The notes under the pieces: model-generated | Database searches by the model: none | Seen by the model: only the letters and a program-made list of their open reading frames with translations | Told to the model about the DNA's origin: nothing | Virus record (IMG/VR): IMGVR_UViG_3300007276_000203 | Coordinates: 1-29,514 of that record | Reading direction: 5' to 3' (one strand) | From: a virus | DNA: 29,514 nucleotides | Shown here: one piece after another, positions 1-29,514 of the stretch | How positions within the stretch are numbered: the stretch's first letter is position 1 | Layout of the letters: every line of letters begins with the position of its first letter | Program-made: the position numbers and the translations under genes

Positions 1-184
1 AGAGTTCCAACTCTTCCATATTCGGAAGACGATCAAAGAGATCGCCTCCGATTATGTGCATATTACATTCTTTTTCTAGTTCGTAAACTTGGTCAAAGAA
101 CATTTGATAACGGTTTGTAGCCCATTTTACTGGAACATTCTTTTGTCCCAGCTTGATGTGCCAGTCTGCCGTAAAGAGAATCAT
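1..184 (-). CDS. Mre11/SbcD-like recombination nuclease (N-terminal part; runs off the window)
   Basis: Only the first 61 codons are present; the gene continues past the left edge. The ATG at 184-182 overlaps the stop of the upstream SSB gene as ATGA. The N-terminus shows the calcineurin-like metallophosphoesterase signature: TADWHI near residues 5-10 (motif I, DxH) and GGDLFDR near residues 46-52 (motif II, GDxxD). In phages, a short protein starting this way beside a gp32-like SSB is usually the T4 gp47 / SbcD / Mre11 subunit that pairs with a gp46/SbcC ATPase and resects DNA ends. The pairing here is inference, because the partner is not in the window. Other metallophosphatases share motifs I and II, so the specific subfamily is likely, not proven. 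Confidence 0.85.
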   Translation of the reverse strand, partial: MILFTADWHIKLGQKNVPVKWATNRYQMFFDQVYELEKECNMHIIGGDLFDRLPNMEELEL

Positions 185-807
185 CCTACATTGAACTCCG
201 CGTCAAGAGCTTCATCATCAGTCTCGTCACCATGGTTACGAACTCGATCAAGCAACTCTTTCTGTGCGTCAGGAGTAGGACGTGTCATTACGTCATCCAT
301 AGACTTTAGGTCAGCAATAGCTTCACGCTCTTCGTCTGTAAGAGCACGAGGCTTGCACTTTAGTGCTTGCAACTGATACTCTACGTTGTATGGCAGAGGG
401 CCAGTCTTAACTCGCTTGAAACAAATGTCCCAGCCAGTATCAGGGTCAGTAGGATCGCCTAGATCTTCTGCGGCAGTAATGATTTGCTCCCACAGCTTCT
501 TCTTGAGGTTTACTACTTTTACTTCACCGTTGTCGATGCACTGAGTAGCGTAGCTCCAGCCACACTTCAGATCAGGGTAGTATTCACGAACCCAGTCTTT
601 CTCGACATTGTTGAATCGCTCAGAGTTTCTATCAAAAGATAGGCACTCCATAGGAATGTTTTTACCGTTCTCGCCATTGATCCAGTAAACATAGCGTGCA
701 AGAATGTCGCCAACTACGCGCATCTTGTTGTCGCCATCTTTATACTGAAAAGTTGAGATTGAGGATTTTTGGGCTCCGCCCGTTTGCTTATTGAATGATA
801 ATGCCAT
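181..807 (-). CDS. Single-stranded DNA-binding protein, T4 gp32-like
   Basis: This 208-aa protein resembles the gp32-type SSBs of T4-related and marine phages. It has a basic N-terminus, a central aromatic and basic core (for example FKRVKTGPLPYNVEYQLQ near residues 130-147) and a strongly acidic C-terminal tail (DETDDEALDAEF). SSBs of this class coat ssDNA, and the acidic tail recruits replication partners. I do not see the gp32 Cys/His zinc-finger spacing. The gene overlaps the stop of the upstream gene by one base (TAATG) and the downstream nuclease start by four bases (ATGA), so the three are translationally coupled. The neighbourhood of replication and recombination genes supports the call. 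Confidence 0.85.
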   Translation of the reverse strand: MALSFNKQTGGAQKSSISTFQYKDGDNKMRVVGDILARYVYWINGENGKNIPMECLSFDRNSERFNNVEKDWVREYYPDLKCGWSYATQCIDNGEVKVVNLKKKLWEQIITAAEDLGDPTDPDTGWDICFKRVKTGPLPYNVEYQLQALKCKPRALTDEEREAIADLKSMDDVMTRPTPDAQKELLDRVRNHGDETDDEALDAEFNVG

Positions 808-1208
808 TAGTGTATAGTCTCCAGTTGGACTTCTTCATAGATGAACGTTATTTCGTCCGGTAATACTATGAGTAGCCTATTGTCGTTGATTTCATCTAGA
901 TGCACAGGACAATGTAGTGAATCTAGCGTAGTTTTTTGTGTTGCAAAATAATCCGCTGTACTTCTAAGAGAAGCCAGTGCGTAATATATGCAAAGTTCTT
1001 TTTGTGTGTACTTATAAGAATTGTAAAGAAGCATTTCTCCATGAAGAAGAAAACTATCGCCTGTAAAGTCTTTATAGGAATATTTATAGATAGGGTCATA
1101 CTTGTTACGAGGGATCTGACTGTTTACCAGCATTTCCATTATCATGTTACAAGTAGCAATATTTCCTTGCGCCGTATCAAAAACCTTTTTCCAATCAAAT
1201 AAGAGCAC
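807..1208 (-). CDS. Conserved phage protein of unknown function
   Basis: This acidic 133-aa protein without recognisable catalytic motifs contains the segment NKYDPIYKYSYKDFTGDSF, a style of sequence I associate with an uncharacterised family next to phage SSB genes. The longest frame starts with GTG at 1208-1206, but that codon lies one base downstream of the -10 box of a consensus promoter (1210-1238). A transcript from that promoter could not carry it. Either the GTG is used on readthrough mRNA from upstream, or promoter-derived mRNA starts translation at ATG 1145-1143 (or the Met codons just after), giving about 112 aa. The stop overlaps the SSB start (TAATG). Its position suggests a replication or recombination accessory role, which is inference only. 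Confidence 0.7.
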   Translation of the reverse strand: MLLFDWKKVFDTAQGNIATCNMIMEMLVNSQIPRNKYDPIYKYSYKDFTGDSFLLHGEMLLYNSYKYTQKELCIYYALASLRSTADYFATQKTTLDSLHCPVHLDEINDNRLLIVLPDEITFIYEEVQLETIH

Positions 1209-1209
1209 T

Positions 1210-1238
1210 ATTATACTTCCTTTTTACCATTTTGTCAA
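1210..1238 (-). promoter_or_regulatory. Sigma70 consensus promoter (SSB/nuclease unit)
   Basis: On the minus strand TTGACA (1238-1233) and TATAAT (1215-1210) are separated by exactly 17 bases, preceded by an A/T-rich stretch and TTC. Both hexamers are perfect. The expected transcription start is near 1203, inside the longest reading frame of the gene it precedes. Confidence 0.88.
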
Positions 1239-1249
1239 GAATTATTTTT

Positions 1250-2533
1250 CTAAAGGTACTTCATGTCCCAACCCTGCTTCATATAGAACCCAACACGATT
1301 GGAGGCTTGTTTTCGAGCCGTATTTCCTTTCAGATGTATATCTATAATAACAGGGTCGATCTTACCTTCTTTTTTCCGAATCACTCGTCCACAAAGCTGT
1401 GTCAGTAGTGGTTCATTATTTACAGGGGTTGCCAGTATAAGACAGCTAAGTGTGTCTACTGATATACCTTCTGAGAAGATAGCCTGTGTTCCATAAAGAA
1501 CGTTTTTATCTCCGTAGAGTATTTCATCTACGAGTGTTTCTCTATCTTCATGCGATACATCTCCAGTAACGCATATTGATTTGTCTCCAGTAAGTTCGGA
1601 ACAAGCCTTCAAAAAGCTCACTCTATCACTTACTACTAAGACTTTGTGTCCTTTAGCGGCATAAGCTGCGGCTAAAAGTGCTACTGTATGTCTGTACTCT
1701 TCATCATTTGCTAGCTTTGTGACTCTATTAGCCCAAGGGATTCTAGCTCCATCCATGAATCGTATCTCTGACGGTACAATGTGTACTGTAGGGGTCATAT
1801 AGTTTTCTTTCGGTGGCTTGAAAAGAGTATTACCAAAGTAATCTCTGAACACAACGTGTTTTCCATCCTTTCTTTCTATAGTACCCGACAGACCTATCTT
1901 ATATCTACAGTAATTTGTATCTAAAATTTTACTAAAGGTCGGACTGCTAACATGATGCATCTCATCTAGTATAACTGTGCCAAACTCTTTACGAATTTTG
2001 TCTACGTTTCGGTATAAAGTCTGTGTATTCCCAATGACGATAGGAGCATCAAGATCAAACTGACCACTACCTATGATGCCTGGTTTAATTCCATAGACTT
2101 TCTCTACTTCTTTTGCCCACTGATTACGCAGAGGGACAGTATGGGTAACAACAAGCGTCTTCTGACCAAGTTTACCAGCAATAGCTAAACCTGTAAATGT
2201 CTTACCCCAACTCACCCATGCGTTAATTATGGCGTTGTCTTCGATTTCGTCATAGACCTTCTTTTGACTAGCTCGAAGATCGAACCTAAACTTGGGAAAT
2301 TCTACAGGCTTGTTTACGCGCCTATCGATTATTTCGTAATTTGATGGTATCAAATCCGTACGTCCAATAGGTAGGGAAACTAACCCATTACGAATGATTC
2401 CCATATTCTTAATCACCTCAGGTGGATCAAGAGGATTGTGCGTAGGAATAGTATAAGTGAGTTCTTTGTCGATTCTCTCTTGTACTTCTTCGGTACAATC
2501 CATGTATATTCTGTGGCTTATAACTGCCTTCAC
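1250..2533 (-). CDS. Superfamily 2 DNA helicase, UvsW-like
   Basis: This 427-aa helicase has a full SF2 motif set: Gln90 upstream of the nucleotide site, GKT at 110-112, DEMHH (motif II) at 190-194, SGT (motif III) at 216-218, and Q379xxGRxxR (motif VI) at 379-386. This resembles phage UvsW-type and DEAD/DEAH recombination helicases, which unwind branched DNA and rewire stalled forks. The Walker A is unusual: AWVSWGKT, so the usual first glycine is missing while the essential GKT is kept. The start is GTG, overlapping the SDR-like gene stop as GTGA, with AGAGG seven bases upstream. It ends the long replication operon before the promoter at 1210-1238. Confidence 0.88.
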   Translation of the reverse strand: MKAVISHRIYMDCTEEVQERIDKELTYTIPTHNPLDPPEVIKNMGIIRNGLVSLPIGRTDLIPSNYEIIDRRVNKPVEFPKFRFDLRASQKKVYDEIEDNAIINAWVSWGKTFTGLAIAGKLGQKTLVVTHTVPLRNQWAKEVEKVYGIKPGIIGSGQFDLDAPIVIGNTQTLYRNVDKIRKEFGTVILDEMHHVSSPTFSKILDTNYCRYKIGLSGTIERKDGKHVVFRDYFGNTLFKPPKENYMTPTVHIVPSEIRFMDGARIPWANRVTKLANDEEYRHTVALLAAAYAAKGHKVLVVSDRVSFLKACSELTGDKSICVTGDVSHEDRETLVDEILYGDKNVLYGTQAIFSEGISVDTLSCLILATPVNNEPLLTQLCGRVIRKKEGKIDPVIIDIHLKGNTARKQASNRVGFYMKQGWDMKYL

Positions 2534-3057
2534 GAAGTCGCCTCTTTCAAGGCAGCTTTAACAGCTTGCACAGACATATAATTTTCAGGTACTTGTATAC
2601 ATATGTGCGGAACTTCTAAATCTTGTAGCATAATGCTAAGAAGAGTATCCGCCACTGTAGTCCAACGCATACTAGGAACACCGCGCAACGCTACGCCTCC
2701 TAGATCCATTGTAGTAATCTTACATCTTTTCTCGGGACAATTCCAATGTAAGTTGTTAGCATAGTGATTCAAAGCTGCTTTCTGCGCGGCATACATATAC
2801 CCTTTGGATATATTCGGCTGGGCGGCACGAGAAGATATGTTAAAAATTATCTTTTTCGGATCAAATCTCCACTCATTGAATACGTACTCTAGCAACTCTA
2901 CTTGCTTGAAGCCAACGTGTGCATAGTTTATGAAACACCCATACTCATTAATATCTACTCTACCTTCGAGTATATCTTCAATGCGACAAGTGTCAATGGT
3001 TATAAGATGGTTAAGGGCAGAGTAAAGTGTACTAGTCCCGGTTATTAATGTTTTCAT
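2530..3057 (-). CDS. Short-chain dehydrogenase/reductase-like protein (short, degenerate)
   Basis: This 175-aa protein has the outline of an SDR Rossmann enzyme. It starts with a beta strand and glycine-poor turn (MKTLITGTSTLYSAL), has INYA near residue 43 in the place of the NNAG motif, ISS near 74-76 as the catalytic-serine strand, and YAAQK near 88-92 matching YxxxK. DLGGVALRG follows where SDRs have the PG motif. It is much shorter than the usual ~250 aa, and the TGxxxGxG nucleotide loop is degraded, so NAD(P) binding is uncertain. It overlaps the radical SAM gene by 26 bases and has AGGAG four bases before ATG. The substrate is unknown; coupling to the radical SAM gene suggests a shared pathway. 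Confidence 0.72.
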   Translation of the reverse strand: MKTLITGTSTLYSALNHLITIDTCRIEDILEGRVDINEYGCFINYAHVGFKQVELLEYVFNEWRFDPKKIIFNISSRAAQPNISKGYMYAAQKAALNHYANNLHWNCPEKRCKITTMDLGGVALRGVPSMRWTTVADTLLSIMLQDLEVPHICIQVPENYMSVQAVKAALKEATS

Positions 3058-3949
3058 AGTGCTCCTTTACTAGCTCAAATGACGGCTTTCCAAAGAGTGA
3101 ACCGTCTACGCTACATTTATTACAGGGAGACATAGATCTGTCGCCCTTCATTAGTTTTTTACGAATCTTGGTCATAGGCTTACTGAACCATACATCGTAT
3201 AGAGAATCTTGTAATAGATTGCCTACTACGTGCTCTCTGCCCCAATCATTACTACAGAACAGTACATCACCATTCCAATCGACAAACATTTTATAGAACG
3301 GGTAGTGACAAGGCTTACCTTGCAGTGCAGTAACACTACTTTCCTCGACCCCTACCCAATCCATAACTCCACTTCGATTGTTCAGAATTAAACCATGCTT
3401 CTCAAAATCGCCCCAGTGCATACGATACTTGTATCTATCTTGGGGAATATCTTTCATGACTTCATCAAAGTGTTCCATCTGCTCTATACCATCATAGAGG
3501 TTAATATACAAGATATCGAGACCCCGTAGCGAGATCAAGTCTTTTGCATACTCCGCAGTCAATCTATCCCCATTAGTGTTACACTCTATAGTAGCGTCTG
3601 GTAAATTTTCTCTAAAAGCTGATACTATTTCTGGAAACTGAGGATTGAGTAAGTTCTCTCCGAACCCGCTGAGAGATATCTTGCCTTTAAAATCATTAGA
3701 AGCAAGCTCTTCAGCAATAGTAACAGCACCTTTTACGGTCATATGAAGGTTTCGGTTAGGAAACACCTCTGGATCATGTCTAGGGCAGAATACACACGTT
3801 CTATTACACAACTCTGTAGTATTAATTTCTACAGTAAGTATAGAACGCAGAGGCGAGTCTTTGGTATTCTTTGACCAATGTGCGGCTTCTTGGTTTCTTC
3901 TGTGTTCCAAGAAGTCGTACTGGTCTACTGCTACTGTGGGTATCTTCAT
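3032..3949 (-). CDS. Radical SAM enzyme with SPASM-like C-terminal cysteines
   Basis: This 305-aa enzyme has the radical SAM cluster motif CNRTCVFC (Cys48, Cys52, Cys55) that binds a [4Fe-4S] cluster and cleaves S-adenosylmethionine. SGFGENLLNP near residues 94-103 sits where GGEP-type SAM contacts occur. The C-terminal part has Cys214, Cys232, Cys276 and Cys279 with VDWNGDVLFC, typical of SPASM domains that hold auxiliary clusters and often act on peptides or sugars. The ATG overlaps the PhoH stop as ATGA, so it is a full member of the replication operon. The substrate cannot be read from sequence. The SDR-like gene overlaps its 3' end. Family call firm; function open. Confidence 0.92.
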   Translation of the reverse strand: MKIPTVAVDQYDFLEHRRNQEAAHWSKNTKDSPLRSILTVEINTTELCNRTCVFCPRHDPEVFPNRNLHMTVKGAVTIAEELASNDFKGKISLSGFGENLLNPQFPEIVSAFRENLPDATIECNTNGDRLTAEYAKDLISLRGLDILYINLYDGIEQMEHFDEVMKDIPQDRYKYRMHWGDFEKHGLILNNRSGVMDWVGVEESSVTALQGKPCHYPFYKMFVDWNGDVLFCSNDWGREHVVGNLLQDSLYDVWFSKPMTKIRKKLMKGDRSMSPCNKCSVDGSLFGKPSFELVKEHYENINNRD

Positions 3950-4605
3950 AAGTCTAGTTCATTCTTTGCGATAATGTAAGTTTTTACGAATTCAGATCTA
4001 ACAATATCTTCTACCTCAAACTCGATAAAAGTAAATAGATCCATACGTTTTAGAACTTGGAAGAAGTCTTTAAGGCCGTTTGCCCGAAGATCTGCCTGTC
4101 TAAAGTCTCCACAGAATACAATTCTACAGTTCTCACCCATACGAGTGATAATAGAATCTAACTCATGAAAAGACATATTTTGACACTCATCAATAAGAAT
4201 AACTGCATCTCTAAGTGTAATTCCTCGTATAAATGAAGTAGTCATAAACTCTACTAAGTTTTTCTGTTTTAGTATTTCGTAGGCATCGCCTCTACCAAAC
4301 AGATCATTAGCAATATCTTTATAAGGCTCTTCGTAAACAGAGGCTTTTTCCTTTTCTGTACCAGGTAAGAATCCAATGTCTCTTGTAGGTACAGCACTTC
4401 GTATAATTACTAGCTTTTGAAAGGCTCCTTTTGCCATATCATCGTATGCTAGGTACGAGGATATAAACGTCTTACCTGTTCCTGCAAGTCCATGCAGTAC
4501 GAGGTGTTTGTTAGATTCAAATGCTTTTAGCTGGTTACGTGTTAAAGGTTCTATTTCTTGCAGTTCAAAGTTGACTCCTGCAAGAGTTTTTCTTCGTTTT
4601 CCCAT
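3946..4605 (-). CDS. phoH: PhoH-family ATPase
   Basis: This 219-aa protein matches phage PhoH proteins. HGLAGTGKT (residues 38-46) is a perfect Walker A, ILIDECQN (136-143) a Walker B, and VFCGDFRQ (163-170) the sensor strand; IIRSAVP and GFLPG are also typical. PhoH proteins are ATPases of the SF1-helicase-like fold, and their role in phage infection is not settled (nucleic-acid or RNA remodelling is proposed). I start at ATG 4605, because the upstream gene stops at 4607 and homologous sequence begins here. A longer in-frame ATG at 4761 would lie deep inside the neighbour. The downstream radical SAM gene is ATGA-coupled. Confidence 0.92.
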   Translation of the reverse strand: MGKRRKTLAGVNFELQEIEPLTRNQLKAFESNKHLVLHGLAGTGKTFISSYLAYDDMAKGAFQKLVIIRSAVPTRDIGFLPGTEKEKASVYEEPYKDIANDLFGRGDAYEILKQKNLVEFMTTSFIRGITLRDAVILIDECQNMSFHELDSIITRMGENCRIVFCGDFRQADLRANGLKDFFQVLKRMDLFTFIEFEVEDIVRSEFVKTYIIAKNELDL

Positions 4606-4606
4606 A

Positions 4607-5104
4607 TTATACTTTCTTTCTGGTATCTTTGAGTTTCGTTTCCGAATACTCATACAGCACCCACGGAAGTCCATGTAAGTGCAAAATCCCCGCCCAAAGC
4701 ATTCCATCTTCGGGAGGGCGTGGAACGGTAAAAGGAGTTTTATGTCCTTGTACCCATACAAGTGAAGCTACGTCTTTCTTCTCCACTCTTTTAATTCTCA
4801 AGTATTTTAGTTGTGCAAAGCGTGTCTTTTCGTACACAAAAGGCTTTCCTGTATTGTCTATAAAGTACTTAGTACCTTGCTTTAGTATTCCGTTATATGA
4901 AGTCAACATCTTCTTGAGTTGCAGAAGATTCTTATGTGCTGTTTGCATACGCCTAGCCCCAAGAGTTCGTCCCTCTTTATTTCTATCATCTACTATCTTA
5001 TCTTCAAGAAAAAGGAGTCCATCATGCAACTCCCAATTTCCTGAAGGTAATAAAAATACAGGATACTCTACACTGGTACGTATGTTACGATATGTAATCA
5101 CCAT
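4607..5104 (-). CDS. Conserved phage protein of unknown function
   Basis: This 165-aa protein lies between DNA polymerase and PhoH. It is rich in basic residues (GARRMQTAHKNLLQLKK near the middle; LRIKRVEKK later) and ends with KLKDTRKKV, suggesting nucleic-acid contact, but no named fold is evident. The start at ATG 5104 (MVITYRN) has GAGAAG seven or so bases upstream and overlaps the polymerase 3' end by 20 bases. A longer in-frame ATG at 5158 would push the overlap to 74 bases. Operon position suggests a replication accessory; that is inference. Confidence 0.75.
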   Translation of the reverse strand: MVITYRNIRTSVEYPVFLLPSGNWELHDGLLFLEDKIVDDRNKEGRTLGARRMQTAHKNLLQLKKMLTSYNGILKQGTKYFIDNTGKPFVYEKTRFAQLKYLRIKRVEKKDVASLVWVQGHKTPFTVPRPPEDGMLWAGILHLHGLPWVLYEYSETKLKDTRKKV

Positions 5105-7364
5105 ATTTCTTCTCGAACTTTCCGCCTGAGTAATCTTCATGAACAATCTCAAAGTCACAGCCTACTGGAGCACCAGGTATAGAGATACCTCTGTCCATCT
5201 GTATGAACTTGGCTAACTTCTCCATGTATTCTTCTACTTCATCATCTGGTACTTCTGCTAGAATGGAATCGTGTACGAGCGCGAAAATACGAGCCTTCTT
5301 GCCGTTTGCTTTGATCCATTCATTCATGTCTATTGCGCCTAGAAGGTTAATATCAGAAGCAGCAGACTGCACCAGAAAATTAAGACCAGACCTAACGCTA
5401 TGACTCTGGATGCCTTTGTCTGTCGATGCGACATTTGGTAATCTCCTCTTTCTTCCGAAGAAGCTGTAAATGAAACCATTCTGTTGAATGAACTTTTGGT
5501 TCTCTTCAATCCATGATTTTAACTTATGAAACTCTTTGAAGTAATCATCAATTACTTCCTGAGCTTCGTTTCTAGTGAAAGGTTTACCACTGTCTTTTGT
5601 GACTTGCTCACTAATCTTATTTGCTCCGGCACCATACATGATACCAAAGGTTACGGCTTTAGCCGCCTGACGTTGCATACTGTATAGTTCTGCTACTTCG
5701 CTTACTTCACAAGGTAGCTTAAATACTTTGTGTGCAATCGCACTGTGGAAGTTGCCTCCAGACTTGAAGACATCCATAAGTGCTTTGTCTTTTGCGAGCA
5801 CAGCAGCTACATATACCTCTGCTGTGGTCAAATCCATTGCTACAATTTTATGTCCAGGAGCGGCTTTAATACATCCCTTAACAATGGGATTATCTCTGGG
5901 TAGTTGCTGCATATTAAGCTTGCCACTAGAGCTAAGCCGCCCACTAGTTGTGCCGTGAAGGTTAAAACCTGTCCGTAAGCGACTATCTCTGTCCAACTGC
6001 GGAAAGATTTTGTCCAGATAAGTATTTTTAATTTTAGATTTTTGTCGGATAGCAAGGATAAGTCCGGGGACTTCGGATTGCTCCGCCAACTCTTGAAGAA
6101 CTTCCGCATCTGTTGAATTCGCGCCCGTTCCAGTCTTTTTTCCAGTAGGAGTAAGCCCGATGAAATCAAATAATAGACTACGAAGCTGAACAGTACTGTT
6201 AGGATTAAAATCTTTTCCATTAATTTGCTCAAATTTACTAATGGCAGGATGTTTGTATAGCTCCGCTACTGCTTCGTCAATCTCGTCTTGCATGAGAGAT
6301 TGAGACTTCAGCAGACGCTGCTTATCAAATGGTACGCCATTGTCTTGGATGTCCGTTAGAAAGCGGCAACCAGGAATTAGTATGTTATCATACACTTTTG
6401 CTAGACGTTTGTTCTGCTTAATCTTTACAAACTTCTCGTAGAGAAGGAAAGTACAAGCAGCATCCATACCAGCGTACAGTTTCATAACATCAAAAGGAAT
6501 ATCACCCCAGTTGAAGTCGTTTTTAAGAATACCATGCTGCTTACGATAGTTATCAATCCACTCGTACATTGGCTTCTCATAGTCCCCATATTTAGTGTAC
6601 TTCATAGACAACTGCTTCAGACCATGAGTACCGGGGTTCTCATCAATCAAGTAGTGTAGAAGCATTGTATCTTCGAAGCTAGGAAAGCTGAAGTTAAAAT
6701 GATACTCAAAGAACGCCATATCGAACTTGGCATTGTGAAATATTACTGTTTTCTTGTCGAACAGCTCTTGCAATAGTTGTTCTGTTTCTTCATCGAAACA
6801 CTCGGTGTCTATGTAAGCTCCACGATCAGCTTCGTAAGAAAGACTAATGCCAAGCATATGGCCGTCACGTGGATAAAGTCCGGTTGTCTCCGAGTCAAGA
6901 GCAACGTAAGGCAGAGGAGCAGAAATGGCACTGCGTATAAAAGCATTAGCTTCCTCCGTATCTTGTATACCCCAGGCATTGTACTCTGTAATTACTACGT
7001 CTTGTTTATCGCCAGTGATGTACTCTATAATACTTTGCTTGGAGTCGTCCCATGTGCGCTGTGCTTCGGGCTTAAACGCAAGCATGGCAGGGTTAATGAC
7101 AGGCAGGAACTTCTCTTCGACTTTCTTGCCAGAATATTCTGTGACCGAATTCACAGAGGTAAAGTACTTGAGTGCATCACTACCGACTAGAATAAGCCAG
7201 TCGTACGCGTCTACATCAATCTCGATGTCGCAATCTCGTTTAAGTACTTTTTTGATGCCTGGGTCTGAACAGAGTTGATACTGATCAAACTCAAACTCAT
7301 CATCGAATTCTTTCTTAAAATTTGTTCTACTTGGTTTAGTTTCTACTAATGCAACTTTAGGCAT
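5085..7364 (-). CDS. Family A DNA polymerase with 3'-5' exonuclease
   Basis: This 759-aa Pol I-type replicative polymerase lacks the 5'-nuclease domain. The proofreading domain is intact: D157xE159 (Exo I), N211xxxFD215 (Exo II) and Y297xxxD301 (Exo III). Polymerase motif A is D511LTTAE516 (family consensus DYSQIE). Motif B is R565QAAKAVTFGIMYG578 with Phe573 at the E. coli Phe762 position. Motif C is H698DS700, where most family members read HDE. The catalytic aspartates 511 and 699 are present. The gene overlaps the primase stop by 8 bases. Family A polymerases with these neighbours replicate many podo- and siphophage genomes. The call is firm; the HDS change is a notable variant. Confidence 0.97.
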   Translation of the reverse strand: MPKVALVETKPSRTNFKKEFDDEFEFDQYQLCSDPGIKKVLKRDCDIEIDVDAYDWLILVGSDALKYFTSVNSVTEYSGKKVEEKFLPVINPAMLAFKPEAQRTWDDSKQSIIEYITGDKQDVVITEYNAWGIQDTEEANAFIRSAISAPLPYVALDSETTGLYPRDGHMLGISLSYEADRGAYIDTECFDEETEQLLQELFDKKTVIFHNAKFDMAFFEYHFNFSFPSFEDTMLLHYLIDENPGTHGLKQLSMKYTKYGDYEKPMYEWIDNYRKQHGILKNDFNWGDIPFDVMKLYAGMDAACTFLLYEKFVKIKQNKRLAKVYDNILIPGCRFLTDIQDNGVPFDKQRLLKSQSLMQDEIDEAVAELYKHPAISKFEQINGKDFNPNSTVQLRSLLFDFIGLTPTGKKTGTGANSTDAEVLQELAEQSEVPGLILAIRQKSKIKNTYLDKIFPQLDRDSRLRTGFNLHGTTSGRLSSSGKLNMQQLPRDNPIVKGCIKAAPGHKIVAMDLTTAEVYVAAVLAKDKALMDVFKSGGNFHSAIAHKVFKLPCEVSEVAELYSMQRQAAKAVTFGIMYGAGANKISEQVTKDSGKPFTRNEAQEVIDDYFKEFHKLKSWIEENQKFIQQNGFIYSFFGRKRRLPNVASTDKGIQSHSVRSGLNFLVQSAASDINLLGAIDMNEWIKANGKKARIFALVHDSILAEVPDDEVEEYMEKLAKFIQMDRGISIPGAPVGCDFEIVHEDYSGGKFEKKYGDYIS

Positions 7365-8184
7365 ATAATTTACTCTTTAGTGTTTGTACTGATTTCATGG
7401 GTAGTGCTCCTGGATCAGTGTCCTTGAGCGCCACGTTTCTACTAGCTAAGCCTACTCGCTCTGCCATCTCTTTTACTTCTCTTGCAGCATTCTGTCCTGC
7501 GTCATCTCCATCAAAGAATATAATTACTTCTTCTACACCTTGTATAGAAAGCATACGTAACTTATCTTCATTGATGTTCTTTGTTCCAAAGCAACACACT
7601 GCATTGTCTAATCCTTTGTCATGCAGATTGATCATATCATAGATACCTTCTACTAAAATAACAGAGCCTTGTATCGGCTCTACTACAGGGTAGAGAGGCA
7701 TCTTGGCACCCGCAGGCGAGATCATGTACTTGGGTGTGCCACCAGTGGTGTGACGACCATTAAATGCTACAATTCGACCTGATATATCTCGCACTGGAAA
7801 TACAATGCGACCAATATGGTCAGGATCATGATGTTGAAAAGCTTCAAACCTTTTGTATGTTTCAGGTTTGATTTCTCTCCAACTACCCGTATAGGGTATA
7901 ATATTTTTGGGAAAAGACAAACCAACCGACTCAGACCTCTTCTCTCTAATTTTCTTTTTTAGTAATTCTCGTCTTAGTTGTAGTTGGTTTGCCTTTTCCC
8001 CAAAATGGGTAAAAATGTTTCCTTTATATCCACAGGAAAAACACTGAAATACTCCAGTGATCTTATCAATCCGCATACTAGGATTTCTATCCGCGTGCTC
8101 AGGATTGAGACAGCTAACAATAGCGTCTGCGCCTTTGGGTATAAAATAAACATCTCTTGATGTTAATAGTTCTTCTACTGTCAC
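7357..8184 (-). CDS. DnaG-type DNA primase
   Basis: This 275-aa primase carries a CHC2-type zinc ribbon (Cys25-x4-His30 ... Cys48-x2-Cys51) and a TOPRIM catalytic core (ILVEGIYD for the acidic strand, then FFDGDDAGQ for the DxD motif). It makes RNA primers for the lagging strand. It is less than half the length of bacterial DnaG (about 580 aa) and lacks a fused helicase domain; the helicase is encoded separately upstream. The start codon is GTG at 8184, overlapping the upstream stop as GTGA, and no strong ribosome site is seen, so translation is probably coupled. Confidence 0.95.
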   Translation of the reverse strand: MTVEELLTSRDVYFIPKGADAIVSCLNPEHADRNPSMRIDKITGVFQCFSCGYKGNIFTHFGEKANQLQLRRELLKKKIREKRSESVGLSFPKNIIPYTGSWREIKPETYKRFEAFQHHDPDHIGRIVFPVRDISGRIVAFNGRHTTGGTPKYMISPAGAKMPLYPVVEPIQGSVILVEGIYDMINLHDKGLDNAVCCFGTKNINEDKLRMLSIQGVEEVIIFFDGDDAGQNAAREVKEMAERVGLASRNVALKDTDPGALPMKSVQTLKSKLYA

Positions 8185-8459
8185 CTACCGATGTCCTTGA
8201 TGTTTTCTTTACTGATTACTTGGTACGCACCTTTGTTATAGGCAGGTGCAATCGTATACTTACTATCTAGCTTTGGCTTTTCTACTAACTCTGTATTATG
8301 GCCGCCCTGATCGTAAGACTTGTACTCAGGAGTCTCTCTACGATACGTAGTAGTCTCTTGTAGAGGCTGAAATTTGGGTGTATAACGCTTAGACTTAGGC
8401 AAAGGCTTTCGCTTTCTACCTGAGCTAGTGTGTCGTAAACTACCGAATGTAAGTGCCAT
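8181..8459 (-). CDS. Small basic protein heading the replication operon
   Basis: This 92-aa protein is very basic at its N-terminus (SSGRKRKPLPKSKRYTPKF) and has no recognised domain. I start at ATG 8459 because the consensus promoter at 8488-8516 would start RNA near 8481, which excludes the longer frame beginning at 8516. An AGGGG ribosome site lies 8-12 bases upstream. It is coupled to primase through GTGA. The charge suggests DNA or RNA binding; the function is unknown. Confidence 0.78.
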   Translation of the reverse strand: MALTFGSLRHTSSGRKRKPLPKSKRYTPKFQPLQETTTYRRETPEYKSYDQGGHNTELVEKPKLDSKYTIAPAYNKGAYQVISKENIKDIGR

Positions 8460-8487
8460 ATGCTTTATCCCCTTTAAGTATCCGTAT

Positions 8488-8516
8488 ATTATACGCAAAA
8501 GAAGATAAAAAGTCAA
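8488..8516 (-). promoter_or_regulatory. Sigma70 promoter of the replication operon
   Basis: On the minus strand TTGACT (8516-8511), 17-base spacer and TATAAT (8493-8488), with TTC before the -35. The start near 8481 gives a short leader containing the ribosome site of the 92-aa gene. It probably drives the run from 8459 down to 1250. Confidence 0.87.
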
Positions 8517-8525
8517 GAAATATTT

Positions 8526-9875
8526 TTATAGATCATCAATATCTTCGCCAGTCTTGTGCGAGGAATCGTCTTTCTCTTTAGGAGTCATTGCAGTCTCTGG
8601 GCCAATCTTTAGGCTATCCCAGTCTACTTTAGAACTAAAAGAGTTCATAGAAGCAGATCGCATTTTTACACAGTTGAAAGTGATACACTCATCTTCATGA
8701 TCCCAAGTTTCTAGGGCATAGGCGGCATCTGCCGCATCAAGAATACCTTTAGCGAATCGAGCTTCACCAGTTGCGTCTGTTTGATAGGGAGATATTACAG
8801 TACAGTCATACTCTTGTGCCATTGATTTCAATGCTTTACTTACTTCAATCTGTTCAGTCCAATCGTACTGACCTCCACGAGAAGGTAGACTCGACCGCTT
8901 TACCTGATTGATATAGTCAACAATAATAAGACCAACATTCAGAGGTTTAACTTTTTTGTCAAGCTCTGCACGAATCTTGGAGAGAGTGAGAGATGCATCA
9001 TACACTACGTCCAACTGCTGAGTCGGGAGAAGCTCGCAGGTGTTTTTTAGTGATGTATGCAACTTCTCAAAGTTACGATGTTGTCTATACTCCTTCAAGC
9101 GGTCTTGTCCATCAACATAACGACCTGCCCACCACGTAGCAACTTTCTCCCACTCGGTAACACTCAGATTCTGAGTACGGAGGCGAGAAAAAGGAACTTC
9201 TGTAGCGATAGCACAGCATCGTTGAAGGATCGACCGACTATCCATCTCAATAGTGAAATACATAGCCGATCTACCTGAAGCGTAAACACTGGTTGCAATG
9301 TTTGCACAAATGACAGATTTACCAGCACCCCGCTTACCACCGAACATAACAAGATCTCTAGGAGAGAACTTTATGTCGTGGTCGTACTCTTCATTGAGTC
9401 CGAGGGCCATATACCTGGCTAAATCTTCTTCTGGCTCAAACAAGTCAATACGTTGCATACTTTCTTGTGGGTCTTCGAGATCAACCTTATCTTCAACGTC
9501 TAGGACGATCTGATGTAGGTGGTTTACTGATTCCTGAGCATTTTCAAATGCAACAGAATTCTCAATATAATCTTCGAGTGAGTCCAGAATTTCTTTTTGA
9601 GTGTATTCGTTCTTCAGATACTCAAGAAGCATCTGAGGGTCTGCATCGACCTCGACTGCTTCTACTGCGTAGAGTTTCTCTCGAGTAGCTGAATCACGAA
9701 TCTCAAACTTTAGATCTTCAATCGTAGGCATTCTATGGAACTCTTCGCAATGCTTATCAATAATCTTATACAGACTATGATACTCAGTTGCAAAGTACTG
9801 CTTGTGCGCTACACTCCAGGTCTGAAAGTCCTGTAGCGTAAGCACTTGCTTAATAAGCGCACTAGCGATGTTCAA
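8526..9875 (-). CDS. DnaB-like replicative helicase
   Basis: This replicative helicase of the DnaB / T4 gp41 type has a long alpha-helical N-terminal part, a RecA-like ATPase core with Walker A GGKRGAGKS and Walker B VGLIIVDYIN, then a motif-4-like segment (VISPYQTDATGEARFAKG) and an acidic tail. It loads on the lagging strand and works with the separately encoded primase. The frame has no ATG near its start. I choose TTG 9875 (449 aa, beginning NIASALIKQ) because GGGAG lies eight bases upstream. A TTG at 9896 would add seven residues but has no ribosome site and nearly touches the terminator hairpin at 9909-9932. No clear promoter lies between that terminator and the gene. Confidence 0.93.
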   Translation of the reverse strand: MNIASALIKQVLTLQDFQTWSVAHKQYFATEYHSLYKIIDKHCEEFHRMPTIEDLKFEIRDSATREKLYAVEAVEVDADPQMLLEYLKNEYTQKEILDSLEDYIENSVAFENAQESVNHLHQIVLDVEDKVDLEDPQESMQRIDLFEPEEDLARYMALGLNEEYDHDIKFSPRDLVMFGGKRGAGKSVICANIATSVYASGRSAMYFTIEMDSRSILQRCCAIATEVPFSRLRTQNLSVTEWEKVATWWAGRYVDGQDRLKEYRQHRNFEKLHTSLKNTCELLPTQQLDVVYDASLTLSKIRAELDKKVKPLNVGLIIVDYINQVKRSSLPSRGGQYDWTEQIEVSKALKSMAQEYDCTVISPYQTDATGEARFAKGILDAADAAYALETWDHEDECITFNCVKMRSASMNSFSSKVDWDSLKIGPETAMTPKEKDDSSHKTGEDIDDL

Positions 9876-9899
9876 TTGAAAGTCTCCCGATTTCAAATC

Positions 9900-9932
9900 T
9901 AAAATGTAGGGTAGACCCCGAAGAGCCTACCC
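9900..9932 (-). terminator. Rho-independent terminator with UUCG loop
   Basis: Minus-strand RNA can form a 10-bp stem (9932-9923 with 9918-9909, including two G-U pairs) capped by a UUCG tetraloop, followed by a modest U-rich tail. It sits just after the multi-repeat HTH gene and before the helicase, so it probably limits readthrough into replication genes. Confidence 0.82.
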
Positions 9933-9952
9933 TTAGTGTGTACTAAAAAGGA

Positions 9953-10678
9953 TTAAGCTGAAGCTTTTTCTTTCTTAGAAGCGCCATCATAGTCAGCGGC
10001 TGAAAGGCCACGACGAGTGAGCATAGTCTTAACGCCACGGGCGGTCTTACCAATTTGCTCTGCGATAGCTTCGACAGTTTGGCTACCAATGTCAGCGATG
10101 TCAGCCAAAGGATCTTCTTTAGAGGAACCTTTAGTAACTTCTTGCTTAGGGATAGCGTCAATGTCGCCTGAACGAAGCAAGCTAAGAGCTTTACCACGAA
10201 CAGAGTTTACTGAACGATCAAGAGCGTCAGCGATAGCTTCTACGAAAGCGCCATCGTTAACCATCTGAACGAAAGTAGCTTCTTCAGCTTCAGAGTACGT
10301 GCGTACAGCTTCAACTTTAGGAGCAGGCTTAACGTGTCCAGTTAATTCCATAGACAAAATCTTGCCTTGGATTGACTTAGCTGAGAAAGCGCCATCTTCA
10401 AAGTGAGAAGCGATTTCAGCATAAGTGTAAGTGCCGCTGTTGTCAGAAACAAAAGCTGCAAGGGTAGCTTCTTGTGCATCAGTAAATGCGCGTGAAGCAT
10501 TGGCAGAAGCCAACTCTACATCGAAGCCCATCTTGCGCAATTTGCTAGAGATAGAACGTGTAGAGGTTTCAAGCTGGTCTGCTGCTTCTGCAACAGTAGC
10601 TTGGGATACGGGGCTTTCGCCACCGACAAAATCAGTGAGAGCGGTAGTACGCTCGTCAGTCCACTTAGGTAGTGCCAT
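9953..10678 (-). CDS. Multi-repeat HTH (Myb/SANT-like) DNA-binding protein
   Basis: This 241-aa protein appears to be built from four divergent copies of one ~50-residue helical unit. Three copies begin with a W/F/Y-T/S-(D/E)-containing helix: KWTDERTTAL near 5, AFTDAQEATL near 64 and TYSEAEEATF near 126. Each ends in a recognition-helix-like segment (TSTRSISSKLRKMGF, SAKSIQGKILSMEL, RSVNSVRGKALSLL). A fourth, shorter copy near 195-230 ends TARGVKTMLTRRGL. The tail KKEKASA is basic. This suggests a DNA-binding or nucleoid-like regulator, with no catalytic motif. The terminator follows directly, and it shares the promoter at 11460-11488 with the ligase C-terminal gene. A related single-unit protein lies at 13174-13617. 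Confidence 0.8.
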   Translation of the reverse strand: MALPKWTDERTTALTDFVGGESPVSQATVAEAADQLETSTRSISSKLRKMGFDVELASANASRAFTDAQEATLAAFVSDNSGTYTYAEIASHFEDGAFSAKSIQGKILSMELTGHVKPAPKVEAVRTYSEAEEATFVQMVNDGAFVEAIADALDRSVNSVRGKALSLLRSGDIDAIPKQEVTKGSSKEDPLADIADIGSQTVEAIAEQIGKTARGVKTMLTRRGLSAADYDGASKKEKASA

Positions 10679-10683
10679 GATAT

Positions 10684-11433
10684 TTATTCTCCAATAAAAT
10701 CTAAAAGGTTAGTTATGATTTGAACGCCAGCATCTCTGGCCTTCTTAGTTTTAGCAGATTCAATTCCGCTTTCGTTTACCAGGATAGTGACATCCTTAGT
10801 CAAGCTCGTCTTGACTGCATAACCAAGCTCTTGTAGTTTGTTATGAGCCTCGGCTTTCGTTTTGTAACTATTCAGTTTACCACTGATACAAATCGTGCCG
10901 TGGGTTATGTTTGTTGTTTGATTCTTTTCAAACTTAAAGCTAAAAGGTAGTAATGATACTTGGTAATACTCATTCTCAAGCCATTCGCACAAATTAGCAG
11001 TTGACTTCTCACCCAGTCCAGCCTGTCGGCACATATCGTAGTCTATATCTTCGATGTCTTCGCAGACTTTGGATAGCTTTTCCGATGCTGATTTACCAAT
11101 GAGAGGTATACTAAATGCAGGTAGCAACACGTTAAGTGGAGCACCGCGAGAGCGTTGCAACTCATCTACTAACTTTACAGCAAGTCGCTCTGAGCCTAGT
11201 GACTCGGCAATATCTTCTACGCTTCTATCATAAAGTTCCTCTAGGGAGACAATATCTAGTTTAGCAATAGTAGCAGGGCCAAGACCTTTGATCTTCAAAG
11301 TCTTTGCAAAGTGTTCGATGAGTTTTGCAACTTTCTCACCACATTGTGGATTTCTACAATACAGAAGATGATTCACACTTTCTAACACCGAACTACAACT
11401 AGGGCAGTTTGTTGGGGCTTCGATAATGGTCAT
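10684..11433 (-). CDS. NAD-dependent DNA ligase, C-terminal subunit (Zn finger, HhH, BRCT)
   Basis: This 249-aa protein equals the C-terminal half of bacterial LigA. It has a four-cysteine zinc finger (CPSC near 10-13 and CRNPQC near 26-31), helix-hairpin-helix segments (LKIKGLGPATIAKL near 46-59), then a C-terminal BRCT domain (ITHGTICISGKLNSYKTK onwards). It lacks the adenylation and OB domains, which are encoded by the separate gene at 11513-12433. The two halves are separated by 79 bases containing a perfect promoter, and the start ATG has AGAGGA six bases upstream. It is therefore a designed split, not a frameshift. T5-type phages also encode NAD ligase as two subunits. Confidence 0.93.
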   Translation of the reverse strand: MTIIEAPTNCPSCSSVLESVNHLLYCRNPQCGEKVAKLIEHFAKTLKIKGLGPATIAKLDIVSLEELYDRSVEDIAESLGSERLAVKLVDELQRSRGAPLNVLLPAFSIPLIGKSASEKLSKVCEDIEDIDYDMCRQAGLGEKSTANLCEWLENEYYQVSLLPFSFKFEKNQTTNITHGTICISGKLNSYKTKAEAHNKLQELGYAVKTSLTKDVTILVNESGIESAKTKKARDAGVQIITNLLDFIGE

Positions 11434-11459
11434 CGTGATTCCTCTGAAATTGAAATAGT

Positions 11460-11488
11460 ATTATACGGACTTTTAAGGTTTCTGTCAA
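11460..11488 (-). promoter_or_regulatory. Sigma70 promoter between the ligase halves
   Basis: TTGACA (11488-11483), 17-base spacer and TATAAT (11465-11460) on the minus strand, with TTC before the -35. The start near 11453 gives a ~20-base leader before the ATG at 11433. It drives the ligase C-terminal gene and the multi-repeat HTH gene. Confidence 0.9.
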
Positions 11489-11512
11489 GAATTATTTTTT
11501 TGCAGGTAGCAA

Positions 11513-12433
11513 TCAATCTAATCTCCTAACAATCCGAGGTATGATCTCGCCAGAGCGGATAACCTCTACCTTACAGCCTATCTCAAGACCAAGGTCGCGT
11601 ATGTACTCAATATTGTGCAGAGTTGCTCTCGATACTGTAGCATCTCCCACGACCACAGGGTCGAGAATAGCCACTGGACTTACAACTCCACTCTTACCCA
11701 ACTGCCATACCACATCCAACAGCGTGGTCTCCACTCCAGACACCTGCTCTTTCAGAGCAAAAGCACCTCGTGGGTGTTTAGCGGTGTAACCTAACGCATC
11801 GAACTTTGCATTTGACTTGAGACGATATACTTTGCCATCCTGAGGATAGGCATCTGCTTTAAAGCGAGTAACCACATTTAGACCCATCCTATGCAAGATC
11901 TCAAGAGAGCAAGCATAATTAGAAGTCCAACTTGGTGTAACATCGTATGCTACAAATACTAAAGGGCGAGTTTTGAACTCAGCTAGATCATTAAGACCGA
12001 GCGACCCCGAAGCGAAATTACGAGAGTTAGGTACACTACTTGGAGCAACAACTTCGCCAGTAATCTGCATGAGTCCAGTATCGTTGCACTCATTAGGAAC
12101 TAACTGACGCATCTTATCTGTAATATCACGACCCTGAATGCCGTCTCCACGAGTGAGAGCGAGTTCAAGGTTGCCGTCAACATATAGAAGAGATACTGCC
12201 GCACCATCTAACTTAGGGGTAACAATACATTCATCAATAGGCAGAGGAGCATCGTTGATGTCAAAGCACTTCTGAAGAGAGTACATCTGGTACGCGTGCT
12301 TTACGGCATCTGTAACAGTGTAACCCACTTTAGTATAGTTGTGCTTAGCTGCTAGAAGATCGAACTCCGCATCAGAGATAGCGGGAGTACCTTCGTAGTA
12401 CAACTGACTCATTCTGTCTAAAAAGCTCTGCAT
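11513..12433 (-). CDS. NAD-dependent DNA ligase, N-terminal subunit (adenylation and OB domains)
   Basis: This 306-aa protein is the catalytic half of LigA. A short Ia-like segment (YYEGTPAISDAEFDLL, residues 12-27) for NAD binding precedes the nucleotidyltransferase domain with active-site lysine in TPKLDG, then TRGDGIQGRDIT, ITGEVV and NSRNFASGSL. The OB fold follows (WQLGKSGVVSPVAILDPV ... VSRATLHN ... EVIRSGEIIPRIV). It seals nicks using NAD+. It ends exactly where the zinc finger would start, and the rest is the separate gene at 10684-11433. It has its own promoter (12459-12487) and AGGAG six bases before ATG. The Ia domain is shorter than in bacterial ligases. Confidence 0.94.
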   Translation of the reverse strand: MQSFLDRMSQLYYEGTPAISDAEFDLLAAKHNYTKVGYTVTDAVKHAYQMYSLQKCFDINDAPLPIDECIVTPKLDGAAVSLLYVDGNLELALTRGDGIQGRDITDKMRQLVPNECNDTGLMQITGEVVAPSSVPNSRNFASGSLGLNDLAEFKTRPLVFVAYDVTPSWTSNYACSLEILHRMGLNVVTRFKADAYPQDGKVYRLKSNAKFDALGYTAKHPRGAFALKEQVSGVETTLLDVVWQLGKSGVVSPVAILDPVVVGDATVSRATLHNIEYIRDLGLEIGCKVEVIRSGEIIPRIVRRLD

Positions 12434-12458
12434 GTTATTCTCCTAAATAAGAAAGTAT

Positions 12459-12487
12459 ATTATACGGAACTTCAGCAAGATTGTCAA
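12459..12487 (-). promoter_or_regulatory. Sigma70 promoter of the ligase N-terminal gene
   Basis: TTGACA (12487-12482), 17-base spacer and TATAAT (12464-12459) on the minus strand, again with TTC before the -35. Predicted start near 12452, ahead of the AGGAG site. Confidence 0.9.
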
Positions 12488-12490
12488 GAA

Positions 12491-12790
12491 CTATTTATAC
12501 ATATCCTGAATTAGATCTGAAAAGTGTTCTTCGATCAAACTTTTTGATTCTGCAAGAGATAGTATCTCTACTAACCCTGCGAACATCTCTCTTGAGTTGG
12601 AGAGATCTAAAGGCATTCCAACTCCTTCTGGGGTAGGTTTCCACTCCTCGTCAAAGTCCATATAGTATTTACGCAAGTGCATATACTCTACGTCTCTGAA
12701 CGTATTTATGGTAAGTCTTATCTGTACTTCTTTTACTTTATCATAGTGTATAACACGAGAGTATGCTTCAGGAGCTTGGTGTAAGTCCAT
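12491..12790 (-). CDS. PC4-like ssDNA-binding protein
   Basis: This 99-aa protein has the central pattern of the PC4/p15 transcriptional coactivator fold. Strand KVKEVQIRLTINTFRDVEYM is followed by HLRKYYMDFDEEWKPTPEGV, corresponding to the family pattern of an IRxxY segment, an acidic turn and PTxxG, then hydrophobic positions and a closing helix (SREMFAGLVEIL). PC4 domains dimerise and bind single-stranded or melted DNA; bacterial and phage members act in transcription or replication (T5 encodes one). It is TAATG-coupled to the small gene upstream and lies just before the ligase genes. The fold call is by pattern only, so moderate confidence. Confidence 0.68.
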   Translation of the reverse strand: MDLHQAPEAYSRVIHYDKVKEVQIRLTINTFRDVEYMHLRKYYMDFDEEWKPTPEGVGMPLDLSNSREMFAGLVEILSLAESKSLIEEHFSDLIQDMYK

Positions 12791-13062
12791 TATCGCCTAC
12801 CTTCATTCTTGAGAATGGAGGACAGCGGGACTACACTAGACACATTCGCAGGTCTGAGTAATCGGTATGAGTCAGTATCCCAACAGAAGAAAAGAAGAGT
12901 GTCGTCAGTTTCCTTGGCTCTATTCTTCTTTTTCTGGATATAGGGAGTTGTGAAGTCTAATGTACAAACATTGTACTTTAGCTTTTTGGAGTGTTCGCTA
13001 CGATAAGTAATAACGGCATCCCCATAGTCGTGCACTAATCGTGCCAGTTCTTGCTTTTTCAC
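12790..13062 (-). CDS. Small phage protein of unknown function (GTG start)
   Basis: This 90-aa protein has no recognised domain. It has a basic mid-section (YIQKKKNRAKETD) followed by hydrophobic and aromatic LLFFCWDTDSYRLL. I start at GTG 13062 because a perfect AAGGAG lies five bases upstream. The longer frame from TTG 13089 would bury that site inside the gene. It is followed by the PC4-like gene with a one-base TAATG overlap. No promoter was found between it and the terminator at 13136-13166, so it may depend on readthrough. Confidence 0.72.
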   Translation of the reverse strand: MKKQELARLVHDYGDAVITYRSEHSKKLKYNVCTLDFTTPYIQKKKNRAKETDDTLLFFCWDTDSYRLLRPANVSSVVPLSSILKNEGRR

Positions 13063-13135
13063 TTTAGCTCCTTGGTAGTAATTCAGCAATCTTTATTGTG
13101 AATCTACTTACTGCGAGGTGCTTTTGTTAGGTACA

Positions 13136-13166
13136 AGAAAACCCCGCTAGACGAATCTAGCAGGGT
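13136..13166 (-). terminator. Strong rho-independent terminator with UUCG loop
   Basis: Minus-strand RNA forms a 10-bp stem (13165-13156 with 13151-13142, one G-U pair) capped by a UUCG tetraloop and followed by UUUUCUU. It closes the single-gene unit at 13174-13617. Confidence 0.93.
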
Positions 13167-13173
13167 ATCGGAC

Positions 13174-13617
13174 TTATGCTTCGTTAATAGCTACTAAAAT
13201 CGAAGTAAAGTACTGAGATGCTTTACCAGTAAGTTTGGCAATAATCTCTTCATCTACAGGCTGTCCGGCATCGCTAAGAGCTGCAATGAGCGCCTCAGCT
13301 GCTGCTGCTTTAGATACTCGCGTACCTCCACCTGTAGCTCCACCGCTAGCTTTAGCGGCAGGGGTTTTCTTAACATAAACGCCAGCTTTTGTTAAGATCA
13401 TACGAACACCATTAGGTGACTCGTCTAATTCTTCTGCAATGTCTTTTACGATCTCCATGCTGGTTTCTGGAGTTGGTTCTGCTTCTTCATACAGGCTTAC
13501 TGCCTGTGCTTTTTTGTCGTCGTCCCAAGCCACTTTTCGTGTCCTCTTGTTAGGGTTTTTGTTACCTGGGCAATCACCCAGAGCTTGTAGTTGTTGAGTA
13601 TAGAATCGGTCGCCCAA
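13174..13617 (-). CDS. HTH/SANT-like DNA-binding protein (single-gene transcription unit)
   Basis: This 147-aa protein has a helix beginning VAWDDDKKAQAVSLYEEA and a recognition-helix-like DESPNGVRMILTKAGVYVKK segment, matching the unit repeated in the 241-aa protein at 9953-10678. A Gly/Ala-rich linker (KASGGATGGGTR) leads to a second helical domain (KAAAAEALIAALSDAG ... KLTGKASQYFTSIL). The start is TTG 13617 with GGAG seven bases upstream; no ATG is available nearby. It has its own promoter and an immediate strong terminator, which suggests independently set, probably high expression. Likely an architectural or regulatory DNA-binding protein. Confidence 0.8.
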   Translation of the reverse strand: MGDRFYTQQLQALGDCPGNKNPNKRTRKVAWDDDKKAQAVSLYEEAEPTPETSMEIVKDIAEELDESPNGVRMILTKAGVYVKKTPAAKASGGATGGGTRVSKAAAAEALIAALSDAGQPVDEEIIAKLTGKASQYFTSILVAINEA

Positions 13618-13643
13618 TGGTATTCTCCTAAATTTGAAATGAT

Positions 13644-13673
13644 ATTATACGCGGATTTTAACCATCTTGTCAA
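13644..13673 (-). promoter_or_regulatory. Sigma70 promoter of the single-gene HTH unit
   Basis: TTGACA (13673-13668) and TATAAT (13649-13644) on the minus strand with an 18-base spacer, one base longer than the other promoters here, and TTC before the -35. It lies just after the IscU stop. Confidence 0.87.
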
Positions 13674-13676
13674 GAA

Positions 13677-14057
13677 TTATTTTTTCTTATCTCTTACATT
13701 TTGTACGGCACTTTTTATTGCGTCTTCTGCTAGTACCGAACAGTGTATTTTTACGGGAGGCAAGGCTAACTCTTCTGCTATCTGTGTATTCTTCAGTAGC
13801 TCTGCTTCGCCTAAAGTCTTTCCTTTGACCCATTCAGTAAGCAGAGAGGAGGAGGCTATAGCCGACCCACATCCATAAGTTTTAAACTTTGCATTTACTA
13901 TAACATCATTCTCGTCTACCTGTATCTGTAGACGCATAACATCTCCACAGGCAGGAGCTCCTACCATTCCTGTTCCCACTAAAGGGTTGTCCTCATCTAG
14001 TTTTCCCACGTTTCTGGGATTTTCGTAGTGGTCTATTACTTTTTCTGAATAAGCCAT
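13677..14057 (-). CDS. iscU: IscU-like Fe-S cluster assembly scaffold
   Basis: This 126-aa protein is a full-length IscU. It begins MAYSEKVIDHYENPRNVG, as I recall the E. coli protein does, and keeps all ligand and partner residues at the same positions: Cys37 and Asp39 in GAPACGD, Cys63 in YGCGSAIASSS, LPPVK at 99-103 (the HscA recognition motif) and Cys106. IscU receives sulfur from IscS, builds a [2Fe-2S] cluster and hands it on. No IscS, IscA, HscA or HscB is in the window, so it would have to work with host partners. It is TAATG-coupled to the HTH gene in the ThyX operon. The similarity suggests recent acquisition from a gammaproteobacterium. Confidence 0.96.
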   Translation of the reverse strand: MAYSEKVIDHYENPRNVGKLDEDNPLVGTGMVGAPACGDVMRLQIQVDENDVIVNAKFKTYGCGSAIASSSLLTEWVKGKTLGEAELLKNTQIAEELALPPVKIHCSVLAEDAIKSAVQNVRDKKK

Positions 14058-14776
14058 TATAGTCTCTCTATTCGAACGCCATACTCTCGTAGGTGTTCAA
14101 GCTTGCATAATTCATATGCTGGAGCATATGCGGAAAATCCGCCATTTACTACATTTGAGAAGAACGTATCTTCACTCTCTACCTTCTGACGAACATAGAT
14201 AGAATATGCAGGACAGCCATATGTCTTCTCGTAGTCAAAAGGAGCCATACCTTTCTTACTTGCTAGAAACTCGGGGGTGAGTCTGTTCTTTACTTCTACT
14301 GCCGCATGATAAGTAGCAGACCAAGCAATTTCACCTTCTACAAAGTCATCGGACATACACTCGTCAGGATAATAGTGAGCCGTTAATCTTTCGTCTCTTC
14401 CTGCAGGTCTTTGCGGGACTCCAACTCTTTCAAGAATAGCCCGTACAAAGGATGGACTTCTGAAGAGTGACTTGCTGATATCTGTGATAGTATCTCCTGT
14501 GAGGTAACTTTCGCACGCTTCAGCGATTTCCTCGCGTGACGCAGGACGACCCCGCAGAGACTGCTTTCGTTTCTTGACATATGCTTTTCTGTCCTCATAA
14601 TCCTCGATAATCTTGTTTAGCCTCGTTGTGTTGTAGGCTATGTTTAGAATATCACAGGCTTCTTTCTTTGTTATAGGTTTGTCCGAAGAACTGGGGCTTA
14701 GAAGGGCTATCACCTTCTCGATGTTTTGATTCGATAAGTTCTCGTAACTCTTTTTCTTTACTGTCGTTCTTGCCAT
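14057..14776 (-). CDS. HTH-containing conserved phage protein
   Basis: This 239-aa protein has a basic N-terminal region (ARTTVKKKSYENLS) and two helical DNA-binding-like segments: PITKKEACDILNIAYNTTRL near 34-53, and a homeodomain-like HTH EEIAEACESYLTGDTITDI followed by LFRSPSFVRAILERVGVP. The C-terminal part (from about residue 130) holds conserved-looking Tyr/Trp/Cys residues and no named fold. The ATG has GGAG seven bases upstream, supporting this start, even though it makes the first 125 bases overlap the preceding gene in another frame. It probably binds phage or host DNA; the role is unknown. IscU follows by TAATG. Confidence 0.78.
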   Translation of the reverse strand: MARTTVKKKSYENLSNQNIEKVIALLSPSSSDKPITKKEACDILNIAYNTTRLNKIIEDYEDRKAYVKKRKQSLRGRPASREEIAEACESYLTGDTITDISKSLFRSPSFVRAILERVGVPQRPAGRDERLTAHYYPDECMSDDFVEGEIAWSATYHAAVEVKNRLTPEFLASKKGMAPFDYEKTYGCPAYSIYVRQKVESEDTFFSNVVNGGFSAYAPAYELCKLEHLREYGVRIERL

Positions 14777-15056
14777 TCTCTAACTCCAATTCTAGTTTAA
14801 ACATCAAGCAGCAAATAGCGTGTGCTAGATGTGAATAATTTGTTTCTGGGTCTTGTAACTCGCCATCCATATGGGCGAATATGTGCCGTAGTGCACCGCT
14901 TGTGTAACGCTTCTGTGCATTCTCCAGCTTACGCCAGTTCTCTTCGTCATACTTCTGCGCTCCGAAAGTCAATACTTTTGCTACTTCGAGAGTAGCATTA
15001 GGAGGTAGAAGGTGCATCTTAGGTTTTTCACTATCAAACTTTCTGCCCTCAGTCAT
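14652..15056 (-). CDS. dATP/dGTP diphosphohydrolase-like protein (DUF5664 type)
   Basis: This 134-aa protein has a conserved all-helical N-terminal domain: GRKFDSEKPKMHLLPP, then LEVAKVLTFGAQKYDEENW, then RYTSGALRHIFAHMDGE, then NYSHLAHAICCLMFKLELE. This is the phage domain named for a dATP/dGTP diphosphohydrolase N-terminus and related in style to MazG-type nucleotide pyrophosphatases. A role in cleaning or shaping the dNTP pool beside ThyX is likely but inferred. The start is ATG 15056 with AAGGA eight bases upstream, overlapping the ThyX stop. The last ~41 codons overlap the HTH gene; this C-terminal tail is charged and looks like an overprinted extension. Confidence 0.78.
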   Translation of the reverse strand: MTEGRKFDSEKPKMHLLPPNATLEVAKVLTFGAQKYDEENWRKLENAQKRYTSGALRHIFAHMDGELQDPETNYSHLAHAICCLMFKLELELENGKNDSKEKELRELIESKHREGDSPSKPQFFGQTYNKERSL

Positions 15057-15696
15057 GTACAAAGTCCTTAATCAGAGGAAACATTGGATTAATCTCATAA
15101 GCACAGGCTCGTGCAATGTCCATATGCTCTTTCTGAGTACCAGGAGTAGTACGCACATCAATGAAGTGTATCCATGATCGTACTGTTCCGTGCATATACA
15201 AACGAGTCTTTGTTAGACCTTCTGGAAGTACAGTTCGTGCCTGCTCCTTCGCAATACCATGTTCGATTGCCCACTTATAAACATTAGACGCAGTATCAAT
15301 AACTCGTTTCTGTTGAGCAATCCAATGCTGCTGTAGTAATGCATCATCAGTTTCAATACTGTTCTGACGATTCTTTGTATCCTGTAGACGAGTTTCTCGT
15401 AGTTCATACGGCCACCCTTCTAATGCCGCAGGGTCGGCATAGCGTTGGCTAAACTCCTGAAAAGCAAAACTACGATGGCGTACTATCTGGTGAGCGATGT
15501 CACGAGTAGTGTTGATCTCCATAGTAATACCACACATCTCAAAAGGAGACCAGTGTTTATGCTTGATTAGATACTCTACTAGCTTACGAGAAGTAAGTTC
15601 ATTACTCTGATTAGCTGGGTTAGACACTCTAGCCATGTATGCAATATCTGCAATGAGGTCAGGCGAAGATGTCGATATAAGTTTTACGTTGCTCAT
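15049..15696 (-). CDS. thyX: Flavin-dependent thymidylate synthase ThyX
   Basis: This 215-aa enzyme carries the ThyX signature RHRSFAFQEFSQRY (RHR-x7-S-x-R, residues 73-85), which binds dUMP and FAD. It makes dTMP from dUMP using methylene-tetrahydrofolate and NADPH. WSPFEMCGITMEI before it and the C-terminal VRSWIHFIDVR with later helices also fit the family, and the length is normal. The ATG overlaps the upstream stop as ATGA. It sits with a nucleotide-diphosphohydrolase-like gene, forming a nucleotide-supply operon read from the promoter at 16319-16347. Confidence 0.96.
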   Translation of the reverse strand: MSNVKLISTSSPDLIADIAYMARVSNPANQSNELTSRKLVEYLIKHKHWSPFEMCGITMEINTTRDIAHQIVRHRSFAFQEFSQRYADPAALEGWPYELRETRLQDTKNRQNSIETDDALLQQHWIAQQKRVIDTASNVYKWAIEHGIAKEQARTVLPEGLTKTRLYMHGTVRSWIHFIDVRTTPGTQKEHMDIARACAYEINPMFPLIKDFVHD

Positions 15697-16292
15697 TTGG
15701 CGGTGATCCTTTTGTCGTAGTCTGCATAGTCCTCATTCCACCAGTCAGGTTTCGCTCTATGCGACCAGGTGGCGAAGGTGGCTTTATCCAGATGGTAGTA
15801 GTCCCTGTAAGATTGTATAGGGTTGTTGTAGTCTTTAAGTTCATCAGGCATTGCTAGTCCGAACTCTGTGAATCCGAGTCTTGGTAGATTTCGTGGCTCT
15901 GGTAACTTGTTAACCACTTCCACAATCGACTTGTGTTGTTTCGCATAGCGATAATGATATTCATCATTGAGAGCGTTGCCATAGCAGTGTGTCCATTCAA
16001 AATTGTCTAGAGATGAGCGTACCCAGATAGTGCAAGGGTGGTTGTACATCATCGGTAGATACGGGGTTAAAGGTCTTTCTTCCATTGGAAGATGTTTAAT
16101 GTCTTTCTTGAGAGCATTGAGATGATCTCGCTCTTCTTTGTTGAGAGCACGAGGTACAAAACCTAGATGCTCGTCAACCCAGATAGCAGTACACATTAGC
16201 TGTGCTACTTCTAGGGGCATCTTTACAATATGTTTGTCTACGTGATACTCTGCACACTTGTCGAGGTCATCGTCAAGATAAAATAAATTCAT
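15693..16292 (-). CDS. Conserved phage protein (YHVDKHIVKM family)
   Basis: This 199-aa protein opens with MNLFYLDDDLDKCAEYHVDKH and VKMPLEVAQL, an N-terminal pattern I recognise from a widespread uncharacterised phage family. It is rich in His, Tyr and Trp (HPCTIWVRSS, FEWTHCYGN, YHYRYAKQH), which could coordinate metal. The function is not established, and I do not assign one. It is the first gene of the operon from the promoter at 16319-16347, with GGAG six bases upstream of ATG, and is ATGA-coupled to ThyX. Confidence 0.8.
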   Translation of the reverse strand: MNLFYLDDDLDKCAEYHVDKHIVKMPLEVAQLMCTAIWVDEHLGFVPRALNKEERDHLNALKKDIKHLPMEERPLTPYLPMMYNHPCTIWVRSSLDNFEWTHCYGNALNDEYHYRYAKQHKSIVEVVNKLPEPRNLPRLGFTEFGLAMPDELKDYNNPIQSYRDYYHLDKATFATWSHRAKPDWWNEDYADYDKRITAK

Positions 16293-16318
16293 GGTACTCT
16301 CCGTAAAATAGAAATTAT

Positions 16319-16347
16319 ATTATACTAGATTTGGGAAAGGCTGTCAA
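16319..16347 (-). promoter_or_regulatory. Sigma70 promoter of the ThyX/IscU operon
   Basis: TTGACA (16347-16342), 17-base spacer and TATAAT (16324-16319) on the minus strand, with TTC before the -35. It starts RNA near 16312 and serves the genes from 16292 down to 13677. Confidence 0.9.
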
Positions 16348-16350
16348 GAA

Positions 16351-17088
16351 CTATTCTTCAGGTACTTTAGCTCTACCAGGTGTAAACTTAACTAGAGCGT
16401 TTGTTCGAAGAGTGTACTCAGGGTTTGGGTTGAGAGCGGGGCCTTTCCAATATGTACCTTGTTTTTTCAGTATGTCTCTATAGAGTGCTACCTCTGCTCT
16501 GGAATCATGGGCTAGGCTGCCTTGTTGTACGCTGTAGTCTTCGGGGATAACCTCTGGACGTAGCATTGGTAAGTGCCAGCTTCCTGTAAACTGTTCAGAA
16601 TCAGAGATAGAAGCGTGGAAGTTTGTAACTGTTGTGAAGGCATCAAAGTTTATGAAGGTCATACTATTCCAAGTATCACAAACATTTGCAAACCAATGGG
16701 CTGTTATCGCACCCGCAGAGAGTCTTTTACCTTCGTCAATGTTGTATTGATTTGCAATCTCTGTTATTGTTTCATTGGAATACATACTACAATGATCTAC
16801 AGGAGGTCTTCCAAACTCAGGATTATAGAGGCTTTCGTTAAAGAGTATCTTTGTTACTTTCAATACTTCTTTAAACGATTTCATTCGTAATTGTCCTGTT
16901 ACCCAGATATGCGTATTTGTACCTATACGATCAAATATTACTGGCTCGGGCAATCCTTTACCGAAACGAACTGTAATGTCAAACCCATCAATATAGTCAC
17001 CATGCTCATACTCTAAAGCATCTAAACTATTTCCTACGAGAATAATATCTTTTCCTCGTACATAATCCTTCATATCATCTAAGGTCAT
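16351..17088 (-). CDS. Glycosyltransferase, GT29/sialyltransferase-like
   Basis: This 245-aa protein begins with a Rossmann-like strand and the motif DIILVGNSLDALEYEHG followed by YIDGFDITVRF. This matches the L-sialyl motif layout of GT29-type enzymes (VGNS...G...ID..D.V.R). The downstream SAGAITAHW region could be the small-motif equivalent. GT29 enzymes transfer sialic acid or similar sugars from a CMP donor; the donor here is unknown. The start at ATG 17088 is fixed by GGAGG six bases upstream; a longer frame to 17142 overlaps the neighbour further. It overlaps the other glycosyltransferase gene by 14 bases, so the two likely act on the same glycan. Confidence 0.72.
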   Translation of the reverse strand: MTLDDMKDYVRGKDIILVGNSLDALEYEHGDYIDGFDITVRFGKGLPEPVIFDRIGTNTHIWVTGQLRMKSFKEVLKVTKILFNESLYNPEFGRPPVDHCSMYSNETITEIANQYNIDEGKRLSAGAITAHWFANVCDTWNSMTFINFDAFTTVTNFHASISDSEQFTGSWHLPMLRPEVIPEDYSVQQGSLAHDSRAEVALYRDILKKQGTYWKGPALNPNPEYTLRTNALVKFTPGRAKVPEE

Positions 17089-17710
17089 TGTAGTCCTCCG
17101 CGAACTCGTCGTGGGCATAATCTGTGTAGATTGGTGTCCCATCTGTAAAATGTACTGCTACAGGGTCTTTCATGAAGTTGTAGTAGCCTACTAAATAATT
17201 GTAAGACTCGTCGAGCCTACCTATCTCACTAGCCCACTCGAATCTGTGTAGCCACTGAGGTGTTTGTTTGTTTACTGCTTCTAAAGTCAACTTTGAGCAG
17301 TCTTTGTGGTCGCAGTTGAATACCATCATAGAACTCCACCACTTTCGAGGATACCACTCATTCTTATGTGAAAGAAACTTATGATCCTCGCGTACTTGTT
17401 TTATTAGGTGTTTAACTACTGTTACAGGAGCATCTCCTATCAGTGCATTTAGTACGGCAGGATCTTTACGCCATACGAAATCACTATCACAGAACATGGC
17501 TTTGCCCTTATAACCACATAGGTAAGGTACTAGAAAACGAGTATAGGTAAATTCAGTAGACCCATCTTCCTTCTTTCTCTTGTATCCGTGATCTCTTTGA
17601 AGATCCTTCTTATCTAGTAACGTGACTTTGTGTCCGAATCTCTCAATAGACCGGACACAAACGGCTGTGTTCTCTGGCTGGGTAGAATCATGTCCTACAA
17701 ATATTCTCAC
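17075..17710 (-). CDS. Glycosyltransferase, GT-A fold with DxD (GT8-like)
   Basis: This 211-aa protein starts MRIFVGHDSTQPENTAVCVRS, a GT8-style first strand. YTRFLVPYLCGYKGKAMFCD places the metal-binding DSD at residues 75-77 (DSDFVW). WWSSMMVFNC follows in the acceptor-side position. It probably transfers a hexose from a nucleotide sugar to phage or host surface glycans. The start is GTG 17710, overlapping the small upstream gene as GTGA, with AAGGA six bases upstream. Together with the GT29-like gene it forms the end of the lysis transcript. Confidence 0.82.
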   Translation of the reverse strand: MRIFVGHDSTQPENTAVCVRSIERFGHKVTLLDKKDLQRDHGYKRKKEDGSTEFTYTRFLVPYLCGYKGKAMFCDSDFVWRKDPAVLNALIGDAPVTVVKHLIKQVREDHKFLSHKNEWYPRKWWSSMMVFNCDHKDCSKLTLEAVNKQTPQWLHRFEWASEIGRLDESYNYLVGYYNFMKDPVAVHFTDGTPIYTDYAHDEFAEDYNDLR

Positions 17711-17829
17711 TCTTCATCCTTGTATGTATGTAGCTCGCCCTTCTTCTTTGCTTCTCGTTTTCTATCTTTGAATACTTTAGCTTTATTGTACTTTCGCTGG
17801 AACTTCGCTACTGGATTTTTCTTTTTCAT
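17707..17829 (-). CDS. Small basic phage protein (40 aa)
   Basis: This 40-residue, strongly basic protein begins MKKKNPVAKFQRKYNKAK and contains DRKREAKKKG. The pattern is one I associate with a short conserved phage family of unknown function. It overlaps the outer-spanin gene by 47 bases and the glycosyltransferase by four (GTGA). GAGAGG lies about nine bases before ATG. RNA or ribosome binding is possible from the charge, but unproven. Confidence 0.78.
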   Translation of the reverse strand: MKKKNPVAKFQRKYNKAKVFKDRKREAKKKGELHTYKDEE

Positions 17830-18205
17830 TAGTAGTAACCTCTCTGTAATATACAATTACTTCGCCCAATTGGCTGATGTATCTTTTAATTTCTTGTGTA
17901 TTATAAGCCATTAACTCATAATCTGCAACTGTCATTGCGACAAACACGAGATCTCCCCCATGTTTCTTTTTAATATCTTCTTCGAACTTATCCATGTAGG
18001 TACGCTCTTCTTTCGGTATCTTTCGATCCGAAACTACATACCACTTGGGTTCTTTAAGGTTTAAAGGTCGAGGCATAGTAGGCTGTACAATATCTATCTG
18101 TACGGGCTTACTTATAACTTCCACCTGTCTTGGAGGTTGCTGTAGTAAACTACAACCACTAAGGGTTAGGATTGCTAATGCGATTACTGACTTCTTCAAT
18201 TGCAT
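17783..18205 (-). CDS. Outer-membrane spanin lipoprotein (o-spanin, Rz1-like)
   Basis: This 140-aa predicted lipoprotein has MQLKKSVIALAILTLSGC, a short signal peptide and lipobox LSGC with the lipidated cysteine at residue 18, followed by a proline-containing stretch (QPPRQ, PTMPRP). The start at ATG 18205 has AAGGAGGT five bases upstream. Its first 47 bases lie inside the 3' end of the inner-spanin gene, the usual arrangement for spanin pairs. It would span the periplasm with the i-spanin and fuse the outer membrane at lysis. The C-terminal part is longer than in classical Rz1. Confidence 0.85.
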   Translation of the reverse strand: MQLKKSVIALAILTLSGCSLLQQPPRQVEVISKPVQIDIVQPTMPRPLNLKEPKWYVVSDRKIPKEERTYMDKFEEDIKKKHGGDLVFVAMTVADYELMAYNTQEIKRYISQLGEVIVYYREVTTNEKEKSSSEVPAKVQ

Positions 18206-18551
18206 CGAATACCTCCTTTGTTCTCTGGTTTGCTTGATTTTGTATCTGTCCTGGTCTTGCACTGGCTATCTTCGCAAGGTTGTGTCTACGAAAAATATCT
18301 AGGTATTCAGACATCTCAGCTTCGTACTGCTGATTCTGTTGTTGCATTACAGCGTTTGCTGCTGCTGTCTTCTCTGCATTCAGTGTGATTGCGGCTATTG
18401 TAGCCTTCTGCTCTTGATCCCGCAGGTCTTGTGCTATGATCACTGCTGTCTGTTCTTCTAATTTATTTTTCATAGGCACAACAGCGAATTGGTAGTACAG
18501 AAAACCTGCACTACCCATCGCTGCTATGATTCCCATCAATAGTTTAGACAT
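18159..18551 (-). CDS. Inner-membrane spanin (i-spanin, Rz-like)
   Basis: This 130-aa protein has an N-terminal membrane anchor (LLMGIIAAMGSAGFLYYQF, residues 4-22) followed by a long charged and alanine/glutamine-rich coiled coil (KNKLEEQTAVIIAQ ... NAVMQQQNQQYEAEM). This is the topology of Rz: inner-membrane anchored with a periplasmic coiled coil. It lies just after the lysozyme gene (8-base overlap) and overlaps the lipoprotein gene. The architecture and order make the spanin call good although sequence identity among spanins is always low. Confidence 0.88.
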   Translation of the reverse strand: MSKLLMGIIAAMGSAGFLYYQFAVVPMKNKLEEQTAVIIAQDLRDQEQKATIAAITLNAEKTAAANAVMQQQNQQYEAEMSEYLDIFRRHNLAKIASARPGQIQNQANQRTKEVFDAIEEVSNRISNPNP

Positions 18552-18984
18552 TTTCCATTCTAACCATAAGTCTTTCTGCTCGATTCCCTACTTGTCTGTG
18601 CCATAGCGAATCTCTGCCTTCAACCCCTGCTGTCTTCCAGTCTCCTGCATCAACAGCTTTCTTGAAGTTTTTGAACTTACTTAGTCGGGGACGTCCAAGA
18701 TTAAACATCATATTGACGAGTATCTCTTGAACTTCCCCTGGATAAGTTTCCCACATATCAAAGAGAACTTTACACTCTCCAATAGCAATGTCAAGGTCGG
18801 CTTGAAAGGCTTCTGTAACCCTTTCCTCACTAACAGGTGTTCCAACGTCACATCCTTGCTCAGGATCTTTATCCGTGATTAAGTGCCCGATACCAAAGGT
18901 AGCGTAGCCTAAATGATCAAGATATATTTCGTTTACTATTCCTTCATCTACTGCTAATTGTTTCTGTACTTGTTCTCTATTCAT
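18544..18984 (-). CDS. T4-type lysozyme endolysin (GH24)
   Basis: This 146-aa muramidase shows the GH24 catalytic spacing exactly as in T4 lysozyme: Glu14, Asp23 and Thr29 (E-x8-D-x5-T) in DEGIVNEIYLDHLGYATFGIGH. It cleaves peptidoglycan. The C-terminal lobe carries LVNMMFNLGRPRLSKF and the family's later W and R residues. No signal peptide or SAR segment is visible, so export needs a holin. The ATG has AAGGAG six bases upstream. The 34-aa membrane peptide upstream is the only holin candidate in the cluster. Confidence 0.94.
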   Translation of the reverse strand: MNREQVQKQLAVDEGIVNEIYLDHLGYATFGIGHLITDKDPEQGCDVGTPVSEERVTEAFQADLDIAIGECKVLFDMWETYPGEVQEILVNMMFNLGRPRLSKFKNFKKAVDAGDWKTAGVEGRDSLWHRQVGNRAERLMVRMENV

Positions 18985-19000
18985 GTTCTACTCCTTAGTA

Positions 19001-19105
19001 TTACATTCCTGCACTGGCGTATATTGTTATAAACGGCAAGGCTAAACAACTGACTGCTGTAACCACTGCACATACTACGCAAGCGGCCTCGTCTCTTTTT
19101 CTCAC
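19001..19105 (-). CDS. 34-aa membrane peptide; candidate holin
   Basis: A short frame with a GTG start (19105) and GGAG seven bases upstream encodes a peptide with a charged head (MRKRDEAA) and a single long hydrophobic segment (CVVCAVVTAVSCLALPFITI, residues 9-28). Its stop is 16 bases before the endolysin start, within the same transcript. The position and topology fit a very small holin or lysis regulator, though it is shorter than most holins. The call rests on context and one membrane segment. Confidence 0.6.
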   Translation of the reverse strand: MRKRDEAACVVCAVVTAVSCLALPFITIYASAGM

Positions 19106-19107
19106 TT

Positions 19108-19168
19108 TCGTTCTCCATAGAACTTTGGGCAATAGCCCGTATCTAGGCTACTCCAAGGTGAGCCTAAT
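19108..19168 (-). other. Paired hairpins ahead of the lysis genes
   Basis: Minus-strand RNA can form TAGGCT/AGCCTA (11-base loop) and then GGGC-UAUU-GCCC. There is no U-run, so it is a weak terminator at best; it could modulate lysis-gene expression. The second hairpin lies close to the ribosome site of the 34-aa gene. Confidence 0.35.
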
Positions 19169-19172
19169 TTAC

Positions 19173-19394
19173 CTATACCAAGTCTTTAAGGTCTTGGTAC
19201 CCACCTATATGCTCCCCATTCAGTATAATCTGAGGAACAGTCTTTGCGTAAGGAAATCTAGCAGTAAAGTCTTCTACTTCGTAGTCTCTATCTAACTTGA
19301 GTACTACCATTTCCATGTTTTTCTTTTTAGCAAGCGAGACAGCCATGTCACAATAGACACAACCATCTCTACTATAAATTACTATTTTATCCAT
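19173..19394 (-). CDS. Glutaredoxin-like protein
   Basis: This 73-aa thioredoxin-fold protein has the redox motif CVYC at residues 12-15, TVPQI with the cis-proline and GGYQDL, all standard for glutaredoxins. Phage glutaredoxins supply electrons for ribonucleotide reductase or carry Fe-S clusters; no reductase is in this window. The CxxC dithiol form favours a reductant. It overlaps the methyltransferase gene by 8 bases. Confidence 0.93.
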   Translation of the reverse strand: MDKIVIYSRDGCVYCDMAVSLAKKKNMEMVVLKLDRDYEVEDFTARFPYAKTVPQIILNGEHIGGYQDLKDLV

Positions 19395-19920
19395 GCAATT
19401 TTACTCTTGCTCGTACTTCATTACGTGTCCATGTTATAGATTCTACACTGAAGTACTTCTCTAGTTTGGCTTTCCACCACTCTTTATCTTCGATTATAAG
19501 GTGTGCATTGCGACCATCTTCTAGTATTGATACTGCCGCTATGGTACTTATAACAAAATAACCGCACTTGAGCATACAATCTCTCATATGCCCAAGTACG
19601 TTGTCTAATAATTCTGGTTCGATATGTTCGAGCACATCTGTGCAAACTACTATATCTTGAGGGTCGGGTAAACCGCTTTTGCTTTCTACAGCGGGGTCAT
19701 ACTCGTAGAATAGTAACTCACCTGGGTACTTACGATGAAAGTGTCTTTTCAGACAGTCCCTATGGTTACTACTTCCGTAGTCAAGGGCAGTTTCACATCT
19801 ATACTTTGCTGCCCATTCTCTTATGTCCTCTGCGTGCTTACGACCTGTCCCGCCCCAATATCTATCTTCGTGAAGTGCTATCAGTTGTTTCTTGTAGCTA
19901 TCACTGATTAATAAGTCCAA
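19387..19920 (-). CDS. Class I SAM-dependent methyltransferase-like protein
   Basis: This ~177-aa protein has a Rossmann methyltransferase outline. The first strand and loop (TALDYGSSNHRDC) correspond to motif I, then comes LFYEYDPAV at the acidic strand-2 position, then DIVVCTDVLEHIEPELL (motif IV region, DVLEH), then GYFVIST. The substrate is unknown. There is no ATG. The start is probably TTG 19920, which has GAGGG seven bases upstream; TTG 19926 has no usable spacing. It overlaps the small gene upstream. Confidence 0.83.
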   Translation of the reverse strand: MDLLISDSYKKQLIALHEDRYWGGTGRKHAEDIREWAAKYRCETALDYGSSNHRDCLKRHFHRKYPGELLFYEYDPAVESKSGLPDPQDIVVCTDVLEHIEPELLDNVLGHMRDCMLKCGYFVISTIAAVSILEDGRNAHLIIEDKEWWKAKLEKYFSVESITWTRNEVRARVKLHG

Positions 19921-20107
19921 GGTCAAACCCTCTCTTTACAAGCTCGTTACGATACTTCTGCTTGTGTTTTGGTTTAGTGTTGCTATTTAAAATAGCGGCT
20001 ACCAACTCTTCCTCTGAAGTGTTGCGTAGGTAATAGTGAACCGTCTTATAGGTTTTGGCCTGACGGCTAATCAAAATTTTGGCTGATTCTTTAAACTTTG
20101 CTGGCAT
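19901..20107 (-). CDS. Small basic conserved phage protein (68 aa)
   Basis: This 68-aa protein starts MPAKFKESAKILISRQAKTY and ends with KYRNELVKRGFDLG, a pattern I have seen in small phage proteins of unknown role. It is basic, with no membrane segment. The ATG has GGGAG seven bases upstream. It overlaps its neighbours by 17 and 20 bases in a compact operon read from the hub promoters. Confidence 0.78.
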   Translation of the reverse strand: MPAKFKESAKILISRQAKTYKTVHYYLRNTSEEELVAAILNSNTKPKHKQKYRNELVKRGFDLGLINQ

Positions 20108-20270
20108 TTTCTTTCTCCCGTTGGTATTCTAATTTAAGATCGTTGTAACAGGTTTCTGCAACCTTTCTACTTCTGGTACGCATATACAGTGTGTGAGTGT
20201 CTTCAACCCTGTAAATAGGGTCTGATATAATCTCATCGTACTCTACATTTATTTCTAGTTTATTCTTCAT
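20091..20270 (-). CDS. Small phage protein of unknown function (59 aa)
   Basis: This 59-codon frame (MKNKLEINVEYDEIISDPIY onwards) fills the space between two coupled genes and overlaps both, by 11 bases upstream and 17 downstream. It is highly charged without a known domain. Support is continuous coupling, an ATG start and the lack of any other gene in this stretch. Confidence 0.72.
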   Translation of the reverse strand: MKNKLEINVEYDEIISDPIYRVEDTHTLYMRTRSRKVAETCYNDLKLEYQREKENASKV

Positions 20271-20397
20271 CTAACTCCAGCATCCCGTGGTCTACTAAGT
20301 GTTCTATGGTTGTCTCTATGCCTTCCTGTTTACCTAGGTGGTAGCTTGTCAAGCCACATCCAAGGGTACAAAACATAAATACGGCTAGTTCTAACAT
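20260..20397 (-). CDS. Small membrane-anchored phage protein (45 aa)
   Basis: This 45-aa protein has an N-terminal hydrophobic segment (LELAVFMFCTLGCGLTSYHL) followed by an acidic tail (IEHLVDHGMLELDEE). I start at ATG 20397 with GGAG seven bases upstream, since the promoter at 20444-20472 starts RNA near 20437 and rules out the longer frame to 20472. It is the first gene of the leftward hub transcript. Function unknown. Confidence 0.76.
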   Translation of the reverse strand: MLELAVFMFCTLGCGLTSYHLGKQEGIETTIEHLVDHGMLELDEE

Positions 20398-20443
20398 ACA
20401 TTTTCTCCGTCTTTTGGATTTGTTTCTCCATTTCAGAATAACT

Positions 20444-20472
20444 ATTATACGCACAATTAAGGATACAGTCAA
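20444..20472 (-). promoter_or_regulatory. Leftward hub promoter, proximal
   Basis: TTGACT (20472-20467), 17-base spacer and TATAAT (20449-20444) on the minus strand, with TTC before the -35. It starts RNA near 20437 just upstream of the 45-aa gene. Confidence 0.87.
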
Positions 20473-20519
20473 GAAATATCTTTAGGATGCCCAATAAATT
20501 TCTATTTTCTTTTAGGGGA

Positions 20520-20548
20520 ATTATACTCAAATTTATGTAGAATGTCAA
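20520..20548 (-). promoter_or_regulatory. Leftward hub promoter, distal
   Basis: TTGACA (20548-20543), 17-base spacer and TATAAT (20525-20520) on the minus strand. It lies 76 bases upstream of the proximal leftward promoter, so the leftward genes have tandem promoters. Confidence 0.87.
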
Positions 20549-20580
20549 GAAGAATTTTTGAGCGACCCCAAAAAAATTTC

Positions 20581-20609
20581 TTGACAAGATACCCGCTTTC
20601 CGATATAAT
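20581..20609 (+). promoter_or_regulatory. Rightward hub promoter
   Basis: TTGACA (20581-20586), 17-base spacer and TATAAT (20604-20609). The predicted start near 20616 coincides with the A of the next gene's ATG. It is back to back with the distal leftward promoter, with TTCTTGACA facing outwards as a perfect 9-base inverted repeat. Confidence 0.88.
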
Positions 20610-20615
20610 ACTCCC

Positions 20616-20789
20616 ATGAAAAAATATAAAAGAAAGCCTTGGACTGATGAGGAGCGCAAGATACTTGCTACTCACTATTTTTACCAAGACATTGAATCAA
20701 TAATGTATATGCTCCCTGGGCGAACTGAGCAATCTATTCGTAATCAGGTATCATATCTAAGAAAAAGAGGATATAGGTTTAAGAAATGA
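20616..20789 (+). CDS. 57-aa SANT/Myb-like DNA-binding protein, probably leaderless
   Basis: The first rightward gene has a basic head (MKKYKRK) and a SANT/Myb-like unit (PWTDEERKILATHYFYQDI, then LPGRTEQSIRNQVSYLRKRG), ending YRFKK. GRTEQSIRNQ with the following leucine is the typical recognition helix. It probably binds DNA and may regulate the hub. The ATG is six bases after the -10 box (20604-20609), so the mRNA probably starts at the ATG and has no leader or ribosome site. It is ATGA-coupled to the membrane peptide. Confidence 0.85.
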   Translation: MKKYKRKPWTDEERKILATHYFYQDIESIMYMLPGRTEQSIRNQVSYLRKRGYRFKK

Positions 20790-20875
20790 TGTTAGACACT
20801 ACACAAGCCGCTGCTCTTATAGCACTATTAGTTTTCTGGATCATCATCAAAGATAAGGATGATTATGACGATTAA
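20786..20875 (+). CDS. 29-aa membrane peptide
   Basis: A 29-codon frame starting at ATG 20786 (second ATG at 20789) encodes one hydrophobic segment (AAALIALLVFWIIIK, about residues 8-22) and an acidic tail (DKDDYDD). It overlaps the previous stop as ATGA and the bS21 start, so it is part of a coupled run. Single-pass membrane microproteins are common in phages; the role is unknown. Confidence 0.62.
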   Translation: MMLDTTQAAALIALLVFWIIIKDKDDYDD

Positions 20876-21059
20876 AGTAAGAAACGGCAATGTCGAGCAA
20901 GCACTCCGTATATTTCGCAGAAAGGTAAACGATAGTAATAAGCTGTTCGATTACAAAGAAAAGCAATATCACGAGAAGAAAACTACTAAACGTCAGCGCA
21001 AAAAAGCTGCTGCTAAACAAAGAGAGCGTAAACGACAATGCAAGGATATAAAGTATTAA
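20865..21059 (+). CDS. rpsU: Ribosomal protein bS21 (phage-encoded)
   Basis: This 64-aa protein matches small-subunit ribosomal protein bS21. TIKVRNGNVEQALRIFRRKV corresponds to the family's VKVREN...AL..FKR start, followed by KEKQYHEKKTTKRQRKKAAA, the classic (R/K)-x-x-YEKPTxxRKRKK-type stretch, and a basic tail. bS21 sits at the mRNA exit region near the anti-Shine-Dalgarno and affects initiation. I choose ATG 20865, five bases after AAGGA; a Met two codons earlier is possible. The phage copy could replace host bS21 and bias ribosomes towards phage mRNA; the bias is inference. Confidence 0.93.
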   Translation: MTIKVRNGNVEQALRIFRRKVNDSNKLFDYKEKQYHEKKTTKRQRKKAAAKQRERKRQCKDIKY

Positions 21060-21625
21060 AGAACGTAATCCCCTCTACCTATTTGAAGATAGCGCAGAAC
21101 GAAACTCTGCGCCTGAAGACTTGGTTGCTCAAGGAAAATTTGCTCGGAACCCGTAGCGAGTTAGGCACGGGAGAGTACTGGAGAGGTATAGAAACAGCAG
21201 GTAGACTTAGTAGAGCTTTGAGACAAATGTACGAAAGCCCTTTCATGTTAGACCTGGCTAGAGAATACTTAGGTGATACATTCTATACTTACAACGATCA
21301 GGTAGTGGTAAAGATGCCACAGGAGCGATTCGCTTTTGAACCTCATCGAGACAATCAGTATGGACAAGATCCTACAGGTAAGTTTAAGACTCTTAACTTT
21401 ACTTGGATACTAGACGACCAGAAAGACATAAGAGTAATGGATGGCATGGTTTGGTTACAGCCAGAGCTAGAGGCAGGAGATATTCTTATCTTAGACGGCA
21501 ACACAATTCACTGTTCGGGCTTCAACAATACCGACAAACCTAGGCGTAACTGGTGTTGCGTTTATTCTAAAGAAAAGCCCGATTATATGGACTTTTACTC
21601 AGAGAAAGTGTCTTTTACTTCTTGA
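21038..21625 (+). CDS. Phytanoyl-CoA dioxygenase (PhyH)-like Fe(II)/2OG oxygenase
   Basis: This 195-aa protein has the 2-oxoglutarate/Fe(II) oxygenase facial triad: His103-x-Asp105 in EPHRDNQ and His158 in NTIHCSG, followed by Arg169/Arg170 where 2OG is bound. DILILDGNTIHCSGFNN with PRRNW is characteristic of the PhyH branch. Such enzymes hydroxylate small molecules, and phage members are mostly unassigned; the substrate here is unknown. The gene overlaps bS21 by 22 bases, and its stop codon runs through the -35 box of the next promoter. Confidence 0.9.
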   Translation: MQGYKVLKNVIPSTYLKIAQNETLRLKTWLLKENLLGTRSELGTGEYWRGIETAGRLSRALRQMYESPFMLDLAREYLGDTFYTYNDQVVVKMPQERFAFEPHRDNQYGQDPTGKFKTLNFTWILDDQKDIRVMDGMVWLQPELEAGDILILDGNTIHCSGFNNTDKPRRNWCCVYSKEKPDYMDFYSEKVSFTS

Positions 21626-21650
21626 CATTTTACCCCAATAGGCGTATAAT
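21622..21650 (+). promoter_or_regulatory. Sigma70 promoter, second rightward unit
   Basis: TTGACA (21622-21627), 17-base spacer and TATAAT (21645-21650), preceded by TTC. RNA should start near 21657, leading into GGGAG before the ATG at 21674. Confidence 0.9.
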
Positions 21651-21673
21651 ATCTATATTAACTGGGAGAACAT

Positions 21674-22114
21674 ATGATAAATGTACAAACTGAAGGCAGA
21701 GACCTATCCAAATACAGCTCATTCATTGATGAGTGCATCATGTCCTTATTTCCTGAGGACGCGACTTATGACATCTACTTCGAGGTCAAGAAGTTCGTTG
21801 ACAAAGACGGCTCTCATGCTGGTTTTTGCATGGGTGACGACATCGAGTCTGTTATCAGTCTCGCTACCCATTGGGTATACGAGGATGGAGAGGAAATTGC
21901 CTACGAGCCACATGAGCTTGCATCCAACATTGCACACGAGTTAGTACACGCAAAACAGTTCTACAGAGGACAAATCAATATGGTAGATAACGTATGGAAA
22001 CACAACAATGTAATGATTGACTGTGACACAATAAACTATGAAGATCTACCTTGGGAAGTTGAGGCTTACGCGTACGAAGTAATCCTCACAGACTTATTAT
22101 GGGAGAATGTATAA
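21674..22114 (+). CDS. Zincin-like metallopeptidase (HExxH)
   Basis: This 146-aa protein has a gluzincin-type site: HELVH at residues 88-92 within NIAHELVHAKQF, and a later WEVEAYAYE segment that could give the third glutamate ligand. It is small, and I place it near phage-type M78/SprT-like zincins without choosing a family. The ATG has GGAG five bases upstream, and it is the first gene after the promoter at 21622-21650. Substrate unknown; a host regulator or phage protein are both possible. Confidence 0.85.
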   Translation: MINVQTEGRDLSKYSSFIDECIMSLFPEDATYDIYFEVKKFVDKDGSHAGFCMGDDIESVISLATHWVYEDGEEIAYEPHELASNIAHELVHAKQFYRGQINMVDNVWKHNNVMIDCDTINYEDLPWEVEAYAYEVILTDLLWENV

Positions 22115-22287
22115 TGGCAGAAGTATTAGATTTTATATTGGGACTAGGCTTCATTATAGTCTTTGTTCTAGTCTCTTGGGGTATGATACTACACACTCGA
22201 GACGAGCAAGCATTGTGGGAAGACCGCAGAGATTACAACAAAATGAAAGAGGAGATAGAGAAGAATGACTCATCCCGCATTGGATAA
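22114..22287 (+). CDS. Small membrane protein (57 aa)
   Basis: This 57-aa protein has an N-terminal hydrophobic segment (LDFILGLGFIIVFVLVSWGM) and a charged cytoplasmic-type tail rich in Glu, Asp and Lys (ALWEDRRDYNKMKEEIEK). It is TAATG-coupled to the zincin gene. A longer frame from 22099 would lie inside that gene. Function unknown. Confidence 0.76.
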   Translation: MAEVLDFILGLGFIIVFVLVSWGMILHTRDEQALWEDRRDYNKMKEEIEKNDSSRIG

Positions 22288-22474
22288 GCCCTACATACAG
22301 CTAATCTGTAACCCTTATGAACACTCTACATCTGTCAACACTCGCATTACTATTGATGTAATGCAGAAGGATTTATCACGAGATGATATGATAGAAGTAT
22401 TAGAAAACTTTATGAAGTCAATGGGCTACCACTTTAATCCGAATGAATGTTTAGGTATTGAGGAACACGAGTAA
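22265..22474 (+). CDS. Small acidic phage protein (69 aa)
   Basis: This 69-aa protein (MTHPALDKPYIQLICNPYEH onwards) has a beta-like VNTRITIDVMQ and a helix DDMIEVLENFMKSMG. No known domain is seen. GGAG lies about 10 bases before ATG; it overlaps the previous gene by 23 bases and the next by one. Confidence 0.74.
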   Translation: MTHPALDKPYIQLICNPYEHSTSVNTRITIDVMQKDLSRDDMIEVLENFMKSMGYHFNPNECLGIEEHE

Positions 22475-22710
22475 TGACACCTCAAGAGATTGTAGACCAT
22501 AAAAACAAGTGGAAGATGGCAAACTACTTTGAGAGCCATACCCACAGTGACCTTCGCAGTGAAGCAACGCAGTGGTGTAAAGATCACTGCTTCAAGTGGA
22601 GGTACGACATTAAACACTTTACAGACATCTATGGAGATACTGTAAAGTTTGAACTAGAAGAAGATTTTACAGCGTTTAACGAATGGTATCAGGAGAGAAT
22701 GTATGGCTAA
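22474..22710 (+). CDS. Small phage protein (78 aa)
   Basis: This 78-aa protein is rich in His, Trp and acidic residues (KWKMANYFESHTHSDLRSEA; ATQWCKDHCFKWRYDIKHF). It has an internal CKDHC that might bind metal, but no family is recognised. It is TAATG-coupled to the previous gene. Confidence 0.74.
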   Translation: MTPQEIVDHKNKWKMANYFESHTHSDLRSEATQWCKDHCFKWRYDIKHFTDIYGDTVKFELEEDFTAFNEWYQERMYG

Positions 22711-22870
22711 GTTTTGGATATTATGGAAGCACGCCCTGGGTTCGTTTGATGAAGAAGATGGGTATGATGCTAGGAATGAGAACTTTATTTCAGCTATTCG
22801 TACTTTCATTGTCCTCTCAAACTTAGCCTGTGCCTACGTTATTATGTGGAATATTATTAGGAGTTGGTAA
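22703..22870 (+). CDS. Small membrane protein, copy A of a tandem pair (55 aa)
   Basis: This 55-aa protein is built from a short amphipathic head (KFWILWKHALGSF), an acidic linker (DEEDGYD) and a hydrophobic C-terminal helix (FIVLSNLACAYVIMWNII). It starts at ATG 22703 inside the end of the previous gene and is coupled to the next gene by TAATG. The W..W...LG and IR...N.I positions match the following gene, so the two look like diverged duplicates. Confidence 0.78.
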   Translation: MAKFWILWKHALGSFDEEDGYDARNENFISAIRTFIVLSNLACAYVIMWNIIRSW

Positions 22871-23073
22871 TGAAATTAAGAACTTATGGGAGGATGAGAC
22901 GAATGTGGAGAATTTGGGCTAAATCATTAGGAGAGAAAGTTGGAGAAACTGATAAGCAAGCAGACACTATTGCCGTTATTCGTAGCATCTGGTGGTTTAC
23001 ACATATGGTTACTTGTTTGGCAATCATACTTAACGCAATAGCCAATCATGGCTGGGGACTAATAGGATTATGA
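22870..23073 (+). CDS. Small membrane protein, copy B of a tandem pair (67 aa)
   Basis: This 67-aa protein has a basic head (MKLRTYGRMRRMWRIWAKSL), a linker and a membrane helix (WWFTHMVTCLAIILNAI). Aligned to the preceding gene, MWRIWAKSLG pairs with FWILWKHALG, and VIRSI with AIRTF. The added basic head is the main difference. The start is ATG 22870, overlapping the preceding stop (TAATG), not the earlier TTG. Function unknown. Confidence 0.78.
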   Translation: MKLRTYGRMRRMWRIWAKSLGEKVGETDKQADTIAVIRSIWWFTHMVTCLAIILNAIANHGWGLIGL

Positions 23074-23447
23074 ACTTAATTAGAAACGCAATTCAGACAC
23101 CTGACGGAACTGTCCTCGAGTCGAAGCATAGACACGACTACCGATCTCATAATGATGCAAACGGCAAAACTTATGTCATTGATGGTGGACTCGACTATGT
23201 TCGATCCTCTATCCATCACGATCAAGTATCCCTAGCACTCTACGATGACGAGCCACACGAAGTACAGTCGACCTACCTTACCTGGGGTACTTATGGTATC
23301 CGAGGAGATCAACCCCGTAGCGACATAGCTATTGCTGATATGGAGACAGCTCACATTGAAGCTGTACTAAGAGAGTGCCATCCGACTCCCGTACTCCGAA
23401 ACTGTATGAGAAAAGAGTTGGAGTTGCGAAATGACACTACCATATGA
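23070..23447 (+). CDS. Conserved phage protein of unknown function (125 aa)
   Basis: This 125-aa protein beginning MNLIRNAIQTPDGTVLESKH, followed by RHDYRSHNDANGKTY and VIDGGLDYVRSSI, resembles a phage family I have seen in many genomes but whose role is unknown. The later TWGTYGIRGDQ and ADMETAHIEAVL are also part of that pattern. It is ATGA-coupled to the previous gene. Confidence 0.8.
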   Translation: MNLIRNAIQTPDGTVLESKHRHDYRSHNDANGKTYVIDGGLDYVRSSIHHDQVSLALYDDEPHEVQSTYLTWGTYGIRGDQPRSDIAIADMETAHIEAVLRECHPTPVLRNCMRKELELRNDTTI

Positions 23448-23637
23448 GAGACGTTGGGCTGTAAATAATACAAGAGATTTTTTGAGAAACATCTGCATGA
23501 ACGAGAGCTTGCCTGACGAAGTACGCAGGCAAGCATATAGGTGTTTAAAACATTATCCAGGCGAATACTACATGGAAGAAGCAAGAAAAGCAGCACCTGA
23601 AGTATTTGGAGACTGGGAGGATATGAACCATGACTGA
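23431..23637 (+). CDS. BPSL0761-like small protein (68 aa)
   Basis: This 68-aa helical protein has PYERRWAVNNTRDFLRN, then SLPDEVRRQAYRCLKHYPG, the layout of the small BPSL0761-type family found in bacteria and phages. The function is not known. It overlaps the previous gene by 17 bases and the next by 8. Confidence 0.76.
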   Translation: MTLPYERRWAVNNTRDFLRNICMNESLPDEVRRQAYRCLKHYPGEYYMEEARKAAPEVFGDWEDMNHD

Positions 23638-23959
23638 TCATTATCCAGACAACTGGGTAGTACTGAAAATCAAAGAAGGTAAAGGTACATTCCCTTTCTA
23701 CAAAGTCTTGGCTGGGTGGAGCGGTGGTTACTTAGGTGGTGACAGTTGGCGAATGAACTCGGGTATAACTGAAGTCAAAGAAGATGATGACTACTACGAG
23801 TTCTATGGTCACAGTGGATCTGTCTATCGCTGCCATAAAAACAGTTATGGATTGCGTATGAACAATGCTGGTATCTATAACAAACTGATAGAACAACAAC
23901 AATTCAAAGGGCAACTATTCATGATGCCTGAAGACACAGAGTGGAGTAAATTAGTATGA
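23630..23959 (+). CDS. Conserved phage protein of unknown function (109 aa)
   Basis: This 109-aa protein opens HYPDNWVVLKIKEGKG, then FYKVLAGWSGGYLGGDSWRM and NSGITEV, a beta-rich pattern seen in phage proteins without a known role. EFYGHSGSVYRCHKNSYGLR follows. It is ATGA-coupled to the next gene (4-base overlap). Confidence 0.78.
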   Translation: MTDHYPDNWVVLKIKEGKGTFPFYKVLAGWSGGYLGGDSWRMNSGITEVKEDDDYYEFYGHSGSVYRCHKNSYGLRMNNAGIYNKLIEQQQFKGQLFMMPEDTEWSKLV

Positions 23960-24300
23960 TTACTTACTCCACTAATTTTATGGGGCCAATTGCTACTCGT
24001 TGGTATGAAGATAAGAATATACCTTTTGTAATGAAAGAAACATCAGGTAAAATACTTCCAAAGACGGAGTATAAAGAGTTCCTTGAATCATACTCAGGTG
24101 GTCGCATTGATATTCGTGACGACACTAAACTAGGCTTTGATGGTTGGGATGAATACTCTGTGGCACCGATGCGTACAGAAGATTGGAATGCATTTAGTGA
24201 CTGGCTATACAATATGCAGACAGAGGAACTTTGGAGCTATGAGAAGTTGATCGAACACTTTCAATACTACAACAAAGCAGATATTCGGTGGGCAGATTGA
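23956..24300 (+). CDS. Conserved phage protein of unknown function (114 aa)
   Basis: This 114-aa protein starts MITYSTNFMGPIATRWYEDK and contains YSGGRIDIRDD and GWDEYSVAPMRTEDW, a pattern typical of a small phage family without assigned function. The ATG is in the ATGA overlap with the previous gene. Its stop forms TTGA with the next gene's TTG start. Confidence 0.78.
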   Translation: MITYSTNFMGPIATRWYEDKNIPFVMKETSGKILPKTEYKEFLESYSGGRIDIRDDTKLGFDGWDEYSVAPMRTEDWNAFSDWLYNMQTEELWSYEKLIEHFQYYNKADIRWAD

Positions 24301-24425
24301 TCTATCTTAGAATTTTATTATTAATTTGGTTAGCTTTCTCCGTTAAACTAGATGATGACTTATACGGAGTTCGCTACAGTATGTTAGCACTACTAGAGTG
24401 CAGAAAGGTAAAACATGAGACCTAG
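24297..24425 (+). CDS. 42-aa membrane peptide with TTG start
   Basis: The 42-codon frame starts with TTG at 24297, overlapping the previous stop as TTGA, the same geometry as the ATGA couplings around it. It encodes IYLRILLLIWLAFSVK, a single hydrophobic segment, then LDDDLYGVRYSMLALLECRK. I judge it real because it fills the only uncovered stretch in this operon and keeps coupling. No ATG is available near the front. Confidence 0.68.
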   Translation: MIYLRILLLIWLAFSVKLDDDLYGVRYSMLALLECRKVKHET

Positions 24426-24438
24426 ACGGAGAGTATTT

Positions 24439-24663
24439 ATGGGAAAGAAAACAGTATTAATGATTGATCCACCTAAAGGATCAGAGTACGGCTTTCCACA
24501 GCCTGCACCGCAAAACTGGGGCTTTTGGGAAACTGAAGAAAAGAAACGATGGCTAGTGAAAGCAGGCTATCCTAGCGAGGAGCTTACAGGTAAGTTCTCT
24601 ATTAAACTTATACACGTAGAAGTAGAAGATAATTATTTAGAAGGCAGGGCGAATTTATTATGA
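24439..24663 (+). CDS. Small conserved phage protein (74 aa)
   Basis: This protein starts MGKKTVLMIDPPKGSEYGFP and has QPAPQNWGFWETEEKKRWLV, a pattern I associate with a small phage family of unknown function. Two starts are possible. ATG 24439 has GGAG seven bases upstream and is preferred; ATG 24415 has AAAGG six bases upstream and would add an RPRRR head. The downstream gene is ATGA-coupled. Confidence 0.76.
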   Translation: MGKKTVLMIDPPKGSEYGFPQPAPQNWGFWETEEKKRWLVKAGYPSEELTGKFSIKLIHVEVEDNYLEGRANLL

Positions 24664-25148
24664 AAGTAAAAATTGGTGATTATAAGGATGAAGGTGAAAG
24701 GGATATTTCTGTAAAAATTGATAAGTGGGATACTTGGTCAATGGATCATACTCTCGCATTCATAGTGCACCCGATGCTTATTCAGCTTCGTGACACTACG
24801 AATGGTTCTCCTTTTATAGAGTTTGAAGATCGACCCGAGCACTTGATCGGAACTGTACCTGTACGTGAGCGCGGAGAGACTGATGAGTTTCATCATGACG
24901 CATGGCAGTGGGTACTTACTGAGATGATTCATGCCTTTGAGTCAAAGCTCACTGATGATTGGCAGGGACAGTTTTGGACTGGAGAAGCAGATTGGTCTGT
25001 CGAAGAATCTGACTCGGACTTTACCAAAATGGTAAAAGGGCCAAACCATACACTTCAGTGCGATATAGAAGGTATGAAAGTATATCAGGAACGCATTAGC
25101 AATGGATTTAGATTATTTGGAAAATACTATGAAAACCTCTGGGACTGA
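24660..25148 (+). CDS. Conserved phage protein of unknown function (162 aa)
   Basis: This 162-aa protein has the stretch VKIDKWDTWSMDHTLAFIVH, PMLIQL, then ATG-proximal DDWQGQFWTGE. It resembles a widespread phage family with a conserved WDTWSMD(x)TLA motif. No enzymatic residues are evident. It is coupled to the previous gene through ATGA. Confidence 0.82.
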   Translation: MKVKIGDYKDEGERDISVKIDKWDTWSMDHTLAFIVHPMLIQLRDTTNGSPFIEFEDRPEHLIGTVPVRERGETDEFHHDAWQWVLTEMIHAFESKLTDDWQGQFWTGEADWSVEESDSDFTKMVKGPNHTLQCDIEGMKVYQERISNGFRLFGKYYENLWD

Positions 25149-25308
25149 TGAAGAATCCCCTTGTATTGGCACTTGTCTCTACGACCCCGCAGAAGGGTTA
25201 TGTTTAGGGTGTAAGCGTACGCCTCAAGAAATTACTGATTGGTTTATAATGACCAACGAAGAAAAAAGGAAACTAAAGGAAAAGATTCATGCAAGACGCA
25301 ACCCTTAA
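25129..25308 (+). CDS. DUF1289-like small protein, probable Fe-S binding
   Basis: This 59-aa protein has four closely spaced cysteines in SPCIGTCLYDPAEGLCLGCKR, the hallmark of DUF1289, followed by TPQEITDWFIMTNEEKRKLK, also typical. The family is proposed to bind an Fe-S cluster; direct evidence is limited. I prefer ATG 25129 (GGA about 8 bases upstream) to ATG 25102, which has no ribosome site and is buried in the previous gene. It overlaps that gene by 20 bases either way or more. Confidence 0.82.
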   Translation: MKTSGTDEESPCIGTCLYDPAEGLCLGCKRTPQEITDWFIMTNEEKRKLKEKIHARRNP

Positions 25309-26236
25309 ATTCTATGTGCTTACTAGCAGAAACCTTAAATGTGTAAAGAGACAGTTTCACACTATACCGAAAGAACACACTACTGTTATCATTAATACTT
25401 TAGATGATAACTATGCGAGTGAGTGCTACGCTTGGTGTAAGACCAATGGTGTAGATGTAGAGGTTACCGAGAGCAATGGTAGGCCAGGAAAGGGGAAGAA
25501 TTCGGTTTTAGACCACTTTGGCACTACAAACTATAAGTTTATGCTGTTGATTGATGGTGACGACTTTGTACAGCCTCATGGAGTAAACTATTACACTGCA
25601 ATATCTAACAGGGCAGACGCACCTGATGGCATACAGATTGTCTGGAGCAAGTCTTGGTCGAATGGTAAGAACCCTGGGAAAGAACTGTTTGCACCTTTTC
25701 CTTGGCTAGACGACTTTAAAGCATGGGCACAACGAAAGTCAAAGTGCTATCCTTTTCTCAAACAACACTTACAGCGACAATGGAAGAATAGGTTTGAGCT
25801 AGAGTTTCAATTCAATATTCATCAGAAACAGAACGAGACTTGGAACTACCCACCAGACTCCATGCACTTTATGGACTGTGCTCGACTTATATTCTGGAGT
25901 CAAAAACTTGCTAAGAGCATTCGATTTAGAGAAGATCTAATGATTGGAGAAGATTCACTTCTTAACTATGAAGTGAGAGACATGGCGTACAAGAGAGAAG
26001 TTGTACTCGAAAAAATTAAAGATAACCAAGAGAAGACTTACTACTATGACTTGACAAACTCAGGCATAGTTAGAAGGTTACAAAACAAAGTAGACTGGGA
26101 GTGGCTCGTACCTTTGAATGAAGCTATTACAGCTAGAGAACCGTATTGGACAGTACCAAATCATTTTTCTCTAGCTGTAGCAGTTTTACCTTACGACATC
26201 GGTCGTGCACCCCCTCTAAAATTACAGGACTTATAA
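25289..26236 (+). CDS. GT-A glycosyltransferase (GT2-like)
   Basis: This 315-aa protein is a nucleotide-sugar glycosyltransferase of the GT-A fold. The first strand is LKFYVLTSRNLKCVKRQF, then FMLLIDGDDFVQPHG gives the metal-binding DxD (Asp89 to Asp92). A later IGEDSLLNYEVRD (ED motif) sits at the catalytic-base position. It probably acts on a phage or host glycan; the acceptor is unknown. The ATG has AAGGA eight bases upstream, and it is coupled (TAATG) to the next gene. Confidence 0.83.
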   Translation: MQDATLKFYVLTSRNLKCVKRQFHTIPKEHTTVIINTLDDNYASECYAWCKTNGVDVEVTESNGRPGKGKNSVLDHFGTTNYKFMLLIDGDDFVQPHGVNYYTAISNRADAPDGIQIVWSKSWSNGKNPGKELFAPFPWLDDFKAWAQRKSKCYPFLKQHLQRQWKNRFELEFQFNIHQKQNETWNYPPDSMHFMDCARLIFWSQKLAKSIRFREDLMIGEDSLLNYEVRDMAYKREVVLEKIKDNQEKTYYYDLTNSGIVRRLQNKVDWEWLVPLNEAITAREPYWTVPNHFSLAVAVLPYDIGRAPPLKLQDL

Positions 26237-26550
26237 TGGCGAAGACACATGGTGGCAAAGGCGACCGCAATAGAAGCAACAATACAACCTTTCGGAATGG
26301 CTGGGATGCTATTTTTGGTGTTAAAGAAACTATATCTGACAGGGACTATAAAGAAGTCTGTGAGATAACAGAAATTCTAGATGAAATAGGCACAGGACCT
26401 CACGAGTTCTCTGCTCCGCTGACTCAGGTACAGATTGATCGTAAACTCAAAGAGTGGGGCATGATGTATGATTGCCTACAAAACATTTCTTTGTATGAAT
26501 ACCCAGTAGAAGAAGCTAGAATCCTTTTGAAGCAGATAAAAAATTCTTGA
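26236..26550 (+). CDS. Small phage protein with basic head (104 aa)
   Basis: This 104-aa protein starts MAKTHGGKGDRNRSNNTTFR and then WDAIFGVK, a basic head followed by a mixed acidic helical body. No domain is recognised. I start at ATG 26236 (TAATG overlap), not the earlier ATG 26146, which lies in the glycosyltransferase gene in another frame. Its last codons are just upstream of the next promoter. Confidence 0.75.
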   Translation: MAKTHGGKGDRNRSNNTTFRNGWDAIFGVKETISDRDYKEVCEITEILDEIGTGPHEFSAPLTQVQIDRKLKEWGMMYDCLQNISLYEYPVEEARILLKQIKNS

Positions 26551-26575
26551 CAAGCATGGTGAATGCGAGTATAAT
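26547..26575 (+). promoter_or_regulatory. Sigma70 promoter, third rightward unit
   Basis: TTGACA (26547-26552), 17-base spacer and TATAAT (26570-26575), with TTC before the -35. RNA should start near 26582, upstream of AGGAA and ATG 26608. Confidence 0.9.
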
Positions 26576-26607
26576 ATACGCATAAACCAGATAAATAGGA
26601 ACAAAAA

Positions 26608-26994
26608 ATGAGCAGTACACAAATATCAAATTTTGAAAAGGTAGGTGATTTCATGGAGGCTTTCGGTCAGGAAGTTCTATATGTACCCACCATGCCTGAC
26701 TTTAACCTCGCGGCACTACGCCTCGACCTCATCGAAGAAGAAGTACAGGAGCTAAGAGATGGACTTGGAAGAAGTAGTTTACTTGAAGTTGCGGACGCAC
26801 TTACAGATATACTCTACGTTGTATACGGAGCTGGCCATGCCTTTGGCATTGATCTTGACGATTGCTTTGACGAAGTTCATCGCTCTAACATGACGAAACT
26901 AGGCGAAGATGGTCGTCCTCTCTATCGAGACGATGGCAAGGTAATGAAAGGCCCGAACTATAGGGAGCCTGACCTTGACCAATTTGTACGATGA
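26608..26994 (+). CDS. MazG-like nucleotide pyrophosphohydrolase
   Basis: This 128-aa all-helical protein has the acidic NTP-PPase signature (LIEEEVQELRDGLG followed by EVADALTDILYVVYG), i.e. EExxE and ExxD acidic clusters that bind Mg2+. The MazG/PRA-PH class hydrolyses (d)NTPs or alarmones to monophosphates. In phages it may clean up altered nucleotides or blunt the stringent response; the substrate is not fixed by sequence. It is the first gene after its promoter, AGGAA six bases upstream. Confidence 0.88.
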   Translation: MSSTQISNFEKVGDFMEAFGQEVLYVPTMPDFNLAALRLDLIEEEVQELRDGLGRSSLLEVADALTDILYVVYGAGHAFGIDLDDCFDEVHRSNMTKLGEDGRPLYRDDGKVMKGPNYREPDLDQFVR

Positions 26995-27427
26995 AGTAGT
27001 CGAAGCACTACATAAAGTCTTCGAGGTAATACCAGAAGGTGTAGAACTTTCCAAAGGTGGATTGGGCGAGTTAGCTCTTGCTCACCACCTAGGTCATACA
27101 CTTGTAGAGGGAGACAAAGGAGCTGATGCAATGGATGCAGATGGCCTTCTTTATGAGTATAAAGTCTCTACTACAGACCAGTACAACTTCTCTGCAGGAG
27201 GCAGGTCTGGTGACTGGGAGAAAGATAAAGAAACTATCGAAAAGCATTTCTATGATATAGAAGGTACTTGGATTGCATCAAGAGAAGGTATGCACATCAC
27301 TGACTGCACCTATGTGTCTAGCGAAGTATTAGTACCTGTACTCGTAGAGCACTTCGAAAGAACAAACGGAAGAATACTTAACAAAAACTTTAGAATGAAA
27401 GCCTTTAAGGAGCTAAGCAATGTTTGA
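26975..27427 (+). CDS. PD-(D/E)XK nuclease-like protein (TTG start)
   Basis: This 150-aa protein has a pattern compatible with a PD-(D/E)XK nuclease: GGLGELALAHHLGH (Glu32 on the first helix), GADAMDADGLLYEYK with Asp51 and a Glu61-x-Lys63 pair. The later sequence is unremarkable. Restriction-like or host-DNA-degrading activity is possible but unproven. The start is TTG 26975, because GGGAG lies seven bases upstream and no ATG is in frame nearby. It overlaps the MazG gene by 20 bases. Confidence 0.75.
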   Translation: MTNLYDEVVEALHKVFEVIPEGVELSKGGLGELALAHHLGHTLVEGDKGADAMDADGLLYEYKVSTTDQYNFSAGGRSGDWEKDKETIEKHFYDIEGTWIASREGMHITDCTYVSSEVLVPVLVEHFERTNGRILNKNFRMKAFKELSNV

Positions 27428-27602
27428 AGAATTTAATACAGTAGACGAGAAACACGAGTTTGAGATCGTTGAAAATGGTTTCATACTGAGAGTAAATGGT
27501 CGTGGACATGACGACAACTGGCTAAATAAAAGCTACATCTTTGATGGAGATGTTGACTTTTTCTCTGCCATTGGTACACTTGCCCAGAAGGATCGTAGCT
27601 AA
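27420..27602 (+). CDS. Small acidic phage protein (60 aa)
   Basis: This 60-aa protein (MFEEFNTVDEKHEFEIVENG onwards) is probably a small beta-rich fold, with no recognised family. The ATG has AAGGAG seven bases upstream and overlaps the previous gene by 8 bases, so it is well supported as a gene. Confidence 0.72.
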   Translation: MFEEFNTVDEKHEFEIVENGFILRVNGRGHDDNWLNKSYIFDGDVDFFSAIGTLAQKDRS

Positions 27603-27871
27603 TGAAATACTATGTCGTTGAAGCTATCGCTACTTATCATATGAAGTATTTGATCGCACAACCTGATGATCATAAACCCGAGTGGTGCATGGATACTGTG
27701 ACCTGTGAAGAAGCTGACGACTTAGTACAAAACTATTTAGGAGAGCAGATTCTAGGCTTTAAAGAGGTAGATGATGCAGATATTCTGAAGCACGTAGAAG
27801 GTACTTACGTAGAAGAGTGGCCGCTACACCAGATCAAGGAAGTCTTTGCAAAGGTGGTGCAAGATGACTGA
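27602..27871 (+). CDS. Small acidic phage protein (89 aa)
   Basis: This 89-aa protein starts MKYYVVEAIATYHMKYLIAQ and continues with an acidic helix (TCEEADDLVQNYLGEQILGF). The strand-strand-helix order suggests a small alpha/beta fold; no family is recognised. AAGGA lies about nine bases before ATG. Confidence 0.74.
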   Translation: MKYYVVEAIATYHMKYLIAQPDDHKPEWCMDTVTCEEADDLVQNYLGEQILGFKEVDDADILKHVEGTYVEEWPLHQIKEVFAKVVQDD

Positions 27872-28061
27872 AGAATATGATCTTTACGTACACCAGATGT
27901 GGATTAAGAACTGCGTTGAGAGAGATAACTGGGCACAGGACATCTACTCAAAGCAGGAGTATATTGAACGAAACGCACAGTTTCTGAAAGATAACTACTA
28001 TATTTCTGAAATGGGCGACAAAGTTTGGAATGGCGAAGAATATGTTAACCCCTCGATTTAA
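27864..28061 (+). CDS. Small phage protein (65 aa)
   Basis: This 65-aa protein has TEEYDLYVHQMWIKNCVERD, then helices rich in Asn, Tyr and Glu. No family is recognised. I start at ATG 27864 with AAGGTGG six bases upstream; an earlier TTG (27846) would add six residues without support. It overlaps the previous gene by 8 bases and the next by 32. Confidence 0.72.
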   Translation: MTEEYDLYVHQMWIKNCVERDNWAQDIYSKQEYIERNAQFLKDNYYISEMGDKVWNGEEYVNPSI

Positions 28062-28602
28062 TCCTCCGAAACAATGGATGGGCAACTATAATCATTTTGC
28101 CTATGGCTTTGCCAACATGATGATGAAACTTACTCGAATGGGAGTAAGAGGTTCTGCACTTGAGATAGGTTCTTACACAGGCGACACTGCACTGATGATG
28201 CATATGTTTGGTATCTTTGACGAGATACACTGTGTAGAACCTTTCGAGGGTAAGGAAGAATTTCTTCTAAGGTCTCCAACTTTCCAATGGTGGAATGTTC
28301 AGGCGGAGTTTAGTTTGAATACCCGCAATGCACCCGTAGTGCTTCACAAAGGCTACTCCTACAATATACTTCCTACAATGGATAAACAATTCGACTTCAT
28401 CTACATTGATGGAGCGCACGACTACGAAAGTGTAAAGCAGGACATTGAACTTGCACTTCCGCTACTGAAGCCAAAAGGTATTATAGCAGGACATGACTAT
28501 CTACCTCAACATGAGGAGGTAGCAAAAGCAGTACACGAGGTACTTGGTAAGCCCACACACCGATTTGAAGATGATAGCTGGATGTATGTTGGTAAAAGGT
28601 AG
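28030..28602 (+). CDS. Class I SAM-dependent methyltransferase (Methyltransf_24-like)
   Basis: This 190-aa Rossmann methyltransferase has motif I SALEIGSYTGDTA near residues 42-54, an acidic strand (HCVEPFEG) and FDFIYIDGAHDYESVKQDIE, typical of the Methyltransf_24 branch that often methylates sugars or natural-product precursors. GIIAGHDYLPQHEEV follows. The substrate is unknown. ATG 28030 is used; ATG 28042, four codons in, is equally possible. It overlaps the radical SAM gene by 32 bases. Confidence 0.88.
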   Translation: MAKNMLTPRFNPPKQWMGNYNHFAYGFANMMMKLTRMGVRGSALEIGSYTGDTALMMHMFGIFDEIHCVEPFEGKEEFLLRSPTFQWWNVQAEFSLNTRNAPVVLHKGYSYNILPTMDKQFDFIYIDGAHDYESVKQDIELALPLLKPKGIIAGHDYLPQHEEVAKAVHEVLGKPTHRFEDDSWMYVGKR

Positions 28603-29317
28603 CTTTGATCTTTATATTACAAATGTCTGTAATCTACACTGCAAGAACTGTATAGTACTCGACTATAAAGGTCGAGTCACCATTCCTCATCTCTCACTCG
28701 CAGAGATACAAGAAATACTCGAAAAGATTCCCGTACAGCTAGAACAGATACAATTAGTGGGTGGAGAACCCACTCTGCACCCGCAGCTAGAGGAGATTGT
28801 ACTCGCTATAAGAAGTTCAAACAAAGCACAGAAACTGAGCATTGTTACGAATGGTACAAATTATACACCAGAAACTGCGAGAATCTTTGAGATGTTTGAT
28901 ACTGTAGTTCACACTGAGTATGTGAAGCTAGGAAGAACAAAGCAACTTCCACCTTTTGTAACGAAGGTCTATGAACAAGAGTATTTCGACTACTGGTTTA
29001 CTTACTCACCCTACAGAGAGTATTCACACCAACTCAACTGGGATAGATGTTATATGAAGGATGAGTGTTCCACCTTAACGAAGGAAGGTGTTTACTACTG
29101 TCCCATTACGATGAACGAAGGACTAGAAGTACAACCATACAGCAGTCTAAAAACTTTTAGAGATAGAACGAAACCTCTCGACTTTTGTGAAGAGTGTCCC
29201 ATGCCTTGTATGCAGAGCGAGTGGAAGAGTAACAGACCAACTACAGATTCTAGAGTATATGAAAAAGGGAGAGAAAACCTAGTACAGTTGCTGAATCTCT
29301 ACTCCTCAGAAAAATAG
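28571..29317 (+). CDS. Radical SAM enzyme (second in window)
   Basis: This ~248-aa radical SAM protein has CNLHCKNC (Cys20, Cys24, Cys27 from the chosen start) as the [4Fe-4S] motif and GGEPTLHP for SAM binding. A C-terminal cysteine set (CYMKDEC, YYCPITM, CEECPMPC) may hold an auxiliary cluster. It is organised like SPASM/Twitch enzymes but differs from the first radical SAM protein (3032-3949). The start is uncertain among ATG 28571 and ATG 28586; neither has a strong ribosome site, so coupling to the methyltransferase is likely. Substrate unknown. Confidence 0.9.
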   Translation: MIAGCMLVKGSFDLYITNVCNLHCKNCIVLDYKGRVTIPHLSLAEIQEILEKIPVQLEQIQLVGGEPTLHPQLEEIVLAIRSSNKAQKLSIVTNGTNYTPETARIFEMFDTVVHTEYVKLGRTKQLPPFVTKVYEQEYFDYWFTYSPYREYSHQLNWDRCYMKDECSTLTKEGVYYCPITMNEGLEVQPYSSLKTFRDRTKPLDFCEECPMPCMQSEWKSNRPTTDSRVYEKGRENLVQLLNLYSSEK

Positions 29318-29514
29318 TTTTTGTATGCCAGCTTCATGTTTCTACTTTTTGAAAGCATTTATACCCAATGACCTACCCAAAAATTAGACCTTTACAGATT
29401 TCAAAAAGTGTGATAAAATATATCCTAAATTGATAGATACTAAGATCAATTACAATTCTTCACAACTAACTGCTAGTGAGGGACATAGTGATATTTATGC
29501 GATTGGAGTGGAAT
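29318..29514 (+). other. Right-edge non-coding stretch with possible promoter and gene start
   Basis: There is no clear gene in the 197 bases after the radical SAM stop. A weaker sigma70-like element (next entry) lies here, and a frame open from 29388 to the end runs off the window. It contains a possible TTG start at 29430 and an alternative frame with GTG 29488 preceded by GAGGG. Neither is strong enough to call a gene. Confidence 0.5.
29391..29419 (+). promoter_or_regulatory. Possible sigma70 promoter, right edge
   Basis: TTTACA (29391-29396) and TAAAAT (29414-29419) are separated by exactly 17 bases. One mismatch per hexamer and no TTC before the -35 set it apart from the consensus family. 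Confidence 0.5.

Follow-up and report, generated by a model that had tools for sequence, protein, structure and literature searches.

What does a phage gain from its own copy of ribosomal protein bS21, and from carrying it at this place in its genome? The gene considered here lies in a 29,514-nucleotide stretch of viral DNA, which was analysed over its whole length and is called the window below. Phage bS21 is well known and abundant, more than 14,000 IMG/VR hits having been mentioned (PMC9723584; also PMC6375957), and carriers already known include HTVC008M, Melnitz, Kolga and large Pseudomonas phages. There is nothing unusual about the kind of gene found here. The new part is its setting, an operon which appears to be leaderless and translationally coupled; no description of such a bS21 operon was found in the titles and abstracts of the literature on leaderless mRNAs, bS21 and phages. 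This setting bears on why so many aquatic phages carry bS21. Earlier work, on Bacteroidetes phages, found late expression beside capsid genes. In the lineage of the window, Shine-Dalgarno use goes together with a bS21 gene that lies in a divergent control region and is tied by overlapping cistrons to an apparently leaderless message.

The bS21 gene and its known counterparts

A sequence-only reading of the window had assigned bS21 to the frame listed in Table 1, and profile searches bore this out. The translation (MTIKVRNGNVEQALRIFRRKVNDSNKLFDYKEKQYHEKKTTKRQRKKAAAKQRERKRQCKDIKY) matches Pfam PF01165 over the full profile (positions 1-55 of 55; 3.6e-13, 49.4 bits, curated cut-off 27), NCBIfam TIGR00030 (1.9e-14, 53.2 bits, curated cut-off 28.95) and PHROG 21469 'ribosomal protein S21'. 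Its relatives in the PDB are bS21 chains, the best ones of the gammaproteobacterial type. The protein is small and strongly basic, with 23 K or R and 7 D or E among 64 residues. In an alignment of 31 sequences, including that of E. coli, residues V5, A13, R15, A50 and R53 are invariant and L14, F17, K20, L27, E37, K38 and K56 nearly so, while the short C-terminal tail varies among relatives. Throughout the clade, bS21 differs from the E. coli protein at the same places, with YKEK or YREK where E. coli has VRRR. An alternative in-frame ATG at 20859 overlaps the AAGGA site of the gene.

When IMG/VR was scanned with the single protein, 28 loci came up; with the family alignment as query there were 113 relatives. 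Over 58 codons compared with one of them (L004), 23 of the differences in the window gene are synonymous and 4 are non-synonymous (dS 1.78, dN 0.03); with another (L005), dN/dS is about 0.11. Because the family scores lie over their cut-offs and the changes are mostly synonymous, we conclude on sequence grounds that the gene is real and under strong purifying selection.

Table 1. Features of the divergent control region and the rightward arm of the window
Feature	Position	Strand	Basis
Second tandem leftward promoter	20444-20472	-	11/12 consensus matches; 76 bp from the first
Divergent leftward promoter, head of replication arm	20520-20548	-	12/12 matches
Rightward sigma70-type promoter, TTGACA-17-TATAAT	20581-20609	+	12/12 matches
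Head cistron, 57-aa Myb/SANT-like (T5 D5-like) protein	20616-20789	+	PHROG, Pfam, AlphaFold, Foldseek
29-aa peptide, one predicted membrane helix (by eye), acidic tail	20786-20875	+	sequence
Shine-Dalgarno AAGGA of bS21	20855-20859	+	5 nt upstream of ATG 20865
bS21, 64 aa	20865-21059	+	profile matches, IMG/VR relatives, dN/dS
PhyH-like Fe(II)/2-oxoglutarate dioxygenase	21038-21625	+	Pfam PF05721, 5.7e-09
Second rightward promoter	21622-21650	+	12/12 matches
Small zincin-like protein, 146 aa, HELVH...PWEVEA	21674-22114	+	alignment, AlphaFold, fold comparison

With the named phage examples that were compared, the window bS21 shares 32-41% identity, and with E. coli bS21 37%. The Pelagibacter phage HTVC008M (AGE60443; Mizuno et al. 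2019) has a bS21 of similar size with no other ribosomal protein annotated nearby, and a 2-oxoglutarate oxygenase gene about 1 kb downstream of it recalls the window. However, HTVC008M is a 147-kb myovirus whose bS21 (33% identity) lies near clamp and clamp-loader genes, and a leaderless head module such as that of the window is not seen in its annotation. In another Pelagibacter phage, Kolga EXVC016S, bS21 (36% identity) lies behind a phage RNA polymerase gene. It is directly preceded by a peptide of 48 aa whose C-terminal part includes a hydrophobic stretch (L117, 7821-7967), similar to the membrane peptide of the window; Kolga differs in having its own RNA polymerase and in the absence of an annotated Myb-like head cistron beside bS21. 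Annotated bS21 genes are also found in large Pseudomonas phages (PA5oct and Paride, the latter with 41% identity) and in Methylophilales phage Melnitz (32% identity, with a relative of the HExxH protein described below about 4 kb away), in both cases in unrelated genome types with unrelated neighbours.

In the large phages infecting Bacteroidetes (Chen et al. 2022, PMC9723584), bS21 is thought to enter host ribosomes, as we propose here, but it is encoded on the reverse strand in the capsid/terminase region, is expressed late and has an aromatic residue at the Tyr54 position. The window bS21 is instead found in a divergent, early-type region and lacks aromatic residues from position 37 to position 63. 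It does not belong to the Bacteroidia-type bS21 that sequesters the anti-Shine-Dalgarno, since the Tyr54 position lacks an aromatic residue and the genes of the window use Shine-Dalgarno sites. Nor does it belong to the late, capsid-linked type of Chen et al. (2022), since in a sister contig it lies outside the terminase/capsid/portal region.

A conserved operon with an apparently leaderless first message

The sequence-only reading had placed bS21 behind the first rightward promoter and a membrane peptide. Both are present, the promoter in exact consensus form and the peptide (MMLDTTQAAALIALLVFWIIIKDKDDYDD) directly before bS21; omitted from that description was the first gene of the operon, which encodes the Myb/D5-like protein. 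The ATG of this head cistron begins 6 nt (ACTCCC) after the -10 box and has no Shine-Dalgarno site. By standard promoter numbering, +1 falls on the A of ATG 20616 or on a neighbouring base, a 5' end predicted from geometry, and we infer that the head cistron mRNA is leaderless. The frame of the membrane peptide opens within the end of the head cistron and closes 11 nt inside bS21. Such overlapping cistrons have the usual look of translational coupling, which we take to be probable here.

The nature of the head protein is suggested by several partial matches. It matches PHROG 323 'transcriptional regulator, D5-like' at 4.4e-05 over only positions 91-139 of the 319 in the profile; the window also has a gene for a more complete D5-like protein, at 9953-10678 (3e-44). 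The match to Pfam Myb (0.0011) is below the cut-off. The AlphaFold model has three helices with a pLDDT of 90, and its top Foldseek match is the Myb domain 1idy, with probability 0.95 but an E value of 0.25.

Conservation of the head gene was followed in 70 distinct sequences, which are mutually related so that the counts are not independent trials. The promoter matches at 12/12 positions in 69 of these relatives and at 11/12 in one, and the head ATG lies 6 nt behind the -10 box in 64 (5, 7, 8 or 9 nt in the others). The six bases themselves vary widely (ACTCCC, AATCGC, AGCGTC, ACTGTT, AACTTC and others). As a control, the next gene in the same loci starts 21-35 nt after its -10 box and has a Shine-Dalgarno core in 45 of 46 cases; at the other exact promoters of the window, the start codon lies about 20 nt or more away, with a Shine-Dalgarno site where the start is assignable. 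That the length is fixed while the bases are free points to a constraint acting on the 5' end of the mRNA. The two tandem leftward promoters are also regularly arranged, with a spacing of 75-78 bp in the relatives examined. Nine exact TTGACA-16/18-TATAAT promoters occur on both strands of the 29.5-kb window, compared to an expected mean of 0.02 (200 first-order Markov sequences). As a set, the window promoters are unusually consensus-like.

The bS21 gene follows the head gene in 56 of the 60 loci with 900 nt of room. The remaining four (L101, L157, L161 and L167) keep the leaderless head, at 6 nt, and have no bS21, and bS21 is therefore not essential to the module. Among 64 loci having both genes, 54 have a small frame between them by a loose ORF rule that also picks a few unrelated frames (L012, L063, L198). 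In 50 of the 54, the head/peptide junction falls within -8 to +3 nt, and in 45 the peptide and bS21 overlap or abut. The rule used for junctions chose ATG 20859 in the window and therefore counts a peptide/bS21 overlap of 17 nt there. Seven relatives lack the peptide; in these, the head cistron and bS21 are joined directly, by a 4-nt overlap of stop and start. Judged from these arrangements, a conserved operon with an apparently leaderless first message appears to be shared by this phage and about 60 related phages.

Possible role of the phage bS21 in initiation

The bS21 protein is among those required for canonical Shine-Dalgarno mRNAs, and it is missing from the 61S ribosomes which are selective for leaderless mRNAs (PMC4929434). 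The HTVC008M protein enters E. coli 70S ribosomes (PMC6375957). As the window gene is a genuine bS21 under selection, the best reading by analogy with HTVC008M is that its product acts on the 30S subunit. We consider it rather likely that a functional phage bS21, made from a short operon served by host sigma70, enters the 30S and supports initiation on Shine-Dalgarno-led phage mRNAs. Host RNA polymerase would make an mRNA that begins with the AUG of the Myb/D5-like regulator. Ribosomes starting at this leaderless AUG would pass by coupling to the membrane peptide and then to bS21, and bS21's own Shine-Dalgarno site may add to the coupled translation in some relatives. Host bS21 is loosely bound to the 30S platform, and the phage protein could then replace or supplement it there and maintain or increase initiation on the Shine-Dalgarno-led phage mRNAs. 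In the simplest reading, the phage would produce its bS21 shortly after entry, so that initiation on these messages is sustained or steered.

That many phage mRNAs carry GGAG sites had been pointed out from the sequence, and Shine-Dalgarno use is indeed real. A core of at least 4 bases precedes 35 of the 54 assigned genes, compared to 13.6% of 250 internal start codons, and GGAG is found at 18 of the 54. The further suggestion that phage bS21 could shift host ribosomes towards phage mRNAs fares less well. Ribosomes with HTVC008M bS21 retained about 5% of translation activity in a heterologous E. coli in vitro test (PMC6375957), a loss and not a redirection, and the head cistron of the window has no Shine-Dalgarno site; both count against such a shift. 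The near loss of E. coli translation also implies that incorporation need not mean support.

The strongest competitor, to which we give only slightly less than an even chance, is that the leaderless head serves the Myb/D5-like regulator itself, bS21 being a passenger behind a strong early promoter. The cI mRNA of phage lambda is leaderless and offers a precedent for a leaderless regulator. The four relatives that keep the 6-nt head without bS21 favour this reading, as leaderlessness may be unrelated to bS21 and may serve the regulator alone. However, bS21 is in the operon at nearly all of the loci with room and is joined directly to the head gene in the seven relatives without the peptide, which is more than expected from chance carriage.

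Phage bS21 may instead be a matter of supply, keeping the ribosome pool complete when host bS21 is limiting during infection or starvation, with no preference among mRNAs. This agrees with bS21 being one of the exchangeable ribosomal proteins favoured by viruses (PMC6375957), and in the comparisons made here the phage mRNAs were not special beyond ordinary Shine-Dalgarno use. The clade-wide YKEK or YREK in place of VRRR suggests a changed function, not a plain spare copy, and we regard supply alone as possible but unlikely.

Poisoning of host mRNA initiation by the phage bS21, with phage mRNAs escaping through another phage factor, would fit the low activity of the HTVC008M bS21 ribosomes in the E. 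coli system (PMC6375957). That assay used a foreign host, and the phage mRNAs here depend on the same Shine-Dalgarno route which would be blocked, so that we find host shut-off improbable.

We attach a similarly low likelihood to a bS21-responsive switch. Ribosomes poor in bS21 would translate the leaderless regulator and, by coupling, bS21; as bS21 filled the 30S pool, initiation would move to Shine-Dalgarno-led genes and the head cistron would fall relatively, and the downstream HExxH protein might remove host bS21. A related idea comes from the rpsU autoregulation of Flavobacterium johnsoniae (McNutt et al. 2023, PMC9976891), in which ribosomes without bS21 preferentially translate rpsU, the bS21 message. 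There it works via an extended Shine-Dalgarno site, whereas in the window it would work, if at all, via a leaderless AUG and coupling. Against the switch, the head is still leaderless in the four relatives without bS21. A possible link between bS21 supply and initiation mode is directly testable because the leaderless-translating 61S ribosomes lack bS21.

That this small basic protein binds nucleic acids away from the ribosome could be argued from its lysine and arginine content and from the bS21 reported in the OLE RNP (PMC12054373). We regard such a role as very improbable, given that the full bS21 profile is covered, including the positions common with E. coli.

Downstream genes, lineage and host

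The start of the PhyH-like gene overlaps the end of bS21 by 22 nt. We dropped the idea that this enzyme modifies bS21, as it adjoins bS21 only in the window's own subclade and one relative (L101) has PhyH without bS21. The second rightward promoter serves a gene with the Shine-Dalgarno site GGGAG, 23 nt after the -10 box. The HExxH gene is the next transcription unit after bS21 in 55 of the 60 head-gene loci with room. Its product, assigned to PHROG 10499/16532 of unknown function, has HExxH and PWExEA motifs with H88, E89, H92, E128 and E130 invariant in 29 aligned sequences. The AlphaFold model (pLDDT 93) scores a VIA-align Z of 9.4 to both the YbeY-fold 1oz9 and the aminopeptidase ERAP2 5ab2, and the best Foldseek E value is 0.012. 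Relatives occur in Melnitz phages and in another locus (L069), both with bS21 a few kilobases away, and also in Sinorhizobium phages, for which the searches made gave no bS21. A YbeY-type 16S rRNA nuclease was rejected, since aminopeptidases reach the same Z, no Foldseek match lies below 1e-3 and relatives are found in the Sinorhizobium phages. From the model, the protein is a candidate zincin-like metallopeptidase (gluzincin). McNutt et al. (2023, PMC9976891) raised the speculative idea that phages with bS21 might also carry a protease that attacks the bS21 of the host, and the HExxH protein is a candidate for this activity, nothing more.

The window had no near DNA match among 50,697 phage records, and no tRNA genes were found in it. 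The phage belongs to the siphoviruses, and its DNA polymerase is of the T5 type, sharing 44-45% identity with the enzymes of T5-like phages of gammaproteobacteria. A 72.9-kb sister contig (G001; L085-L088) encodes an identical bS21. Its genes for both terminase subunits (small and large), the portal, the capsid/protease, the major tail protein and a J-like tail tip are found at 5.9-33 kb. The replication arm starts at about 68.4 kb and extends leftward to 41.6 kb, while bS21, at 68.7 kb, opens a rightward arm of small genes. By this gene order, bS21 belongs to a divergent control region and is set apart from the structural genes. Early timing of bS21 is likely because that region is remote from the structural genes, an argument by analogy from gene order. 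The terminase small-subunit gene of this contig (L085, 5825-6322) starts 7 nt after an exact TTGACA-17-TATAAT and is a second candidate leaderless gene.

A Bacteroidetes host was considered and rejected. The only cellular match (L032) is a 4-kb phage contig in the MAG UBA10340, with the same module and a lysozyme-like gene, and the MAG's own bS21 has Tyr54, is very different and gives no BLASTP match to the window bS21. We treat this contig (L032/G006:C239) as a phage fragment of this lineage, present by binning error or from an infecting phage. The window IscU is 71-77% identical to gammaproteobacterial and betaproteobacterial IscU, and this, together with the DNA polymerase identities, hints weakly at a gammaproteobacterial host.

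The phage-encoded IscU/NifU_N iron-sulphur scaffold (13677-14057, minus strand; 172 bits), a glutaredoxin (19173-19394) and two radical SAM proteins (3032-3949 and 28544-29317) suggest an Fe-S cluster theme. Two adjacent minus-strand frames (10684-11433 and 11513-12433), each with an exact promoter, look by eye like split halves of an NAD-dependent DNA ligase. A MazG/PRA-PH-type pyrophosphohydrolase (26608-26994, plus strand; Pfam PF01503, 72 bits) also has its own exact promoter.
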